From Anatilimnocola floriformis (GTDB taxonomy: Bacteria > Planctomycetota > Planctomycetia > Pirellulales > Pirellulaceae): a stretch of DNA of 64,000 nucleotides. Below, in pieces: positions 1-64,000 of the stretch; position 1 is the stretch's first letter, and each line of letters begins with the position of its first letter. Both the position numbers and the translations under genes were made by a program. Below the pieces are notes generated by a model. It was not told the DNA's origin. It ran no database searches and saw nothing but the letters and a program-made list of their open reading frames with translations. The DNA is taken from the NCBI RefSeq assembly GCF_024256385.1, contig NZ_JAMLFW010000001.1, forward strand, positions 2,294,001 to 2,358,000, in the 5' to 3' direction.

Positions 1-422
1 CCCAGGAACTCGACGCTGAACTCGGGCAGTTGATTCGCGAGTTGCAAGCGAGTCCCTTCGATCAGCGAGCGGCCAATCAGGCGCTGTTGCAGCTGACCGA
101 TCCCACACGAGTCGAGACGCGCGATTATCACAGCGCGCGGCAAGTCGCGTGGGCTTTCTGCGAGATCAAAAAGGATGCGCTGGGAATCCGCTACAACAGC
201 CGGCCTGATTCTCCGGAGGTTGCGAGCATTCTGCGCGACTTTGAGTTTGCGATGGGGACTTCTGCCGCAAGCCGCGATGCGCTGCTGCTGCAGTTACCGG
301 CGCAACGACGCAGTGTGATCGAGAACCTGCCACGCTTTTCACAAGCGATGAAAGAGTTCGACCATCTCCGCTTTGCCGAACAGCTACAAAAACTGCACGC
401 TCAACTGTCGAACGGAAAGTAG
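1..422 (+). CDS. C-terminal part of an unrecognised protein (5' end outside window)
   Basis: The reading frame is open from base 3 and runs to a TAG stop at 420-422, so about 139 C-terminal residues are visible and the start lies upstream. The fragment is hydrophilic and mostly helical in appearance, with no membrane segment, signal or catalytic motif that I recognise. The TTG at 30 is an internal Leu codon rather than a credible start, because the frame continues upstream of it. The stop codon lies inside the left arm of the palindromic repeat at 419-490. Function unknown. Confidence 0.7.
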   Translation, partial: QELDAELGQLIRELQASPFDQRAANQALLQLTDPTRVETRDYHSARQVAWAFCEIKKDALGIRYNSRPDSPEVASILRDFEFAMGTSAASRDALLLQLPAQRRSVIENLPRFSQAMKEFDHLRFAEQLQKLHAQLSNGK

Positions 423-490
423 CTGAATTCGCCAGAATTCAGTGATTGCAGTTGAAAGTCGACCATGTGAATTCTGGCGAATTCAGCTAC
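419..490. repeat. Palindromic repeat element, copy 1 (23-bp arms)
   Basis: Perfect 23-bp inverted arms at 419-441 and 468-490 begin GTAGCTGAATTCGCC and enclose a 26-bp loop. Each arm carries two GAATTC hexamers separated by 4 bp, so the arms are themselves nearly palindromic. The left arm supplies the TAG stop of the upstream gene, and the right arm ends 5 bp from the stop of the convergent cytochrome gene. The same arms recur at 43273-43343 with an unrelated loop. It may act as a bidirectional terminator hairpin, though neither side has a T-run. Confidence 0.85.
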
Positions 491-495
491 TGGAC

Positions 496-3400
496 TTACC
501 GCCGCTGCGGCCAGGGTCCCTGCATCGGAGGCGGACGGCGAACGAGTCGCAAGCGATCGTCATAATTGTAAATGTTCGAGTCGAACGGATTGTCACTCAC
601 CTGCCAAACTTCACCGGCGCGAGTTGCATGCTTCGGCGCCATTCGACGGAACATCCGCGACTGCTCTTCCCAATTGAGCGGCCGAGCGCCGACACGGCCG
701 AAGACGGCGATCTGACTGCCCGACTCATCAACAGCCCGGTCTCGATCGAGGGCTTCGCCGATCGAATGAGCATGTCCTCCCTTCGGCAGCTTATACGTCG
801 CCACCAACCGCGGCGTTGGTCGCGGACTGAAACCGGCGTTCCCCGGCGTGTCGGGCGAGGTGAGTTGCACGACACGCAAACCATTCTTGCCATCGGCTAG
901 ATACGCGAATTCGCTGGTGTAGGTAATGCCGAGCTTTACATCTTCGCAATCGTTGATGCAGCCGCCAGCGTCGAACACTTGATCCAGCACCGGCTGTTCC
1001 GGCCGCGTGATATCGACGATGTGCAAACCATGCGCGCCAGCGGCGACGTAAGCGTAGGTTCGCGCGACATAGACACTCTTAGCTTCTTCCATGTGCAACA
1101 GCGTTTTGTGAACCGGTTTGTGCAAGTCGGTGACGTCGAACACATGCAAGCCGTGATGCTCATCGCAAACGAAGGCATAGCGGAACTGCACCTGAACACT
1201 TACCGGATGCTCGAGCACATCGTGACCAATCACGGCAGTCACGCGCGGATTCTTCGGGTCTTCGAGTGCGACCACCACCAAGCCCGCATCGCAGCAGATG
1301 TAAGCGAAGTGCCCAGCAATCGTGATGTTCCGCGCGCCGCAGAGAATGCCGTCGGGATTGAAGGTTACGGCTCGTTCCAAAAAGTTATTGAGCGGATTGC
1401 CGTCGAGGAGCGTTCCCGCGCCAACCAGGATCAGTCCTTCGTACTTGTCGGTGACGTAGACGTAGGCATACATCGGATGAACCGCTTGCTCGTGGTTCTC
1501 GGGCGGTTGCACACGAGTCGGATCCGGCGCGAGCGTCGTCGGCGCGGCGATGGCCGTCGCATACTTCGTCGGCACGTGAAAGCGTTGGCCGAGCGGCGAG
1601 ACCGGCGCGCTGGTGATTCGTTCCGAAAAAGCCTTGTCGTCGATGAAAGCGATGTCGAACGCGCGGAAACCATCCGGGCCGCAAGCGGCGTAAAGGTATT
1701 CGCCGCGTGGTTGAACCATCAAGATTTCTGGCTTGCACAACGGCCGTTTGATTTTGTCGAGAATATCGAGCCCTGGATGCTCGTGGGCGTGATGCAGATT
1801 CCAACCTTCTTCGACGTGCTTCTTGTGATGCTCGGGAAATGCAATCTGATGCAGCGTGCTGCCGATCACGGCCTGTGGTTCACTCTGCTCGGTGACGACG
1901 GCCGCTTCCAAACCATGTTCGCCCGCGGCGATCCAGCAGTAACGCCCCATGAAGTTGGTGTAGTTCGTGCCATGCATCATCAGCTGGGCCATGATCGCGT
2001 TGTTGTCGTTCTGCACGGAGACGTGGCAATCGCTGCACATCTTCGTTTCAGATGCGCCGGCGGGAATGGTGCCGGTGACGTTGGGGTGCGCTCCGCGGAC
2101 AGTGTGCGGCACGTTCGTGCTGAACGCGATGCCGCTCATGCCGCTGCCAGAGATCGTTTGTTGCTGGTGATAGATCGATTCGCGGTTGTTGTTGTACGAC
2201 GTGACGTGAATCGCGCACGAGGAGCGGGCAGGATTGATCTTGTTACCAGTTGCCAAGCCATCGCGGGCCAGCATGTAGACATCGTCGCGCAGCGTCTGAA
2301 AGTTGTAGGCGACCAGATTGCGCGAGACATCTCCCTCGTTGTGCAAGGCTGGCGTCTTCTTATTCGCCTTCTGCGGCAAGTGGCAGCCGAAGCAACTGGG
2401 GTTCCACGACGAGTGACACGTCATGCAGCTCATGTTGCCGCTTTGATGCGCACAGGAGTTTCCCCCGACGGACTCCTTGCCGTCCTGACCTTTGACGAAA
2501 TCGATCACGCCGCCCCAGGTGAGTTTGCCATCGCCCTGTTCCCAGCGGACGGTCTTGGCCATGTGCGACTTTTGGTTGTAGTAAAAGCGATTTGGGTTCA
2601 CCGTATCGAACGTCTGTTTCACCTCCCACTCGCGGCCATGCTCGACCATCGCGCGTTGAATGAGTGCGAGTTCCCGCCGACCATCAGGACGTTTCACCGG
2701 GCGAACTTCAAACCGCGGCTTGCCGTCAGGCGTTTTCATCGCCAACAGATCGCGACCTTTTTTTCGCGCGCCGGGAACTTCCGGTTCTGCTGCGGGACCG
2801 CTGGTTCGCATCCCTTCGCCGACGATGATCTTATCGATCACCGAGCGCTCAGCGCCGCCGTGGCAATCAATACAAGTGATTTCGATCGCGGCCCGCACTT
2901 CGCCGTAGAGCTTCGTGTTGCCGTGAACATCCTGCGTGAAGTGGCAATCGACGCAGTGCATGCCGCGTTCCTGGTGGATGTCCATCAAATGCACCGGCAT
3001 ATCGGAGCAACTCTTGCTGCCGGCGAGCGTCGCTTGACGCTGCGGATCGGGCCAGACCTCCTGCAGTTTATTGGCGACAAGTGGAGCCACGTACTGTTCC
3101 GTCGGTTGTACGACAGCAGCGCGAAGTTTCTCCGTGGTCACTTGCTGAACCGGCTTGCCCACCGGATCAAGCAGATTTCCTTGACGATCTTTCTTGAATA
3201 CCGCGCGAAACACCCAGCCGTGCCCATGAAAGTCGGCGAACTGATTGTGACGAGCGACTTGGTTCAGCTCGGGAACGCGTTCGAGAAAATTCGGATCCGA
3301 CCACAGGCCGCGGGCGGCGGTTTCATCGGGATTCGACATCTGCGACTGCGCGAGCTGTTCGGCAGTTGGATTCTTTTGCTCATGCGGATACATCAACTCG

Positions 3401-4680
3401 CCGTCGGACTCGTTGTCCCACCACATGAAGCCGATGTACGTGTTGAGCACGTTCGTCCCCGGATGAATGTGGCAGACAATGCACTGGCTCGTCGGAACAG
3501 CGGTGGTGAAGCGATGCGCGATCGGATGGCCGCGCTCGTCCTTGGGAATCGTGGGATCGACGCTGGTGACAAACTGCTGCGGCCCGATGGGATCGGGCTC
3601 CGAAGCTGCCATCGCGAGATTGCCGAAGCGGGCATATTGCGCTGAATGAACGGGAGAGCGATCGTTGGCATAGACGACGTGACAGGCACTGCAACCGCTG
3701 CTGCGATAGTCGCCGGGGTGATCATTCGTGCCGAGGAAATTGAGCGTCGGATCGAGAAGTCGAGTTTTCTGCAAGCCAATGAACACTGGATCGGTGCGGT
3801 TCTCGGTTCCCACGCCACGAGTAGAAAGACGCGTGCGCGGCCGACCTGGCTCTTCGCCAAGTTCCGGAATGCCGACTTCCGGCCGAAAGCGGCCACCTTG
3901 CTCGAACACGCGAAGAATATTGCCCGGCTGGCTGATTTCAAAACGCGGCAGCGGATCGAGGTACGGCACCATCGCTTTTTCGCGCATGTCGCGGGCGATG
4001 TTCGGCACTTCCTCTTGCTTCCAAACGTTTTGAATCCGCTGCGGCGTGCCGTGCATGCTGTAGCTTTCGCCGTAACGCGAAGCTTTGTTCGGCACGGCGC
4101 CGTTGTTGTAGAGGGCGGCTCCCCACAGCATGCAGCCGTGGGTCATCATGCTCTTCTTCACCTGCAACACTTCGCGCTCGTGGCAACTGCCGCACGCTAG
4201 GTGGGCGATGCGCAGATCACCGGGGTTCATGAAGCGCACGAACTCGGGGCTCTCGTGATTTAGCAGCGTGTACGACCGAACCGGATTGCCGGATGTGCGC
4301 CACATATCAGGAAACCGCGGTTTGACGTGCGCCCCTTGTTTCGTCTCGCAGGTCGCATCGCCGCCGTGGCAATCGATGCAGCCGAGCTTCACCGTTGGCT
4401 TGGCGTGCATGTCGTGCACGCTGTTGTGGCACTTCACGCAGCTGAAGCTCTTGCGCGCCGCATCGTCAGCCGTTTGATGCATCAGGTCTTGGCCTGCGGG
4501 CAACTGCTCAACGTACTGACCATCGGGTTGCAAAATATACTGAGCGGCTGGATGCAAAGGAGCGTGACCAACCGGGCTCAACTCCTTCAGTCCCGACGGT
4601 CGCTGCGCAACGGCAGTTGCGGCCAGCAGCAACGTGCTGAGCAAACTTGCAAAGATGATTGGGTACCGCACGCAAGCCAT
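496..4680 (-). CDS. Secreted multihaem cytochrome c (ten CxxCH) with C-terminal LVIVD-repeat domain
   Basis: This 1394-residue protein starts with a signal peptide (hydrophobic stretch ending AVAQ near residue 26). The first ~950 residues carry ten CxxCH haem c sites, including CVKCH (~81), CIDCH (~101), CGSCH (~163), CSACH, CIVCH, CVDCH, a second CIDCH, CMTCH, CFGCH and CSDCH. Several further Cys lie outside complete motifs. The last ~300 residues contain repeats of the form Y(A/V)YV..GL.(I/V)VD, typical of the LVIVD family, which suggests a beta-propeller. An electron-transfer role outside the cytoplasm is expected. ATG at 4678-4680 is preceded by AAGGGA. It follows the barrel-like gene by 11 bp, so the two are probably one operon and products of one complex. 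Electron donor and acceptor cannot be read from sequence. Confidence 0.85.
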   Translation of the reverse strand: MACVRYPIIFASLLSTLLLAATAVAQRPSGLKELSPVGHAPLHPAAQYILQPDGQYVEQLPAGQDLMHQTADDAARKSFSCVKCHNSVHDMHAKPTVKLGCIDCHGGDATCETKQGAHVKPRFPDMWRTSGNPVRSYTLLNHESPEFVRFMNPGDLRIAHLACGSCHEREVLQVKKSMMTHGCMLWGAALYNNGAVPNKASRYGESYSMHGTPQRIQNVWKQEEVPNIARDMREKAMVPYLDPLPRFEISQPGNILRVFEQGGRFRPEVGIPELGEEPGRPRTRLSTRGVGTENRTDPVFIGLQKTRLLDPTLNFLGTNDHPGDYRSSGCSACHVVYANDRSPVHSAQYARFGNLAMAASEPDPIGPQQFVTSVDPTIPKDERGHPIAHRFTTAVPTSQCIVCHIHPGTNVLNTYIGFMWWDNESDGELMYPHEQKNPTAEQLAQSQMSNPDETAARGLWSDPNFLERVPELNQVARHNQFADFHGHGWVFRAVFKKDRQGNLLDPVGKPVQQVTTEKLRAAVVQPTEQYVAPLVANKLQEVWPDPQRQATLAGSKSCSDMPVHLMDIHQERGMHCVDCHFTQDVHGNTKLYGEVRAAIEITCIDCHGGAERSVIDKIIVGEGMRTSGPAAEPEVPGARKKGRDLLAMKTPDGKPRFEVRPVKRPDGRRELALIQRAMVEHGREWEVKQTFDTVNPNRFYYNQKSHMAKTVRWEQGDGKLTWGGVIDFVKGQDGKESVGGNSCAHQSGNMSCMTCHSSWNPSCFGCHLPQKANKKTPALHNEGDVSRNLVAYNFQTLRDDVYMLARDGLATGNKINPARSSCAIHVTSYNNNRESIYHQQQTISGSGMSGIAFSTNVPHTVRGAHPNVTGTIPAGASETKMCSDCHVSVQNDNNAIMAQLMMHGTNYTNFMGRYCWIAAGEHGLEAAVVTEQSEPQAVIGSTLHQIAFPEHHKKHVEEGWNLHHAHEHPGLDILDKIKRPLCKPEILMVQPRGEYLYAACGPDGFRAFDIAFIDDKAFSERITSAPVSPLGQRFHVPTKYATAIAAPTTLAPDPTRVQPPENHEQAVHPMYAYVYVTDKYEGLILVGAGTLLDGNPLNNFLERAVTFNPDGILCGARNITIAGHFAYICCDAGLVVVALEDPKNPRVTAVIGHDVLEHPVSVQVQFRYAFVCDEHHGLHVFDVTDLHKPVHKTLLHMEEAKSVYVARTYAYVAAGAHGLHIVDITRPEQPVLDQVFDAGGCINDCEDVKLGITYTSEFAYLADGKNGLRVVQLTSPDTPGNAGFSPRPTPRLVATYKLPKGGHAHSIGEALDRDRAVDESGSQIAVFGRVGARPLNWEEQSRMFRRMAPKHATRAGEVWQVSDNPFDSNIYNYDDRLRLVRRPPPMQGPWPQRR

Positions 4681-4691
4681 CGTCTATTCCC

Positions 4692-6617
4692 TTAGTACGT
4701 CAAAGCCAGATTGGCAAATCCGGCGACCAGCGTGTTGGCTTCGCCTTCGATCGGGGCGTACAAATCGTTGAAACCGGCGCCCGGAATCAACATTGAGATG
4801 CCGCCGACGAAGATGATGTTGTTGTTCAGCAGCGGCCGATACTCGATGCCGGTGCTCAAATCGACGCCGATTTGCGAATGAACGGTTTCTTGAAAAACGT
4901 ATTGCTCGAGCACTTCGGTCTGATCGAACCAGAGGAAGTTCACGTTGGTGATCGAGCGCAGCTTCGGCGTCAGGTCTGCATCCATGCCGACGTTGTAAAG
5001 GTGCAGACCTGGATTAACGAAGTTCTGCTGCCCTTGAAATTTGCTCGACCGCAGATCGGGGACCAGGCTCATGCGGTTCGTCAGGTTCACGCCAAAGAGC
5101 TTGATCGTTTGCCGCTGCCAATAGCTGAACTGTCCGCCCGCAAAGTTCGGATTGTCAAAGATGGTTTCAAATCCGGTCGCCTGGCCATCGAAAATATTGT
5201 CGTCGCCCGAGGCAAAGAAGTACGACGTGCGAAAGCGAATCCAGTCGCGATCGTAGCTCAGTTCGACAGCGGCCATCTGCGCGTTGATATCCACCGGCCG
5301 GCCCGCGAGCGGATTCAAGTCGTCATGACCGAGCGCCCAGTAAAAGGCGTGTGAGATATTGAAACGGTTGATGTGGCCGTCGCCAGCGAAGCCCAAATAA
5401 TGCGAGTTGACCCGGTGCTCGGCAAATACGCCGACCGGGTCAGGGCGAACCAAAAATCCGTTGTCGTCAAACTTCATGCTGGGGCCATCACGGTTGTAGT
5501 GATAGCTCAGCTGCATCGTGTAGCCCGGCCAGATGAAATCCTGCCGATAGTAATTCGCAATCAGCGTGTTCTGATGCCGGTCGGCAAACGTGTTCAGCAG
5601 GCTGTTGGTGTTCTTCTCGGTTTGATCGAAGTAGGCGATGTTGAACTGATCGCGATTGGAGAAACGCGTGCCGAAGATTCGAATCGCGCGGTTGGTGTCG
5701 GCAAAAATGAAGCCGCGAAAATCACTGGCGAAAAACTGTGAACCGCCGCGTGCCGAGACGAAGTCGTAATCGGTCCCAATGTCGGCGAGCTTCGATTCCA
5801 GGAACCATTCTTCGAGCGCATAGTCAGTTCGAAAACGCCCCGTGCCGCTGCGTACATCAGGCTTTACCACGCCGAGTTCGTCGGCGACGAGGTGATTCAT
5901 GTTGAAAATGTTCGTGAGCTTGATGCGCCAGTCGGCTGGCTTGAAGCCGGCATCGCCGTGGTTCCACTCGGTCGAGAGAACCAGATTGTTGCTCATGAAG
6001 TACTGATCGGGATCGCCATAAAACTCCTCACTGCCGGGATGCGACGTGCTTTCGAACGGCGTCGTTGGCGTGGGTACCTGTCGCCCTTCGAGCAGCAGAT
6101 TCTCTGTCGCGGTGAGAATGAAAAAGTTGTGCTGCCCGAGAATCGGATAGTCGCCCTTCAGCACATTCTGATGATAAGGATCCCACTTGCTCCCCGTGAC
6201 GTACGGATACTCGTCTTGCGCGGGATGACCTTTATCGTAGCGATCCCAGTTCGGAAAGCCGCTGCGCCAGCGATCGGGAAACGGTACGAAATGGCTGTCG
6301 GTTTGCACTTCCGTCGGCGTGATGCCCGTTGGTCCGCTGTAACCCAGCGGCGGATCGACAGGCCATTGCAACAGTTCATCGGGCTCTTCGATGAAATTGC
6401 TCAGCGGAACGAAATCGGGCACACTGGGATCAAAGGGCTGTGGCCCTTGCAGCACTCGTGGCCGCACATCCTCGACCGGGGTTGGCAGCTGTGCGTTGAC
6501 AGGCAAACAGGCAATCAGCGGCAACAAAGATATCGCCCAGCGCGCAGCGTGAAGGCAGCACACGCGAAACCGCGCGCGCCAGCATTCCGTCCACGAACTC
6601 ACTGAGCATCGTGACAA
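4692..6617 (-). CDS. Predicted outer-membrane beta-barrel protein, partner of the multihaem cytochrome
   Basis: A 641-residue secreted protein. A long basic N-region is followed by a hydrophobic stretch and a likely cleavage after VNAQ near residue 43. The body is rich in alternating aromatic/polar strands (for example NIAYFDQT, MQLSYHYNRD, IRFRTSYFFA), and the C-terminus ends in a short strand with a terminal Tyr, as many outer-membrane barrels do. No haem motif is present. It lies 11 bp upstream of the ten-haem cytochrome on the same strand. By analogy with porin-cytochrome conduits it could be the pore that holds the cytochrome, but no family match is certain. An ordinary porin or surface barrel is the alternative. 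Confidence 0.6.
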   Translation of the reverse strand: MSRCSVSSWTECWRARFRVCCLHAARWAISLLPLIACLPVNAQLPTPVEDVRPRVLQGPQPFDPSVPDFVPLSNFIEEPDELLQWPVDPPLGYSGPTGITPTEVQTDSHFVPFPDRWRSGFPNWDRYDKGHPAQDEYPYVTGSKWDPYHQNVLKGDYPILGQHNFFILTATENLLLEGRQVPTPTTPFESTSHPGSEEFYGDPDQYFMSNNLVLSTEWNHGDAGFKPADWRIKLTNIFNMNHLVADELGVVKPDVRSGTGRFRTDYALEEWFLESKLADIGTDYDFVSARGGSQFFASDFRGFIFADTNRAIRIFGTRFSNRDQFNIAYFDQTEKNTNSLLNTFADRHQNTLIANYYRQDFIWPGYTMQLSYHYNRDGPSMKFDDNGFLVRPDPVGVFAEHRVNSHYLGFAGDGHINRFNISHAFYWALGHDDLNPLAGRPVDINAQMAAVELSYDRDWIRFRTSYFFASGDDNIFDGQATGFETIFDNPNFAGGQFSYWQRQTIKLFGVNLTNRMSLVPDLRSSKFQGQQNFVNPGLHLYNVGMDADLTPKLRSITNVNFLWFDQTEVLEQYVFQETVHSQIGVDLSTGIEYRPLLNNNIIFVGGISMLIPGAGFNDLYAPIEGEANTLVAGFANLALTY

Positions 6618-6842
6618 ACCGCGTTCCCACAGAAAAATTGGCGGCCCGAGCGCCGCCGTTGAAGAGAGCCATACCGCGAAGAGGGGTGTTAAACTCTGCG
6701 GCTTATAACGTTTGTAATGTGGGGCGATAATATCAATTGACTGGATTGCGATGACGATAGTGGAAATACACTCAACTTTCGAATCGCTCGCCGACTGCTA
6801 TCGATAGCAAGCTGGCGATGGCAGGGAATGGGATAGCCACGA

Positions 6843-9071
6843 ATGCGGAAGCCTCAGCCAAACGTTCGCCGACCAGTCAATCAACGGCGGTTGGCTCTGG
6901 AGCAGCTCGAGCAGCGCGAAATGAATGCCGTGCTGCCAAATTCGCCGGCGATCATTGCTCAACTGGCGCTCGATCAAAACATTCCCAACGTTACCGAGAC
7001 CGAGGCACAGGTTCTGCTAGCAAGGGCGGCGGCCGCTTCAAACTCCGAGGATGCCATCATCGCTGTGGTTGACCGCGGCGGAAAAATTCTCGGCGTTCGC
7101 ATGGAGCAGGACGTTCTCGATCACATCACCGACGAAGCCATTCGCGTCTTCGCCATCGATGGCGCTGTATCCAAGGCGCGCACGGCAGCTTTCTTTGCCA
7201 ACGACCAGGCGCCGCTTACTTCGCGCACGATTCGCAACTTGAGCCAGTCGACCATCACGCAGCGCGAGGTCGAAGCGAATCCAAACGTCCCCGATCCGCT
7301 GGTCAACAATCCGTTCAACGATGCCGATCCCACAGCCCGCACGTATGGCCCGGGCTTCGTCGCGCCGATTGGCGACGGCGGGCATTTTCCGCAAGGCATC
7401 ACGAATGCGCCGCCGGTCGATCTCTTCGGCATTGAGCACCAAAGCCGCGACAGCATCATTCATCCTGGCTTGGACGGCGTGAAGGGAAGCGCCGACGACA
7501 TCGTGCTCGCCAGTCGCTTCAACGTGGATACAGCCTTCATCCCTGCCGGCAAAGAGATCGACGCGCCCGAGTCCTACGGTTATCAATCCGATCGTCTGCC
7601 GTATGCGCAATCGCGCGGCATTGCGACGTTGCCGGGGGGCATCCCTCTGTTCAAGGTGATCGGTGGCAAACCGATTCTGGTGGGTGGCATTGGCGTCTTC
7701 TTTCCTGGCGACGATGGCTATGCCACGTTCGAGCAGAATTTTGTGCAAGCTCCGACGGAGACGGCCAAGCCGCAGACCAACGAGGAACGACTCAACGCGC
7801 CGAAGGTGCTCGAAGCCGAATGGATGGCCTTTGCCGCAGCTGGCGGCGCGACGGGTTTGAAAACTCTCAAGGGACAATCGGTCAAAGTGGGCGCGATCAA
7901 TGGCGTGCCGGCGCTGCCGAACTACGACATGCAAGCGATTCCGGGGCGCATCGACCTCGCGGGCATCACGCTGGAAGTGGTCGGGCCGAATCCCACTGCC
8001 AAGAACAAACTCCCCGGAGTCGAGACGATTCAGCGCGTCGGCAACATCGTAAGCGCCGGTGGCGATGGAACGAGTGGCGACGATCAAATCGTTTTGCCTG
8101 GCGGCGATCTTTATCTGAACGGCGAAACTGTTCCCTCGGGCTGGCTGGTCATGCCCCACGCCTCGCCGAGCGGATCGAGCACGCTCACGGCTGCCGACGT
8201 ACAGAAGATCATCGATCAAGGCATCGCCGAAGCCAACAAGACCCGCGCCGCGATTCGCCTCGACCTGACCGGCAAAACAGCGAAGGCGGGGCAGCGGACG
8301 CAAATGGTTTTTGCCGTCGCCGACCGTGACGGCAACGTCCTCGGTCTGTATCGCATGCCCGATGCCACTGTCTTCTCGATCGACGTCGCCGTCGCCAAGG
8401 CCCGCAATACGGCTTACTACGCCGATGCGTCCGCCATTCAGCCTGCCGATCTGGTCGATGACGACATCTTGCTTGCGCGCGGTTCGATCACAGCAGCCGA
8501 CCTGACAAAAAACAAAGCCAAGACCAACGGCATCGTTGGCGTAGCCGATTTGTACAAAGACAAACTGAGCAAATCGCAAGCGGTGCCGCTGACCGGCAAT
8601 GCCTTTTCGAATCGAACATTCCGCTTTCTCGCCGAGCCGCGCTACCCGGCGGGCATCAACAGTCCGCCGCCGATCTTCAGTAGCTTGAACGAAGTTGAAA
8701 TTGCCAGCGGCGTCAACAAAACTCGGATCAACCCCAAGACGGCCGAGAACATCGGTCAGCCGATGCTCGCGTCGCAGTTTCAGACGGTGTATGGCTACGA
8801 TGCGTTCCATGCCGGCCGCAACTTGCACGACATCGATAACATCGCCAATCAAAATGGCACGGTCTTTTTCCCCGGCAGTTCGCCTCTGTATGTCGGCGCG
8901 AATCTGCAAGGCGGCTTCGGTGTGAGCGGCGACGGCGTTGATCAAGACGATGTGGTGACCTTCTACGGGCAAGTTGGTTACGCACCTCCCACCGCGCTCA
9001 AAGCCGACCAGGTCTTTTATCGCGAGGTGCGATTGCCATTCCAAAAATTCAATCGCACGCCGTTGCGCTAA
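6843..9071 (+). CDS. Surface protein with two GlcG/HbpS-like haem-binding domains
   Basis: The 742-residue product begins with a basic leader and LEQLEQRE (residues ~19-26), resembling the N-terminal motif of many planctomycete exported proteins. Two similar domains follow. The first (~35-140) has IIAVVDRGGKILGVRM and AVSKARTAAFF. The second (~450-560) has MVFAVADRDGNVLGLYRM and AVAKARNTAYYA. These are signatures of the GlcG/HbpS family, whose members bind haem or related cofactors. The stretches between and after the domains are unique. The gene starts at ATG 6843 after a weak GGGATAG site and is followed 14 bp later by a small secreted-protein gene. The haem role is inferred from family membership. 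Confidence 0.75.
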   Translation: MRKPQPNVRRPVNQRRLALEQLEQREMNAVLPNSPAIIAQLALDQNIPNVTETEAQVLLARAAAASNSEDAIIAVVDRGGKILGVRMEQDVLDHITDEAIRVFAIDGAVSKARTAAFFANDQAPLTSRTIRNLSQSTITQREVEANPNVPDPLVNNPFNDADPTARTYGPGFVAPIGDGGHFPQGITNAPPVDLFGIEHQSRDSIIHPGLDGVKGSADDIVLASRFNVDTAFIPAGKEIDAPESYGYQSDRLPYAQSRGIATLPGGIPLFKVIGGKPILVGGIGVFFPGDDGYATFEQNFVQAPTETAKPQTNEERLNAPKVLEAEWMAFAAAGGATGLKTLKGQSVKVGAINGVPALPNYDMQAIPGRIDLAGITLEVVGPNPTAKNKLPGVETIQRVGNIVSAGGDGTSGDDQIVLPGGDLYLNGETVPSGWLVMPHASPSGSSTLTAADVQKIIDQGIAEANKTRAAIRLDLTGKTAKAGQRTQMVFAVADRDGNVLGLYRMPDATVFSIDVAVAKARNTAYYADASAIQPADLVDDDILLARGSITAADLTKNKAKTNGIVGVADLYKDKLSKSQAVPLTGNAFSNRTFRFLAEPRYPAGINSPPPIFSSLNEVEIASGVNKTRINPKTAENIGQPMLASQFQTVYGYDAFHAGRNLHDIDNIANQNGTVFFPGSSPLYVGANLQGGFGVSGDGVDQDDVVTFYGQVGYAPPTALKADQVFYREVRLPFQKFNRTPLR

Positions 9072-9085
9072 GGCGAGAACCTGCC

Positions 9086-9517
9086 ATGAGAATCGGCCTT
9101 GCTGCTATCTGCGTCCTTGGCGTGTGTGCCGAACTCCGCGCTCAAGAATTACCGCCTGAGATGAAGCCGGCAGCCAAGCCCGAGGTTCACGAACTCTCGC
9201 CCGAACAAGCGGCCGCGATCAACTTCGCTTACGGTGGCCAACTCGACTACCGCTACGCTGACCATTGCCGCGCAGGATTCTCGCAGTACCTGCGGCCTCA
9301 TTCCATTCCCAGCAACTCGCGCTATTACGGCGGCTACTACCTCGGCGGCGGCGCACCCATCTTCGGCGAAGGCCCAACTCCCGACGAAGGAACTTTCGGC
9401 TGGGACTATTTCGGCCTCTTCCCCAAACGCGTCGCGCTCAACTGGACCCACGGCCGCCGCGAGCAAGGCAACGGCGGGACATATAAAACCGATGGGCCGA
9501 AGCGCGAGCATAAGTAG
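9086..9517 (+). CDS. Small secreted protein of unknown function
   Basis: A 143-residue protein with a clear signal peptide (MRIGLAAICVLGVCAELRA, cleavage before QE). The mature part is rich in Gly, Tyr and Pro (GGYYLGGGAPIFGEG) and has a basic C-terminus. It lies 14 bp after the two-domain haem-binding protein, so the two are probably cotranscribed. No domain recognised. It converges with the DUF4139 gene, with only 4 bp between the two stop codons and no room for a separate terminator. Confidence 0.65.
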   Translation: MRIGLAAICVLGVCAELRAQELPPEMKPAAKPEVHELSPEQAAAINFAYGGQLDYRYADHCRAGFSQYLRPHSIPSNSRYYGGYYLGGGAPIFGEGPTPDEGTFGWDYFGLFPKRVALNWTHGRREQGNGGTYKTDGPKREHK

Positions 9518-9521
9518 ACGC

Positions 9522-11675
9522 TCACTCGACGATCAATTCAGCCTGCACTTTTTCAAGTTCACGATTGGCCGTCGTTTCTTGTTCTGCAATGCCAGTTTGG
9601 CTGGTGCGCAAGGTCTCCAGTTCCGTTTCGACGCTGCCGAGCTTTTTGAAGTAGCGTTGCATTAGCTCGTTGGCTGACTTCTTGTTCTCTTCATTGGCCA
9701 ATTCGCTGGCTTTAAGTAGCGGGATCGCTTGCAGGTTGCTGCGCAGCCGGGCCTGCTCGTCGCCGAGCTTCACGATCTGTTTTTCATTTTCGAAGCGAGC
9801 TGCCGAGATTTCAGCAACTTTGGTGCGCGCGGTGAGCAAGGTTGCGAAGGCCTTGTTCAGCGCAGGGGTAGCTGCCTTGAGCTTGAGGAAGTGGTCGATC
9901 GCGGCAGGGTCGAGCTTGGTCAGCACAAACACTTCGACGGCTTCGCGCTCTTCGACGACCACCAGCTTCGCCGGCTTGCCAGGAGCTGCCGTGAGTTGAA
10001 AGCGGTTGACATCGCGCGATGTTTCGGCGGGAACCGGCGAGACTGCTTTCCAATTGTCCTCCAGCGGTCGTTCGATGAGCATCTTCTTGGCAGCTGTCGC
10101 GGAATTCTTCACCGTGTATTCCACTTTGCGCGTGATCTTCGACTTCGCATGCAGGCCGCCCTGGTTCATTTGCAACGAGGTAATCGTTTGCTCCTCTGGT
10201 TTGTCTTCGATGGCAACTTCCGTTTCCAGATCGAGCGCGTAACTGATGAGCCGCGTCGAACCGGGCGCGATGTCTTCGATCCGGGCATCGCCGGCATACT
10301 CGCCGCCGTCGAAGAGCGTGACGGGACCTTGCAACAAATGGAGTTCGGTCGAGTTGGTCAGACGCAGGCCCGCGAGCGGATGCTTTTCATTCACTTCGGG
10401 ATTGTAAATGGCGAGCTTCTCACCCTTCACTGCGTTGTTGACGATCGGCAGCATTGCCGATTCATTGCGAGGAAGATTGACCGGCACTTTGATCGCGTAG
10501 CGAAACAGCTCCCCCACATCACCACCCGCAGCCGCCGATTCGACGCCTTGTTTCAGGTCCAGGTTTTCAGCGTGCACGCGTTTGCCATCGACAACGGGAA
10601 TCACGCTGGTAGTAAACGGTCGTGCTTTCTTATCGTCGGCGAGGCCTCCCATTCCGCCGCCACCGAACCCACCTCCTCCGCCAAACCCGCCGCCCGCGAA
10701 TCCGGCTAGAGCCTTGTCGCGCGCCGCTCGAAACTCCTGCTCTCGGCCAGCGAGATCCTGCTCATAAACTTTCGGCGCGAGCGATGCATGCGCCTCCGGC
10801 ACCACAATTGGCCGAGTCATGAAAAGGGGTTGAGCGAGATCCATCACAAACGAAATCGGTCTGCCGCTGACGAGCGTCAGCTTGATGTCCTTCCAATCCT
10901 GCGTCGTGGTATTTTCGACAATGGCCCAGCCTTGCAGGAACGGCGCTTCGTTGTCGTTCAGCACCAGGCGATAGCTTGTTTTCCACACCGGCGCTTCCTG
11001 GATGTAGCCCACCGAAACACGCCGTTCTCCCTTGCCATGAAAATCGAGCTTCACGCGCCGCTGATCACTAGTGTGGGCCGCCGCGAGCAGGTCGAGCGCT
11101 TGCTGAAATTCCTTGTCGATCTTGGGACTGACGAACTGCGTGCGCGAGACAGTGTCGAGACGAATGCTGCGCAGCCCTTCGGCAGTTCGCACGTTCAGCA
11201 CTTCGGCGGGAGCCAGTTTGCCGTCTCCCTGCGGCAACTGGCGAACTTCCACGCCCACGACGACCCCTGTCATTTGTGCAGGAATCTCCAACCGCACCTC
11301 CTGACCGCGCAGCTGTTGAAAAATCTCGGCCAGCGTCGGGCTGTTAGTGAGATCGATCGTGAAGGTTCGCAGCGTGCGCGTGAGCGGATCGGGCGAACCG
11401 TAATTCACCGCCGTCACAAAGCCGCCGTCGCGATCTTGCACTACCATACTCTTCAGCAAGTCATTGATGTCTTCGGTTTTGAATGCGAACTCGATCTGCT
11501 TGTTATCTTTGACCGCGCCCTCGTGCTCAAAGAAGCCCACGCTCGAGCTGAACAGCACGACGCGTTTCAGCGGCAACGGTTGTTCGTCTTCGGCGCGGAG
11601 TGGAACAGCCGCCAGCAGCAGCGCTACGGCGGTGAAGGATTGCAGGAACGGGCGCAGCGACAGAACGGAAGGCAT
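9522..11675 (-). CDS. Secreted DUF4139-domain protein
   Basis: A 717-residue protein with a signal peptide (ending VPLRAE near residue 29). Residues ~35-290 include LKRVVLFSSSVGFFEHEG and a YIQEAPVWKTSYRLVL/WAIVENTTTQDWKDI region typical of DUF4139 proteins. A glycine-rich linker at ~345-365 (GGGFGGGG type) separates this from a second beta-rich half. The C-terminal ~130 residues are Glu/Lys/Gln-rich and predicted coiled coil. The biochemical function of this family is not established. ATG at 11673-11675. It is convergent with the small secreted-protein gene. Confidence 0.7.
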   Translation of the reverse strand: MPSVLSLRPFLQSFTAVALLLAAVPLRAEDEQPLPLKRVVLFSSSVGFFEHEGAVKDNKQIEFAFKTEDINDLLKSMVVQDRDGGFVTAVNYGSPDPLTRTLRTFTIDLTNSPTLAEIFQQLRGQEVRLEIPAQMTGVVVGVEVRQLPQGDGKLAPAEVLNVRTAEGLRSIRLDTVSRTQFVSPKIDKEFQQALDLLAAAHTSDQRRVKLDFHGKGERRVSVGYIQEAPVWKTSYRLVLNDNEAPFLQGWAIVENTTTQDWKDIKLTLVSGRPISFVMDLAQPLFMTRPIVVPEAHASLAPKVYEQDLAGREQEFRAARDKALAGFAGGGFGGGGGFGGGGMGGLADDKKARPFTTSVIPVVDGKRVHAENLDLKQGVESAAAGGDVGELFRYAIKVPVNLPRNESAMLPIVNNAVKGEKLAIYNPEVNEKHPLAGLRLTNSTELHLLQGPVTLFDGGEYAGDARIEDIAPGSTRLISYALDLETEVAIEDKPEEQTITSLQMNQGGLHAKSKITRKVEYTVKNSATAAKKMLIERPLEDNWKAVSPVPAETSRDVNRFQLTAAPGKPAKLVVVEEREAVEVFVLTKLDPAAIDHFLKLKAATPALNKAFATLLTARTKVAEISAARFENEKQIVKLGDEQARLRSNLQAIPLLKASELANEENKKSANELMQRYFKKLGSVETELETLRTSQTGIAEQETTANRELEKVQAELIVE

Positions 11676-11900
11676 CGGAGAACTCCCAAAGTGAATGGCT
11701 GGAGTCGAGGCTCAAGCGCAAGAGTTAGCGATCGGAAAAAACGAGCGACGAAAAGATGAGGCAGCATTGAATGCTGCCGACGCGTGTTTTCCAAACACGG
11801 ATAAAGAGCCCCTGGGAGCCGAATTATAGTTGCCACCCAGGCGCGAAACTAGCTATTGTCAGAGTTGAACGTGGGGCGAATTGAGTTGGTGGAAAAACTT

Positions 11901-12719
11901 ATGACGGTTCATCGCAGCGTAATTTTGGCGGCTTCAGCGGCGACGCTCATCGGACTCGTGCTAGTCGCTACCGCACCGGTGTTTTCACAGACTTCGCTGG
12001 CTGCCGAAGCGTCGCATGACGACGGTATCGACCGCCAAGAGGCGGCCTTAGCGCGTCGCGTGTCGCTGACTTTCACCGATGCGCCGCTGCGCGAAGTGAT
12101 CGAGAAATTTGCGACGCTCACGAGTGTGAACATCCGGCTGTCGAAAAAAATCGAAGACGCCGGCGTGCAGCCCGATCAGCGGGTGACGATTTCCGGGCGT
12201 GATATTTCTGCCGACAATCTGCTATCACTGCTACTCCGCGATCTCAACCTGACGGTGATGTGGAAACATGGTGCGCTGCTCGTAACGACGCACGAAGATG
12301 CTCAATCGCCGGAGAATATGCTTACGCGTGTTTATCCCGTCGGCGACTTGATTGGCGCGAAGGGAGCAGATTTTGATCCGATGATCGACTTGATTACCTC
12401 GACGGTCGAGCCTGATACCTGGCAAGATCTTGGTGGCCCGGGGGCGATCAGTGGTTTCGAAAATTCTCGCTCGCTGGTGGTTGTGACTCGGCGTGATCTG
12501 CATCAAAAGGTGGCCGCGCTCCTCGTCACGCTGCGACGTGCCAAGGGCGTGCAAGGGATTCCGGGAGCGGAGGCGGCCATGAGCGGGCCAACGTCAACGC
12601 CCGCGAAGCTTTCCAGTTCGCTGCCGGTTCATAATCGCGAGAAAGCACCTGCCGTTCGCAGCCGACCGGCGAGTAATCCGCCGGCGCAAAATGTTCACGG
12701 CGGTGGTGGGCTGTTCTAA
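11901..12719 (+). CDS. Exported protein with secretin/STN-like N-domain
   Basis: I chose ATG 11901 (272 residues) rather than a TTG 45 bp upstream, because it opens directly into a signal peptide (MTVHRSVILAASAATLIGLV) and has GGTGGA just upstream. The segment after ~residue 50 (VSLTFTDAPLREVIEKFATLTSVNIRLSKKI, here in part) matches the short STN/secretin N-domain pattern. The following ~100 residues (MLTRVYPVGDL, SRSLVVVTRR) resemble another secretin N-domain. No pore domain follows, so this is not a full secretin. The C-terminus is Pro/Ser-rich and ends GGGGLF. Its partner is unknown. Confidence 0.6.
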   Translation: MTVHRSVILAASAATLIGLVLVATAPVFSQTSLAAEASHDDGIDRQEAALARRVSLTFTDAPLREVIEKFATLTSVNIRLSKKIEDAGVQPDQRVTISGRDISADNLLSLLLRDLNLTVMWKHGALLVTTHEDAQSPENMLTRVYPVGDLIGAKGADFDPMIDLITSTVEPDTWQDLGGPGAISGFENSRSLVVVTRRDLHQKVAALLVTLRRAKGVQGIPGAEAAMSGPTSTPAKLSSSLPVHNREKAPAVRSRPASNPPAQNVHGGGGLF

Positions 12720-12723
12720 GTCT

Positions 12724-13494
12724 TTAGAACAAATCTCCAAACGCTTTCGTGGTTGCTTCCACGCCGCGGCGGAGCAGCACGGCATCGATGCCGAAGCTGA
12801 GCATGCGGCAGCCCATGTCGTAGGTTCGCTTGGCAAAGGCGGGATTTACCGCGATGGTGCCCCAGTTCTTGCCGTGCTTTTTGCAGGCGGCGGCGACTTT
12901 GGCATAGGCGTTCCAGAGTTTTTCGCTCTCCCACTGGGCGAGCACACCGAGCTCTTGCGACAGATCGCTGGGGCCGACGAAGAGCAGATCGACGCCATCG
13001 ATGGCGGCGATGGCATCGCATTCCTCGAGCGCACCCAGCGTTTCAATTTGAATGGCGACAAAGGAATCACGGTTGGCATCGTGCGCGAGTTCTGGCAGCG
13101 TCTTGCCGCCGTAGTCGGCGTCGAAGCCGCTGGTGTTCAGCCCGCGAATGCCGCGCGGCGCGAACTTGACCCACTGCATGAACTCTTCAGCGTGCTTGGC
13201 CGATTCGATGCGAGCCGCCATCAAGCCGCCGGCGCCGGCTTCAAGATTGGCCGTCGCCATGGCGTAGTTGCTCATCGGCATCCGAACGAAATTGTCCATG
13301 CTGTTCGCCCGCCCGCAGGCCGACGCGAGGGCGATCTGCTCGTAGCTGACCGAAGCATGCTCCTGATCAAGCCAAAAACCATGAAAGCCGCCGACCATGC
13401 CGATGACATCGAACATCACCGGATGAATGATGCGGCCCGAACAAAAAATGCGGCAGAGCGTGCCTTCGGCGAGCAAGGTTTTGAACGACTTCAT
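12724..13494 (-). CDS. HpcH/HpaI family aldolase
   Basis: A 256-residue cytosolic protein starting MKSFKTLLAEGT. It carries the family core FWLDQEHA, AAARIE-like MAARIES, AIQIETLGALEE and VDLLFVGPSDLS, which includes the Glu and Asp metal ligands of class II HpcH/HpaI aldolases. Such enzymes cleave or form 4-hydroxy-2-oxo acids using pyruvate and a divalent metal. The start at 13494 overlaps the stop of the upstream gene as ATGA, which supports this start over an open upstream extension of 55 codons. The natural substrate cannot be deduced. Confidence 0.8.
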   Translation of the reverse strand: MKSFKTLLAEGTLCRIFCSGRIIHPVMFDVIGMVGGFHGFWLDQEHASVSYEQIALASACGRANSMDNFVRMPMSNYAMATANLEAGAGGLMAARIESAKHAEEFMQWVKFAPRGIRGLNTSGFDADYGGKTLPELAHDANRDSFVAIQIETLGALEECDAIAAIDGVDLLFVGPSDLSQELGVLAQWESEKLWNAYAKVAAACKKHGKNWGTIAVNPAFAKRTYDMGCRMLSFGIDAVLLRRGVEATTKAFGDLF

Positions 13495-14006
13495 GGCGAG
13501 AGTTTTTTCGGCGCGGGGATTTTGAGCGGAGGGAAATTTCGGTCCGCTGATCGTAACAGCCAGTGATTCACGCCGAAAGAGACGACGCTGCAGACAAACA
13601 CGGCAAACGCGAGAAGCCACGACAGTGCAATCGCAAACAGCAACGGAGTGCCACCACAATTCATGTAACGACTGCCAGCCGCCTGCGCGCGGAACACCGA
13701 GTCAGCCACCAAGGCGTCGCCCAGACAAGCGAAAGTGTTCACCGCGAGCACCAGCAAGGTGAGCGCGACCAGCAACCACAAAATGACTCGCTGCTCGAAC
13801 ACAATCAGCCCAGATACAAGCAATAAGCCGTAGGGGAAGGCGACGAAAGCGAGCAACGTGACCGGTTGGGAAATGGATCGCGGGTTGTTGTTCAGCGGAT
13901 GAAACGCGACGAAGAGGACCAGGGCGACGACTGGCAGCATCCCGAGAAAACAGCTAACGCCGATGATGCGCAAGGGAAGGTTCGCGAAGAGTGATGCAGG
14001 TCGCAT
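13491..14006 (-). CDS. Four-helix membrane protein of unknown function
   Basis: A 171-residue protein with about four hydrophobic segments (near residues 12-33, 45-68, 73-95 and 122-145) and a basic, Pro-rich C-terminal tail. No family recognised. Its TGA stop overlaps the aldolase ATG by 4 bp, so the two are translationally coupled. Confidence 0.55.
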   Translation of the reverse strand: MRPASLFANLPLRIIGVSCFLGMLPVVALVLFVAFHPLNNNPRSISQPVTLLAFVAFPYGLLLVSGLIVFEQRVILWLLVALTLLVLAVNTFACLGDALVADSVFRAQAAGSRYMNCGGTPLLFAIALSWLLAFAVFVCSVVSFGVNHWLLRSADRNFPPLKIPAPKKLSP

Positions 14007-14079
14007 GCACTTAGGAGTTGCTACCGCTCTGAATTATTCCCGGGTTTTGCTTGAGTGACGCTTCGTTCTATCGGCGCAT

Positions 14080-14108
14080 AAAAAAGCCCTGCTACAGTTC
14101 GCAGGGCT
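14080..14108 (-). terminator. Rho-independent terminator downstream of the secreted coiled-coil gene
   Basis: An 8-bp stem, AGCCCTGC / GCAGGGCT, with an 8-nt loop lies 27 bp past the stop at 14135. On the minus strand it is followed directly by a run of T. This is a standard intrinsic terminator for the gene at 14135-15313. Confidence 0.8.
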
Positions 14109-14134
14109 AACCAACATCGATGGAGCCACGGCAA

Positions 14135-15313
14135 CTACTGCTTAGCCGGCGCCGGCACCAGGTTCTGCGTAATGAAGAACAGCTGCGACTGCGACAGCGA
14201 CAGCCGGAGCTGCTCGAAGACGCGAGCCTGAGCCAAGCCGATGCGGGCTTCGAGTTCACCCATCTGCGAACCAGCGAGGATGAACTTCTTGTCGTTCAGC
14301 GTGCTGATCTTTTTCAAGCTGTCGAGCGCGGCGAGAAACTCCAGACGTTTCTTCACATAGTCGCTCGTGTAGGGGCGTTCGGCAGCGAGCAGCTGAATCA
14401 AGCGGTCCTGCTGGGCGGGATTCAAGGTCTCGAGATATTGCGAGGTGAGTTCAGGAAACTTTTGACTCGTCTTGCCGAGCAGCGTGCCGGCGCGATGCGG
14501 ACGGCGGGCTGCGTTTTGCTCGGCGTTGCCACTGAGGAACGAGGTCATCTTGGCGGCCATGTCTTCGGCCTGCACAGCCGACGGTTCTTGCAGCGTGGCC
14601 AGCAGTTCACGCGTCTGGATCACCGCGGGCGAATCGAGTTTGAAGGCCTTCGGGTTTTCACGCAGCATCCGCAGATAGTTCTTTTGATCGGCGCTGAGCT
14701 TGGCTTCGAACTGAATGAACGCCCAAGCTTGCGAGACTGCGAGCTTGGCTTCGGCTTCGCCCATTTCTTTGCCGAGCTCGACGGTTTCTTTTTCGTGAGT
14801 GCGAGCTTCGGCGGCCGTTTCCTTGGTTTCGCGACCTCGCAGCTGACGGAGCTTGGCTACCAACTTCGCCCGCGCGGCCAGATAATTGTCGAGCGGTTCT
14901 TTTTGCGATTTGCACAATTCGAGAATCGCCGTGTATTGATCGCGGCCGAGGCCAGAGAGAACCACCAGGCCGCGCTCGTTTTCTTCCGGCGGCGGGGGTG
15001 GAGTGGTGCCGGGGGGCACATCATCGTCGTCGACTTCGGGGCGCTGACCGCCGAAAGGGCCGAACAAATCGACGACCGGATCCAAGCCAGGGCCCTCGCG
15101 GAGATCACCCACCCAGGCCACGGCCAACTCCGAGAGCAGGCCCACTTCGCGGGCCTGATCGGTCGTCAGCCCTTTGAACTTGGCTGGCAGCGAATTGGCA
15201 AATTTGTTTCCGCCGCCGCCACCGCCTGCCTTGGGGCGCTGGCCTTGGGCATTCGCCATCGAGGCCATGAGCAGAACCAGGAGAGAGAACCGAATCGCCG
15301 AAGAGAAAGTCAT
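14135..15313 (-). CDS. Secreted helical protein of unknown function
   Basis: ATG 15313 gives 392 residues and opens with a signal peptide (MTFSSAIRFSLLVLLMASMANA). The frame stays open upstream, but that part lacks signal features. The mature protein has a Gly run, a Pro-rich linker (GTTPPPPPEE) near 100 and long charged helices, including a likely coiled coil around 130-200. No enzyme motif was seen. It stands alone with its own terminator at 14080-14108. Confidence 0.6.
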   Translation of the reverse strand: MTFSSAIRFSLLVLLMASMANAQGQRPKAGGGGGGNKFANSLPAKFKGLTTDQAREVGLLSELAVAWVGDLREGPGLDPVVDLFGPFGGQRPEVDDDDVPPGTTPPPPPEENERGLVVLSGLGRDQYTAILELCKSQKEPLDNYLAARAKLVAKLRQLRGRETKETAAEARTHEKETVELGKEMGEAEAKLAVSQAWAFIQFEAKLSADQKNYLRMLRENPKAFKLDSPAVIQTRELLATLQEPSAVQAEDMAAKMTSFLSGNAEQNAARRPHRAGTLLGKTSQKFPELTSQYLETLNPAQQDRLIQLLAAERPYTSDYVKKRLEFLAALDSLKKISTLNDKKFILAGSQMGELEARIGLAQARVFEQLRLSLSQSQLFFITQNLVPAPAKQ

Positions 15314-15656
15314 ATTGGATCGTCCCACCAAAAACTGCGTTCGCGCACAACCCTGCGCGCACCGCGCCCCACCATTAAACGCACCAACCCCGCAAATGTA
15401 CCGCTGCCGGGCGGGGAATGGCCAGATGCAATGCACAAAATCCGCGCAATCACCACCGCCCCAGTGTAGTCGCGACGTCAGGCCTGCGGAGCATGGCGGC
15501 TGCAAGGATTTTTTCTCTTCTGTGCGTTGTTTCGCGTTCGCGCGTTGTGCCAGCACCGGGGCGTAAACTGCAGCCAGCCATCGAGTAACGTCGATCCCAA
15601 AAGATGCGGGCAGAAATAGTCATTCACCGAAGCGTGGCGGACGACCAGGTGGTACT

Positions 15657-17036
15657 TTGAGCGGCCATGAACTGAGAACGAGCACTCGCGCGGCGCGCCT
15701 AGCGGTTTGCTGGGTATTGTTGCTGGGCATTTCGCGCGCAGCGGTCGCCCAATCCTGGCTGCCGGTCGGCAACCAAAACAACGTCGGCGCCGCTGGCAAC
15801 CTGGGCGGCCTCTTGCCATCGGCCCCGCGCGAACCAGCCGGGCAAGTCGTTTCCCGCACCGCTCATCCTGCCGTGGCCCGCATCGTGGTGCAGGAAAAGA
15901 CTGGCGTCTCTTACGGCAGCGGCACGCTGATCGATGTCCGCGGCGAATATGGTCTGCTGATCACCAACTGGCACGTCGTCCGCGACTCGGCCGGCGGCTC
16001 GATCTACGCCTTCTTCTCGGATGGCTTTCAAACGCCCGCCACGATCGTCAAAGCCGACAAAGATTGGGATCTGGCCGCGCTGACGATTCGCAAACCGCCG
16101 GGCGTGCAACCAATTGCCATCTCGCGAACTGCACCCAAGATTGGCGACTGGCTGTGCATCGCCGGTTACGGTTCGGGCGACTATCGCGCTGCCGCAGGTC
16201 GCTGCACGCAGTATGTGTCGCCTGCCACGAATTTGCCTTATGAAATGGTCGAGCTCGGCGCCGAGGCTCGCCAGGGTGATTCCGGCGGCCCGATTTTCAA
16301 TGAACGACTGGAGCTCGCCGGAGTGCTCTTCGGCGCTGCCCGCGGAACAACGTCAGGAAGCTATTGCGGCCGAGTGCTGAACTTTTTGCAGGGCGTGATG
16401 CCGGCTGCCGCCGAAGCGCCGGTGGCCATTCCGCCTGCCGGCCAAAGTGATCTGGCCACGCAGTTGCCCGCAGCGCCGCCACCCTCCACGCAACCGCCAG
16501 CGGCCGATGCTCATTTGTTTGCCGCCGCTCCGCCGCCGACTCCGCACAACGAAGCGCCGCCACTGGCGATCGACACTGTCGTGCCGGTCACCGATCAGGC
16601 CCGCGCCGCGGCTCGCATCCTGGCCAATCAAACGAGTGTCGAAACACCGCCGCGGCAACTCATGCCGTTGCCCGCTCGCTCGGCCGCGCCACTCACGCTC
16701 GTGACCGGTGAAGAACCGCTCGACGATCGCACGGCTTTGCGTCCCACGCCGAATCGCAATATCGACTCCCGCGAACTCGCCATCGCGCCGCGGCAAGAAG
16801 GTCCCATCGCTGCCGATGCTCTCAATGTCATCCACAGCTTGCCATCGCGTGTGCCGAACGGCGCGCCACTCGAAGCCACGCCCGCCGATCAACTGATTGC
16901 CGCGGCCTGGAAACAAATCGGCGGGAGCACGCTCTTCGATCAAGGCAAAACGTTGCTCGCCGTGCTCGGCTTGCTGGGGCTGTTGATTCAGTTCTGGCGT
17001 CTCAACAGCCGGCCCGATCCGCATGATGATGATTAA
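15657..17036 (+). CDS. Exported trypsin-like serine protease with C-terminal membrane anchor
   Basis: A 459-residue S1-type protease. The catalytic triad can be read as His in TNWHVV (~105), Asp in DWDLAAL (~140) and Ser in QGDSGGP (~207). An N-terminal signal peptide ends near AAVAQ (~32). A long Pro/Ala-rich low-complexity stretch (~260-400) leads to a hydrophobic segment (TLLAVLGLLGLLIQF) and an acidic tail ending HDDD, which suggests a C-terminal anchor. No ATG is available in frame. TTG 15657 has AGGTGG about 5 bp upstream and is the best start. Substrates unknown. HtrA-type PDZ domains are absent. Confidence 0.8.
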   Translation: MSGHELRTSTRAARLAVCWVLLLGISRAAVAQSWLPVGNQNNVGAAGNLGGLLPSAPREPAGQVVSRTAHPAVARIVVQEKTGVSYGSGTLIDVRGEYGLLITNWHVVRDSAGGSIYAFFSDGFQTPATIVKADKDWDLAALTIRKPPGVQPIAISRTAPKIGDWLCIAGYGSGDYRAAAGRCTQYVSPATNLPYEMVELGAEARQGDSGGPIFNERLELAGVLFGAARGTTSGSYCGRVLNFLQGVMPAAAEAPVAIPPAGQSDLATQLPAAPPPSTQPPAADAHLFAAAPPPTPHNEAPPLAIDTVVPVTDQARAAARILANQTSVETPPRQLMPLPARSAAPLTLVTGEEPLDDRTALRPTPNRNIDSRELAIAPRQEGPIAADALNVIHSLPSRVPNGAPLEATPADQLIAAAWKQIGGSTLFDQGKTLLAVLGLLGLLIQFWRLNSRPDPHDDD

Positions 17037-17313
17037 GCGGCGGATGTAAGTGCAACGAAACGCAGTCCGAAGCCATGCTGCGGACGAGTCGCAAATCGTC
17101 ACATCCGCGGGATCCCAACCCTCATTCGAAGCAGGGCTTCGAACTACGGGATCCTGGCAGCATCGCCGGTAAACGAAATCAGCCGCAGGGCGTGCCCAGC
17201 GGCTGAAGATTCGACGGTCAATACTTAACGCGGCTTGTCACCATTTAACGCGGCTTGTCACCGCCATGCCCACGCTTTGGTGAACGTGGCGACAAACCAG
17301 TTCGCCATAAAAA
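17037..17313. other. Noncoding spacer with a hairpin and an 18-bp tandem repeat
   Basis: No credible gene. A hairpin at 17180-17205 (CAGCCGC / GCGGCTG around a GGGC..GCCC-like core) resembles the terminator at 27573-27606 but lacks a T-run. At 17225-17242 and 17245-17262 there are two exact copies of the 18-mer TTAACGCGGCTTGTCACC separated by 2 bp. The spacer separates the protease from the convergent desaturase. Confidence 0.7.
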
Positions 17314-18465
17314 CTAGGCAGCCACTTTATCCATGTGGCCATCTTTCGGCGCGGTCGACAGATCGACCTTGGTGCCCTTACGTTGATAGTCGACAACGTT
17401 CCAGGCCAAGCCCGTCCAACGCATCAGGCGAATGATGCAATAGGTGACATCAAATTCCCACCAGCGATGGCCGTGAGGAGCCATCCGCGGCCAGGCGTGG
17501 TGATTGTTGTGCCAACCTTCGCCGTAGGCGATGATCGCGACCCACCAGTTGTTCTTGCTGTCGTCGGTCGTTTCGTAGTTGCGATAGCCCCACATGTGGC
17601 TCGCCGAGTTGACGAACCAAGTGGTGTGCAGCACGGCAACCATGCGGACGAACACGCCCCACACGACGAACGAGGTGGCCATCCACCAAGGATTCTTCAT
17701 ATCTTCGAGCACGCCCACGCCGTAACCGGCGGCCAGGAACAAGCCACCGAGAATGAACTGCGACGGCAGAAACATGCGGCCGACCCACACCATGCCGCGA
17801 TCCTTCACCAGGTCTGGCGCCCAACGCTTGTGATGGCGAACTTGAGCGTCCGAAGGGAAGGTCCAGCACAGCCACCACATGTGGCTCCACCACGAGCCAT
17901 CGCGGGGCGAGTGGGGATCGTGTTCGTGATCGCTGTGAGCATGGTGCTGACGATGGTTGGCAACCCATTCGATGACGTCGCCTTCGCCGGCGAAACCGCC
18001 GACGGTGGCCAGGAAGTAACGAATCGGCTTCCAGGTTTGAAAGCTGCTGTGCGTCAGCAAACGATGGAAACCAAGTGTCACGCCCACGCAACCGGTGACC
18101 CAGTGCATGAACAACATCAAGCCGAGGCCTTCCCACGAGAAGTAGAAAGGAGCCGCGAAGCAGCCGATGTGCAAACCGACGATCCAGATGATCGAAGCGT
18201 AGTTGATGGCGGTGCGTTCTTCGTTATCGCGCTTGGTAGCGGCTTGATTGATCTTGCCAGCCTTCTGACCATCGCTGAGAAGCGATTCCAGCAGTACGGC
18301 ATCTTTGTCCGTATGATGATCCGCCGTCGGATGCGACGACTGATGAGCTTTGGGCTCTTTGTGAGCCTGCTTTTTCTTGTCGTGCTTTGCGCGGCGGGCT
18401 TTGAGATCTTCCGATCGGGTGCCAAGGGACACAGGGCGAACCTTTGTAAATCGCAGTCGCCACAA
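17314..18465 (-). CDS. Membrane fatty acid (acyl-CoA delta-9 type) desaturase
   Basis: The 383-residue frame carries the three histidine boxes of the membrane desaturase superfamily: HRLLTH (near residue 134), HRQHHAH (near 170) and HNNHH (near 319). Hydrophobic segments lie between them. A charged Lys/His-rich N-terminal extension precedes the first membrane segment. It should introduce a cis double bond into acyl chains, with two iron atoms bound by the boxes. No ATG is in frame near the 5' end. TTG 18465 sits too close to GAGG, whereas GTG 18432 has AAAGG 7 bp upstream and may be the true start. The 290 bp upstream (18466-18756) shows no gene. Confidence 0.85.
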   Translation of the reverse strand: MWRLRFTKVRPVSLGTRSEDLKARRAKHDKKKQAHKEPKAHQSSHPTADHHTDKDAVLLESLLSDGQKAGKINQAATKRDNEERTAINYASIIWIVGLHIGCFAAPFYFSWEGLGLMLFMHWVTGCVGVTLGFHRLLTHSSFQTWKPIRYFLATVGGFAGEGDVIEWVANHRQHHAHSDHEHDPHSPRDGSWWSHMWWLCWTFPSDAQVRHHKRWAPDLVKDRGMVWVGRMFLPSQFILGGLFLAAGYGVGVLEDMKNPWWMATSFVVWGVFVRMVAVLHTTWFVNSASHMWGYRNYETTDDSKNNWWVAIIAYGEGWHNNHHAWPRMAPHGHRWWEFDVTYCIIRLMRWTGLAWNVVDYQRKGTKVDLSTAPKDGHMDKVAA

Positions 18466-18756
18466 ATCCTCAGGCGGCCGCTAGTAGTAATCCGTTTGGG
18501 AATCTCCCGGCAACGGGAATGCTGAGAGGTTCTTCGCAGGATTGTACAAATCATCGTCCTGAGAGGAGTCTCAAGAGCGGTTCACCTTGGTAAAACCTGT
18601 GTAAGCAAAAAATGGCGGTTGCTTAACATTTCCGAAGGTGTTTGCTGCGAACGAGTTACGCCATAACGACGGATCGGCTCGCGAGCCCTAACCGGTGGAA
18701 TTGCGGTTGTCTGAAACCCTTGACCGTCTCATTTTCGCCGCGTCTGCACAAACTCG

Positions 18757-19200
18757 TTAAGACTGACTGGCTTCTTTTTGCTCATGTCGATCATCCGCCT
18801 CCTCCACCGAGTGGGAGCAGGTCAGGTCACTTTCGTCGGCAGCCAGCTTCGCCAGGCGAGCGTAGTGGAGGTGGAGGATCTTCAATTCCTCCTCCGAAAT
18901 GTCCTCGATGTTCACCATCCGATTGCTCGCTCCCTGCATGGCCGCGACTAGCTCGTTCAGCTTCAGATGGATCGCCCGCGAGTCCTTGTTCTGCGTTCGC
19001 TGAATGAGAAAGACCATCAGAAACGTGACGATCGTCGTGCCGGTGTTAATCACCAGTTGCCACGTTTCGGAATAGCCGAAAAACGGCCCGGAGATCGCCC
19101 ACACAATGACCGTTCCCAGCGCGAGCACGAAGGCCGTAGTGCTGCCGGTCCAGTCGGTCGTGACGCGAGCAAATTTTTCGGTCCAGGATTCAGTTTTCAT
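18757..19200 (-). CDS. Low-affinity iron permease family protein
   Basis: A 147-residue protein that begins MKTESWTEKFARVTTDWTGS, followed by two membrane helices (~22-42 and ~50-68) and the segment TFLMVFLIQRTQNKDSRAIHLKLNELV, quoted here only in part, which is diagnostic of this family. The C-terminal half is a charged soluble helix. Members are small membrane proteins named after a yeast iron transporter; actual transport has rarely been shown for bacterial ones. Divergent from the monooxygenase gene at 19278, with a 77-bp shared promoter region. Confidence 0.75.
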   Translation of the reverse strand: MKTESWTEKFARVTTDWTGSTTAFVLALGTVIVWAISGPFFGYSETWQLVINTGTTIVTFLMVFLIQRTQNKDSRAIHLKLNELVAAMQGASNRMVNIEDISEEELKILHLHYARLAKLAADESDLTCSHSVEEADDRHEQKEASQS

Positions 19201-19277
19201 CGGAGTTGCCTATTCTGCTGCGAGTTTTCGTCTTATTCTCCGTTCAGCATTTTCTGCGCCAAGTTCGAGGAGCCGCG

Positions 19278-19568
19278 ATGATCGGTGGTTTGAAAGTAAT
19301 CAGCGTCAAGGAAGGCGAACAACATGAGTTCGAACGACTGTTCGCCGAATTGCGTGAAGTGATGCGCACCGCCGAGCCGGGTTGCCTCCTTTACTCTCTG
19401 CTACGTTCGCGGCGCGATGACCGCTGCTATATTGTTCACGAGCAATATAGCGACGCTGCGGCGCTCGCGGCCCATGAATCATCAGCGCATGGCGCGAAGT
19501 ATTTTCCGCAGATCCGCGCGCTGCTGGAAAGCATTACCGTCGAGTATTTTGACAGCGTTGTGGAGTAA
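19278..19568 (+). CDS. Antibiotic biosynthesis monooxygenase (ABM) domain protein
   Basis: A 96-residue single-domain protein. ATG 19278, preceded by GAGGAG, is preferred to an upstream in-frame ATG because the ABM fold begins with MIGGLKVISVKEGEQ. The pattern CLLYSLLRSRRDD..YIVHEQYSDAAALAAHESSAH is typical of small dimeric ABM/quinol-monooxygenase-like proteins. Substrate unknown. It is followed 9 bp later by the DUF6891 gene. Confidence 0.75.
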   Translation: MIGGLKVISVKEGEQHEFERLFAELREVMRTAEPGCLLYSLLRSRRDDRCYIVHEQYSDAAALAAHESSAHGAKYFPQIRALLESITVEYFDSVVE

Positions 19569-19577
19569 GGCGAGCCG

Positions 19578-20189
19578 ATGAGCGATACCGACGATTACAT
19601 CCTGCAAAAGATCAAGACCTATGTTTGGTCGGGTTTCTATTCACCGGAAGAAGTCGACTCGATGATCGACGACATCCTGGAGGAAGACGCGAATGAGGCC
19701 ATGCTGCGGGCCGCCGTTGAACCGGAGTTCGCAGCCAAGGCCGCTGCGGAAGAAGATTGGCCGGAGGAGACCGATTGCGATCGGCTCGATGGCGCCTTTG
19801 AGGAACTCAACGACGGCGGCATCATCGCGCTGCATAACGCGGGGTACACGATGTCGGATGGACTTAGCGACGTCAGTGAAGAACTGCACGAGCGCGGCCG
19901 CGATCAAGTCCGCGGCTTCTGCTTTTATCATGGCCAAGATCTGGAGCGGGCCGTCGACGGCGGTGGGCTGATGCTGGCCTTTGGCGCGATCCCCGACGAG
20001 CCGGCAAAAAACAAAAAGATCGGCGAACTCCTCAAATACACTCTGGAGGAATGGGGCTTCACCGTCGAATGGAGTGGCGATGTCGGAACACGCCTCTCGC
20101 TGCCTACGCTCGATTGGAAGCGGTCCCTTGAACAATCCGAAGACGAAGATTTCGATGACGACGATGATTTCGACGAAGACGATGACTAG
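19578..20189 (+). CDS. DUF6891-like protein with acidic C-terminal tail
   Basis: A 203-residue soluble protein resembling DUF6891: an N-terminal YVWSGFYSPEEVDSMI segment, a central ALHNAGYTMSDG and FCFYHGQDLERA, and a GEEWGF-like EEWGFTVEW near 160. The last ~20 residues are almost wholly Asp/Glu (DDDDDFDEDDD). No enzymatic role is established for the family. It probably shares a transcript with its neighbours. Its stop overlaps the next gene by 8 bp. Confidence 0.65.
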   Translation: MSDTDDYILQKIKTYVWSGFYSPEEVDSMIDDILEEDANEAMLRAAVEPEFAAKAAAEEDWPEETDCDRLDGAFEELNDGGIIALHNAGYTMSDGLSDVSEELHERGRDQVRGFCFYHGQDLERAVDGGGLMLAFGAIPDEPAKNKKIGELLKYTLEEWGFTVEWSGDVGTRLSLPTLDWKRSLEQSEDEDFDDDDDFDEDDD

Positions 20190-20484
20190 CGAATCGCCAG
20201 GCGAAATCAGCTACGACCTCGTGATGGAAGCAGAGATGCCATTCATCGAAGCCACCTTTCGTCTTCCTGATGGGCCGTGGCAAGTGCTGATCTTTGCTCG
20301 CAGTGAAGTAGCCGAGCCGGAAATCGTCAGTGGAAAATGGGACAGCGGCGTGCAAGGCTACTTTGTGAGATTCCCCGAGAATCAGCCGCTCAACGCTGAG
20401 ATTGCTGAGGCAATTTTGACTTCCGCCACGGGCGTTGAATCGTGGCGAGTTGTCCGCGGCCCAGACTCGATGAAATTGCGCTGA
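20182..20484 (+). CDS. Small protein of unknown function coupled to the DUF6891 gene
   Basis: A 100-residue soluble protein starting at ATG 20182, inside the acidic tail codons of the preceding gene in another frame. The 8-bp overlap supports translational coupling. It is beta-rich with no motif that I recognise (FIEATFRLPDGPWQVLIFAR near the start). No separate ribosome-binding site is needed in this arrangement. Confidence 0.6.
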   Translation: MTSESPGEISYDLVMEAEMPFIEATFRLPDGPWQVLIFARSEVAEPEIVSGKWDSGVQGYFVRFPENQPLNAEIAEAILTSATGVESWRVVRGPDSMKLR

Positions 20485-20569
20485 CTTGATCCAGCCTGTT
20501 TGACTTTCACCCGACGTCGTCCTAATTTGACCCACACTTGTCGACCCCACTTCTTCGCTGGAGCAACTC

Positions 20570-21046
20570 ATGCCCGTTTCGCCCATTCCGCCTGGGATGC
20601 ACACCATTCAGGCCTATCTCGTTTGCAAGGATGCCGCGGCTGCGATCAAGTTTTATGAAAAGGCTTTCGGCGCGCAGGAAATCTTTCGCATGCCGATGCC
20701 GAAGTCGGACGCGATCATGCATGCCGAGTTGAAGATCGGCGATAGTGTGCTGATGCTGAGCGAGGAGAATCCGCAGTGGGGCACGCAATCGCCGCTGGCT
20801 CTTGGCAACACGCCAGTCACGCTCATGTGTTATGTGCCCGATGTCGACGCGTCATACAAGCAGGCGGTCGCCGCAGGTTGCACGTCGAAGATGGAGCCCG
20901 GCAACATGTTTTGGGGCGATCGGATGGCCGCCGTCATCGATCCCTTCGGCCATAAGTGGTCGCTGGCGACGCACGTCGAGGATGTCTCGCCCGAGGAGAT
21001 GGAAAAACGGGGCGTGGCGTTCTTCAGCGGCCAAAATTGCTCGTGA
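20570..21046 (+). CDS. VOC-family (glyoxalase/PhnB-like) protein
   Basis: A 158-residue protein with the paired beta-alpha-beta-beta-beta modules of the vicinal oxygen chelate fold: YLVCKDAAAAIKFYEKAFGA, MHAELKIGDSVLMLSEE, VDASYKQAVAAG and DRMAAVIDPFGHKWSLATH. The pattern is closest to PhnB-like members. Possible metal ligands are the His in MHAEL and Glu residues, but the reaction is not predictable. ATG at 20570 follows GGAGCAA. The next gene starts 10 bp downstream. Confidence 0.75.
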   Translation: MPVSPIPPGMHTIQAYLVCKDAAAAIKFYEKAFGAQEIFRMPMPKSDAIMHAELKIGDSVLMLSEENPQWGTQSPLALGNTPVTLMCYVPDVDASYKQAVAAGCTSKMEPGNMFWGDRMAAVIDPFGHKWSLATHVEDVSPEEMEKRGVAFFSGQNCS

Positions 21047-21056
21047 CGATGCCAGT

Positions 21057-21443
21057 ATGACGATGGCTGATCAATCAACACCACCGGCCGACGATGAGTT
21101 CAAGCTGCAGCCCCCCGATGGTCCCGGGCGGGAGCGGATTGAGAAGTTTTTCGACGGTTCGCCGCTCGCGGCCATGCCCGTCGATCCGCCGCCGAAGAGC
21201 GACTATCAATTCCGCCTCACCGATCTGCTGATCGTGACGGCGGGCGTGGGCTTGGGACTCGCCGGTGGCAGTTGGATGCCGCGCGATATCTTCGCGGCCA
21301 TTCTGGGCGTGGTGACCCTTATCGGCCTGATGGCCGTGCACATCTACCCGCCCGAATCGCGCCTGAGCAAAGTGCTGTGGGCGACGCTGGTCATGTCGTA
21401 TTTGATTTCGGTCGTGGCGGCGATCTTTCGGCCGTTGGCTTAG
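21057..21443 (+). CDS. Small membrane protein of unknown function
   Basis: A 128-residue protein with a hydrophilic, Pro-rich N-terminal half and three closely packed hydrophobic segments from ~60 onward (LLIVTAGVGLGLAGG, AAILGVVTLIGLMAV and VMSYLISVVAAIF). ATG 21057 or 21063 could be used. No family recognised. It lies 10 bp after the VOC gene and is probably cotranscribed. Confidence 0.55.
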   Translation: MTMADQSTPPADDEFKLQPPDGPGRERIEKFFDGSPLAAMPVDPPPKSDYQFRLTDLLIVTAGVGLGLAGGSWMPRDIFAAILGVVTLIGLMAVHIYPPESRLSKVLWATLVMSYLISVVAAIFRPLA

Positions 21444-21524
21444 CACAAAAGCCACCCGTTGGCGGGCGGCGCCCGCACCAGCGTCTGGCGACAGTGCTAC
21501 GGAAAGCGAATCACAGGCGACCAA

Positions 21525-22703
21525 CTATGGGCTGTTGACGATCGTGCCACCGCCCTGGCCGAACTGGTAGTTGAAGTTCAGCGGCATCACGCCGTAGATA
21601 CCGCGGGTGAAGACCATGTCGATGATTTCGTCGGCCCGTTGCAGTGACGACTTCGGCACCACGACGATGTCGGAATCACGCAGCCAGATCTCGTCCGAGG
21701 GCATCGGCCGTTCGCCGTAAAGAGCGCCACGCAGATCGAGCTTGGTGGCCAGCAGTCGCCAATCATCCGCGCGGCGGAAGACCACAATCGTGCGGAGGTT
21801 CGCACCTTGCAGCCAGCCACCACCAAGCGCGATAGCTTGCATGGCGGTCGTGGGCCCATCGAGCGAGTAGCGACCCGGGTTGCGAACTTCGCCGACGACG
21901 AACACCGCCCGCGGCGCGCGAGCCGCCAGATTCGGCGTGATCTCGAGCCCTTCGACGATCGTCGCATAGCGGGCGTTGACTTCGCGTTTGACTTCTTCGA
22001 GCGACAGGCCTTGCGCGGGAACTTGATCGATACCCGGCAGCGAGACCGTTCCTTCCGGATTCACACGCACGTTGCGGCCCATACCGCCGGAGAAAAACCG
22101 GTTGTCGACCGTGGCTTTGAGATCTTCGAGACGCGTATTGGTCTTCACCGGCGTGACGGTGATATCGGGGATCTTGTAGTACTTCTTGTAGCGTTCTTCG
22201 AGCGCGCGTTGCACGTCGATCAGCGTCAGCTTTGAGACTTTGATCTGACCCACCAGCGGCAGAATGATCATGCCATCGGTTTGAATCGTCACATCGCGAT
22301 TGAGCGTGGTGTCGATCAGCGATTCGATTTTCAGCACGTCGCCGGTTTGCAGGCGATAGGGCTTGGCCGAGTCGGAACGTGTGATGCGATAGATGAACTC
22401 GACCTGATCGTCGACGCGCAGCCGATACTGCTGAACGTGCGACGTGCGCGAAGGGCCGACGTATTCGCCGTGCTGAAAGGCTTCCCAGGGGATCGGGCCC
22501 CAGTCTTTGTGCCACCGTTGTTCGCCGCAGCCATCGCCGTTCGCGCAATCGACACCATTGATGGTGCGATTGCAGGCGTTGCCAGTGCAACCGTTGTTGC
22601 ACGATTGGCAAGCAGCAGCGTACGCGCCGGTTTGCGCGGAGGCGTGGTGAGCAATGCCGCACACGAGCAGTAGCGCAGCGACGAAAGCAAATTGCATTTT
22701 CAT
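21525..22703 (-). CDS. Polysaccharide biosynthesis/export (Wza-like) protein
   Basis: A 392-residue exported protein with a signal peptide ending ASA-QTG (~23) and a Cys-rich mature N-terminus. A Poly_export domain (~110-190) includes YRLQTGDVLKIESL and ILPLVGQIKVSKLTL. SLBB-like domains follow (VSLPGIDQVPAQGLSLEEVK and VFVVGEVRNPGRYSLDGPTTAMQAIALGGG, the latter only in part). Wza-type proteins form the outer-membrane channel for exopolysaccharide. The protein has no lipobox, and no transmembrane tail is obvious. It follows the TPR lipoprotein by 5 bp, so the pair is probably one operon. Confidence 0.8.
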   Translation of the reverse strand: MKMQFAFVAALLLVCGIAHHASAQTGAYAAACQSCNNGCTGNACNRTINGVDCANGDGCGEQRWHKDWGPIPWEAFQHGEYVGPSRTSHVQQYRLRVDDQVEFIYRITRSDSAKPYRLQTGDVLKIESLIDTTLNRDVTIQTDGMIILPLVGQIKVSKLTLIDVQRALEERYKKYYKIPDITVTPVKTNTRLEDLKATVDNRFFSGGMGRNVRVNPEGTVSLPGIDQVPAQGLSLEEVKREVNARYATIVEGLEITPNLAARAPRAVFVVGEVRNPGRYSLDGPTTAMQAIALGGGWLQGANLRTIVVFRRADDWRLLATKLDLRGALYGERPMPSDEIWLRDSDIVVVPKSSLQRADEIIDMVFTRGIYGVMPLNFNYQFGQGGGTIVNSP

Positions 22704-22708
22704 GACAG

Positions 22709-24166
22709 TTATCTCCGGGTGCCGGTCGCGCCGTTTTTCTGCGCGGTAACCGGAGTACTTGGCTGTTCCCAGCTTTGGCCTTTTTCGCCGGTGGCTGCGA
22801 AGCTTTTTGGATCCATCCAGTTCACGGCCGGCTTTTGGCTGTTGGCGACGAGCGCATTCTTGCCGCCGATGGCCGCGAGTTCTTGTTGCGCGAGCGTGGC
22901 CAACTGTTGTTCGCCGAGGCGCGTGTGCACGATTGCCAGGTTTTGCCAGCCTTCGGCATGCGAGCGAGTGTTCACGCTTTGCTGCAGCAGTGTCTTGGCA
23001 TCTTGCAATTGACCGTAACGAGCGAGCAACACACCGAGCTCATTCGCGGCCAGATAGTGTTGCGGCGCGACGCTAAGCGCGGCGCGGAAGCAGACCATTG
23101 CCTGTGGCCCCTGCAATCGATCGGCCGATTGCGACTGCCGTGCCAGGCTGTTGTGAACCTTGCCGAGCCAGAATAGCGTGTCGGCGGCGGCGGGGAGATC
23201 GCCAGCGGAGACGGTCAGACGTTCGCCGGCGAAACCGTAGTAGCGCTGCATGGCGATGACGGGCGATGTTTCTTGCGTGGCAAGTTCCTTCAGCACCGGT
23301 GTGCGATGGCCTGCCACGATATCTTCCACGCGCATCGGCAGCGTGGCCGTGGCGTTGTGAATGGCGAAATCTTCGGCTTCGTCCATCGCGATCAAGCCTT
23401 GCTCAAAGGCCTGGCTGTAACCGATCGTGGCATCGGCGGCGTCGAGCGATTGCGTGGCGATGCGCATCGACTGCAGGAGGTCTTCGCGTGCGGCGAAGAG
23501 TGCGCCGCGGTTCGCCATCGCAACGGCTTGGTGATTGATTGCGTTGATTCGTTCGCTCACGCCGCGAAAGCCGCTGCGATCGCGCGGCGGGCCCATCGCA
23601 GGTGCGGGACGCGCGGCGAGATATTGCGGCTGCACCGGCGGTTGGAAAGGAGGAGGCGCTTCGGTCGGCGGCACGAAGCTCGGGCCGTTGAAACTGGGCG
23701 CGGCAAATGTCGCGGGCAGCGCGGCTGCTGGAGCCTGGCTTGGTTCTTTGATGCGCTGAATGCCTTCGACGGAGTAAGGACCAGCTTGTCCGGGCGCAAT
23801 TGGCAGGCCGGGTTGCGGCTTGGAGATCACGCGCGGCGCATCGGGATCAACAGCGACTGGCGATGGAGCCGTTTTCGGCGCGTAAGGATTGGCGGGAGAC
23901 TGGGGAGCGTTGTTTTGATGACGATCGGACTGGCGGAAATTTGCGTCGGCGCTTTCCATCCAATCGCCGGCGACGGGGCGAACCTCGCCAGGAACGGTGA
24001 GGAGGCGCGGTTGCGTCAGGGGCGGCAACGGCTTGGCGATGGCTCGCGGCATTTGCTGCTGCGAGTACGCGGGTGGTTCGCTTGGACCACCGCCGCAGCC
24101 CGTCAGCAAAAAGCCCGCCGGTGTGCAACAGGCAAGCAGTAACGCAGTTCGGCTGAGGCGAATCAT
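22709..24166 (-). CDS. Lipoprotein with TPR-like C-terminal region
   Basis: ATG 24166 gives 485 residues that start with a lipoprotein signal (MIRLSRTALLLACCTPAGFL) and lipobox LTGC near 25. An upstream in-frame start would bury this signal. A Pro-rich low-complexity region spans ~30-200. The C-terminal half is helical and TPR-like (FRAALSVAPQHYLAANELGVLLARYGQ; NLAIVHTRLGEQQLA). The position 5 bp upstream of the Wza-like gene suggests a helper role in polysaccharide export or cell-envelope assembly. Function is not proven. Confidence 0.65.
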   Translation of the reverse strand: MIRLSRTALLLACCTPAGFLLTGCGGGPSEPPAYSQQQMPRAIAKPLPPLTQPRLLTVPGEVRPVAGDWMESADANFRQSDRHQNNAPQSPANPYAPKTAPSPVAVDPDAPRVISKPQPGLPIAPGQAGPYSVEGIQRIKEPSQAPAAALPATFAAPSFNGPSFVPPTEAPPPFQPPVQPQYLAARPAPAMGPPRDRSGFRGVSERINAINHQAVAMANRGALFAAREDLLQSMRIATQSLDAADATIGYSQAFEQGLIAMDEAEDFAIHNATATLPMRVEDIVAGHRTPVLKELATQETSPVIAMQRYYGFAGERLTVSAGDLPAAADTLFWLGKVHNSLARQSQSADRLQGPQAMVCFRAALSVAPQHYLAANELGVLLARYGQLQDAKTLLQQSVNTRSHAEGWQNLAIVHTRLGEQQLATLAQQELAAIGGKNALVANSQKPAVNWMDPKSFAATGEKGQSWEQPSTPVTAQKNGATGTRR

Positions 24167-24381
24167 GGGCACATCCGTGCGACGCGAGAATCCTTGCGGC
24201 CGCGCGAGCAAATCCATGCGCAGCCATCACGTGGGTGGAATCGTCGCGCCGTGCTGGCAGACTTGCGAGCAAACCGGCGAAGGTGGGGAGACTGCTGGCA
24301 AGGAGAACGCGCTTTCCGCACAGCCGAAACAATGCGAATCCGCGACAGGTTGTTTGTGGCGCAGAATTGCCAGCGCTGTTG

Positions 24382-25353
24382 TTACACCCGGCAAGGTTGA
24401 AACGGATTGCCGCGCAGCGAAGTGAGAGGCCGAGCATCGAGACCGCGGCGGCAAAGGTCATCGACAAATGCGACGGGACCATGCGTGCAGTAGATGATCC
24501 GCGGTTGCACGAGGTCGATACACTTTAACAGTTCGGTGTAATCGGCATGATCGGTCAGCGGGATGGCGAAATCGGCGCCGCTTGTTTGCCGGCCGCGTGG
24601 TGAATGCGCCCAGCCTGTAACCACGATGCTCGACGTGCGGCCGAGATTGCGGAGCCGCGGCGCTTGTTGCATGAAGGGCGGCGCGATCACGACATGGCCC
24701 GGCAGATACTGATCGTCGTAGCGTTTGAAATCGCCCAGTTTGCAGCCAAGTTGCTCATAGACTTGGCTCATCTCAAACGTAAGCGGATGTTGCTGCACGG
24801 GAATGCCGCGCTGCGTGAGCAGCTTCGTCACTTCCTGTGATTTGCCCATCACGTAGGCATGAATGAGCGGAGTGCGGCCGCTGTTCAAAATGAGTTGCAC
24901 GGTGCGGATGAGTTGCTCGATCACTTCTTCGCGCGGCGGCAGTTGATAGCGCGGATCGCCGAAGGTCGATTCCATTACGAGCACATCGGCTTCGGGCGGA
25001 TCGGCGGGCGCTGCCGTGACCGACGCGCCGAGTTTGAAGTCGCCCGTGTAGAGCATGCTTCCTTCGTCGGTCTCGACATGCAACATCGCGGAGCCGAGGC
25101 AATGGCCTGCAGCGTGTGTGGTCAGCCGATGGTCGCGCCACTCGAGCGATTCGCCAAGCGGCATCGGGCGGATGCGGTGATCGCCGAGGCGATGGCGATA
25201 AAGGGCGGCTGTTTCCGGCGTGCAGAAGGCCAGTTCGTGCCGCGCCATATGATCGGCGTGGGCGTGCGAAACGAAGCCACGCGGCTGGCGGCGAGTGTAA
25301 TCGACGGCGAGGTCGAGCGCGGTGATTTTCAGGCCGTGCTGATAATGAAACAT
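24382..25353 (-). CDS. Metallo-beta-lactamase-fold nuclease (SNM1/RNA-processing exonuclease-like)
   Basis: ATG 25353 gives 323 residues starting MFHYQHGLKITALDL. MBL metal-binding motifs are VSHAHADHMARH (~30-40), AGHCLGSAM (~85) and YTGDFKLG (~105), and a late LTDHADY (~275). The order fits the exonuclease-like MBL families with a compact beta-CASP region, as in proteins annotated as putative mRNA 3'-end processing or ligase-associated DNA exonucleases. A nuclease role is likely, but DNA or RNA preference is unknown. It stands alone, divergent from uppP. Confidence 0.75.
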   Translation of the reverse strand: MFHYQHGLKITALDLAVDYTRRQPRGFVSHAHADHMARHELAFCTPETAALYRHRLGDHRIRPMPLGESLEWRDHRLTTHAAGHCLGSAMLHVETDEGSMLYTGDFKLGASVTAAPADPPEADVLVMESTFGDPRYQLPPREEVIEQLIRTVQLILNSGRTPLIHAYVMGKSQEVTKLLTQRGIPVQQHPLTFEMSQVYEQLGCKLGDFKRYDDQYLPGHVVIAPPFMQQAPRLRNLGRTSSIVVTGWAHSPRGRQTSGADFAIPLTDHADYTELLKCIDLVQPRIIYCTHGPVAFVDDLCRRGLDARPLTSLRGNPFQPCRV

Positions 25354-25456
25354 GCTTCGAATATACCGCCTGTGACGGTTTTTGGGCTGAGGCATTTCCT
25401 CCCGACTGCTAGCAGGCTGCTTCCCGCAGCAGCATCTCTGCGAGCTATTTTTAGGC

Positions 25457-26251
25457 ATGACATTTCCCATTCTCATGCTGCTCGCGGTCGTGCAAGGAAT
25501 TGCCGAATTCCTGCCCATTAGTTCCAGCGGGCATTTGATCGTGCTCGGCAATTGGTTGGCCGGTAAAGGCGAAGCATTGCCGGACCTCGCCGATGTGAAC
25601 ATCGTGCTGCATCTCGGCACGCTGGGCTCGATCGTCGTGTTTTATTGGCAGCGCTGCTGGAAGCTGCTCACCGACGATCGCCGCGTGATTTGGTTCATGT
25701 TCATCGGCACGCTGCCGGCCGTCGTCGTCGGCTTGCCGCTGAAGTTGATGTTCGAACACTTGCTCGAAAGCCCGCTCGTCGCCGGTTGTCTCTTTCCGGT
25801 GACCGGCATCATTCTCTTACTGACGCTGCGCCTACCAAAGGGCGTAGTCGATTACCGCCGCATGACCTGGCGCGACGCGCTGTTCGTCGGCTGTTGCCAG
25901 GCCGTAGCGATTCTCCCCGGCCTATCGCGCAGCGGCACGACGATCGCGGCAGGGCTTTATCGCGGCCTCGATCGTTCTTCGGCAGCGACGTTTTCCTTTT
26001 TGCTCGCCATCCCGGCCATCCTCGGCGCCGGCGTGCTGGAAGGGATCGATTTGATCAAAGACAAACACACGCTCGCCGTGCCGGTGAATGAATTGCTGAT
26101 CGCCGCCGGCGTGTCGTTCGTCATCGGTCTCGGTTCGATCTGGCTGCTGAATCGTTGGCTGCAGAGTGGCCGAATTCAAATCTTCGCCTGGTACTGCATC
26201 GGGCTCGGCGTGGTGGTTGTGAGTTGGTGTTTGCTGCGAGCGTCGACGTAG
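25457..26251 (+). CDS. uppP: Undecaprenyl-diphosphate phosphatase
   Basis: A 264-residue polytopic membrane protein. It has both conserved UppP/BacA signatures: QGIAEFLPISSSGHLI near residue 13 and LPGLSRSGTTIAAGLYRG near 155, with catalytic Glu, Ser and Arg. It recycles undecaprenyl diphosphate to the monophosphate carrier for peptidoglycan and surface polysaccharides. Length matches the family. ATG 25457 is preceded by a short intergenic region shared with the divergent MBL-fold gene. Confidence 0.92.
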   Translation: MTFPILMLLAVVQGIAEFLPISSSGHLIVLGNWLAGKGEALPDLADVNIVLHLGTLGSIVVFYWQRCWKLLTDDRRVIWFMFIGTLPAVVVGLPLKLMFEHLLESPLVAGCLFPVTGIILLLTLRLPKGVVDYRRMTWRDALFVGCCQAVAILPGLSRSGTTIAAGLYRGLDRSSAATFSFLLAIPAILGAGVLEGIDLIKDKHTLAVPVNELLIAAGVSFVIGLGSIWLLNRWLQSGRIQIFAWYCIGLGVVVVSWCLLRAST

Positions 26252-26317
26252 GCGGAATTCGTCGCGAACGAGCAACGTGCAGTTCCGGCGGATTGTCTAC
26301 TGTTTAAACTGAAGGGC

Positions 26318-26914
26318 ATGTCGCAGCCCAATCCCTTTGCCGATGAACCGTTGCCAACTGGGCAGCGCTTGCAATCGGCGGCGGATCCGTTGGATCCCTA
26401 CGCAGCGCCGGCGGGAGGCGCCGAATATGAAGTGCAGCACGCTGGACCCGGCCCGGGTGTTTGGCGGCAGGGCGATTTGGTGGTCGTTCATCAGTCGCTG
26501 AATTTGCCCGAGCGGTGTATTTGGACCAATGAGCCGACGAAACGTCGCTTCACGGTGCGGTTCACCTATTACACTTGGCTGGGGCTGCGCGGCTGGCAGC
26601 TTGATTTTGCGTACAGTTTTTCGCGGACCGCACTGTGGCGCATGATGAGAAAGGTGCTGACCGGGCTGGCGATGTTCACCGGTTCAGTCGGTGCGAATGC
26701 GGGGATCATCACGCTGGAAAGTTACAATTACTTTCAATTCGATTGGCTGGCTCCTTTGTTCGTGATTACCGCGATCGTCGGCTGCATGCTGGCCTATCGG
26801 GCGTCCCGCGAGCCGCTGTCGCTTGTGTACCACGAACAAGGCTACTTTTGCCTTCGTGGTGCGAAGGAGCCGTTTTTAGAGTCGTTGCCGAACTGGCCGG
26901 GGCTCCACCGCTAG
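26318..26914 (+). CDS. Membrane protein of unknown function
   Basis: A 198-residue protein with a Pro-rich N-terminal start (MSQPNPFADEPLPTGQRL), a cytosolic beta-rich section and two hydrophobic segments near residues 115-140 and 143-163. The lead sequence NPFADE/DPYAAP is common in planctomycete membrane proteins of unknown function. The next gene, also membrane-associated, begins 113 bp downstream. Confidence 0.55.
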   Translation: MSQPNPFADEPLPTGQRLQSAADPLDPYAAPAGGAEYEVQHAGPGPGVWRQGDLVVVHQSLNLPERCIWTNEPTKRRFTVRFTYYTWLGLRGWQLDFAYSFSRTALWRMMRKVLTGLAMFTGSVGANAGIITLESYNYFQFDWLAPLFVITAIVGCMLAYRASREPLSLVYHEQGYFCLRGAKEPFLESLPNWPGLHR

Positions 26915-27027
26915 TCGATTCCGCCTCTTTTGAGGTCACGAAGGGGGATTTGGTCCTCTGGTCGCCAGCTGACCGATTTGCTACCGTAACGGCTTCCAAA
27001 AAATGTCGCTATTTGCTTGAACCAACC

Positions 27028-27543
27028 ATGACCACTGTCGCTGTTCCCGCTCCCCAAGCGATCGCCGGGGTTACGCCTGCTCAGACGCAAGAAACCACGG
27101 TAATGACGGTTTGGCCGTCGGTCGCCGCTTACGGCATTGGCCGCACGCTGGGTCAGCTGTACGACATCCGCATGCCGGACATTTATTTCCTCCGGCTCGG
27201 TCGGCTGCTCGCACTGGCCTTTGTCCCGGTCTCGCTGGTGCTCTTCTTTTTCCGCGTTGCTCCTTACATCGGCACGCGGTACACGCTGACCAACCGCCGC
27301 TTGATCGTTCACAAGGGTTGGAAGATGGTCGAAGACAAAGCCATCGACCTCGACCGCTTCGACAAGATCGAAGTCGAAGTCCTCCCCGGCCAAAGCTGGT
27401 ACGAAGCCGGCGACCTGGTCTTCAAGCTCGGCAACGTCGAAACCTTCCGCCTCGACGGCGTCTCGCGCCCCGAAGCGTTTCGCTCGACCGTCTTCAAAGC
27501 CCATCAAGTTTACGTGGGTGTGAAGAAGGCCCAGAAGCGCTAA
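27028..27543 (+). CDS. Bacterial PH (bPH2) domain membrane protein
   Basis: A 171-residue protein: a membrane segment at ~60-80 (LLALAFVPVSLVLFFF) followed by a bPH2-like beta domain (GTRYTLTNRRLIVHKGWK, AIDLDRFDKIEVE, GDLVFKLGNVETFRLDGV). ATG 27028 is used because the upstream open frame overlaps the preceding gene in another frame. These domains occur in small membrane proteins of unsettled role. It is followed by an intrinsic terminator. Confidence 0.7.
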   Translation: MTTVAVPAPQAIAGVTPAQTQETTVMTVWPSVAAYGIGRTLGQLYDIRMPDIYFLRLGRLLALAFVPVSLVLFFFRVAPYIGTRYTLTNRRLIVHKGWKMVEDKAIDLDRFDKIEVEVLPGQSWYEAGDLVFKLGNVETFRLDGVSRPEAFRSTVFKAHQVYVGVKKAQKR

Positions 27544-27572
27544 TCGCCGACTGATTCGTCAGCAACAAAACA

Positions 27573-27606
27573 CAGCCGCGGGCTAACGCCCAGCGGCTGA
27601 TTTTTT
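27573..27606 (+). terminator. Intrinsic terminator after the bPH2 gene
   Basis: CAGCCGC / GCGGCTG arms around a GGGC..GCCC core form a strong hairpin at 27573-27599, followed by A and six T (27601-27606). It sits 29 bp past the stop at 27543 and 12 bp before the convergent cupin stop. Confidence 0.85.
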
Positions 27607-27617
27607 GCGCTACATTC

Positions 27618-28094
27618 TTAATGCTCCGGCACTTTGATCGTGATGCCATAGTTTGGCGCCACGGCCAACAGTTTCTCGATCTCGGCCTTGGTTGGCGGCG
27701 ATGGGATATCGCCCACCTTTGCGGGCACACCAACCTCGAAGAACATGTTTTCCAAGCCCGCCGGCGCGACCGAAATAATCATGCGGGCAGTTTTGTCCGA
27801 GGCGTTCTTGAACGAATGCTGGCTGCCGATCGGCATGTTGGCAAACATGCCTGCCGTGGCAACAAGCTGCTTTTCGCCAACCGTGAACGTGATCTCACCA
27901 TCGAGGATGTAGAACGACTCCTCTTCACGGCTGTGAGTGTGAGGCGGCGGCCCACCGCCAGGCGGCACCGTGGCCTCGAACATGGCGTACTTGCCGTCGG
28001 TCTCGTCGCCAGTTGCCAGAAAGCGGTCGAGATCACCAACGACGGCGATGGTGCGTCCTTCGGAGGGCGTGCGGAGAATTGGTTGAGTTTTCAA
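27618..28094 (-). CDS. Cupin-domain protein
   Basis: A 158-residue single-cupin protein. Motif 1 is PPHTHSREEESFYILDGEI (~50-70), with metal-ligand His, His and Glu, and motif 2 is ANMPIGSQHSFKN (~86-98). The reaction is unknown; many relatives are annotated only as cupins. Its ATG overlaps the stop of the upstream MFS gene as ATGA, which indicates translational coupling. Confidence 0.8.
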   Translation of the reverse strand: MKTQPILRTPSEGRTIAVVGDLDRFLATGDETDGKYAMFEATVPPGGGPPPHTHSREEESFYILDGEITFTVGEKQLVATAGMFANMPIGSQHSFKNASDKTARMIISVAPAGLENMFFEVGVPAKVGDIPSPPTKAEIEKLLAVAPNYGITIKVPEH

Positions 28095-29344
28095 GGGGTT
28101 TGCTCCTTGGTTTTGCTTTGTGCTTCGCTGCTCGCAAAGGCGCGATACAGCAACATGTCGTAAGCGATCTTGAGTCCACCGGCGACGAAGAACGGCAGGC
28201 TCATCATCGCGGGGCTGCCGATGAAGATCGTCGCCAAGAGTGGTGAGATCGAGCCTCCAATGGATCGAGCGACTGCCGTGACACCAGCCGCCGCCGAACG
28301 TTCATCAGGTTGTACCACCGCCATCGTGTATGCCTGACGCGTCGGCACGTCCATTTGAGAAATGCTGAACCGCAGCAGCAGCACACTAATAGCCCAGTAG
28401 ACGTTCGGCATCAGGGGAACGAGGATCAACAGCACGTTCGACGGCAAATGAGTGTAGACCATCGTGTTCACCAGCCCTATGCGTCGCGCCAGCCAACCCG
28501 CAGCCAGTGCTGACAGGCCGGCGAACAAGTTGGCAAACAAAAAGATCGTGCCGAGCATCGCAGGATCGAGTTGGTAGCGAACGTGAAACCAGTAGGCGAT
28601 CACGCTCTGAATCACGAAGCCGCCACCGAACGCATCCAGGGAAAACAGCAGCGACAATTTAAACACGGTCCACCGAGATTCATGTAACCCGAGGACCGTC
28701 TTTCGCAACGGGTCAGTTTTGGCGCTCGGTTCGATCGCTGACGATAGCAGCGCGAACCCACCCATCATCGCCGCACCGATCGCGGCGTAGGCCCAAAGGA
28801 TCGGACGATAGACGGCAGCGCCTTGCAGTCCGAAATGGAGTGAGGCTTCGGCGATCAGTCCGCCTGCGAGCGCGCCGAGCGCCATCGAAAACGAGCCGAC
28901 AAGGTTGTACCAGGCAAAGACATCAGTCCGCCGATCATCGGCGACAATGTGCGAGAGGGCCGCCTGCTCGACCGAAAGGAACGGCCCGATCTCATTGCCG
29001 CTGGGACTGATCACGCCAATCGTGGCCGCGATCACCAGCAGAATAAAGTTGCCCGTCGCGAGAAAGATAACACCGGCGAGGGCCATCAACAGTGCACCGA
29101 CCAGCAATGTGCGACGCCGACCAATTCGATCGGCGTTCGTGGTCAACCACAGAGAAATAGCCGTATCGCCGATCAACGTCAGAGTCAGCATCAGTCCAAC
29201 TTCCCACTCCTTCAAGCCGACCTCGACCAGGTACAGCATCAACACGACGGACAGCAACCCGTAGGCAAACATCCGCGAGCAGCGAGTGGCAAAGAGCAGC
29301 CAGCCATCGCCGATTAAGATGCCAGGGGAGTTTACGCTTGCCAT
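28091..29344 (-). CDS. Major facilitator superfamily transporter
   Basis: A 417-residue protein from ATG 29344, with about 12 hydrophobic segments and MFS signature loops (LTTNADRIGRRRTLLVGA after helix 2; a second-half loop at LARRIGLVNT). A longer frame opens from a GTG at 29398 but adds no extra helix. Substrate unknown. It overlaps the cupin gene by 4 bp. The 57 bp upstream lead straight into the gap-derived repeat at 29401, so its promoter is near or inside that junction. Confidence 0.8.
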   Translation of the reverse strand: MASVNSPGILIGDGWLLFATRCSRMFAYGLLSVVLMLYLVEVGLKEWEVGLMLTLTLIGDTAISLWLTTNADRIGRRRTLLVGALLMALAGVIFLATGNFILLVIAATIGVISPSGNEIGPFLSVEQAALSHIVADDRRTDVFAWYNLVGSFSMALGALAGGLIAEASLHFGLQGAAVYRPILWAYAAIGAAMMGGFALLSSAIEPSAKTDPLRKTVLGLHESRWTVFKLSLLFSLDAFGGGFVIQSVIAYWFHVRYQLDPAMLGTIFLFANLFAGLSALAAGWLARRIGLVNTMVYTHLPSNVLLILVPLMPNVYWAISVLLLRFSISQMDVPTRQAYTMAVVQPDERSAAAGVTAVARSIGGSISPLLATIFIGSPAMMSLPFFVAGGLKIAYDMLLYRAFASSEAQSKTKEQTP

Positions 29345-29400
29345 GCCAGAGTTGTAGCAAATTACCGTAGTCACACGAAAAGCGACCGCGGAAACCAACG

Positions 29401-29434
29401 AAAAAAGCCCGGCAACTTTCGTCGCCGGGCTTTC
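29401..29434 (-). terminator. Intrinsic terminator (copy within repeat A)
   Basis: AAGCCCGGC / GCCGGGCTT stem with a 10-nt loop. On the minus strand it is followed by six T. It lies ~210 bp beyond the metalloprotease stop and would end transcripts from 29648-31681. It is identical to the hairpin at 34329-34362 downstream of gap. Confidence 0.85.
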
Positions 29435-29491
29435 TTAAATCTGCAATCTGAAATCTGCAATCAAAGCGCCACGCGGAGCGTGGCGGCTACA

Positions 29492-29523
29492 CTACAGACC
29501 CTTCTTGGTCATCATGCTCAGCA
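29492..29523 (-). pseudogene. Vestige of gap 3' end (last ten codons)
   Basis: On the minus strand this stretch reads LSMMTKKGL-stop, against LSMMIKKGL-stop at the end of the intact gap gene (34422-34453). One base differs over 32. Nothing else of gap is present here. It marks the distal edge of the inserted cassette. Confidence 0.8.
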
Positions 29524-29647
29524 CTGCCACTCACAACATTCGGAAACTCATGATGCATTCTCCACAAGGTGCTTTCGAAAACCACGGTTGCGGGGGATGT
29601 TAGTCTTGCGAAAGGAGTGGCGTCAAGTAAATGCCCTGGGAAGTCGT

Positions 29648-31681
29648 TTAACCGAGACTCTCGAACTTGGCTTGCAACGCCGAAAGTTCAAGAGGAGCAA
29701 TGCGCTTGTGGTGATTGTTGCTGGAGTGCATCTGTTCCACGGCCTGCAGGAGTTCTGCGCTACGATCAGGATCAAATCTTGCATAGGCAAGCGCCAGATT
29801 CGAGTAGAGAAGATTAGGCAAGGTTTGAGAAGCTGCGCGTTTTTTATGCTGCTTGCCAATGCCCAAAAGATCCTCTTCGAGAAAGGCCTGCTCATCTTTG
29901 CTGATGCCAGCACGGCGAACCTTGACCCGCGGCTCGCCGTTACGGTTGTCAATGATGCGTGCTGGCTTGAGCGAAACATAGTAACTGCAGCGCATCGCTT
30001 CTCGGTACAAGGGATGGGCCTTGCCTCGATAGATTTTACATTTTTCCAGTCGCTGCAAGTGTCCCAGCACTCGGTCGGTTCGTTGCGGAATTCCCCAAAC
30101 GGCTAAATAAGCGCCAGTTTCGTCATTCCAACCTTCCATCACGCCGCGTTCAATTTGGCGGTCTGGAAATCGAACACCGATCGTGAGCGGTTCGGAGGCG
30201 AGGAACGCGCCTTGCCACGAGAGCAGCGCCTGAATCCGGTATTTTCCCGGTTCGGTGAAGACAAATCCATTCGCGCCATAAGTCAGGTTGATGTTTTCGT
30301 AGATTGCAGGCCGCGAGGCGTTCAATTCACAACTGCGACTTTCCACGTCACGCCTTACGGCAGGTTGAAATCGCACCACGTGGCCGTTGGGCTTTTCGAT
30401 CAAGTACGTTGTCGTTCCTAGCGAGGGATTCAAAGCATCGGGTACTGGTTGGCTCTGCGGAGCGGATTTGAATTGCGGGCCTCTGAGTGACAATTTTGCT
30501 TCGATGTTGATTGGCTCGCCGAATTCAAAGAGCAACCGCTCGGGTCGCGTGCGCAGCTTCAATTCCAAACCAGTGACCTTAACCGGCTTGAGGTGATTGG
30601 CAATATCCTGTGAGCGCCCCGGTGGATCCGTGAAGCGATACCAGCCCATGACGACAGATTCCAGTCGGTTGTGATACAGATGATCGAGTTCTCGATCGGA
30701 AAAGCACAACGGAGCGCCTTCATAAGCCGGCCAATAGGCCTGATCTTTGCCTGGATAACGACTGGGGTAATTCATGCAAGAGCGAGAGGAGCAGTCGCTC
30801 GAGTCATCGGCTGCAAAAGGATGGACGAGATTAAAGACGTGCCCTAACTCATGTGTCGCCGTCCGGATAAAGTCGCGGCGAAAGTTGTCCAGGCCGCTGG
30901 ATCGTTCGCGGGCCCGCCAAAAGACGGCTGCCCCGCGGCGCTGAACGCGATCGCGAACATCAAACATAATCCCAGTCGTGTAAGGTCCTGCAGTGGCACG
31001 TTCACCCCGAAACCAAGGTGTAGCCAACAGGTACGCTCGCCAGGCGGGTTGCTGCGCTATTTCCGCGTATCGCGAAAAGTTGTCTTCCATCGCGCCCAAT
31101 AATTCTCCCTCGTCCCATTCGCTCTCCTCGCCACCAGCGACGGCGCCGATTGAGTCCTGACTCGAAGCGTGTTGCAGCGTGACCCCGGCCTTACGATAGT
31201 TTTCGGCCACGTCTTGCATGATTCCCCAAATCAAGGTTGCAGTTCCTGGGCTGGCTACTGCGTCAATCTCATAGGTGAGGGCGCGGAGTGCAGTCATCCA
31301 AAAATTCAGGTCGCCTTCGTAAGCCTGAGGCGACAAGGTATTCGTTGTCGTTAACTGAATCCGTAATTTGCTTTTCGGCGAATCTCCAGCTTGATGAACC
31401 TTAATGCTGATGCTTTGTTCGGGATTGGTTAGCAGCACTCCAGTTCCCACAAAGCCCTTGCCATCGGAGGCGGATTGTAAGGCACCCAGCGAGTAAAAGG
31501 AGCCATGAAAGGCTTCCACGTCCGGAAGCATAGGGTTGAAGTTGGCGAGGGAGATTCCTCGGAATATATCGCCGCTGATTCGCTCCGGCCGATTCGTATT
31601 GCCATTGCCAAATTCACAGCGCAACAGGAGCAAATCGGTACCAACCTTGCCGATGTAAGTCCCACGAGCTATCTGTAACAC
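29648..31681 (-). CDS. Metzincin-like zinc metalloprotease of unknown family
   Basis: A 677-residue protein. Residues 277-287 read HELGHVFNLVH, an HExxHxxxxxH zinc site with a third His. CMNY at 302-305 could be the Met-turn, so a metzincin fold is likely. The usual Gly of HExxHxxGxxH is Asn here. No N-terminal signal peptide or membrane helix is seen (it starts MLQIARGTYIGK), and I recognise no flanking domain. A beta-rich region follows (~370-500), then a charged helical C-terminus. Base composition is visibly more AT-rich than its surroundings. It lies in the cassette bounded by the gap repeats and is divergent from two paralogous lipoproteins. Confidence 0.65.
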   Translation of the reverse strand: MLQIARGTYIGKVGTDLLLLRCEFGNGNTNRPERISGDIFRGISLANFNPMLPDVEAFHGSFYSLGALQSASDGKGFVGTGVLLTNPEQSISIKVHQAGDSPKSKLRIQLTTTNTLSPQAYEGDLNFWMTALRALTYEIDAVASPGTATLIWGIMQDVAENYRKAGVTLQHASSQDSIGAVAGGEESEWDEGELLGAMEDNFSRYAEIAQQPAWRAYLLATPWFRGERATAGPYTTGIMFDVRDRVQRRGAAVFWRARERSSGLDNFRRDFIRTATHELGHVFNLVHPFAADDSSDCSSRSCMNYPSRYPGKDQAYWPAYEGAPLCFSDRELDHLYHNRLESVVMGWYRFTDPPGRSQDIANHLKPVKVTGLELKLRTRPERLLFEFGEPINIEAKLSLRGPQFKSAPQSQPVPDALNPSLGTTTYLIEKPNGHVVRFQPAVRRDVESRSCELNASRPAIYENINLTYGANGFVFTEPGKYRIQALLSWQGAFLASEPLTIGVRFPDRQIERGVMEGWNDETGAYLAVWGIPQRTDRVLGHLQRLEKCKIYRGKAHPLYREAMRCSYYVSLKPARIIDNRNGEPRVKVRRAGISKDEQAFLEEDLLGIGKQHKKRAASQTLPNLLYSNLALAYARFDPDRSAELLQAVEQMHSSNNHHKRIAPLELSALQAKFESLG

Positions 31682-31849
31682 GCTTCAGCTCCCAATTCAT
31701 CGCCAGCATTATCCGAAATTGCAATTGTTAAAGTGTAACGCACAAATCACTCGTTTTAAGGGGATTCATTGCACCTCAAAAGCTGCGTAGCCGATACAAA
31801 CAACCAATTCAAAATATGCTAATTCGACCAATGTGCCAGGGATTGTCAC

Positions 31850-33163
31850 ATGCGTTGGCTACTAATCGTGTGCTTGCTCTTGGGAGGTGGCTGTGCGGGC
31901 TTAACGGCTCGCAAAGTACCCTTGCAACATCGCCTCGCTGGTGTGGATAAGCAAAAGGGGTTTCGCTACTACCTCTCGCGCCCCTACATCGTGGTCAGCA
32001 AACGAATTCTGGTGCACCAGGATGTTTTGCCAGGAGTCCTACTGCAGAGAGACAAGTCGAAGGACCCCATGCCAATGGCTGGGCAAGTCCCTGCGGATGA
32101 CGTCACTGCCGATTTTGCGGTGCGACTAATTTTGGCGGATGGCAGTCAACGAACCGTTGACTTGGCAGGTCACGACAATCCGGCTGCGAAGGACTGGGAG
32201 CCGGCTAACCTATCTGCTGCAATGGGGATGGCCTCGATCTATGGAGCAGAAATTCCTGTCAGCTTTGCGGCGCAAGGTGATTTGGAATACTTGGAGTTTT
32301 ACCGCCTGCAGGATTTCCGCGCCGACCGTCAGGCTCTAACCGTTGCGGAGACACTGCAGAAGGAAATCCTGAAGACTGACGGCAAGATTGAAGAGGATCC
32401 AGCAATTCCCTCTTTCCAAGTTGCTCATTTGCCTGACTTCGAAGAGCAAATGGCGGTGAAACATCACGCATTCCTATCGACAAATAAATTCTCCATGCTG
32501 TTCCGCGACGGCTGGCAGCTCGACTCGCTCAAAAGTAACTCCGACACTACCGAAGTCCCAATTGCGATTCTCAAGACTTTGCAAAAAGCAATCGGTGCAG
32601 CCAGTTCTTTTGAACAAGAACGCTTGAAACGAGTTGCGGAGATTCAGGGAAAAGGAGGCGAAAACAAAGATGGCGGATCCAACGGAGCGGCCGCATTGGT
32701 TCCGCAGAGGATGGCAGGAGTGGTGCGATACTACATCGAGCCCGGCATGTATCGAGTCAATAAGGAGTCGGAGCGGACACCAGGATTGGACGAAGAAAGC
32801 CCCTGCGGTCTGCTGACGTCTTTCGGCCTGCCGATCGCCACCGACACCGAGATTTGGCAAGTCGCGAGTGGTAGTCAATTGGACAAGCTAGCAGCCGACA
32901 AGCGTCAGCTCGAACAGGATGTGAAAGATTGCAAGGACGCGAGGCAGAAACTCGAAGATGAACTTAAGAAGAAGAATAAGGGTGGCAACCAAAACCAAGG
33001 TGGCAACCAAAGTCCAGCACCTGCGGAACGGACGACTCCTCCGCTGCCTACGGATGGAATGGGTGCCCAAGTCTTACCGCGGCGTCTACCAACCCAACCC
33101 AGTCACGGGCAGTTGCAGCACCTGCAATTGCGGCCACCGGACGTGCTTCGGGTTGGCGATTGA
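31850..33163 (+). CDS. Lipoprotein of unknown family, first of two paralogues
   Basis: A 437-residue protein with a lipoprotein-type signal (MRWLLIVCLLLGGGCAG, Cys 15). It shares with the next gene the blocks GFRYYLSRPYIVVSKRI (~37), VAHLPDFEEQMAVKHHAFL (~190), LFRDGWQLDSL (~215) and YIEPGMYRVNK (~300). The C-terminal part has a predicted coiled coil (AADKRQLEQDVKDCKDARQ) and a Gln/Asn repeat (GGNQNQGGNQ). Family and function are unknown. It is AT-richer than the flanking DNA and sits 168 bp from the divergent metalloprotease. Confidence 0.6.
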   Translation: MRWLLIVCLLLGGGCAGLTARKVPLQHRLAGVDKQKGFRYYLSRPYIVVSKRILVHQDVLPGVLLQRDKSKDPMPMAGQVPADDVTADFAVRLILADGSQRTVDLAGHDNPAAKDWEPANLSAAMGMASIYGAEIPVSFAAQGDLEYLEFYRLQDFRADRQALTVAETLQKEILKTDGKIEEDPAIPSFQVAHLPDFEEQMAVKHHAFLSTNKFSMLFRDGWQLDSLKSNSDTTEVPIAILKTLQKAIGAASSFEQERLKRVAEIQGKGGENKDGGSNGAAALVPQRMAGVVRYYIEPGMYRVNKESERTPGLDEESPCGLLTSFGLPIATDTEIWQVASGSQLDKLAADKRQLEQDVKDCKDARQKLEDELKKKNKGGNQNQGGNQSPAPAERTTPPLPTDGMGAQVLPRRLPTQPSHGQLQHLQLRPPDVLRVGD

Positions 33164-33218
33164 ACTGTTGCGAGTCTTGTCCCTTTCCTTTGTCACATTA
33201 TGTCTGACAGGTGCGAAC

Positions 33219-34310
33219 ATGTTTCGTTGCGTATTCGCCGGTTTGCTTACGCTCGTCTTGTGCGGTTGCGCAAGTATGCAAGTCAATAAGATCACACAAT
33301 GTGATCGCGTGACTGGCGCCGACGAACACATCAAGGGTTTTCGCTATTACTTGGCGAGACCCTATGTCGTCGTCAAAAAGCGAATAAAGGTTTCACAGCA
33401 AGTTTCGCTGTTGGCCATTAACACGAAGGACACCTCCTGGGCGAAGGCATTCGTAGAGTCCTACGGTCGAAATCCTGCCGAGGCCTTGGCCTTGGTGCCC
33501 GCACAGTATGTGCGCCGATGTGAAACGAACAACGACGCGTTTGAGGCAGTTTCCGCTTCTGAATGGGAAGCGATGAAGAACCGGCTGCGGCCTGCCAAAA
33601 GTGATGTCCTGCCGGTATCGCATACCGAAAGCCTTGGAGCCATGAACCTGGCCAGCACTCTGCAAGCTGCTGCACCGGCCGCGGCAGTAGCGGCTCCGGT
33701 GCAGGGGCAAGTTGCAGCAAGCGCTGCGAAGCAGACCAGTGAGACTCGTCCCTCCGCCCCGCTTGCTGACGCCGAATGTCAAACGCCAGCTGGTCCGTCG
33801 GTGGCGTTGTCAGGCGACATTGAGGTGATCTTCCTGCCCGACATGGATGAACAATACGCAGTTCACAATCGTAATTTTCTCGCGAAGAGCAGTTACAACT
33901 TGCAATTTAAGGAAGGCTGGCAGTTGGCCGCGGTCAATGGTGAGTTTGATTCGACAGAGGTCGCGATTGAAGTGCTCAATACGATCGACTCCGCAATCGA
34001 AGCCGCCAAAAGTGTGGCGACCGCCCGCTTGCCGTTGCGTTATCCAACTCCACCAGCTCCGGGCGGCAACGCCGATAAGACAATTCCTCTAGCCGACTCA
34101 AAAGCAGGTCGCGAGATCGTGTTCCTCGAAGCACTCGCCGTCACCTACTTGCGTCCCGGCATCTACCGTGTGAACAAACCCTGGGAGATGGAAAATGGCA
34201 AGCCGGACTCGCCGGGGTTGCTGGCTCAAATGGGCTTGCCCACGGTAACTGATTATCGGGTGAAGCCGGCCGATTCACTACCAACGCAGCCGGAACTGGC
34301 AACCGAATAG
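33219..34310 (+). CDS. Lipoprotein of unknown family, second of two paralogues
   Basis: ATG 33219 gives 363 residues with a lipoprotein signal (MFRCVFAGLLTLVLCGCAS). The frame is open far upstream but overlaps the first paralogue, so that extension is rejected. Shared blocks are GFRYYLARPYVVVKKRI, IFLPDMDEQYAVHNRNFL, QFKEGWQLAAV and YLRPGIYRVNK. An Ala/Pro-rich insert near 150-190 is not in paralogue one. The gene is 55 bp downstream of its paralogue and so probably cotranscribed. It ends 18 bp before repeat B. Confidence 0.6.
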   Translation: MFRCVFAGLLTLVLCGCASMQVNKITQCDRVTGADEHIKGFRYYLARPYVVVKKRIKVSQQVSLLAINTKDTSWAKAFVESYGRNPAEALALVPAQYVRRCETNNDAFEAVSASEWEAMKNRLRPAKSDVLPVSHTESLGAMNLASTLQAAAPAAAVAAPVQGQVAASAAKQTSETRPSAPLADAECQTPAGPSVALSGDIEVIFLPDMDEQYAVHNRNFLAKSSYNLQFKEGWQLAAVNGEFDSTEVAIEVLNTIDSAIEAAKSVATARLPLRYPTPPAPGGNADKTIPLADSKAGREIVFLEALAVTYLRPGIYRVNKPWEMENGKPDSPGLLAQMGLPTVTDYRVKPADSLPTQPELATE

Positions 34311-34328
34311 CCGTCGGCTGATCTGAAC

Positions 34329-35915
<1,587 letters not shown>

Positions 35916-36716
35916 ATGAGTCGCGCACTGCACCGATCTGCGTTATCTATGTCGCACTCAACGTCGCCGGATTTGCGCGTGGTTTCGCCGCCAGCCGAGA
36001 CAGCCGAAGGAAAGTTGGTTTACACGCCCGAGTTGCAAGCCGAGCTCGCCGCGGCCAGTCAGCAACTCGAAACGGCGACGCCGCAGGATATTCTGCGCTG
36101 GGCCGTCGAGCACTATGCGCCACGGTTTACCATGGCCACGGCTTTCGGCCCCGAAGGGATGATCCTCATCCACATGTTGGCCGAAATCGCGCCGGAAACG
36201 CCGATCTTCAACCTCGACACTGGCTATCAGTTCAAAGAAACGCTCGAGCTGCGGGAAGAAGTCAAACGCCGCTACGGCATTGCGGTCGAAATGAAAAAGC
36301 CGGCGCTCACGGTCGAGCAGTTCGAACAGGCCAATGGTGGGCCCGTTTATCGGACCGATCCCGATCGCTGCTGCTTCGAGCGGAAGATCAAAGTTCTGCA
36401 AGAAGCTTCGGTGGGCATGCATGCCTGGTCGAGCGCGATTCGCCGCGATCAAAGCCCCGATCGCGCCACGGCGCCGATCGTTGGCTGGGACAAAAAGTTT
36501 GGCCTCGTGAAGATTAGCCCGCTGGCCAATTGGAATAAGAAGCTCGTCTGGAGTTTCATTTCGAAAAACAACGTGCCGTATAACCCGCTGCACGACGACG
36601 GCTATACGAGCATCGGCTGCTGGCCCTGCACGCGAGCGGTGTCGATCGGCGAAGACGAACGGGCGGGCCGCTGGAGCGGTTCGGCCAAGACCGAGTGCGG
36701 GCTGCATACTCAGTGA
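35916..36716 (+). CDS. cysH: Phosphoadenylyl/adenylyl-sulfate reductase
   Basis: A 266-residue CysH. The PP-loop-like TMATAFGPEGMIL is near 72, LDTGYQFKETLEL near 100 and the catalytic tail KTECGLH at 259-264 (C261). CC at 152-153 and CWPC at 235-238 are the four-Cys set of the 4Fe-4S-bearing type that usually reduces adenylyl sulfate. It supplies sulfite for cysteine synthesis. ATG 35916, or a second ATG at 35949, could start it. It overlaps the Rrf2 gene by 4 bp. Confidence 0.92.
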   Translation: MSRALHRSALSMSHSTSPDLRVVSPPAETAEGKLVYTPELQAELAAASQQLETATPQDILRWAVEHYAPRFTMATAFGPEGMILIHMLAEIAPETPIFNLDTGYQFKETLELREEVKRRYGIAVEMKKPALTVEQFEQANGGPVYRTDPDRCCFERKIKVLQEASVGMHAWSSAIRRDQSPDRATAPIVGWDKKFGLVKISPLANWNKKLVWSFISKNNVPYNPLHDDGYTSIGCWPCTRAVSIGEDERAGRWSGSAKTECGLHTQ

Positions 36717-37141
36717 TTGTCTCCGCCAAAACCGAATACGCGTGCATTGCCATCCTCGAATTGGCGACCCGGCACGACAGCGGAGAGCCCGTGCGCATTC
36801 GCGAAATCGCCGATGCCCATGGCATTCCCTCGCGTTTCCTGGTCCAGATTCTGCTGCAGCTGAAAAGCGCCGGCCTGGTGAACAGCACCCGCGGCGCTGC
36901 CGGCGGGTATCAACTGGCCCGCGATCCCAGCGAGATCACGCTGGGCGAAGTCATGTCGGTCGTCGATAGTCAATCAGCCGCCATCCGCTCCTACGCCGAG
37001 CATCCGACGCGCACCGCTCAGATCCTCCTCAAAAGCTGGCAAGACGTCGCCCGCCAGGAGCGCGACATGCTCAGCAAAATCTCCTTCGCCGATCTCGTCG
37101 GCGCGCTCAAGGAGCAGGGCGAAGAGATGTATTACATTTGA
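36713..37141 (+). CDS. Rrf2-family transcriptional regulator
   Basis: GTG 36713 (GTGA overlap with the cysH stop) gives 142 residues starting M-IVSAKTEYACIAILELA, as Rrf2 proteins do. A winged-helix domain follows, with REIADAHGIPSRFLVQILLQLKSAGLV and TRGAAGGYQLAR, each quoted in part. The cluster of three Cys that binds Fe-S in IscR and NsrR is missing. This resembles the CymR-type members that control sulfur genes through protein partners. Fusion to cysH by overlap supports a sulfur-related role. The palindrome upstream of cysH is a candidate target. Confidence 0.85.
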   Translation: MIVSAKTEYACIAILELATRHDSGEPVRIREIADAHGIPSRFLVQILLQLKSAGLVNSTRGAAGGYQLARDPSEITLGEVMSVVDSQSAAIRSYAEHPTRTAQILLKSWQDVARQERDMLSKISFADLVGALKEQGEEMYYI

Positions 37142-37156
37142 GTAGCCGTTGCGGTT

Positions 37157-37247
37157 CGGGAGGGCGAGGCTCCCGCCGAGCCGCAGACCTGCCGCGCACA
37201 TCACCTTCCTTTGCCTAACTCGGCTCCGCAGGAGCGTCGCCCTCCCG
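37157..37247. repeat. Long imperfect palindrome ending at the trpC start codon
   Basis: 11-bp perfect arms CGGGAGGGCGA (37157-37167) and TCGCCCTCCCG (37237-37247), with further partial pairing inward (GGCTCCCGCCGAG / CTCGGCTCCGCAGGAG). The right arm ends at the base before the trpC ATG, so the folded RNA would enclose the likely ribosome-binding region (GCAGGAGCG). It is probably a mobile palindromic repeat of this genome that landed between genes. Confidence 0.7.
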
Positions 37248-38036
37248 ATGACCAATGTTCTCGAAAAAATCGTCACTCACAAGCGCGACGAAATCGCCGC
37301 GCTCAAGTCAGCGCGCGCTGAATCCGAACTCCGAGCGCAACTAAAAGACGCCCCGCCAACGCGAGACTTCTTCGCCGCCCTCGCCGCCGATGGCCCCATC
37401 AAGTTGATTGCGGAAGTCAAAAAAGCGAGCCCCAGCAAGGGCGTAATTCGGGCTGACTTTCACCCGGTCGAAATTGCCAAGGCCTATGAGTCTGCCGGCG
37501 CGACTTGCTTGAGCGTTCTCACGGACGTGCACTTTTTTCAGGGCAGTCTCGACTATCTCACACAGATCCGGGCTGCGGTCAATCTGCCGCTGCTGCGGAA
37601 GGATTTCATCCTCGACACCTATCAACTTCTCGAAGCTCGCCTCGCCGGCGCCGATGCGGTGCTGCTGATTGCCGAGTGCCTCGACGATTGCAATCTGCGC
37701 AAGCTGCACAACGAAGCCGTCGAGCTCGGCCTCACACCACTCGTCGAGTTCTACGACGAAGAAAACCTCGACCGCGTGCTCGCCGCCGGCGCGCAGTTGA
37801 TCGGCGTGAATAACCGCGATCTGCGGACGTTCGAGATCGATTTGAATCGAACCATCACGATGCGTTCGCGCGTGCCGCTCGATTGCGTATTCGTGGGCGA
37901 GAGTGGGATTTTCACCCGGACCGATGCGATCCGTTTGCAGGAAGCCGCCGTCGATGCCATGCTGGTGGGTGAGAGCCTGATGCGCGAAAAGGACATCGCC
38001 GCCGCGACGAGACAACTCCTGGGATTAGGGAACTGA
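37248..38036 (+). CDS. trpC: Indole-3-glycerol-phosphate synthase
   Basis: A 262-residue TIM-barrel enzyme. Signature stretches are LIAEVKKASPSKGVIRADFHP (in part), LSVLTDVHFFQGS, LPLLRKDFILDTYQ, LLIAECLDD, IGVNNRDLRTFEIDL and VGESLMRE. It closes the indole ring of tryptophan by decarboxylation of CdRP. Catalytic Lys of EVKKASPSKG and LLRKDF are present. Other trp genes are not in the window. ATG 37248 follows directly on the palindrome; the coiled-coil gene begins 3 bp after its stop. Confidence 0.94.
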   Translation: MTNVLEKIVTHKRDEIAALKSARAESELRAQLKDAPPTRDFFAALAADGPIKLIAEVKKASPSKGVIRADFHPVEIAKAYESAGATCLSVLTDVHFFQGSLDYLTQIRAAVNLPLLRKDFILDTYQLLEARLAGADAVLLIAECLDDCNLRKLHNEAVELGLTPLVEFYDEENLDRVLAAGAQLIGVNNRDLRTFEIDLNRTITMRSRVPLDCVFVGESGIFTRTDAIRLQEAAVDAMLVGESLMREKDIAAATRQLLGLGN

Positions 38037-38039
38037 TCA

Positions 38040-38885
38040 ATGGCATCGACGATGGAGAACATTTCGACGATCAACAGCTTTCTGCGCACTATCCTGGCGA
38101 CGGTCGTGCTCAGCGCTGCGAGCGTCGCTGGTTGGTTCGGCTACTCGACTTACTACAAGAACGAAATCTCCGCCAAAAAAAGTGCGGAAGAGCTCGCCGC
38201 GGCCAACAAGGAACTCGAAATCTCGAAGAAGGACCTCGAAGCCAAGACCGTCGAGATCGCGCAGAAGACGGTCTTGCTCCAAGAGCAGCAGGCGCAGATT
38301 TCAAAACTAAGCAAAGACCTTGAACGGCTCGAGACGTCGCTGGCTCTGATGAAAGTCGATCATCGCCTGGCGCGATTGGCGGTCACCGACCAAGGGCTCG
38401 ATCCGCAAGGCCAGCCGTTCTCGCTCGTCGAATTTGTCGAGCTCAACGACGAAGGCGCCCCAATCGATACTCCGCGCGAGTTTCGCGTCCGCGGCGATCT
38501 CGTCTACATCGACAACTTCCTCGTCAAGTTCGAAGACAAGTACGTGGAACAAGCCGACCTCGAGCGCGGCACTTCGCTGATCCTGTTCCACCGCATCTTC
38601 GGCGACAAGCAGCAACCCGCCGAAGGCTTTCCGCTCGACGAAAAAGATCAACGGCCGAAGGCGTACGCTCGCGCCGGCAAGATGTCGGACCTCGAGAAAA
38701 AGATCTGGGGCGACTTCTGGAATATCGCCAACAACGACCAACTGGCCCACGAAATGGGCATTCGTGCGGCCCACGGCGGCGCGGTCTCGATGAAAGTGCA
38801 AAAGGGCAAGAGCTATCGCGTGATCATGCGTTCGACCGGCGATCTTTCGATCGTGCCGGAAGATAAGTCGCCGATGGAACGGTAA
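38040..38885 (+). CDS. Membrane-anchored coiled-coil protein of unknown function
   Basis: A 281-residue protein with an N-terminal membrane segment (~14-34, ATVVLSAASVAGWFGY), a strong coiled coil (~45-105, ELAAANKELEISKKDLEAKT in part) and a soluble C-terminal domain of ~170 residues with no recognised motif. It begins 3 bp after the trpC stop, so it is cotranscribed, but no link to tryptophan synthesis is apparent. Confidence 0.6.
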   Translation: MASTMENISTINSFLRTILATVVLSAASVAGWFGYSTYYKNEISAKKSAEELAAANKELEISKKDLEAKTVEIAQKTVLLQEQQAQISKLSKDLERLETSLALMKVDHRLARLAVTDQGLDPQGQPFSLVEFVELNDEGAPIDTPREFRVRGDLVYIDNFLVKFEDKYVEQADLERGTSLILFHRIFGDKQQPAEGFPLDEKDQRPKAYARAGKMSDLEKKIWGDFWNIANNDQLAHEMGIRAAHGGAVSMKVQKGKSYRVIMRSTGDLSIVPEDKSPMER

Positions 38886-38989
38886 CGCGAAGTCACGAAG
38901 TATGCAGGCCCAGCGCGGCCCGTCGTTGGCTGCGCAGCGAAGTGTATAACGAAGGATTCTCGCTTGCTTCGTTTTTGGCCCTTCGCTTC

Positions 38990-41317
38990 ATGACTGCCGA
39001 ACCTCGCCGTCCTAGTCTGAATGTGCTGCAGCCCGCCACGGCGATCGATCCGGTGTGCGGCATGACGGTTGACCCTGCCCATCCGGCGGGCACGGCGACG
39101 CATGGTGGCAAAACGTATTACTTCTGCAGTCAGCACTGCGTGAAGAAGTTTCAGGCCCATGCAGCTGAATACGCCAGCGGGAAGAAGCCGACAGAGGCGA
39201 TGCCAACTGCATCGGCCACGGCGAAATATACCTGCCCGATGGATCCCGAGATTGTGCAGATCGGCCCCGGCGTGTGCCCGAAGTGCGGCATGGCCCTTGA
39301 GCCGATGGAACCAACGGCAGACGCTGGGCCCGATCCGGAACTGCTCGATATGCAACGGCGATTCTGGATCGCCGGAGTGCTCGCGCTCCCTGTGTTCTTG
39401 ATCGCGATGGGAGGGCTGGTCCCTTGGCCAACGCTGAGCGGGTTCCTGCATCAGCACATGGCGGCGCTCAGTTGGTTGCAGCTGCTTTTGGCAACTCCCG
39501 TGGTCCTCTGGTGCGGTTGGCCGTTTTTTCAAAGGGCCTGGCTGTCGGTGGTGCATCGCAGCCCGAATATGTTCACGCTGATTGCCATCGGCGTCGGCGC
39601 GGCGTTTTTGTTCAGCCTGGCAGCGACGATTGCACCGCAGATTTTTCCAGAAAGTATGCGCCATTGTGACGCCGTAGAACCCTATTTCGATAGTGCTGCC
39701 GTCATCATCGTGCTCGTGCTGCTCGGACAAGTGATGGAACTGCGAGCGCGAGCGCAAACCGGCGCCGCCGTGCGGGCTTTGCTGGGCCTCGCGCCAAAAA
39801 CTGCGCGCGTGATTCGCGACAACGGCAACGAAATGGATGTGCAGCTGACGGAAGTGCGCGTCGGCGATCGCTTGCGAATCAGGCCGGGTGAGAAAGTGCC
39901 GCTCGATGGCGTGGTGCTGGAGGGAATGAGTTCCGTCGATGAATCGCTGGTGACCGGCGAGCCGATTCCCGTGGAAAAATTTGCGGGGCACACGCTGACC
40001 GGCGGCACGCTGAACGGCAACGGTGGGTTGATCATGCGAGCCGAGCGCGTGGGAGACGATACGCTGCTCGCCAGCATTGTGCGGATGGTGACGGCAGCCC
40101 AGCGAAGCCGAGCGCCGATTGAAAAGGTCGTCAATCGCGTGGCGATGTTCTTCGTGCCGACGGTCTTGCTGGCGGCAGCGATTACGTTTGTCGGTTGGTA
40201 TGGTTTCGGAAGTGAGCCGCGACTGCAGCACGCCATTTTGAACTCGGTGGCAGTCTTGATCATCGCCTGTCCGTGTGCACTGGGACTCGCCACGCCAATG
40301 GCAGTGCTCGTTGGCACCGGACGCGGCGCACAGGCGGGAGTTCTCTTTCGCGATGCGGCAGCGCTCGAAGAGTTGCAGAAGGTTGATACGCTCGTCCTCG
40401 ATAAGACTCGCACGTTGACGACCGGTCAGCCGCAACTAGTTTCGATCATTCCCGCGGCCAATGTCACCGAGAACGAACTCTTGTCGCTGGCCGCTGGATT
40501 GGAAATCGCCAGCGAACATCCGTTGGCTGCCGCGATTGTTCAAGGTGCAAAAGAGAAGCAAATCGCGCCTGTGAATGTCCAGGCCTTTCAAGCGATCACT
40601 GGCAAGGGAGTGATCGGAAACTTCGAGACCAAACGGATCGCACTTGGCAACTCGGCGCTGATGCAAGCGGAGAAGATCGATCTCTTGGATTGGCAGGAGC
40701 TTTTGCAGCAACTGCAAACGGCTGGACAGACGGTGATGATCGCGGCTCGTGATGGCCAAGTGATTGGACTGATCGGCGTGGCCGATCCCGTCAAAGCGAC
40801 CACGCCCGAGGCGCTGAGTCAGCTGCGGGCGATGGGTTTGCGGATCATCATGCTGACTGGCGACAACCGCACGACGGCGGATGCTGTTGCCAAACAGCTC
40901 GGCATCGGTGAAGTCATCGCAGATCAACTGCCGCAGGACAAAGGGAATGTCATTGCCCGCCTGAAGCGTGAGGGGAAGAAAGTCGCCATGGCTGGCGACG
41001 GTGTGAACGACGCGCCGGCTCTCGCGCTGGCCGACGTCGGCATTGCGATGGGAACCGGGGCCGATATTGCGATGGAAAGTGCCGCCGTCACGCTGGTGCA
41101 GGGTGATCTGCGCGGCATTGTGCGGGCCGTTCGCTTGAGTCGCGCGATCACGGCGGGCATCCGCCAAAATCTGTTTCTGGCCTTCGTTTACAATGCCGCG
41201 AGCATCCCGCTGGCGGCGCTCGGCTTGGTAAATCCGATGCTGGCATCGGCGGCGATGAGTTTGAGCTCGGTGAGCGTGATTTTGAATTCCCTTCGGCTAC
41301 GGAAGTTGAAATTGTAG
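38990..41317 (+). CDS. Copper-type P1B ATPase with YHS domain and altered phosphorylation motif
   Basis: ATG 38990 gives 775 residues. A YHS domain comes first (IDPVCGMTVDPAHPAGTATHGG, in part, ~18-60), then a heavy-metal-binding segment (YTCPMDPEIVQIGPGVCPKCGMAL, in part). Eight membrane helices include the metal site CPCALGLATP. The actuator motif TGEP, the SEHPLA nucleotide motif, TGDN and MAGDGVNDAPAL are all present. The phosphorylation motif reads DKTRTLT at 471-477 instead of DKTGT(L/I)T, because codon 474 is CGC (40409-40411). If real, activity is doubtful. Copper or silver export from the cytosol is the family role. Confidence 0.88.
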   Translation: MTAEPRRPSLNVLQPATAIDPVCGMTVDPAHPAGTATHGGKTYYFCSQHCVKKFQAHAAEYASGKKPTEAMPTASATAKYTCPMDPEIVQIGPGVCPKCGMALEPMEPTADAGPDPELLDMQRRFWIAGVLALPVFLIAMGGLVPWPTLSGFLHQHMAALSWLQLLLATPVVLWCGWPFFQRAWLSVVHRSPNMFTLIAIGVGAAFLFSLAATIAPQIFPESMRHCDAVEPYFDSAAVIIVLVLLGQVMELRARAQTGAAVRALLGLAPKTARVIRDNGNEMDVQLTEVRVGDRLRIRPGEKVPLDGVVLEGMSSVDESLVTGEPIPVEKFAGHTLTGGTLNGNGGLIMRAERVGDDTLLASIVRMVTAAQRSRAPIEKVVNRVAMFFVPTVLLAAAITFVGWYGFGSEPRLQHAILNSVAVLIIACPCALGLATPMAVLVGTGRGAQAGVLFRDAAALEELQKVDTLVLDKTRTLTTGQPQLVSIIPAANVTENELLSLAAGLEIASEHPLAAAIVQGAKEKQIAPVNVQAFQAITGKGVIGNFETKRIALGNSALMQAEKIDLLDWQELLQQLQTAGQTVMIAARDGQVIGLIGVADPVKATTPEALSQLRAMGLRIIMLTGDNRTTADAVAKQLGIGEVIADQLPQDKGNVIARLKREGKKVAMAGDGVNDAPALALADVGIAMGTGADIAMESAAVTLVQGDLRGIVRAVRLSRAITAGIRQNLFLAFVYNAASIPLAALGLVNPMLASAAMSLSSVSVILNSLRLRKLKL

Positions 41318-41417
41318 ACGAGTACATCGCGGCGGCTGGTTCGTTTTCTCTGGCGAACAAACGCCCGCCGCGTTATCGTGACAGTATCGACATTTTCCCG
41401 CCTTCCAGGTGCCTACC

Positions 41418-42218
41418 ATGCTTCGTTCTCTCGCAACCTTTGCCTTCGCCGTGTTGGCGGTCGTTCAAACCGCATCGGCGCAAACTCAACAGCAATGGCA
41501 GCAGCAGATGGCCCGCATGCGGCAGCAGGGGCAGCAAATTCAGTGGGAAAACACCGATTTCTCGGGCAACATCAAGGGAACGCAGGGGCCTCTGCTGCAG
41601 ATCACCGCGAGCACCGGCGAAAACTGGATTGTGCAAGTCGACGCGCGGCCGCAAGACGTTTCGTTCACGGGGAATGCTGATCCCGCCTTTTTGAAGGCCG
41701 GCATGCTGGTTGAGTTCAAAGCCAAATTGAATAAGCGGGGCCAAGCGACCGAGCCGGTGCAAAATCTGACGATCATCACCGTTCGTGAAGGCCGCGGCGT
41801 GGGTGTCGGCCCGGAAGGTGCTTCGGGTGGACTGGCCGGCGCGAATCTCTTTGGCTCCAAGCCGGAGGAAAGTGAAAAGGAAAAGAAGGGGCCGAAGGTT
41901 AAGGAAGAAGACGTTGTGCAAAACATCGCCGGCCAGATCACCAAGGTCGGCCGAACTGGAGATCTGACGATCAACTGCGCGGGCACCACGGTGAAGGCCG
42001 ATGTGGCCAAGGACGCCAAAATCTCGGTGGATGTGAATCACCTGCAGTTTGCTCAAGTCGGCGACAAGGTCGAAGTGAAGGCCAAATTTCCGATGGGGCA
42101 AAAGGCCGCCGGTCAGGCCCTTGCCACGCAGATTACCGTGACCAGCACGGCGCTGCTGGGCGAGCCCAAGAAGCGAACGTTGCCGGGAATGAAGACCGAC
42201 GACGATAAGAAGGAATAG
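41418..42218 (+). CDS. Secreted protein of unknown function with repeated beta domains
   Basis: ATG 41418 (preceded by AGGTG) gives 266 residues with a signal peptide ending TASAQ (~22) and a Gln-rich segment. Two similar beta-rich halves follow, one around FSGNIKGTQGPLLQITASTG and one around IAGQITKVGRTGDLTINCAG, joined by a Lys/Glu-rich linker. An OB-like duplicated fold is possible. No function is recognised. The M41-like gene begins 11 bp downstream. Confidence 0.6.
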   Translation: MLRSLATFAFAVLAVVQTASAQTQQQWQQQMARMRQQGQQIQWENTDFSGNIKGTQGPLLQITASTGENWIVQVDARPQDVSFTGNADPAFLKAGMLVEFKAKLNKRGQATEPVQNLTIITVREGRGVGVGPEGASGGLAGANLFGSKPEESEKEKKGPKVKEEDVVQNIAGQITKVGRTGDLTINCAGTTVKADVAKDAKISVDVNHLQFAQVGDKVEVKAKFPMGQKAAGQALATQITVTSTALLGEPKKRTLPGMKTDDDKKE

Positions 42219-42229
42219 TCGCGGCTGCG

Positions 42230-42730
42230 ATGGACGAGACACCTCCCGCGGCGAACGAAGCGACCGCAACGAATCTGGCCACCGCCTATCATGAGGCGGG
42301 GCATGCGGTGATCGCGCTGGCGCTCGGCCGCAATGTGCAGCGCGTCAGCATTCTGCCGAACCAGCTGCGGCTGGGGCAGTGCGAACTGAAAAAGGGCCGA
42401 GCCAAACCGGCGCATGATCCATTGGAAGTGGAAGTTCTGATTCTGCTTGGCGGTGTCGCAGCCGAAGCGGTTTACACCGGCGAGTATGCTTGGGGCGGCG
42501 CTCAGCAGGACTTGCGAGCGGTGCGGGCGATGACCATGCAGCGGGCCGGAAATCAAAAGCAAGTCGAGCGACTCGAACGCCGGTTGCTCGACAAGGTCGA
42601 GTACTTACTCGCCGATCCAGCCACCTGGCGAGCCACTGAACTCATCGCGGCAGAGTTGCTGCGCTGCACGACTATCAGCGGCCGAGCGGCTAAGCATTTG
42701 TTTGAACAAGCGGCGGCGCAAGTGGAGTAG
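42230..42730 (+). CDS. Stand-alone FtsH-like (M41) peptidase domain
   Basis: A 166-residue protein. YHEAGHAVIALALG at ~20-33 carries the HExxH zinc site. GGVAAEAV at ~66 matches the FtsH peptidase signature. AQQDLRAVRAM at ~83 supplies the likely third metal ligand Asp. The AAA ATPase and membrane segments of FtsH are absent, so this is the bare protease fold. Whether it is active alone or works with a partner is unknown. Its TAG stop lies inside the palindrome 42727-42833. Confidence 0.75.
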   Translation: MDETPPAANEATATNLATAYHEAGHAVIALALGRNVQRVSILPNQLRLGQCELKKGRAKPAHDPLEVEVLILLGGVAAEAVYTGEYAWGGAQQDLRAVRAMTMQRAGNQKQVERLERRLLDKVEYLLADPATWRATELIAAELLRCTTISGRAAKHLFEQAAAQVE

Positions 42731-42833
42731 GCCAGAACAAGCGGTACCCCGCACAGTTCCGGCATGAACTGCAGAGTGACGTCACGCCCGCGGTCTGCCG
42801 GAACAGCGCGGAGTACCGCTCGTTCCGGCCTAC
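42727..42833. repeat. Long imperfect palindromic repeat
   Basis: A 107-bp element with ends GTAGGCC (42727) and GGCCTAC (42833) and internal paired blocks including GAACAAGCGGTACC and GGAGTACCGCTCGTTC. The left end contains the TAG stop of the M41-like gene and the right end lies 10 bp from the stop of the convergent gene. It has the same GTAG...CTAC boundary style as the repeats at 419-490 and 43273-43343. Confidence 0.75.
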
Positions 42834-42842
42834 ATCTTTCGC

Positions 42843-43247
42843 CTACTTCGGTTCTGGTTCGTAGAAAATCTCTTTGCCGCGAACGTCGCGAAAGCGGAGA
42901 CGCAGATCGAGTGTGAACTCGGGCGAAATGTCTTGCGTGCCGCGAAAGAACTGCTCGCGGAGCAACTTCCATTCTTTCTTGGTCTCGTTGAACTCGTAGC
43001 TGAAGACGCGGCAAGTTGCTTCACCGGAAGTTGGGCAATACCAGGCCAGAAAGACGCTGCGGCCGGTGCGATTGAACTCCGCGAAGTCGACTGGAATTCG
43101 CTCGGGTGAGAGCAGCTTTGGGGAAGTCTCCTGGATTGTCTTTCGCAGTTCAGTGGAAGTTTTCGCCGTGGCAGGTACCGGCGATTTTTCATCAGCGATG
43201 GCCACCGCAGTCAGGCAGAAGAACGCGAGCGAGATATAGAAGTGCAT
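42843..43247 (-). CDS. Small secreted protein of unknown function
   Basis: A 134-residue protein with a signal peptide (MHFYISLAFFCLTAVAIA, cleavage before DEK). The mature part includes VFLAWYCPTSGEATCRVFSY with two Cys about 9 apart, and ends in a charged beta-rich segment. No domain recognised. Palindromic repeats lie on both sides. Confidence 0.6.
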   Translation of the reverse strand: MHFYISLAFFCLTAVAIADEKSPVPATAKTSTELRKTIQETSPKLLSPERIPVDFAEFNRTGRSVFLAWYCPTSGEATCRVFSYEFNETKKEWKLLREQFFRGTQDISPEFTLDLRLRFRDVRGKEIFYEPEPK

Positions 43248-43272
43248 GAGTACTTTCTGGGATGGTTTGAAA

Positions 43273-43343
43273 GTAGCTGAATTCGCCAGAATTCAGATCG
43301 TGACCTCGCAACGACGGCCCTGAATTCTGGCGAATTCAGCTAC
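43273..43343. repeat. Palindromic repeat element, copy 2 (23-bp arms)
   Basis: The arms at 43273-43295 and 43321-43343 are identical in sequence to those at 419-441 and 468-490. The 25-bp loop differs from copy 1 (26 bp). It lies between two minus-strand genes, 26 bp upstream of the secreted-protein start. Confidence 0.85.
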
Positions 43344-43410
43344 AGATACTCGGGCACTTTACCATCCACGCGCGGATTGGCGTGTCGCTAGTTTGTAACA
43401 ACGATTCGGC

Positions 43411-43773
43411 TCACGCATCGCGATGCACCGTCCCTGGTGAAAACGCCGGCAAGCAAACAGCGATGTACTCTGCCCCTTCGGCTCCCGGGGTGCTGTAGCG
43501 GATCCATTCGCCCCGGGGGCAAATGATGGCTTGGCCGGCGGCAACTTCGATCACGCCGGTCTTCGATTCCACTCGCAGCTGGCCGCGGAGGACGATGGTG
43601 TACTCGTCGAACTCCGGCGTTTGGCCTGGTTCGCTCCAGCCGCTGGGGCTCGTCATCCGGGCGATGCTCAGGGCTGCGGTCTGGGAATTCACCCGGCCGA
43701 TGAATTCTTCGATCCGCTTGGGAGGGGTGCCGGCGGCTTCGATGAGCGTGGGTTTGGTGATGAGTTGGGGCAT
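43411..43773 (-). CDS. Cupin-like protein
   Basis: A 120-residue single-domain cupin: FDEYTIVLRGQLRVES (~56-71) and AAGQAIICPRGEWIRYSTPG (~77-97) match cupin motifs 1 and 2. The two His of motif 1 are absent, so metal binding is uncertain. Function unknown. ATG 43773, with no operon partner on this strand. Confidence 0.7.
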   Translation of the reverse strand: MPQLITKPTLIEAAGTPPKRIEEFIGRVNSQTAALSIARMTSPSGWSEPGQTPEFDEYTIVLRGQLRVESKTGVIEVAAGQAIICPRGEWIRYSTPGAEGAEYIAVCLPAFSPGTVHRDA

Positions 43774-43926
43774 GGTTTCCTCGCGTGGTGATGGTTTGCG
43801 ACGTGATTATTGCCGATGCCGAGGGTTCCAGGTACGAGCGGTCAGCGTCCTTTCGCCCGGCGGGTGACAACTTTACAATGGGCCGTTTGCTGAATTCACG
43901 GAAGCAAGCATAGGCGGGGAAGGACG

Positions 43927-45117
43927 ATGGGGCTTTTGGACTGGGTGAGCGGACGGGTTTTCAAGTTCGTCCACGGCAACAACCTTGTTTACAACACCTG
44001 CTGGGAGGACCCGCGCCTCGACCGGGTGGCCCTCAATTTGGGGCCGCAGGACAACGTGCTGGTGATCACGTCGGCGGGCTGCAACGCCCTCGACTACGCC
44101 ATTTGCGGGCCGAACCATGTGCACGCGGTCGACATGAACCCGCGGCAAAACGCCCTGCTCGATCTGAAAAAGTCGGGCATTCAGCACCTAGAATACGAAG
44201 ACTTTTTCCAGTTCTTCGGTCAGGGCTATCATCCGAACGCCCGCAAGGTCTATCAAGACAAGCTCCGCACCGCCTTGCCGCAGTGGTCGCGCAATTATTG
44301 GGACCGCTGGATCAAGTTCTTCTGCGACAAGAACCGCAGCTTTTATTTCCGCGGCACGAGCGGCCAATTTGCCCGTGCCATCAAGATTTACACCGACCGC
44401 ATCATTCGCGTTCGGCCGTTGATCGACGCCGCCCTCGACGCCACGTCGATTGAGGAACAGCGCGAAATCTACGACAAGCAGTTGAAGGCCAAATTCTGGT
44501 CGCGGCCGATGAAATTTGCCATGAACCGCGACACCACGCTGTCGATGGTCGGCGTGCCGAAGGCGCAGCGACGGCAAGTTGAGAAGCAGTACGAAGGTGG
44601 CATTCTGAAGTTTGTGCAGGACAGCGTGGAAGCCGTCTTTCGCGATCTGCCGCTGCACGACAATTACTTCTGGCGCGTCTACATGAAGGGGGCCTACACG
44701 CCGACCTGCTGCCCGGAATATCTCAAGCCCGACAATTTTCAGAAACTCAAGGGTGGTCTCATCGATCGCGTGACAACGCACACCGACTCGGTGCAAGGCT
44801 TCTTGGAACGGCACAACGGCAAGATCTCGCGCTACGTGCTGCTCGATCACATGGACTGGCTCAGCGACAAATTTTTCCCGCTGCTCGAGCTCGAATGGCA
44901 GTCGATTTTGGAGCGGGCAGCCCCGAACACGCGCATTCTGTGGCGGAGTGGCGGCTTGCGAACCGACTTCATCGACAAGGTGAATGTGACCGTCGACGGC
45001 AAGCAGCGGATGCTGTCGGAGTTCCTCAAGTACCATCCTGATCTAGCCGCCGAACTGCACGCCAAAGACCGCGTTCACACCTACGGCAGCTTCTACATCA
45101 CTGATTTGGCAGCTTAG
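43927..45117 (+). CDS. btaA: BtaA-like S-adenosylmethionine:diacylglycerol 3-amino-3-carboxypropyl transferase (DUF3419)
   Basis: A 396-residue protein with the DUF3419 pattern: VYNTCWEDPRLDR (~21-33), VLVITSAGCNALDYAICGPNHVHAVDMNPRQNALLDLK (first and last parts; the SAM-binding region) and HMDWLSD near 310. BtaA moves the aminocarboxypropyl group of AdoMet onto diacylglycerol, giving diacylglyceryl-homoserine. The next gene is a BtaB-like methyltransferase 42 bp downstream, which strongly supports the assignment. The product is a phosphorus-free betaine lipid, usually made under phosphate limitation. ATG 43927 follows GGGGAAGG. Confidence 0.85.
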   Translation: MGLLDWVSGRVFKFVHGNNLVYNTCWEDPRLDRVALNLGPQDNVLVITSAGCNALDYAICGPNHVHAVDMNPRQNALLDLKKSGIQHLEYEDFFQFFGQGYHPNARKVYQDKLRTALPQWSRNYWDRWIKFFCDKNRSFYFRGTSGQFARAIKIYTDRIIRVRPLIDAALDATSIEEQREIYDKQLKAKFWSRPMKFAMNRDTTLSMVGVPKAQRRQVEKQYEGGILKFVQDSVEAVFRDLPLHDNYFWRVYMKGAYTPTCCPEYLKPDNFQKLKGGLIDRVTTHTDSVQGFLERHNGKISRYVLLDHMDWLSDKFFPLLELEWQSILERAAPNTRILWRSGGLRTDFIDKVNVTVDGKQRMLSEFLKYHPDLAAELHAKDRVHTYGSFYITDLAA

Positions 45118-45123
45118 TTTTTT

Positions 45124-45140
45124 GTAGGGTGGCACCCTAC
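45124..45140. repeat. Short perfect hairpin between btaA and btaB
   Basis: GTAGGGT / ACCCTAC with a 3-nt loop starts 6 bp past the btaA stop. There is no downstream T-run, so it is more likely a small palindromic repeat or an mRNA hairpin than a full terminator. Confidence 0.6.
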
Positions 45141-45159
45141 GTGGCGAATGAGGGCAACC

Positions 45160-45888
45160 ATGGGCCTGTGGTCCGACTTAAAAATCCTCTACCACCTCGC
45201 ACTCAAACCGGTGCGCGGCAAGGACCATGCTGCTCGCCTCGAGAATTTTTACTCCGGTCAGGCCGAAGCGTATGACGATTTTCGCAAACGCCTGCTGAAG
45301 GGCCGGCGCGAAATGTACACCGGCGTTCCTCTTCCCGAGAACGGCCTGTGGGTCGATATGGGTGGCGGCACCGGCGCGAATCTGGAATACATCGCCGAGA
45401 ACATTCCGAAGCTGCGGAAGGCGTACATCCTTGATCTGTCGCCATCGCTGCTCACGGTGGCGAACAATCGGATTGCAGCCCGCGAGTGGAAGAACGTCGA
45501 AACCGTCGAAGCCGACGCTACGACCTTTCAGCCCGCCGACGGCCCGGCCGATGTCGTCACCTTTTCGTACTCGCTGACGATGATTCCCGATTGGTTCGCC
45601 GCCATCGAAAACGCCGCGGCCATGCTCAAGCCGGGCGGCATCCTTGGCGTGGTCGATTTCTACGTCAGCCGCAAATACCCGCGCGACGGCCTGAAGCGTC
45701 ACGGCTGGTTCACCCGCACCTTCTGGCCCACCTGGTTCGGCATGGATAACGTCTATCCATCCCCCGATCACGTGCCGTTCCTGCATCGACACTTCGAACC
45801 GCTGCGCTTCGAAGAAGAAAAGGCGAAGGTCCCCTACGTGCCGCTGGCGCGGATGCCGTACTACGTTTTCGTTGGCAAGAAACGCTAA
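45160..45888 (+). CDS. btaB: BtaB-like AdoMet-dependent N-methyltransferase
   Basis: A 242-residue class I methyltransferase. ATG 45160, with AGGG upstream, is chosen over an in-frame ATG at 45148. The SAM-binding motif I reads LWVDMGGGTGANLEYIAE (~66-83); AYILDLSPSLL and VVTFSYSLTMIPDW follow. BtaB adds three methyl groups to the homoserine amine, giving the betaine lipid DGTS. The evidence for the substrate is the neighbouring btaA gene. Confidence 0.8.
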   Translation: MGLWSDLKILYHLALKPVRGKDHAARLENFYSGQAEAYDDFRKRLLKGRREMYTGVPLPENGLWVDMGGGTGANLEYIAENIPKLRKAYILDLSPSLLTVANNRIAAREWKNVETVEADATTFQPADGPADVVTFSYSLTMIPDWFAAIENAAAMLKPGGILGVVDFYVSRKYPRDGLKRHGWFTRTFWPTWFGMDNVYPSPDHVPFLHRHFEPLRFEEEKAKVPYVPLARMPYYVFVGKKR

Positions 45889-45957
45889 ACAGTCGCCTTT
45901 CGCTCCGCGAAAGGACGCGTCTTCTCATCGTGGATTACCAAGGCGAGACACCCCGCG

Positions 45958-46368
45958 ATGAATGTTCCCGAAGACGCCCCTGCTACTTTCCAAGCTGCTT
46001 GGAACGCGCACGATATGCAGGCCCTCGGCAGTCTCTTTGAGGAAGACGCCACCTTCGTGAACCGTTTCGGCCATTACGTTCGCGGCGTCGATGCGATTGT
46101 GAAAATGCACGTGCCGATTCACGAGACGGTCTATAGCGACTCGACGCAACAGAATGAGCTAATCGACGTCGACCACATCGCCGACGGCGTGGCCGTGATT
46201 CATTTTTGGAGCCGCTTGTCGGCCGGCGTCGCACATCCCGCCGGGCCGCATCAAGTCGATACGCTGATTCTCGCTGTGCTCCGAAAACGAAACGACTCTT
46301 GGCGCATTCGCTCGCTAGAGAATGTCACGCTAACGAATCCGCGAACGGGCGAAGCCGTCCTGCGCTAG
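45958..46368 (+). CDS. NTF2-like (SgcJ/EcaC type) protein
   Basis: A 136-residue protein with a SnoaL/NTF2-like fold pattern: FQAAWNAHDMQALGSLFEEDATFVNRFGHYVRG (in part) and the late VDTLILAVLRKRNDSWRIRSLENV. Related proteins are annotated as SgcJ/EcaC-family oxidoreductases, but catalysis is rarely shown. Its TAG stop and that of the convergent gene share the palindrome CTAG at 46365-46368. Confidence 0.7.
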   Translation: MNVPEDAPATFQAAWNAHDMQALGSLFEEDATFVNRFGHYVRGVDAIVKMHVPIHETVYSDSTQQNELIDVDHIADGVAVIHFWSRLSAGVAHPAGPHQVDTLILAVLRKRNDSWRIRSLENVTLTNPRTGEAVLR

Positions 46369-47291
46369 TTTTTGACCGCGCTGAGCCACTCCAGCGGCCG
46401 AGGTTGAAAGTTCAGTTCGCGCTTGGCCTTGGCATTTGAGACGCCTCGCATTTGCGTGCCATAGTACACCGCATCAGCGCCGCCTCCTTGAATTGCATCG
46501 TCCAACGTAATGCGCGGCGGCGGTGGAGCGCCCAACCATTGAGCGAGCGCCAGCAACCAATCGTGCACGGCGAGCGGTTGATCGTTCGCAATCAGATACT
46601 TGCCCGGCTTCCCGATCTCGGCAGCGACAACGGTGGCGATCGCTGCATCTTCGATGTGCAGCCATGACCACACACCAGCGCCATTTCCCACAATCGGAAA
46701 CTGCTGCTGTCGCACCTGCTGAGCCGCGTCGCCATCGGGATGAAACCAAGTTCCCGGGCCATAGAAAAATCCGTAGCGCAAGACGATTCCTTCGATATTC
46801 GCACTCTCCAGCAGTCGCCGTTCGAGTTCGGTAACAATGCCAATGTCGGCTGCAACCGCCGGCGCAGTGGTGTTCGCGAGCGGCGTGTCTTCATCCGCCA
46901 ATCCAGTGCCCGGACTCGCCCAAAAGGCGATCGACTGTCGCAAGAAACGTCGCACACCAGCCGCCTGGGCCGCCGCGAGTACGTTCGCGCCACCTTCCAG
47001 ACGAATGCGTTGGTTGAACGCAGCCGCCGCGCGCATCGATTCCGGTGTGTACGTTTTCGGATAGGCCGTGAGTTGTTCAATAACAATCTCCGGCTGAGCG
47101 CGACGGATGGCCGACTTCACCGCCTCGGCATCAAACACGTCGGCGATCGCAACTTCGACGCCTTGTGCTTGCAACGCCTGGGCTTTTTCCGGCGAGCGAG
47201 TAAGCGCGACGACCTGATGCCCCTTGGCCAGCAATTGCGCGACAAGCGGTCTGCCGACAGCGCCGGTGGCTCCGGCGATGAGAATTTTCAT
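46365..47291 (-). CDS. NAD(P)-dependent epimerase/reductase family (SDR) protein
   Basis: A 308-residue atypical short-chain dehydrogenase/reductase. The Rossmann motif is ILIAGATGAVGRPLV (residues 3-17). The middle contains the catalytic-site region, but the Tyr-x-x-x-Lys motif is not clear (VLRYGFFYGPGTWF). Substrate unknown. The stop overlaps the convergent NTF2-like gene. The LRR gene is 6 bp upstream on the same strand, so the two may share a transcript. Confidence 0.75.
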   Translation of the reverse strand: MKILIAGATGAVGRPLVAQLLAKGHQVVALTRSPEKAQALQAQGVEVAIADVFDAEAVKSAIRRAQPEIVIEQLTAYPKTYTPESMRAAAAFNQRIRLEGGANVLAAAQAAGVRRFLRQSIAFWASPGTGLADEDTPLANTTAPAVAADIGIVTELERRLLESANIEGIVLRYGFFYGPGTWFHPDGDAAQQVRQQQFPIVGNGAGVWSWLHIEDAAIATVVAAEIGKPGKYLIANDQPLAVHDWLLALAQWLGAPPPPRITLDDAIQGGGADAVYYGTQMRGVSNAKAKRELNFQPRPLEWLSAVKN

Positions 47292-47297
47292 GTGTTC

Positions 47298-48170
47298 CTA
47301 TTTCTTCACGGTTTGAAACGAACCCCGGAGTGCCGCCAAAAATGCTTCATCAATGCCGCAGTTTTCGACGGAGAGATGGCGGAGCGTCTTCGAACCACGA
47401 AAACCTTCCAGGCCGCGCGCTGTGACTTTGTTGTCGTCGAGATACAGCTGATCGATTGCGGTGAGTCTGGCAAATTGCGCGCCCCCTGCATCGGTCAGTT
47501 TGTTCTTTTCCAGATGCAAGATTTGCAGCATGGTGCATTTCGCGAGGGCCGGCGCTGCTTTATCGGACAAGCCGTTTTGACTGAGGTTGAGCCGCCGCAA
47601 CGATTTGATGGTCGCGAAAACTTCGCATTTTTCGTCGGGAATCTGATTTTCACCCAGCAGCAGATACAGCAGCGACTTGCTCCCCGCGAGTCCATCCAGA
47701 AAAGTTCCCTTCAGGTTGGCGCCGGGCACCTCCAGCGATTCGAGTTTCTTCGCTCGGGCAGTGAAGGCCAGATCTGCATCGGTCAAAGGGGTTCGCTCGG
47801 ACGTGAACGAGGTGAGGTCCGCGAGCCGCGCCGACTTGCCCAGGTTTGTTTTTGGCGACAACTGACAATCAATGAGGTACAGCTCTTTCAACTTCGGGAA
47901 TGGCTTGAGAATGACGTCGATATCAGCGTCGAGCGTGCATTTCTTCAGCATCAGCCCATTTGTTTTCGGAGCGGCCTGCTGCAGTTCGCGGTTGTCGAAT
48001 AGAGTCTGACCGGCAAACTTGCCACCTGTGATCGTTGCGTCGAACTCACCATCGACGAAGAGAGATTCCTCGACTTCAATTTTTGGAGCAGGTGGATCTG
48101 CGGCTTGCAGTTGGCAGGCGATTGAATTTGCAAGCACAGCCACGAGCAAGAAAAAGAAACGCCTAATCAT
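47298..48170 (-). CDS. Secreted leucine-rich-repeat protein
   Basis: ATG 48170 gives 290 residues with a signal peptide (MIRRFFFLLVAVLANSIACQ, then LQAADPP). From ~residue 80 the sequence has irregular LRR units, e.g. LKELYLIDCQLS, SLLYLLLGENQIP, SLRRLNLSQNGLS, MLQILHLEKNKLT and AIDQLYLDDNKVT. LRRs of this kind bind proteins or surface partners. No enzymatic domain is present. The SDR gene follows at 6 bp. Confidence 0.75.
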   Translation of the reverse strand: MIRRFFFLLVAVLANSIACQLQAADPPAPKIEVEESLFVDGEFDATITGGKFAGQTLFDNRELQQAAPKTNGLMLKKCTLDADIDVILKPFPKLKELYLIDCQLSPKTNLGKSARLADLTSFTSERTPLTDADLAFTARAKKLESLEVPGANLKGTFLDGLAGSKSLLYLLLGENQIPDEKCEVFATIKSLRRLNLSQNGLSDKAAPALAKCTMLQILHLEKNKLTDAGGAQFARLTAIDQLYLDDNKVTARGLEGFRGSKTLRHLSVENCGIDEAFLAALRGSFQTVKK

Positions 48171-48311
48171 CGGGTGTTCCTCCGGCAAAAACGCTTAGCG
48201 GGGTGATCGCTGTACACGGTGCAAGACAATCAGCGTATCGCCGCGCTGCTCGCCCTGCCAATCCTGCCGATGTAGATCGATCGAACCCGACTTCTCGGTG
48301 CTCGCAAAAGA

Positions 48312-48632
48312 CTAGCCCGACAGATCCACATTCAATCCCGCCGTGCCCGTGGGATCTTTTGATTGGCCAGGAGTAGATTCACTGGCTTCTGAGTCGTCTT
48401 TTCTCTTCTGTTGGCCGAATTCCCACAAGCGGCGGCCGTCGGCGTCGCGGTCGCCGGCTTTTGATTCTTCTTGCGTTTCGCCGATGCCGGCGGCCCGCTC
48501 GGCGTATTCGGCGGCAGCGTCGGCGTGGCTTTTTTCTGTGGTCGCGGTTTGCGTTTTTTCGGTGTCGCTGGTCCGCTGTGTTGTGGGAGAAGCGGCCAAA
48601 CTGCTAACGTTGCCGAGAGAACCAATGCTCAT
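48312..48632 (-). CDS. Small Ser/Thr-rich protein of unknown function
   Basis: ATG 48632 has a strong GGAGGGG site 5 bp upstream and gives 106 residues. An upstream in-frame start at 48698 lacks a comparable site. The protein is hydrophilic and low in complexity (Thr/Ser/Glu-rich), with no Cys, signal or membrane segment, and is probably disordered. It may be a surface or regulatory protein. Its function is not known. Confidence 0.55.
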   Translation of the reverse strand: MSIGSLGNVSSLAASPTTQRTSDTEKTQTATTEKSHADAAAEYAERAAGIGETQEESKAGDRDADGRRLWEFGQQKRKDDSEASESTPGQSKDPTGTAGLNVDLSG

Positions 48633-48793
48633 GTCAGCCCCTCCAGGGTTCTGATTGCTGCTGAAAGAATTAGAACTTAACTCGCTAGTGGCTGGCAACG
48701 TGAAAAATGCCTGCTTAGGTGTTTCCAGTCGCGGTTGCTAAATCGTTGGGCTAGAGATAGAAAGGCTGAACTGGTTCAAATCGATTGCCAATT

Positions 48794-49609
48794 ATGAGTG
48801 TTGAAATGGCTGAATCTGCCGCCGAAGAAGATCCGACGAGCCAACTAGTGAGGGACCGCTCTCCGGAGCCGGGTTTACGCCGAAAACAGATCATAAATGC
48901 TGTTTTGATAGTTTTTACGGCTGCAGTAATCACTGCAACTATTGCGGTAGCCCAAACTGACACGAAGTATTTTGGGTCATTAGCGTTTTTGAAAACACCC
49001 ATCATAGGATTGCTCGCAGGTGCCTCACTCGGTGCCGCCGCGGCTACGATTCCCGAAATTTACCCAATGAAGAAAGAGCTCGATACGCTTTCGTCATTGC
49101 AGGTTCAGCGTGCGACAGAGCGCATGGCATCCGAGCCAGAAAAGGCACAGCCTGCCTGGGAACTTGCGAGAAGTACTCTGCAACTATACTTCAACCGCAA
49201 TCTATCCCAGGTCAACTCGATATTTTATTTAGCGACAGCGGTTATGGCCGGCGGGTTCATATTGATTGGCTACGGTGTCTGGCTCGCAATGAACTATAAG
49301 GAGTCGGCAGCTGGGCCCATCCTCGCAGGTGCAGCAGGAGTTCTTTCACAGTTCATCGGAGCGACATTCCTGTTTATTTACAAGTCGACGTTGCAGCAAG
49401 CGGATAAGTTTGTTCAGCAACTCGAACGTATGAATACAATTGGAATGGCAATGCAGATACTCGACACAATGCAAAATGACGCAAGTGAAAGCAACTTGAA
49501 AGACAAAACAAAAGCGAAGCTAATTGATCTCTTCGTTCGACACGCGCACTCAGATCAAGGCTCCGTACAGTCGCCGCTGCCGGGGCTTTCAGCAACTTCG
49601 GCCCCATGA
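48794..49609 (+). CDS. Putative TRADD-N-associated-like membrane protein
   Basis: ATG 48794 gives 271 residues. Hydrophobic segments lie near 37-55, 70-90, 145-165 and 175-200. The block LARSTLQLYFNRNLSQVN, followed by FYLATAVMAGGFILIGYG and then a second helix pair and MNTIGMAMQILDTM, resembles the two-helix membrane module called TRADD-N-associated, which is found in bacterial conflict and signalling proteins. The match is by eye and moderate. The gene is AT-richer than its surroundings. No adjacent effector or sensor is evident. Confidence 0.5.
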   Translation: MSVEMAESAAEEDPTSQLVRDRSPEPGLRRKQIINAVLIVFTAAVITATIAVAQTDTKYFGSLAFLKTPIIGLLAGASLGAAAATIPEIYPMKKELDTLSSLQVQRATERMASEPEKAQPAWELARSTLQLYFNRNLSQVNSIFYLATAVMAGGFILIGYGVWLAMNYKESAAGPILAGAAGVLSQFIGATFLFIYKSTLQQADKFVQQLERMNTIGMAMQILDTMQNDASESNLKDKTKAKLIDLFVRHAHSDQGSVQSPLPGLSATSAP

Positions 49610-49663
49610 AAAAGCTTTGGGGTAGTCGGTCTGTTTGTTTGGCGTTCGCGCATAAGAAAAACC

Positions 49664-50221
49664 ATGCCTCGGGCTCGCAAGTTAGTTCGCTGCCGATTTC
49701 TCCCTTATTCGCAGGTTCGTACTGGTCAGCCACCAGAAGGTGTGCGGTGGATCGACGTGAGTAGCCGCGGCGAAACACCGCTCGACACGCTCAGTCCGTT
49801 CTACGCGCATGGCGGCTTGCCGATTCCCGGCAGGCCCAACGAGCGAGCCGATTCCGTTGAAGGAATCTGGCAAGGGCTGAAGGTGATCCGCGGCAAAATC
49901 GCGCCCCGTTTTTTCGAGGGTGGCGGGCAGAAGCGAGTCGGCAAACCGCTCGGGCATCAGTGGGGCGACTCGCCGCGATTGCTCGACATCGTCGAAGCCC
50001 GCCGCAAGATCTACATTCCGGCTTATGAGTGGATGCTCGAGCAGCGCGTGGATCCCGCCGTTCTGCAGCAATTCATCGACCAGGCCTTTCGCGGTGTGCC
50101 TCAGTACTTCTACGATCGAGAGGACAACGGCTCGATCGGCAAGGATCAACCGCTCGCACATGCGAGCATTTTGGTTGCTTGGCTGAATCGCAAAATCGAG
50201 GCGGAACTCGGGGGAGAATGA
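49664..50221 (+). CDS. Conserved-looking protein of unknown function
   Basis: A 185-residue soluble protein, basic at the start (MPRARKLVRCRFLPYSQ) and with GVRWIDVSSRG, PFYAHGGLPIPG, KPLGHQWGD and EARRKIYIPAYEWML stretches that look conserved. No family is recognised. The TGA stop overlaps the ATG of the following HAD phosphatase gene (ATGA), so the two are translationally coupled. Confidence 0.55.
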   Translation: MPRARKLVRCRFLPYSQVRTGQPPEGVRWIDVSSRGETPLDTLSPFYAHGGLPIPGRPNERADSVEGIWQGLKVIRGKIAPRFFEGGGQKRVGKPLGHQWGDSPRLLDIVEARRKIYIPAYEWMLEQRVDPAVLQQFIDQAFRGVPQYFYDREDNGSIGKDQPLAHASILVAWLNRKIEAELGGE

Positions 50222-50820
50222 CTGTGGCAATTCGCGGCGTGATTTTTGATCTCGATGGCACGCTGGTCGATTCGCAACTGGACTTCGACCTGATGCGGCA
50301 AGAAATGGAGCTGCCGCCGGAGATGGCCATTCTCGAGGCCCTCACCAAATTGCCCGCCGATCATGCGGAGCGCTGCCGGCAGATTTTGCATCGGCACGAG
50401 CAGGCCGGGGCCGATCGTTCGCAGTTGTTGCCCGGCGTGCGCGAAGTTTTGGAGAGTGTCACGCGGCAGCGTTGGCATCAAGCGATCGTCACTCGCAATA
50501 GTCGGCCTGTGACCGAAGCGACGCTCCGCGGTGTGGCTTTGCATTTTTCGCATGTGATGACGCGCGACGACGGCCCGGTCAAGCCGCATCCTTGGCCGAT
50601 CGAACGGCTGTGCCACGAGTGGCAAGTGAATCCGGCCGAAGTCGTAATGATCGGCGATTATCGCTTCGATATCGAATGCGGCCGCGCGGCGGGAGCGCGG
50701 ACGGTGCTTCTGACCGGCACGGATGATCCGAAGTCGTATGAAAATAGCGAACAGGCCGATCTGGTGCTGAGTTCGCTGGCCGATCAAACGGTATTGCTCG
50801 ATTGGCTCGCAGGTTTGTAA
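50218..50820 (+). CDS. HAD-superfamily hydrolase
   Basis: A 200-residue HAD phosphatase. Motif I is GVIFDLDGTLVDS (~7-18), motif II VTRNSRP (~95) and motif III/IV GDYRFDIECGRAAGA near 143-157, with a small alpha-helical cap between. The order matches phosphoglycolate-phosphatase-like enzymes, though the substrate is unknown. ATG 50218 lies in an ATGA overlap with the upstream gene. Confidence 0.85.
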   Translation: MTVAIRGVIFDLDGTLVDSQLDFDLMRQEMELPPEMAILEALTKLPADHAERCRQILHRHEQAGADRSQLLPGVREVLESVTRQRWHQAIVTRNSRPVTEATLRGVALHFSHVMTRDDGPVKPHPWPIERLCHEWQVNPAEVVMIGDYRFDIECGRAAGARTVLLTGTDDPKSYENSEQADLVLSSLADQTVLLDWLAGL

Positions 50821-50950
50821 TGTCGTCTTGCGACGCCGCTGACAAGGGTGGCGCAGCAGAGCCACCTCGACGCAAACGCGGTAGCATGGTTAAAATGTTC
50901 GGTTTGCACAAACTATTCGATCCTCAAGAACCACGGATCTGAGCTGCGAT

Positions 50951-52255
50951 ATGACTCGCCGCGTTGTCATCACTGGAATTGGACTTGTTAGCCCGCTGGG
51001 AAACTCGGCGGAGGCCCTGTGGGATGCGCTCGCCAATGAGCGGAGCGGCGTGGCCGAGCTGACGAGCATTCCGAGCGATTCGCTCCCTACGCGCTACGGC
51101 GCCGAGGCCCGTGGGTTCACTGCGGCCATCGAAGATTTCGGGCCGCTCGAAAAGAAGATGTCGCGCGACATCAAAAAGAATCTCAAGGTGATGTGCCGCG
51201 AGATTCAAATGGGCGTAGCCGTGGCCCAACTCTGCATCACGCACGCAGGGCTGAAGCTCGACGCCATCGATCGCGACCGCCTGGGCGTGCTGTACGGCAG
51301 CGACTATTTGCTGACGCTGCCAGGTGAGTTCGCCGCCGGCGTGAAGAACTGCGTGAACGACAACGGCGAATTCGATTTCACCCGTTGGGCCGACCAAGGT
51401 TTGCCCGCCGTGGAGCCGCTGTGGCTGCTCAAGTATCTGCCGAACCTGCCAGCTGCCCACGTGGCGATTTTCAACGATCTGCGCGGGCCGAATAACTCGC
51501 TCACCTGCCGCGAAGCTTCGTCGAACCAAGCGGTGGCCGAGGCATATCACACCATTGAGCGCGGCCATGCCGATCGGATGCTCGCGGGCGCCACTGGCAC
51601 GCGGATTCATCCTTCGCGGTCGATTCACGTCCAAATTCAAGAGGCGATTGCCTCGGGCGACGATCCGGCCAAGCTCAGCCGTCCCTTCGACGCGGCCCGC
51701 AATGGTCAGGTGATCGGCGAAGGGGCCGCGTGCATTTTGCTGGAAGAACTTTCGGCCGCCGAGGCCCGCGGCGCGACGATTATCGCCGAAGTCATCGGCA
51801 GCGCGTCGTCGATTGTGGCCGATCGCGACAGCAATCCCGACGAAAAGACGGCCATCGCCAACGTTGTGAAGCAATGCTTGAAGAGCGCGAAGCTGCAACC
51901 CAGCGAGGTTGGCCATATTCACGCTCACGGGCTGTCTGACGTGCGGCGCGATAAGCTCGAAGCCCAAGGAATTGCCGCCGCCCTCGGCGCGGCTGCCGAC
52001 AAGGTGCCGGTCACCGCGGCCAAGAGCTACTTCGGCAATCTTGGTGCCGCCGGTGGCTTGGTCGAACTGATTGCCAGTGCGCTGGCCCTGCAGAATGGCT
52101 CGCTGTTCCCGATTCAAACGCTGGAAAATCTCGATCCAGAATGCCCGATTCGGCCCGCCAAGCGCGGCGATTCGGCCGGAGAGACCTGCATTAATCTGAG
52201 CGTCACGCCGCAAGGTCAGGCGAGCGGAATCACCATTCGCCGCTGGGCAAAGTAG
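50951..52255 (+). CDS. Beta-ketoacyl-ACP synthase (KAS-like) with Asn in place of the second active-site His
   Basis: A 434-residue thiolase-fold enzyme. It begins MTRRVVITGIGLVSPLG. C186 in LTCREASS is in the position of the catalytic Cys. The usual PFDxxRxGxxxGEG is at 246-258. HAHG (H326) matches the first catalytic His. The second site is KSYFGNLGAAGG, so N363 replaces the usual His of GHxxGAAG. This gives a Cys-His-Asn set rather than Cys-His-His. Condensation or a related decarboxylase-type role is possible. Its stop is 3 bp from the convergent squalene/phytoene synthase. Confidence 0.8.
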   Translation: MTRRVVITGIGLVSPLGNSAEALWDALANERSGVAELTSIPSDSLPTRYGAEARGFTAAIEDFGPLEKKMSRDIKKNLKVMCREIQMGVAVAQLCITHAGLKLDAIDRDRLGVLYGSDYLLTLPGEFAAGVKNCVNDNGEFDFTRWADQGLPAVEPLWLLKYLPNLPAAHVAIFNDLRGPNNSLTCREASSNQAVAEAYHTIERGHADRMLAGATGTRIHPSRSIHVQIQEAIASGDDPAKLSRPFDAARNGQVIGEGAACILLEELSAAEARGATIIAEVIGSASSIVADRDSNPDEKTAIANVVKQCLKSAKLQPSEVGHIHAHGLSDVRRDKLEAQGIAAALGAAADKVPVTAAKSYFGNLGAAGGLVELIASALALQNGSLFPIQTLENLDPECPIRPAKRGDSAGETCINLSVTPQGQASGITIRRWAK

Positions 52256-52258
52256 CGG

Positions 52259-53116
52259 TTAAATTCCCAGCGTCGCGCGAGTCGCGAGCCAGACTTTGGC
52301 TCGCCAACTCAAGCCGACGCGTTTTTCAAAGACAACGTTCGGCTGGCGTTCAATTTTCTGCAGCAGTCCGAAATAGGTCTGGTGCATCAACCAATAAAGT
52401 CGCCGCGCGGGTTGCGGAATCAGCGGCATGGCTTGCCAAGCCGATTGATACAGCTCGCGCGCACGGGCCGCTTCGAAGCGAATAAGCTCAGCCGTCTGGG
52501 AACTCGCTCGGCAGGCCAGAATGTCTTCTGCCGAGACGCCGAAGCGGGCCATTTCATCGCGCGGCAGGTAGATCCGTCCGAGTTCCGCATCGGCACGAAC
52601 GTCACGGAGAATGTTCGTCAGCTGCAGAGCCAGGCCGCAATCGATGGCTGGTTGGGTGGCTGCGGGATCATTGCAGCCCCAGATTTTCATGCAGGCGAGG
52701 CCAACGCTGGAAGCGACGCGCAAGCAATACTCGCGGAGCTCATCCCAGTTGGCGTAGATGCTCGGCTCGAGGTCCATCGCGCAGCCATCGAGCAGATCGA
52801 TGAGCGGCTGTGGCGGTATTCTATAACGCTCGATCGTATCCGCGAGCGCAGGAAACACTCCTGTGCTCGTATTTCCTCGCAGCGTTTCTTGTAGCTGTTC
52901 GCGAAATGCAACCAGGCCCTGCAAGCGATCGGTCGAGGAAGCTTCGTTATCAACGATATCATCGGCTTCGCGGGCGAAAGCGTAGAGCGCATCCATGCCG
53001 CAACGTTGTGGTTCGGGAAGGAGCCAGAAGGCGCGGCCAAGGTTCGATTTGGCGCGAAGAACGATGGCGCGGCAGTGGGCGTAGCTGGCGTCGAAAGAGA
53101 GTTGGTCAGGCCGCAC
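52259..53116 (-). CDS. Squalene/phytoene synthase family protein (HpnC/HpnD type)
   Basis: A 285-residue prenyl-head-to-head condensing enzyme. ADDIVDNE near 51-58 is the first Asp-rich motif and LTNILRDVRADAELGRIYLP near 165-185 is the second. Its length and the surrounding sequence resemble presqualene-diphosphate synthases of hopanoid clusters (HpnD/HpnC) and bacterial phytoene synthases. No other hopanoid or carotenoid gene is in the window, so the exact product is uncertain. Convergent with the ketosynthase. Confidence 0.8.
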   Translation of the reverse strand: MRPDQLSFDASYAHCRAIVLRAKSNLGRAFWLLPEPQRCGMDALYAFAREADDIVDNEASSTDRLQGLVAFREQLQETLRGNTSTGVFPALADTIERYRIPPQPLIDLLDGCAMDLEPSIYANWDELREYCLRVASSVGLACMKIWGCNDPAATQPAIDCGLALQLTNILRDVRADAELGRIYLPRDEMARFGVSAEDILACRASSQTAELIRFEAARARELYQSAWQAMPLIPQPARRLYWLMHQTYFGLLQKIERQPNVVFEKRVGLSWRAKVWLATRATLGI

Positions 53117-53130
53117 GCATCATTCCTGTC

Positions 53131-53245
53131 CCCTCGCCCCTGTACTCAGGGGAGAGGGTTAGGGTGAGGGGCCGAACTGCAAGTGGACGTCAATCCTGCT
53201 TCAGCCCCTCACCCCGGCCCTCTCCCCTGAGTACAGGGGCGAGGG
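53131..53245. repeat. Large inverted repeat with 28-bp perfect arms
   Basis: Arms 53131-53158 and 53218-53245 are exact reverse complements over 28 bp (each ends in CCCTC/GAGGG) and pair further inward with a few mismatches (GGGTGAGGGGC / GCCCCTCACCC). The loop is about 30-45 bp. It lies between the synthase start and the pheA stop. The TAACCCTCTCCCC-type sequence is a common intergenic repeat class in several bacterial genomes. Confidence 0.85.
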
Positions 53246-53257
53246 AGTAAATTCCAT

Positions 53258-54355
53258 TTAATCCGCAGCCGCACCCTTCGGATACGAACCGAGCACGCTC
53301 AGCTTATCCGTTTTCTTGGCCAGCGCGGCGAGGGCGCTCTTCACTTTCGAATCGGCTTGATGGCCTTCGAGTTCGACGAAGAACAGGTATTCGTTCTTCA
53401 TGTTCGGCATCGGGAACGATTCGATCCAGGTCATGTTCAAACCACCGCGTTTGAAGACGGCCATGGCGTCGGCTAGAGCGCCGGGCTTGTGCGGGATGGC
53501 GAACATCACCGAGGTCTTGTCGCGGCCGCTGCGCTTCGGCGCTTCGCCGCCGATAACGGCAAAGCGGGTGACGTTGTTCTTGTTGTCTTCGATGTTGGCG
53601 TCGATCACGTTCAAGCCGTAGTTCAAACCGGCTTCGTAGCTGGCGACGGCGGCGGCGCCCGGTTTATCGACGGCGATTTGAGCGGCAGTGGCGGTGCTGG
53701 TGACTTCGACCGTGCGAATGCTCGGCAGGTTCTTGGCCAGCCAATCGCGACACTGCGAGAGAGCCTGCGGCTTGCTGTAGACCTCGGTGATTTGCGAGCG
53801 GACGCATTTGCCAAGGAGGCAGTGATGGATTTTGAGTTGCACTTCGCCGGTAATCTGCAGCGGCACGCGGGCGAACATATCGAGCGTGTCGACCACGCGT
53901 CCGTCGGTCGAGTTTTCGATCGGCACGATGCCGTAGTTCACTTCGCCGACGCTGACTGCTTCGAAGACGGCCTTGATGGTCGCGAGCGGCAACAGATCGG
54001 TGGAATCGCCAAACTTGGCGATGCCGGCCAGGTGGCTGTAGCTGAACTTCGGTCCGAGATAAGCAATCCGCTGCGGCTGCACGAGGGCCCGCGCTTGGCC
54101 TTGCAGTTCGCGCCAGATGTTTCGCAGGCCGGCTTCGTTCAACGGCCCTTTGTTCTGCTCGAGCAGCTTTTGAATCGCGCCGTCCTCTTCCGACATATCG
54201 TGCAGCTGGCCACCCTCTTGGTGGCGGGCGCGGGCCAGCTTCTGGGTGATCCGCGTGCGATCGCTGATGAGCTTGAGCAGGTCGCGATCGACGCGCTCCA
54301 ATTCCTTGCGTGCGGCGGCTGCCGACGGTCCCGAGTTGGCGTTCTTTTTGCTCAT
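53258..54355 (-). CDS. pheA: Bifunctional chorismate mutase/prephenate dehydratase
   Basis: A 365-residue P-protein. ATG 54355 is chosen since the upstream open frame lacks the mutase pattern. Residues ~10-90 are an AroQ-type chorismate mutase (RKELERVDRDLLKLISDRTRI, in part). Prephenate dehydratase follows (IAYLGPKFSYSHLAG, GIVPIENSTDGRV, TRFAVIGGE). A C-terminal ACT domain (SVMFAIPHKPGALADAMAVF, then NMTWIESFPMPN) provides phenylalanine feedback. It makes phenylpyruvate from chorismate. Confidence 0.93.
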   Translation of the reverse strand: MSKKNANSGPSAAAARKELERVDRDLLKLISDRTRITQKLARARHQEGGQLHDMSEEDGAIQKLLEQNKGPLNEAGLRNIWRELQGQARALVQPQRIAYLGPKFSYSHLAGIAKFGDSTDLLPLATIKAVFEAVSVGEVNYGIVPIENSTDGRVVDTLDMFARVPLQITGEVQLKIHHCLLGKCVRSQITEVYSKPQALSQCRDWLAKNLPSIRTVEVTSTATAAQIAVDKPGAAAVASYEAGLNYGLNVIDANIEDNKNNVTRFAVIGGEAPKRSGRDKTSVMFAIPHKPGALADAMAVFKRGGLNMTWIESFPMPNMKNEYLFFVELEGHQADSKVKSALAALAKKTDKLSVLGSYPKGAAAD

Positions 54356-55061
54356 GATTAGCTGGTGCAGGAGAGAGGTAGCGGTTCGCAGGGTGCCGAG
54401 CAGAATCAACCTTGTAATGAGCTAGCGGGAGGGTGTCAACCAACCGAGCGGCCGGCGGTGGATCTGCCACTACGGAAATTGTAATTCAGGGAATGCCATG
54501 CGGCTTTGTGCCGGACCCGAGTTGATCTGGCCAAGCGAAGTTGCATCCACCCGATTTAGCTACAATAAATTGCAATATAGATCACCCAATATCACAGCTA
54601 AATTTGTCCTTAAGTAGTTTTATTGAAATATCTTACGTCGTTTTTCGTCGTTCGCATTGCTTGCAATATTATGGGGGTATGAAAGTGGGGTGTGACTGGG
54701 CGGATTTGCTGCCGATTCGCTCGAGCACCCAGCGGTAGGGCGGCCGGGCAAAGGCAATTGTCAATTTGGCAGCGACAAAGGTGTCTGCCGACTGCCAAAG
54801 AGATTTTTCAGATTCCAGCGACTCCGCAAATCTTTGCTAATGCTTGGCTTAGGAAAATCAGCACAGGTGCCAGCAGAGTTCGGCATGGCCTTTGCTTTTT
54901 CTGGGCCCCGTCAATCCTGTGCTTCAGACCAGGCATGAGTTGCGTTTGAACTCGTCCCCGGCTGCAGCAACGGATTTTCAAAAACTACTAATTACGCCGC
55001 GGAGTTTATCCACGGCTTTTCCAAAACAGTTCCTGCAACATTTAGAAGAGGCATTCAAACT
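54356..55061. other. Long noncoding region upstream of dnaK
   Basis: The 706-bp spacer between the divergent pheA and dnaK genes holds no credible gene. The part near 54540-54680 is notably AT-rich, which suits promoters. I looked for the CIRCE heat-shock palindrome (TTAGCACTC-N9-GAGTGCTAA) and did not see it. The dnaK leader ends with AGAGG 13 bp before its ATG. Confidence 0.6.
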
Positions 55062-56999
55062 ATGGCAGCTGGCGAAAAAATCATTGGCATCGACCTGGGT
55101 ACGACGAACTCTGTCGTTGCGATCATGGAAGGGTCCGAACCCAAAGTGATCGCTAATGCGGAAGGCAATCGCCTCACGCCCAGCGTCGTCGGTTTTACGG
55201 ATAAAGGGGAGACGGTCGTTGGCGAACCGGCCAAACGGCAAGCCGTGACCAACCCCACCAAGACCGTGTACTCGGTCAAACGCTTCATGGGCCGTCGTCA
55301 CTCGGAAGTTGAATCCGAAGAGAAGATGGTTCCCTATAAGGTGACCGGCGGCTCGCAAGAGTACGTGAAGATCAAGGTCGGCGAAAAAGAAATGACGCCG
55401 CAAGAGATCTCCGCGCTCGTCCTGCGTAAGCTGAAGGAAGCGGCCGAGGCTTACCTGGGTCACAAGGTGAATAAAGCCGTGATCACTGTTCCGGCTTACT
55501 TCAACGATGCCCAACGGCAAGCGACGAAGGACGCTGGTCAGATCGCCGGTCTCGAAGTCGCTCGTATCATCAACGAACCGACCGCGGCCGCGCTGGCTTA
55601 TGGCCTCGACAAGAAGAAGAACGAAAAGATCGTCGTGTTCGATCTCGGTGGCGGTACGTTCGACGTCTCCGTCCTCGAAGTGGTCGGCAGCGATGAAGAT
55701 GGCGGCGGCAAGCAACTGTTCCAGGTCATCAGCACCAACGGTGATACGCACCTCGGTGGTGACGACTTCGATGAAGCCCTGATCCACTACGTGGCCGGCG
55801 AGTTCCAAAAGGAACAAGGCGTCGACCTGCGTAAGGATCCGATGGCGCTGCAACGTCTGCAGGAAGCCTGCGAAAAGGCGAAGAAGGAACTGAGCTCGTT
55901 GCCGTCGACCGACATCAACCTGCCGTTTATCACGATGGCTGGTGGCGTGCCGAAGCACTTGACGATGACCATCACGCGTTCGAAGTTCGAAGAGCTGACC
56001 GATTCGCTGATCGAGCGCTGCCGCAAGCCAGTGCTGCAAGCGATGAAGGACGCCAACCTGAAGCCGGGCGACATCGACGAAGTCGTGCTCGTCGGCGGTA
56101 GCACGCGTATTCCGAAGGTGCAGAAGCTCGTCAAAGACGTCTTCGGCAAGGATCCGCACAAGGGTGTGAATCCCGACGAAGTGGTCGCGGTAGGCGCTGC
56201 CATTCAGGCGAGCGTGCTGGCCGGCGAACGCAAGGACGTGCTGTTGCTCGACGTTACCCCGCTGACTCTCGGCATCGAAACCGAAGGTAGCGTGATGACG
56301 GCGATCGTCGAAAAGAACACCACCATTCCGTTCAAGTCCCAGAAGGAATTCAGCACGGCCGCCGACAGCCAGTCGAGCGTGCAAGTGCGTGTGTTCCAAG
56401 GCGAACGGAAGATGGCGACTGACAACCGGTTGCTGGGCGAGTTCAATCTCGACGGCATTCCGCCGGCCCCGCGTGGCATGCCGCGCATTCAAGTGACGTT
56501 CGACATCGACGCGAACGGCATCTTGGATGTTTCGGCCCGCGAAATGGGAACCGGCAAACAAGCGAACGTGCGGATCGAGCAATCGTCGGGCTTGTCGAAA
56601 GACGAGATCGAAAAGATGCGTCGCGACGCCGAAGCGCATGCCGACGAGGACAAGCAACGGCTTGAACTCGCGAACCTGCGGAACCAGGCCGACAACATGT
56701 GCTACTCGCTCGAGAAGCTCATGAAGGAAAACGCCGACAAGCTGCAGGACAGCGACAAAGAACCGTTGCAAAAGGCCATCGACAGCACTCGCGAAAAAGC
56801 CAAGGGGACCGATGTGGCGGCTATCAAGTCGGCCGTCGAAAGCCTCGAAGCTGCTTCGCATGCCTTCAGCAAGATGCTGTACGAAAAGACCGGCGCTGCT
56901 GGCGGCGAAGGCGCCGAAGGCGGTCCTGCCCCCGGCCCGCAAGCCAGCAAGAAGGGTGACGACGACGTCATCGAAGGCGAGTTCGAAGTGAAGAAGTAA
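55062..56999 (+). CDS. dnaK: Molecular chaperone DnaK (Hsp70)
   Basis: A 645-residue Hsp70. ATPase motifs are [14 protein letters not shown] (7-20), [15 protein letters not shown] (in part), [25 protein letters not shown] and [13 protein letters not shown]. The substrate-binding domain begins with the linker [18 protein letters not shown] (in part) and ends with EGEFEVKK. It folds proteins with ATP and J-domain and nucleotide-exchange partners, which are not in the window. Two hairpins lie after the stop. A decayed copy of the 3' end lies at 57962-58158. Confidence 0.97.
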
Positions 57000-57031
57000 G
57001 TAGGCGAAGTCACTCCGTGACTCGCAACACT

Positions 57032-57096
57032 GGTTCGGCCGCTTGAGGCCGAACCTAAAACCAAACCCGCCCGCTCGGCCAAACCGTGGCGGGCGG
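57032..57096 (+). terminator. Double hairpin downstream of dnaK
   Basis: GGTTCGGCC / GGCCGAACC with a 6-nt loop spans 57032-57055. A second hairpin CCGCCCGC / GCGGGCGG spans 57067-57096 and is followed by TTGTGTTTCTT. The second is the better terminator candidate. On the opposite strand it could end the hypothetical gene that stops at 57117. Confidence 0.65.
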
Positions 57097-57116
57097 TTGT
57101 GTTTCTTGCCAGTCAA

Positions 57117-57872
57117 CTAATAGATAACCAACTTCCCCGCCGGCCATTCACCAATCCACCCGCAGGGAAAGTGTCCCGCTTCGTAGACTAAAAGCAGTTC
57201 GTGGAAGAAGAAGCAGCGGTGTCCGGTGCTGAGGTACGATTCTTCGGTGAGCGCGAGCAGGATATCCCACTTAATGGTGTGCAAGAGTTCGTCCGGCAGA
57301 TTGCGGGAGTCGAAGCACGGCTTCCAATGCGTGTCGATCAATGACGCCAAGATTACTTTGTGCTGATCGACTCGGTTATTCCATTCCTGAAATTCTTTGC
57401 GTGCATGGACGTGTAACCAACCTGAGAGTTGATTCCGGGCTTCAAGTTGGGCGTTCTCCCACTCAGCCTCCTGACACGAGGCAACCGCTTCCTTCCAACT
57501 GGCGACTTGCACCACTGGCATCGTCAAATCGAGCACTGCCGGCTTTCCGCAGTTCGCAAACCAATCGATCGCTTTAAGCCGTTCGGCAATGTCCGTCTTG
57601 GCGAACTGATGCTTGGAAACGAAGTCATTCGATTGCGGCTCGTAGACGCGTTTGCTTTGCAACGTCAGAAACTCCTCCATCTCCGCAGGAGTGAGCTGCT
57701 TCTTCGCGAGCAGTTCGGCCAGTCGTTCATTGGTTGATTGCTTCATCGCTAAACGCCTCTGCTTGCTAAATTTTCCCTGCTCTTCTTCGCCTCGAAGATA
57801 GAAGTACGCGACCGATCCTCCGGCCGCGAGCAGTGCAGCAGCAGCGATCAATAGCTTGCGACGAGTCGACAT
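57117..57872 (-). CDS. Membrane-anchored protein of unknown function in a cassette next to dnaK
   Basis: A 251-residue protein with an N-terminal membrane segment (MSTRRKLLIAAAALLAAGGSVAYFYL region, residues ~7-26) and a long soluble part. Charged helices from ~35-90 are followed by alpha/beta stretches with Trp and Cys (WFANCGKPAVLDLT, GHRCFFFHELLLVYEAGHFPCG). No family is recognised. It lies alone between the true end of dnaK and a degenerate copy of that end, and its base use is less GC-rich than dnaK. It may be horizontally acquired. Confidence 0.6.
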   Translation of the reverse strand: MSTRRKLLIAAAALLAAGGSVAYFYLRGEEEQGKFSKQRRLAMKQSTNERLAELLAKKQLTPAEMEEFLTLQSKRVYEPQSNDFVSKHQFAKTDIAERLKAIDWFANCGKPAVLDLTMPVVQVASWKEAVASCQEAEWENAQLEARNQLSGWLHVHARKEFQEWNNRVDQHKVILASLIDTHWKPCFDSRNLPDELLHTIKWDILLALTEESYLSTGHRCFFFHELLLVYEAGHFPCGWIGEWPAGKLVIY

Positions 57873-57961
57873 GTAGTCCGGGATTGCATGAGAGTTTTGG
57901 ATAGTTCTTCGCGACGTGTGACCAAAGTTGTCCGGCGATGGATTTCAATTACTAGTACTTT

Positions 57962-58158
57962 AACCAGGCCGACGAAGTGTGCTACTCGCTTGAGAAACTT
58001 TTGAACGAGAACGCCACAAGGCTCATGACAGCGACGGAGATCAGAAACGCCGAAGCTGCTGTGGCCCTGCTCCTGGCCAGCAAGAAGGCAACTACGACGT
58101 CGGCGAAGGGGAGTTTGAAGTCAAGAAATAACGAAGGCGAGTCACTCGGTGACTCGCC
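57962..58158 (+). pseudogene. Degenerate copy of the dnaK 3' end
   Basis: From 57962 the sequence aligns to dnaK 56682 onward (NQAD..CYSLEKL), diverging over ~80 bp, then skips ~150 bp of dnaK and resumes at the segment matching [17 protein letters not shown]. One base has been lost near 58088, so the last part ([12 protein letters not shown], then TAA at 58129-58131) is in another frame. Homology continues past the stop through the GCGAGTCAC / GTGACTCGC hairpin to ~58158. The first part is readable as a short frame starting CYSLEKL but is not a gene. Confidence 0.85.
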
Positions 58159-58194
58159 ACGTTTGAATCTAGCGATAGTCGCAATGCTCGCTGA

Positions 58195-58881
58195 CTAGCG
58201 GCCAACCGAGATGCCCCAGTGGACACTGCCCGGCGGCGGACCACGGTGGTAGTGATTGTGGTAATAAGGTCCGCCCCAGTAGTAAGGAGGCGGCGGCGGA
58301 TAGTACGCCGGGTAGACGTGCTCGACGACCACGGGGCGAGCCACCGGCGGCGGAGGAATCGCGGCCGAGTAAGCCGCGTTGTAGCGGGCTTGCGAGGTCG
58401 GAGCTTGCTGCATGGCTTGCAGCACCGAGTCCGACACGCCTTGGTTGCGGAGATAGATGAGGTCGTTGACCTGCAGCTGCTGTGTCACGCCGTTGGCGCG
58501 CACGTGGCTGGCGATCACATCTTCGCTGAGACCAGCGCGGGACATGGCGACTACATCTTGCGGAGTGACAGCGCCCTTTACAGCTTGAGCACCAGCACCT
58601 TGAGCGTAGCCTTGTTGAGCCGCTTGTTGCGTGGCAACAGCGCGGTCGTTATCGATTCCTTCGCCGACGGCATTGCCGGCAATCGCGCCGATCGCGCCAC
58701 CGATCAAGCCACCAGCGAGAGCGTTCTGGCTCTTGTTGCCGATGGCGGCGCCGAGGCCAGCGCCACCGAGGCCGCCAAGGATCGTGCCGTTGCGTTGATA
58801 GTTCGGCGTTTGGCAACCGCCCGACACTGTGGTGGTGAGGGTCACGCCAATGGCGAGGACAATAATGATGAGCGACTTCAT
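58195..58881 (-). CDS. Glycine-zipper lipoprotein
   Basis: ATG 58881 gives 228 residues with a lipoprotein signal (MKSLIIIVLAIGVTLTTTVSG) and lipobox SGGC (Cys ~23). A glycine-zipper segment follows (GGLGGAGLGAAIGN and GGLIGGAIGAIAGNAVG, ~40-75), common in outer-membrane-associated proteins. A middle helical part (~105-150) precedes a Pro/Tyr/His-rich tail (PPPPPYYWGGPYYHN). A structural envelope role is likely, but the function is not established. Confidence 0.7.
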   Translation of the reverse strand: MKSLIIIVLAIGVTLTTTVSGGCQTPNYQRNGTILGGLGGAGLGAAIGNKSQNALAGGLIGGAIGAIAGNAVGEGIDNDRAVATQQAAQQGYAQGAGAQAVKGAVTPQDVVAMSRAGLSEDVIASHVRANGVTQQLQVNDLIYLRNQGVSDSVLQAMQQAPTSQARYNAAYSAAIPPPPVARPVVVEHVYPAYYPPPPPYYWGGPYYHNHYHRGPPPGSVHWGISVGR

Positions 58882-59420
58882 GTCTGCTTCTCGCTTCGAA
58901 ATCCGTGACAATCGAGAATCGTCTATTACCGACATCCGGCACCTTGTTCGCTAGCAAACCAACGAGCATTTGCAGGGTTGCAAATCGTCGTCTTTGCGGA
59001 CTGGCGAGTCAAGGTGAAATAGCGGTTCGGCAGTAGCGTTTCAAATTTCTGCTAGCGGCGAACCAGGCGAGCAGGATGCTCCTCCTTATGTATCGACGCG
59101 GTCGAACCTCAGAGACCAATCCGGAATGACGGATTTGACGAGGCGCGGTTGCGAAAAGTGGTGGAGTGACAGCAGTAGTATTGCTGGCGCAGAAATAACT
59201 TCAGCGGCGATCGCTATGGAGGCGGTTGTGCAGTCTCGGTAGACTCTGCCGGCTCGCGGGTAGTCTGCGGACTCGGCAGTCCGTGCCACGGGTTCGTTTG
59301 TTTCCTTAGAAAACGGTTGTAGCTGGTCGAAGGATTATTTCGGGGAGCGGCCTCTTATTCATGTAAGAGTTCACTCAATGCCCGGTACTTGCTCTAGGTT
59401 CCACCTCGGGCGGTAGCGGC
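58882..59420. other. Noncoding region between divergent genes
   Basis: The 539-bp spacer separates the glycine-zipper lipoprotein (minus) from the DUF1207 gene (plus). No credible gene was found. It contains a CTGCCG / CGGCAG hairpin near 59248-59277 and probably promoters for both genes. Confidence 0.55.
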
Positions 59421-60536
59421 TTGTGCTCCTTCCCGCCTAATACTCCTCAGGATTGCATTCGCGTGTTTTTCGTTCGGCAAAATTCAGTTCGTTGGCTGCT
59501 CGCGATATTGCTATCGTGCGTTGCTCTGCTGGCCGCTCGGCCCGCTGCTGCGCAAGGTGGCGGCTATTTTCAGCCGCAGCAATTTTCGTCGAACGCCAAT
59601 TCGCCAGACTTCATGCCAGCGTCGCTGCTGCAGGATCCGCTGCCAGCGCCGGGGCCCACGACGTTGCCCGATACGCAAGTGAATGGGCAAACGCCGCAGG
59701 TCAATGGCCAGCCGCAACAGTTCTTCGATATGGATGAGTATCTCGACTCCCATCCCGACTTCGTCGCGGGAGGTGAGCAATGGGACTGGGTGCTGTTGCC
59801 GACGTCGATCATTTATCGCTCGTACCTGGCTGGCGCCAAAGAGTCGCGCTATGGCGCGCAGATTATTCACGAAACCGATCACTATGCCCTGTGGGATGCC
59901 ACACTCGGTACTCGCGTGGGTCTGCTCCGCTACGGCAATCAGAGTGTCTTCAATCCTGAAGGTTTTCAGATCGATGCCGAAGGCTCGGCGCAGGTGCGGC
60001 TTGATATCCGCAACAACGTCGATGTGCAGGCCGTCGATTTTCGTGGCGGCGTGCCGCTGACGTATGGCATTGGCCCGCACCGCTTCAAGTTTGGTTACTA
60101 CCACTTGAGCTCGCACTTGGGTGACGAGTTCCTGCTGAAGAATCCGACTTACAACCGCCTGAATTTTGCTCGTGACGTGCTGATCAGCGGCTATTCGTAC
60201 TTCTGGACCGAGAAGCTCCGCTTCTACGGTGAAGTCGGCTGGGCGTTTTACACCGACGTGACCGAGCCGTGGGAACTGCAGTTCGGCGTCGATTGGGCGC
60301 CACAGAAACCCACCGGTTTCCGCGGCGAACCGTTCTTCGCCGTGAACGTGCACCTGCGAGAAGAACTGAACTTCAGCGGCAACTTTACCGCTCAGATCGG
60401 CTGGGCTTGGGTCGGCAATCAGAATGCCCACATGCTCCGCATGGGTCTGCACTACTTCAACGGCGGCAGCAGCGAGTTCTCGTTCTACCGCGAAAATGAA
60501 CAGCAGATCGGCGTCGGCGTTTGGTACGACTTCTAA
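59421..60536 (+). CDS. Secreted DUF1207 protein
   Basis: The 371-residue frame from TTG 59421 carries the DUF1207 body: EQWDWVLLPTSIIYRSYLAG, AQIIHETDHYALWDATLGTRVG (in part), FKFGYYHLSSHLGDEF, NRLNFARDVLISGYSYFW and HLREELNFSGNF. It is beta-strand-rich and may be an outer-membrane barrel. The signal region is VRWLLAILLSCVALLAARPAAAQ. GTG 59463 is an alternative start closer to the signal. Its stop overlaps that of the convergent calpain-like gene (60533-60536). Confidence 0.75.
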   Translation: MCSFPPNTPQDCIRVFFVRQNSVRWLLAILLSCVALLAARPAAAQGGGYFQPQQFSSNANSPDFMPASLLQDPLPAPGPTTLPDTQVNGQTPQVNGQPQQFFDMDEYLDSHPDFVAGGEQWDWVLLPTSIIYRSYLAGAKESRYGAQIIHETDHYALWDATLGTRVGLLRYGNQSVFNPEGFQIDAEGSAQVRLDIRNNVDVQAVDFRGGVPLTYGIGPHRFKFGYYHLSSHLGDEFLLKNPTYNRLNFARDVLISGYSYFWTEKLRFYGEVGWAFYTDVTEPWELQFGVDWAPQKPTGFRGEPFFAVNVHLREELNFSGNFTAQIGWAWVGNQNAHMLRMGLHYFNGGSSEFSFYRENEQQIGVGVWYDF

Positions 60537-61654
60537 GGTGATTGAGGAACGACCTCAATCGCGATTCCGCTGAACTGGGCCACGAAGTCCTTCAGCGGAA
60601 TCTGGCTGATCCCTTCCACGCGCGGATAGCCGTGCTCGGAGTTGGGTTCGCCCTTCGGCGTGAAGGTGTTGCCGAACGGATTCCAAACTTTCACGCGATC
60701 GGTCTCGCTGTCGTAGCCGAGCAGTGCATAGGCATGATTGCCGGTGATGCCGGGCATCGTGGCTTTGTCGGTGCCGGTGGTCATGCGGCGTTTCGCTTTG
60801 GTGGCGACGACAAGTGCTTCGCGAAACTCTTTCAGCTTGGCCTCTTTCTCTTCTGCCGAAAGCTTGTCGTCCTTGGCAAACTTGCACGAGTGCCGAACGA
60901 TTTCATTGCCGGTGATGTAGGCCAGAATCGTTCCCGCCGAACCGCCTCTAGCTAGAGCATCGATTGATGAGCCGGCGCGATCGGCTTCTGCTTTGGCATC
61001 GTTGCGGAGACTGCCGAGGGCCTTTTCGTAAACGTTGACCCAAATGCCTTGGTCTTCGTTCGTTGCCGTGCGAGCGAGTTCGGTGTCGGTCGGTGGTGTG
61101 ATGATGACCGTATTCTTGCCGAGCGTGACGCGGATCTTGCCGTCGTCGAGCTTCTTGAACATTGCGACCACATCCTTAGGATCGTGACTCAGCACCGAGC
61201 CGAGCGGCGCGAGGCAGAAGCAATTGCCGAGGCGACCTTGATGCAACGTATCCAATCGTGGCTCGCCGCCGACGAACAGCTCTCGGCTGGTGAGCTTTTC
61301 GAGCCGGCTCACTCCCTGAGCATACATGCCGGCGATGTCGGGCTTGTCGGCGGCCGGTTTGCCTTTGGCAAACTCGGTGATCTTCTCTTTGTTCAGCGTC
61401 GGATCGTTGTACTTCGGACTGCGCGAAACGCGCTTGAGCGCGGCCAGCGCCGCCGCTGCCTTGCCGGTAACCTTCGCATCGTCGGCAGCCAAGTCGATTT
61501 CGCCTGCCGATAGAACGCCATCGCTATCGCGATCCCAGCCGGCAAAGTTCTGCTCGATCTGCTGCAGAAACTCATCCGCAGTCGCTGCTTCCAAAGTGGC
61601 CGAAACGAACAGGCAGCCGAGCAGGGCCAACACCGCGGCGAGATGAATCTTCAT
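60533..61654 (-). CDS. Secreted calpain-like (C2) cysteine protease with EF-hand
   Basis: ATG 61654 gives 373 residues with a signal peptide ending LEAATA (~23). An EF-hand-type loop DRDSDGVLSAGEID is at ~40-53. The protease domain has QGRLGNCFCLAPLGSV near 140 (Cys of the calpain QGxLGDCW-type site), GNHAYALLGYD (~310, His) and VWNPFG (~330, Asn). All three catalytic residues are present. Calcium may bind to the EF-hand. Bacterial calpains of this kind have no known physiological substrate. Confidence 0.8.
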   Translation of the reverse strand: MKIHLAAVLALLGCLFVSATLEAATADEFLQQIEQNFAGWDRDSDGVLSAGEIDLAADDAKVTGKAAAALAALKRVSRSPKYNDPTLNKEKITEFAKGKPAADKPDIAGMYAQGVSRLEKLTSRELFVGGEPRLDTLHQGRLGNCFCLAPLGSVLSHDPKDVVAMFKKLDDGKIRVTLGKNTVIITPPTDTELARTATNEDQGIWVNVYEKALGSLRNDAKAEADRAGSSIDALARGGSAGTILAYITGNEIVRHSCKFAKDDKLSAEEKEAKLKEFREALVVATKAKRRMTTGTDKATMPGITGNHAYALLGYDSETDRVKVWNPFGNTFTPKGEPNSEHGYPRVEGISQIPLKDFVAQFSGIAIEVVPQSP

Positions 61655-61801
61655 GAGCGTCCTACGCTGGATCGGTAACAATTTCTTCGATGGTCAGGTG
61701 ACAGAAAAATTGTAACCAGCGATTCGCTTTTCAACGACTGGCAATCGCAGGCCGATCGGCCGATAATTGCCTCATCTCATCGACCCAATTCTGCGGCGCC
61801 T

Positions 61802-62062
61802 ATGCATTCCCTTCTCGCGGCCACTGTCCTGATTCTCGCCGAAGAGGCTAAAAAGCCGCTTATTATGCGACTCGATGGCGCGATGCGGGCCAAAGTGCTC
61901 GCCGCGCTGGCGGGGTTGGTTATTCTTGGATTCTTAATGATCGCGCTCACTTGGCTCGGCGCGCGCATGACTCGCCGTTACATGGGACCAAAGCTCAAGC
62001 CATTGTCATCGGCGCCTGCTCGCGATGATGAATGGACGAGGCCGCCGGAAGAAGAAGATTAG
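61802..62062 (+). CDS. Small membrane protein of unknown function
   Basis: An 86-residue protein with one clear membrane helix (~33-53, LAALAGLVILGFLMIALTWLG) and a possible short N-terminal hydrophobic lead. The C-terminal tail is acidic and Pro-rich (DDEWTRPPEEED). No family recognised. Followed by a bidirectional terminator. Confidence 0.55.
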   Translation: MHSLLAATVLILAEEAKKPLIMRLDGAMRAKVLAALAGLVILGFLMIALTWLGARMTRRYMGPKLKPLSSAPARDDEWTRPPEEED

Positions 62063-62088
62063 CCGAGCACTAGAAATGCCAACGAAAA

Positions 62089-62125
62089 AGGCTGAGCCAC
62101 TTTCGCAGCCCAGCCTGGTTTTTTT
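62089..62125. terminator. Bidirectional intrinsic terminator
   Basis: GGCTGAGC / GC..CAGCC-type arms form a hairpin at ~62090-62116, followed by GGTTTTTTT on the plus strand. On the minus strand the same hairpin is followed by CTTTTTCG. It separates the small membrane protein gene from the convergent cytochrome gene. Confidence 0.75.
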
Positions 62126-62157
62126 GATCTGTTGAACTCTCACGAGTTCCGTCGCGA

Positions 62158-62541
62158 CTAACCTTCCCAAGGACCCTTGCCGGCCTTGATCAGTTCGCCG
62201 AAGCTCTTGCCGCTGGCCGACTTTTCGGCTTCGGCCTTTTCCAGACCTTCGACAATGTACTTCTTCGACTTTTCTGGATCGGCCTTCACGGCTTCGAAGT
62301 CGGCCTTGGTCAGGTACTTCCCGACGGCCTTGCCGTAGGCATTGCGCATCTTCTTGCTCGTCCCCTCGTGGCAGACGTTGCACTTGGCCGTGCCAGCAGC
62401 GTCCTTGAGCGAGGCCGGAGCGCTATCCGGCAAGTACTTGGCCTTCCATTCCTTGTCGAACGGCGGCAGTGCCGAAGCCGAGCTCAGGCCGAGGGCCAGG
62501 ACAAACGCGCCGAACACCAGCGTCAAACAAACTTTCTTCAT
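62158..62541 (-). CDS. Small monohaem c-type cytochrome-like protein
   Basis: A 127-residue exported protein with a signal peptide ending SASA (~24) and one haem c motif CNVCH (residues ~54-58). The C-terminal half is Lys/Ala/Glu-rich and helical. A possible axial Met is in KKMRNAYGK. Likely a periplasmic electron carrier. No membrane anchor. Confidence 0.75.
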   Translation of the reverse strand: MKKVCLTLVFGAFVLALGLSSASALPPFDKEWKAKYLPDSAPASLKDAAGTAKCNVCHEGTSKKMRNAYGKAVGKYLTKADFEAVKADPEKSKKYIVEGLEKAEAEKSASGKSFGELIKAGKGPWEG

Positions 62542-62802
62542 CCATTTTCTCCGCAGAATTAGGAACTGCCACTGCAGGCACGATGCCTACCGTCGCGACC
62601 GGCGCGACGAAAATTGGTGGGTGGGGACTACGGGCAGCAACCATAGTAAAACTGGCAAAACAGGCAATGTCAACCAAGGCAGCAGGCTGGGCAGCTTTGG
62701 ATGTAACTTTAACCTGTGTTTCGGCTGAGCAGCGTTTTCACCGTACGCAGCCCACAGTAAATCGGTTGGTACCGATGTAACCTTGAGGCTGAAACGGAGT
62801 TG

Positions 62803-64000
62803 TCATGAAGCAGTTCCCCAACCGCCGCCGCCGGGCGTTTGTACCGTGAGAACATCACCGGTGCGCAGCTGAAACTGAGCTGCATCCGGCAGTTCTTCGC
62901 GATCGCCGTTCTCTCGGATCAACTCGTTTTTGCCTGGCTTGCCTGCTTCGCCACCGTGCAATCCAAACGGTGGATAATCGCCGCGTCGCTGCGTGAGGAG
63001 TGAGACGGTCATCGGCTGGAGAAACATGATTTCCCGAATCACGCCCGCGCCGCCGCAGTGCTGCCCCTGGCCGCCGCTGCCATGACGAATGGCGAAGCGC
63101 TGCAGTCGCACAGGAAAGCGATGCTCGAGCACCTCGGGATCGGTGATGCGCGTGTTGGTCATGTGCGTGTGAACCGCATCGGCACCGTTGCCAGTTGCCG
63201 TCGCTCCGCTGCCGCCGCAGATCGTTTCGTAATAACCAAACGTGGCATCGCCGAAGAGGAGGTTGTTCATCGTCCCCTGGCTGGCCGCGGCGAGGCCGAA
63301 CGCCGCGAGCAGTACGTCAACGACGCGCTGCGATGTCTCGACATTGCCACCGACAATGGCAGGACAATCCTCGGGCCGTTCAGCTGCCGGTGGATTCAAC
63401 AGGCCGGGCGGAATGATCAACTCAACCGGCGCGAGCACACCTTGATTCAGCGGAATGTCTTCGTCGATCAACAGCCGCAAGGAATAGAGCACGGCCGCAG
63501 TGACGATGGCGCGGTTGGCGTTGAGATTGCCCGGATGAACGCCGGCCGTTCCGGTGAAATCAATCCGCAGCGGTTGTTCGCGCGCGGGATCAACGGAAAT
63601 GGCTACTTGAATCCGCGTGCCGTCGTCGAGGTGATCGACGAACTCTGCCCTTTGAAACTTCAGCCGCGCGATTGCTTGTCGCGTCTTCGCTTCCGCCGCG
63701 ACGCGAATGTGCTGCATGTAGGCCTGCACCACCGCCAGCGATTGCTGCTGCACAAGCTGCAGCAGTTCGTTTGCGCCTTGCTGATTGGCCGCCAGTTGGG
63801 CGCGAATATCGGCCAGGTTGTGATCGACTGCGCGACTGGGATATGGTCCCGAAGTCAGCAGCGCGGCGAGTTCTGCAAACTTCTCGCTTCCCGCATCGAC
63901 CACTTTAAAATTGCGAATCAGCACACCTTCTTCTGCCAGGCACTTCGAAAACGGCGGCATCGAGCCGGGCGTAATGCCACCGATCTCGGCATGATGAGCG
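62803..64000 (-). CDS. Hydantoinase B / 5-oxoprolinase family protein (5' end outside window)
   Basis: The frame continues to the window edge: the bases before the apparent ATG at 63958-63960 read AHHAEIGGITPGS-M, which matches the family's HHAEIGG motif. The start is therefore beyond 64000. The ~399 visible residues include DFTGTAGVHPGNLNANR, ETICGGSGATATGNGADAVHTHMTNTRITDPE (in part) and the C-terminal RHGSGGQGQHCGGAGVIRE and TPGGGGWG. HyuB-type subunits act with HyuA in ATP-dependent cleavage of hydantoins or 5-oxoproline. The partner is probably upstream, outside the window. Confidence 0.85.
   Translation of the reverse strand, partial: AHHAEIGGITPGSMPPFSKCLAEEGVLIRNFKVVDAGSEKFAELAALLTSGPYPSRAVDHNLADIRAQLAANQQGANELLQLVQQQSLAVVQAYMQHIRVAAEAKTRQAIARLKFQRAEFVDHLDDGTRIQVAISVDPAREQPLRIDFTGTAGVHPGNLNANRAIVTAAVLYSLRLLIDEDIPLNQGVLAPVELIIPPGLLNPPAAERPEDCPAIVGGNVETSQRVVDVLLAAFGLAAASQGTMNNLLFGDATFGYYETICGGSGATATGNGADAVHTHMTNTRITDPEVLEHRFPVRLQRFAIRHGSGGQGQHCGGAGVIREIMFLQPMTVSLLTQRRGDYPPFGLHGGEAGKPGKNELIRENGDREELPDAAQFQLRTGDVLTVQTPGGGGWGTAS

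What the first reader, a model, noticed from the sequence alone, without database searches (positions are those of the whole stretch)
56682..58158. Second case: a cassette between real dnaK and a decayed dnaK 3' end
After the true dnaK stop come a single unknown gene (57117-57872) and then a degraded copy of the dnaK 3' end (57962-58158), including the stop and the palindrome beyond it. The remnant has lost ~150 bp and one further base. The arrangement mirrors that at gap: intact gene, cargo, displaced 3' end. Two unrelated housekeeping genes showing the same pattern within 25 kb suggests one mechanism.
Basis: partly seen in the sequence, partly recalled or inferred. Interest (0 to 1): 0.85.

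Follow-up and report, generated by a model that had tools for sequence, protein, structure and literature searches.

The report
Duplicated dnaK tail behind acquired gene
Behind the heat-shock gene dnaK of this planctomycete lie one accessory gene and then a decayed copy of dnaK's last stretch, most likely the scar of foreign DNA that was added by recombination anchored in the dnaK 3' end; a similar layout occurs at a few other genes of the genome.

Summary
Intact dnaK (55062-56999) is followed by one gene (57117-57872, on the minus strand) and a decayed copy of the dnaK 3' end (57962-58160, blocks of 81% and 83% identity, about 146 bp net loss). The palindrome after both stops is a dispersed GTAG/REP-type repeat. 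The only congener held, G001, has no cargo, no such repeat and no remnant at dnaK; polarised against it, the remnant arose after the two species split and decayed like a pseudogene. A survey of 2.4 Mb of the 8.9-Mb genome (1604 called genes) gave two more non-transposon candidates besides dnaK and gap, one good and one weaker. In all four the DNA between the tails is AT-rich, the shared segment ends at or soon after the gene end, and no second cargo copy follows. This favours additive (one-sided or Campbell-type) homologous integration of accessory DNA over tandem duplication; E. coli conjugation experiments gave partial gene duplications of this geometry. I found no integrase in the two window cargoes and saw no common boundary motif by eye; the dnaK and gap events differ in age. 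Probably a recurrent by-product of ordinary recombination, not a new system.

The parts
55062..56999 (+). intact dnaK, 645 aa
   Evidence: 93% identical to G001 DnaK
56682..57028 (+). part of the dnaK 3' end plus repeat that is represented in the remnant
57000..57039 (+). GTAG-type REP palindrome starting at the base after the dnaK stop; dispersed in this genome, not after dnaK in G001
57117..57872 (-). cargo gene, 251 aa; N-terminal hydrophobic segment (by eye); C-terminal PCGW motif; patchy family; low GC
57962..58160 (+). decayed copy of the dnaK 3' end with stop and REP palindrome
58195..58935 (-). glycine-zipper gene beyond the scar; its G001 counterpart lies about 1.1 Mb from dnaK, with no remnant in the 1.5 kb on either side
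34422..35516 (-). companion case: intact gap
29648..34310 (.). companion case: AT-rich cargo, one metallopeptidase-like gene (-; Pfam match below cut-off) and two genes without Pfam match (+)
29401..29523 (-). companion case: displaced gap 3' end (last 9 codons, stop, palindrome, terminator)

Best explanation
A piece of accessory DNA carrying a dnaK 3' end followed by the cargo gene, from a close relative or excised from one, was added to the chromosome by homologous recombination in the dnaK 3' end. Its other end was either joined illegitimately or closed as a circle (Campbell-type single crossover). The result is a complete dnaK followed by the newcomer's neighbour gene, and then a truncated, redundant dnaK tail still attached to the old downstream DNA. 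The tail has since decayed without constraint. Shown: geometry, decay, timing after the split from G001, absence of the cargo in G001, AT-rich insert, homology that ends near the gene end, no second cargo copy. Inferred: the recombination route, the donor, and which flank is the old one.
For: The shared segment ends 29 bp after the stop at dnaK, just after the terminator at gap, at the stop in the kinase-WD40 gene, and at C2:54.3 kb within about 115 bp after the stop, the strong block there ending at the stop. No second cargo copy lies within 5 kb beyond the displaced tail in any of the four. That is expected if two homologous gene ends with different neighbours met. The DNA between the tails is AT-rich: 212 (dnaK), 87 (gap), 163 (C2) and 23 (WD40) of 5000 random stretches of equal length are as low. 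Cargo CDS GC is at the 2.4th percentile of 1192 genes. Cargo absent from G001 and patchy: 9 of 60 genomes including the own, 11 of 294 including the own. Polarised changes by codon position: intact branch 0/0/4, remnant branch 6/1/6; the remnant shares 12 sites with own dnaK against 4 with G001. Precedent: in E. coli conjugation 56 of 60 exceptional clones gave the PCR product of a partial duplication of the target gene, 14 sequenced with 109-950 bp, explained by single crossover of a circle (PMC3240628, one section read).
Against: Only one congener was available, so neither donor nor true empty site was seen; G001 downstream order differs, so which flank is native cannot be told. Third-position divergence from G001 is flat along dnaK (0.31-0.41 in full blocks), although overall divergence is highest in the last block, 0.204: no clear mosaic. 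A 28-bp match between DNA just after intact dnaK and the G001 dnaK 3' flank (2 of 1000 shuffles as good) hints that this flank is native, which fits the model poorly; the matching bases lie in the repeat, and 57030-57125 alone gives 132 of 1000. By third-position GC the cargo is only at the 14th percentile. The random stretches are mostly coding, so part of the AT-richness may just be intergenic DNA, above all in the WD40 case, where no gene was called.
Confidence: 0.47

Rival explanations
1. Ordinary tandem duplication of a block from within dnaK to beyond the cargo, followed by deletion of the second cargo copy and decay of the second tail.
For: Direct orientation and short distance; a decayed tandem copy of a whole gene does occur in the genome, at C1:3158009-3159307.
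Against: Needs the second cargo copy to vanish right at the tail end in each case; none was found within 5 kb in four cases. The cargo is AT-rich and missing in the congener, so it had to arrive or be lost in any case.
Confidence: 0.27
2. Relic of a genomic island that integrated site-specifically at the 3' end of dnaK, restored the gene with its own tail and later lost its integrase.
For: The geometry is the one such islands leave (recalled, from no call); patchy AT-rich cargo.
Against: No integrase among the four cargo genes of dnaK and gap (Pfam); unrelated target genes; no common core seen by eye.
Confidence: 0.12
3. REP/RAYT-mediated mobilisation: the segment bounded by the two palindromes moved as a unit through a Y1 transposase of the genome.
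For: dnaK and gap tails both carry a GTAG-type palindrome directly after the stop; 10 Y1_Tnp matches in the genome. Repeats of the gap tail lie 0.5 kb and 1.2 kb from two of these ten (C2:1665432 and C1:783423), against roughly 0.15 expected by my estimate. One cargo relative, L012, has a Y1 transposase beside it.
Against: The 4 of 10 Y1 loci fetched hold none of three repeat patterns at up to two substitutions; the two repeat-bearing ones were not fetched. The C2 and WD40 cases have no dispersed repeat within 60 bp of the stop, though that test also missed gap; 99 of 1519 genes have one. Such repeats sit after genes in general (PMC3733652, passages).
Confidence: 0.08

Closest known systems
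Partial gene duplication by single-crossover integration of a non-replicating circle, and homology-facilitated illegitimate recombination (PMC3240628, abstract, passages and one section seen)
   Same: Direct repeat of part of the target gene on both sides of incoming DNA; 109-950 bp there, about 80-350 bp here
   Different: Laboratory plasmid under selection there; here an old natural scar with unknown donor, and the gene stays whole
Genomic islands integrated at 3' ends of protein genes (recalled, e.g. e14 in icd)
   Same: Gene end restored, original end displaced to the far side
   Different: No integrase found, no common short core seen, unrelated targets
GTAG-tagged REP palindromes and RAYTs (PMC3733652, passages seen)
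   Same: GTAG at the edge, palindromic stem, dispersed, inverted pairs, directly after stop codons
   Different: A component of the scar, not shown to have moved the cargo

Membership tests
Scar of additive (one-sided or Campbell-type) homologous integration | Direct duplication of part of the target gene flanking the insert | tested here: met
Scar of additive (one-sided or Campbell-type) homologous integration | No second copy of the insert beyond the displaced tail | tested here: met
   none within 5 kb in four cases
Scar of additive (one-sided or Campbell-type) homologous integration | Empty site without insert and duplication in a close relative | tested here: inconclusive
   G001 dnaK has neither, but its downstream genes differ
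Scar of additive (one-sided or Campbell-type) homologous integration | Donor sequence with a dnaK tail joined to the cargo | tested here: not met
   no dnaK in any of 23 loci of cargo relatives, each with at most about 1.5 kb of flank; no further species of the genus among the genomes listed
GTAG-type REP | GTAG at one edge, palindromic stem, dispersed copies, inverted pairs | tested here: met
   definition from PMC3733652 passages
GTAG-type REP | RAYT gene flanked by the same repeat | tested here: inconclusive
   dnaK-type repeat: none in 4 of 10 Y1 loci fetched; gap-tail repeats near 2 of 10
Site-specific genomic island | integrase within the insert | tested here: not met
   (four cargo genes of two cases)
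Polymorphic-toxin immunity protein (cargo) | gene directly beside a toxin gene | tested here: inconclusive
   not so for the window copy; of 23 relative loci the neighbours of five were scanned: L012 overlaps an AHH nuclease gene, L009 precedes an RHS-repeat ORF, the other three show neither

The most novel reading that the evidence does not exclude
This genome uses the 3' ends of conserved genes as recurrent landing places where AT-rich accessory genes are added by a palindrome-assisted process that leaves displaced gene tails.
Probability: 0.08. Interest if true: 0.6.

Novelty: new member of a known kind. Interest (0 to 1): 0.3.

Why it matters
Displaced gene tails give a readable, roughly datable record of how accessory genes entered a planctomycete genome beside highly conserved genes. 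With more species of the genus, donors and recombination route could be read directly. The cargo family, patchy and in two relatives beside toxin-type genes, is a candidate orphan immunity gene.

Tried and rejected
A second dnaK as the source of the remnant: the genome has one dnaK at E<=1e-100, and apart from the repeat and matches at E>=0.08 nothing else matches the tail (40 of 66 candidates were scored). A remnant older than the split from G001: speaks against it that sites are shared 12 to 4 (37 to 19 over all columns) and that the repeat is in both tails but not after G001 dnaK. A cargo relative fused to a transposase in L002, read by eye and noted in my notebook: Pfam did not support it, dropped. 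Enrichment of tails: kept rows (at least 25 coding bases in the query, target under half coding) were, of all rows, tails downstream direct 13 of 61, upstream direct 3 of 45, downstream inverted 0 of 88, upstream inverted 4 of 22; heads upstream direct 4 of 43, downstream direct 10 of 33, upstream inverted 10 of 52, downstream inverted 4 of 13. Mid-gene control, 783 genes: non-coding direct hits 3 downstream and 1 upstream. Too few to claim that tails are special. The 13 kept tail rows: dnaK 2, gap 1, kinase-WD40 gene 1, C2 144-aa gene 1, a transposase 1, a gene with a decayed whole copy 1, a 110-aa ORF near a transposase 1, and 5 not followed (two at 2016 kb; 2448590, 4353026 and C2:184681, 27-31 bp each). 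A direct pair (2531227/2533804) was not followed either. No structure prediction was made. Paper searches returned no paper; 57 and 59 were seen as listings.

Full report
What is there. The window lies in G000 (8.93 Mb, 17 contigs). The nearest named matches to its DnaK C-terminus are two Pirellulaceae MAGs at 52-57%. dnaK 55062-56999 is intact. A decayed copy of its 3' end lies at 57962-58160: two blocks of 81% and 83% identity, E 4e-12 and 8e-15; the gapped alignment scores 141 against at most 30.2 in 500 simple shuffles. About 146 bp net and at least two single bases are lost. The gene in between (57117-57872) runs on the minus strand.

The palindrome. The 40 bases from 57000, beginning GTAG directly after the stop, recur through the genome: of 45 matches listed to the dnaK tail, 31 by my count are to this stretch only (40 of 66 candidates scored). 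A pattern scan with up to two mismatches found 19 places, the remnant's own among them, many in inverted pairs about 100 bp apart. The core occurs in the congener too (forward matches: G000 16, G001 3) and in 0 of the 28 other genomes searched. This fits the GTAG superfamily of REPs, described as lying mostly downstream of coding regions and as present in Planctomycetes among others (PMC3733652, passages). The gap tail carries another palindrome, with TGTAG directly after its stop (sequence), dispersed as well.

Age and decay. In the congener G001, dnaK ends in different DNA, without this repeat, cargo or remnant, and the gene beyond the scar lies about 1.1 Mb away there with no remnant in its 1.5-kb flanks. 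In 125 coding columns aligned between dnaK, remnant and G001, the remnant shares 12 sites with its own dnaK against G001 and 4 with G001 against dnaK. Changes fall 0/0/4 by codon position on the intact branch and 6/1/6 on the remnant branch. So the duplication is younger than the split of the two species, and the copy has evolved without much constraint. The gap pair has 1 mismatch in its first 57 aligned columns, with indels further on: a younger, separate event.

Cargo. The 251-aa protein has no Pfam or NCBIfam match above cut-off and the 11-member profile finds no solved structure (best E 0.75). Relatives are patchy: 9 of 60 genomes including the own, 11 of 294 including the own, and one conjugative plasmid of Komagataeibacter at 29% identity. 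PCGW is invariant in the 11 aligned. Of five relatives whose neighbours I scanned, one overlaps an AHH nuclease toxin gene (L012) and one precedes an RHS-repeat ORF (L009); that the family acts as immunity proteins is inference, and the window copy is an orphan. Its GC is at the 2.4th percentile of 1192 genes, third-position GC at the 14th; the gap cargo genes stand at 3.4, 4.4 and 9.7. The gap metallopeptidase-like gene (Pfam below cut-off) was found in 1 of 36 genomes, the own.

Survey. I fetched 2.4 Mb of G000, called 1604 genes with a dicodon model and compared each gene's last 300 bp plus 60 bp with the next 10 kb. Of 61 direct downstream rows 13 passed the filter. Besides dnaK and gap two non-transposon candidates stand out: C2:53913-54347, whose tail recurs at 56212 right after a 560-aa leucine-rich-repeat gene, and C1:2505979-2508246, a kinase-WD40 gene with an 81-bp copy up to the stop 0.55 kb away. 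The second is weaker, because WD40 repeats are easily shared between paralogues. The DNA between the tails is AT-rich in all four (212, 87, 163 and 23 of 5000 random stretches as low; a transposase pair, for comparison, 609), and no second copy of the intervening DNA lies within 5 kb beyond. The mid-gene and gene-head controls are too close in number to claim that tails are special. Among 30 dnaK loci of 30 genomes, the own included, only the own shows a dnaK tail copy of 75 bp or more within the 0.2-1.5 kb held downstream; one locus gave no readable dnaK, two gave matches of 18-29 bp. G001 gap has no tail copy in 1.4 kb.

Interpretation. If a block had been duplicated in tandem, homology should run on from the tail into a second cargo; instead it ends at or soon after the gene end. 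Homology that stops at the gene end while the neighbours differ is what recombination between two orthologous gene ends gives. I therefore favour additive integration anchored in the gene end. In E. coli, 56 of 60 exceptional conjugation clones gave the signature of a partial duplication of the target gene (14 sequenced, 109-950 bp), explained by single crossover with a circle, and 4 were homology-facilitated illegitimate recombination (PMC3240628, section 12). Against it: one congener only, no donor (no dnaK in 23 loci of cargo relatives), no clear mosaic in dnaK, and a weak hint that the flank after intact dnaK is native. A REP/RAYT route stays open: repeats of the gap tail lie near two of the ten Y1 transposase genes, though not at the four loci read.

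Verdict. A real, well-formed scar with one good sibling in the window, one good and one weaker candidate in the rest of a 27% sample of the genome; best explained by known recombination; worth keeping as a marker of gene acquisition, not as a new mechanism.

Noticed in passing
L113-L114, G000 C1:1977798-1984955: A transposase gene (rve_3) whose last ~450 bp recur 6 kb downstream beyond an 1813-aa ORF: looks like two copies of one insertion sequence around a gene.
   Followed up: partly
L114, G000 C1:1994359-1998150: The start of a related transposase gene recurs 3.6 kb upstream, the mirror arrangement.
   Followed up: partly
window 53131-53245, 42727-42833, 418-491 and 43272-43343: Long self-complementary stretches, the last two related to each other; probably other dispersed palindromic elements.
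   Followed up: no
window 31850-33163 and 33219-34310: The two plus-strand gap cargo genes look like diverged paralogues, sharing a KGFRYYLxRPYxVVxKRI stretch (by eye).
   Followed up: no
L012 457-3164: Relative of the cargo gene overlaps an AHH nuclease toxin gene and has a Y1 transposase on its other side.
   Followed up: partly
G000 C1:3156868-3159307: A 432-aa gene with a decayed copy about 1.2 kb downstream matching head, middle and tail.
   Followed up: no
G000 C2:1664657-1665460 and C1:783423-785051: Y1 transposase genes with repeats of the gap tail 0.5 and 1.2 kb away.
   Followed up: no
G000 C1:2531227-2533894: A 91-bp direct repeat, 87%, covering the stop of a 155-aa ORF, 2.6 kb apart; a further possible displaced tail.
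   Followed up: no
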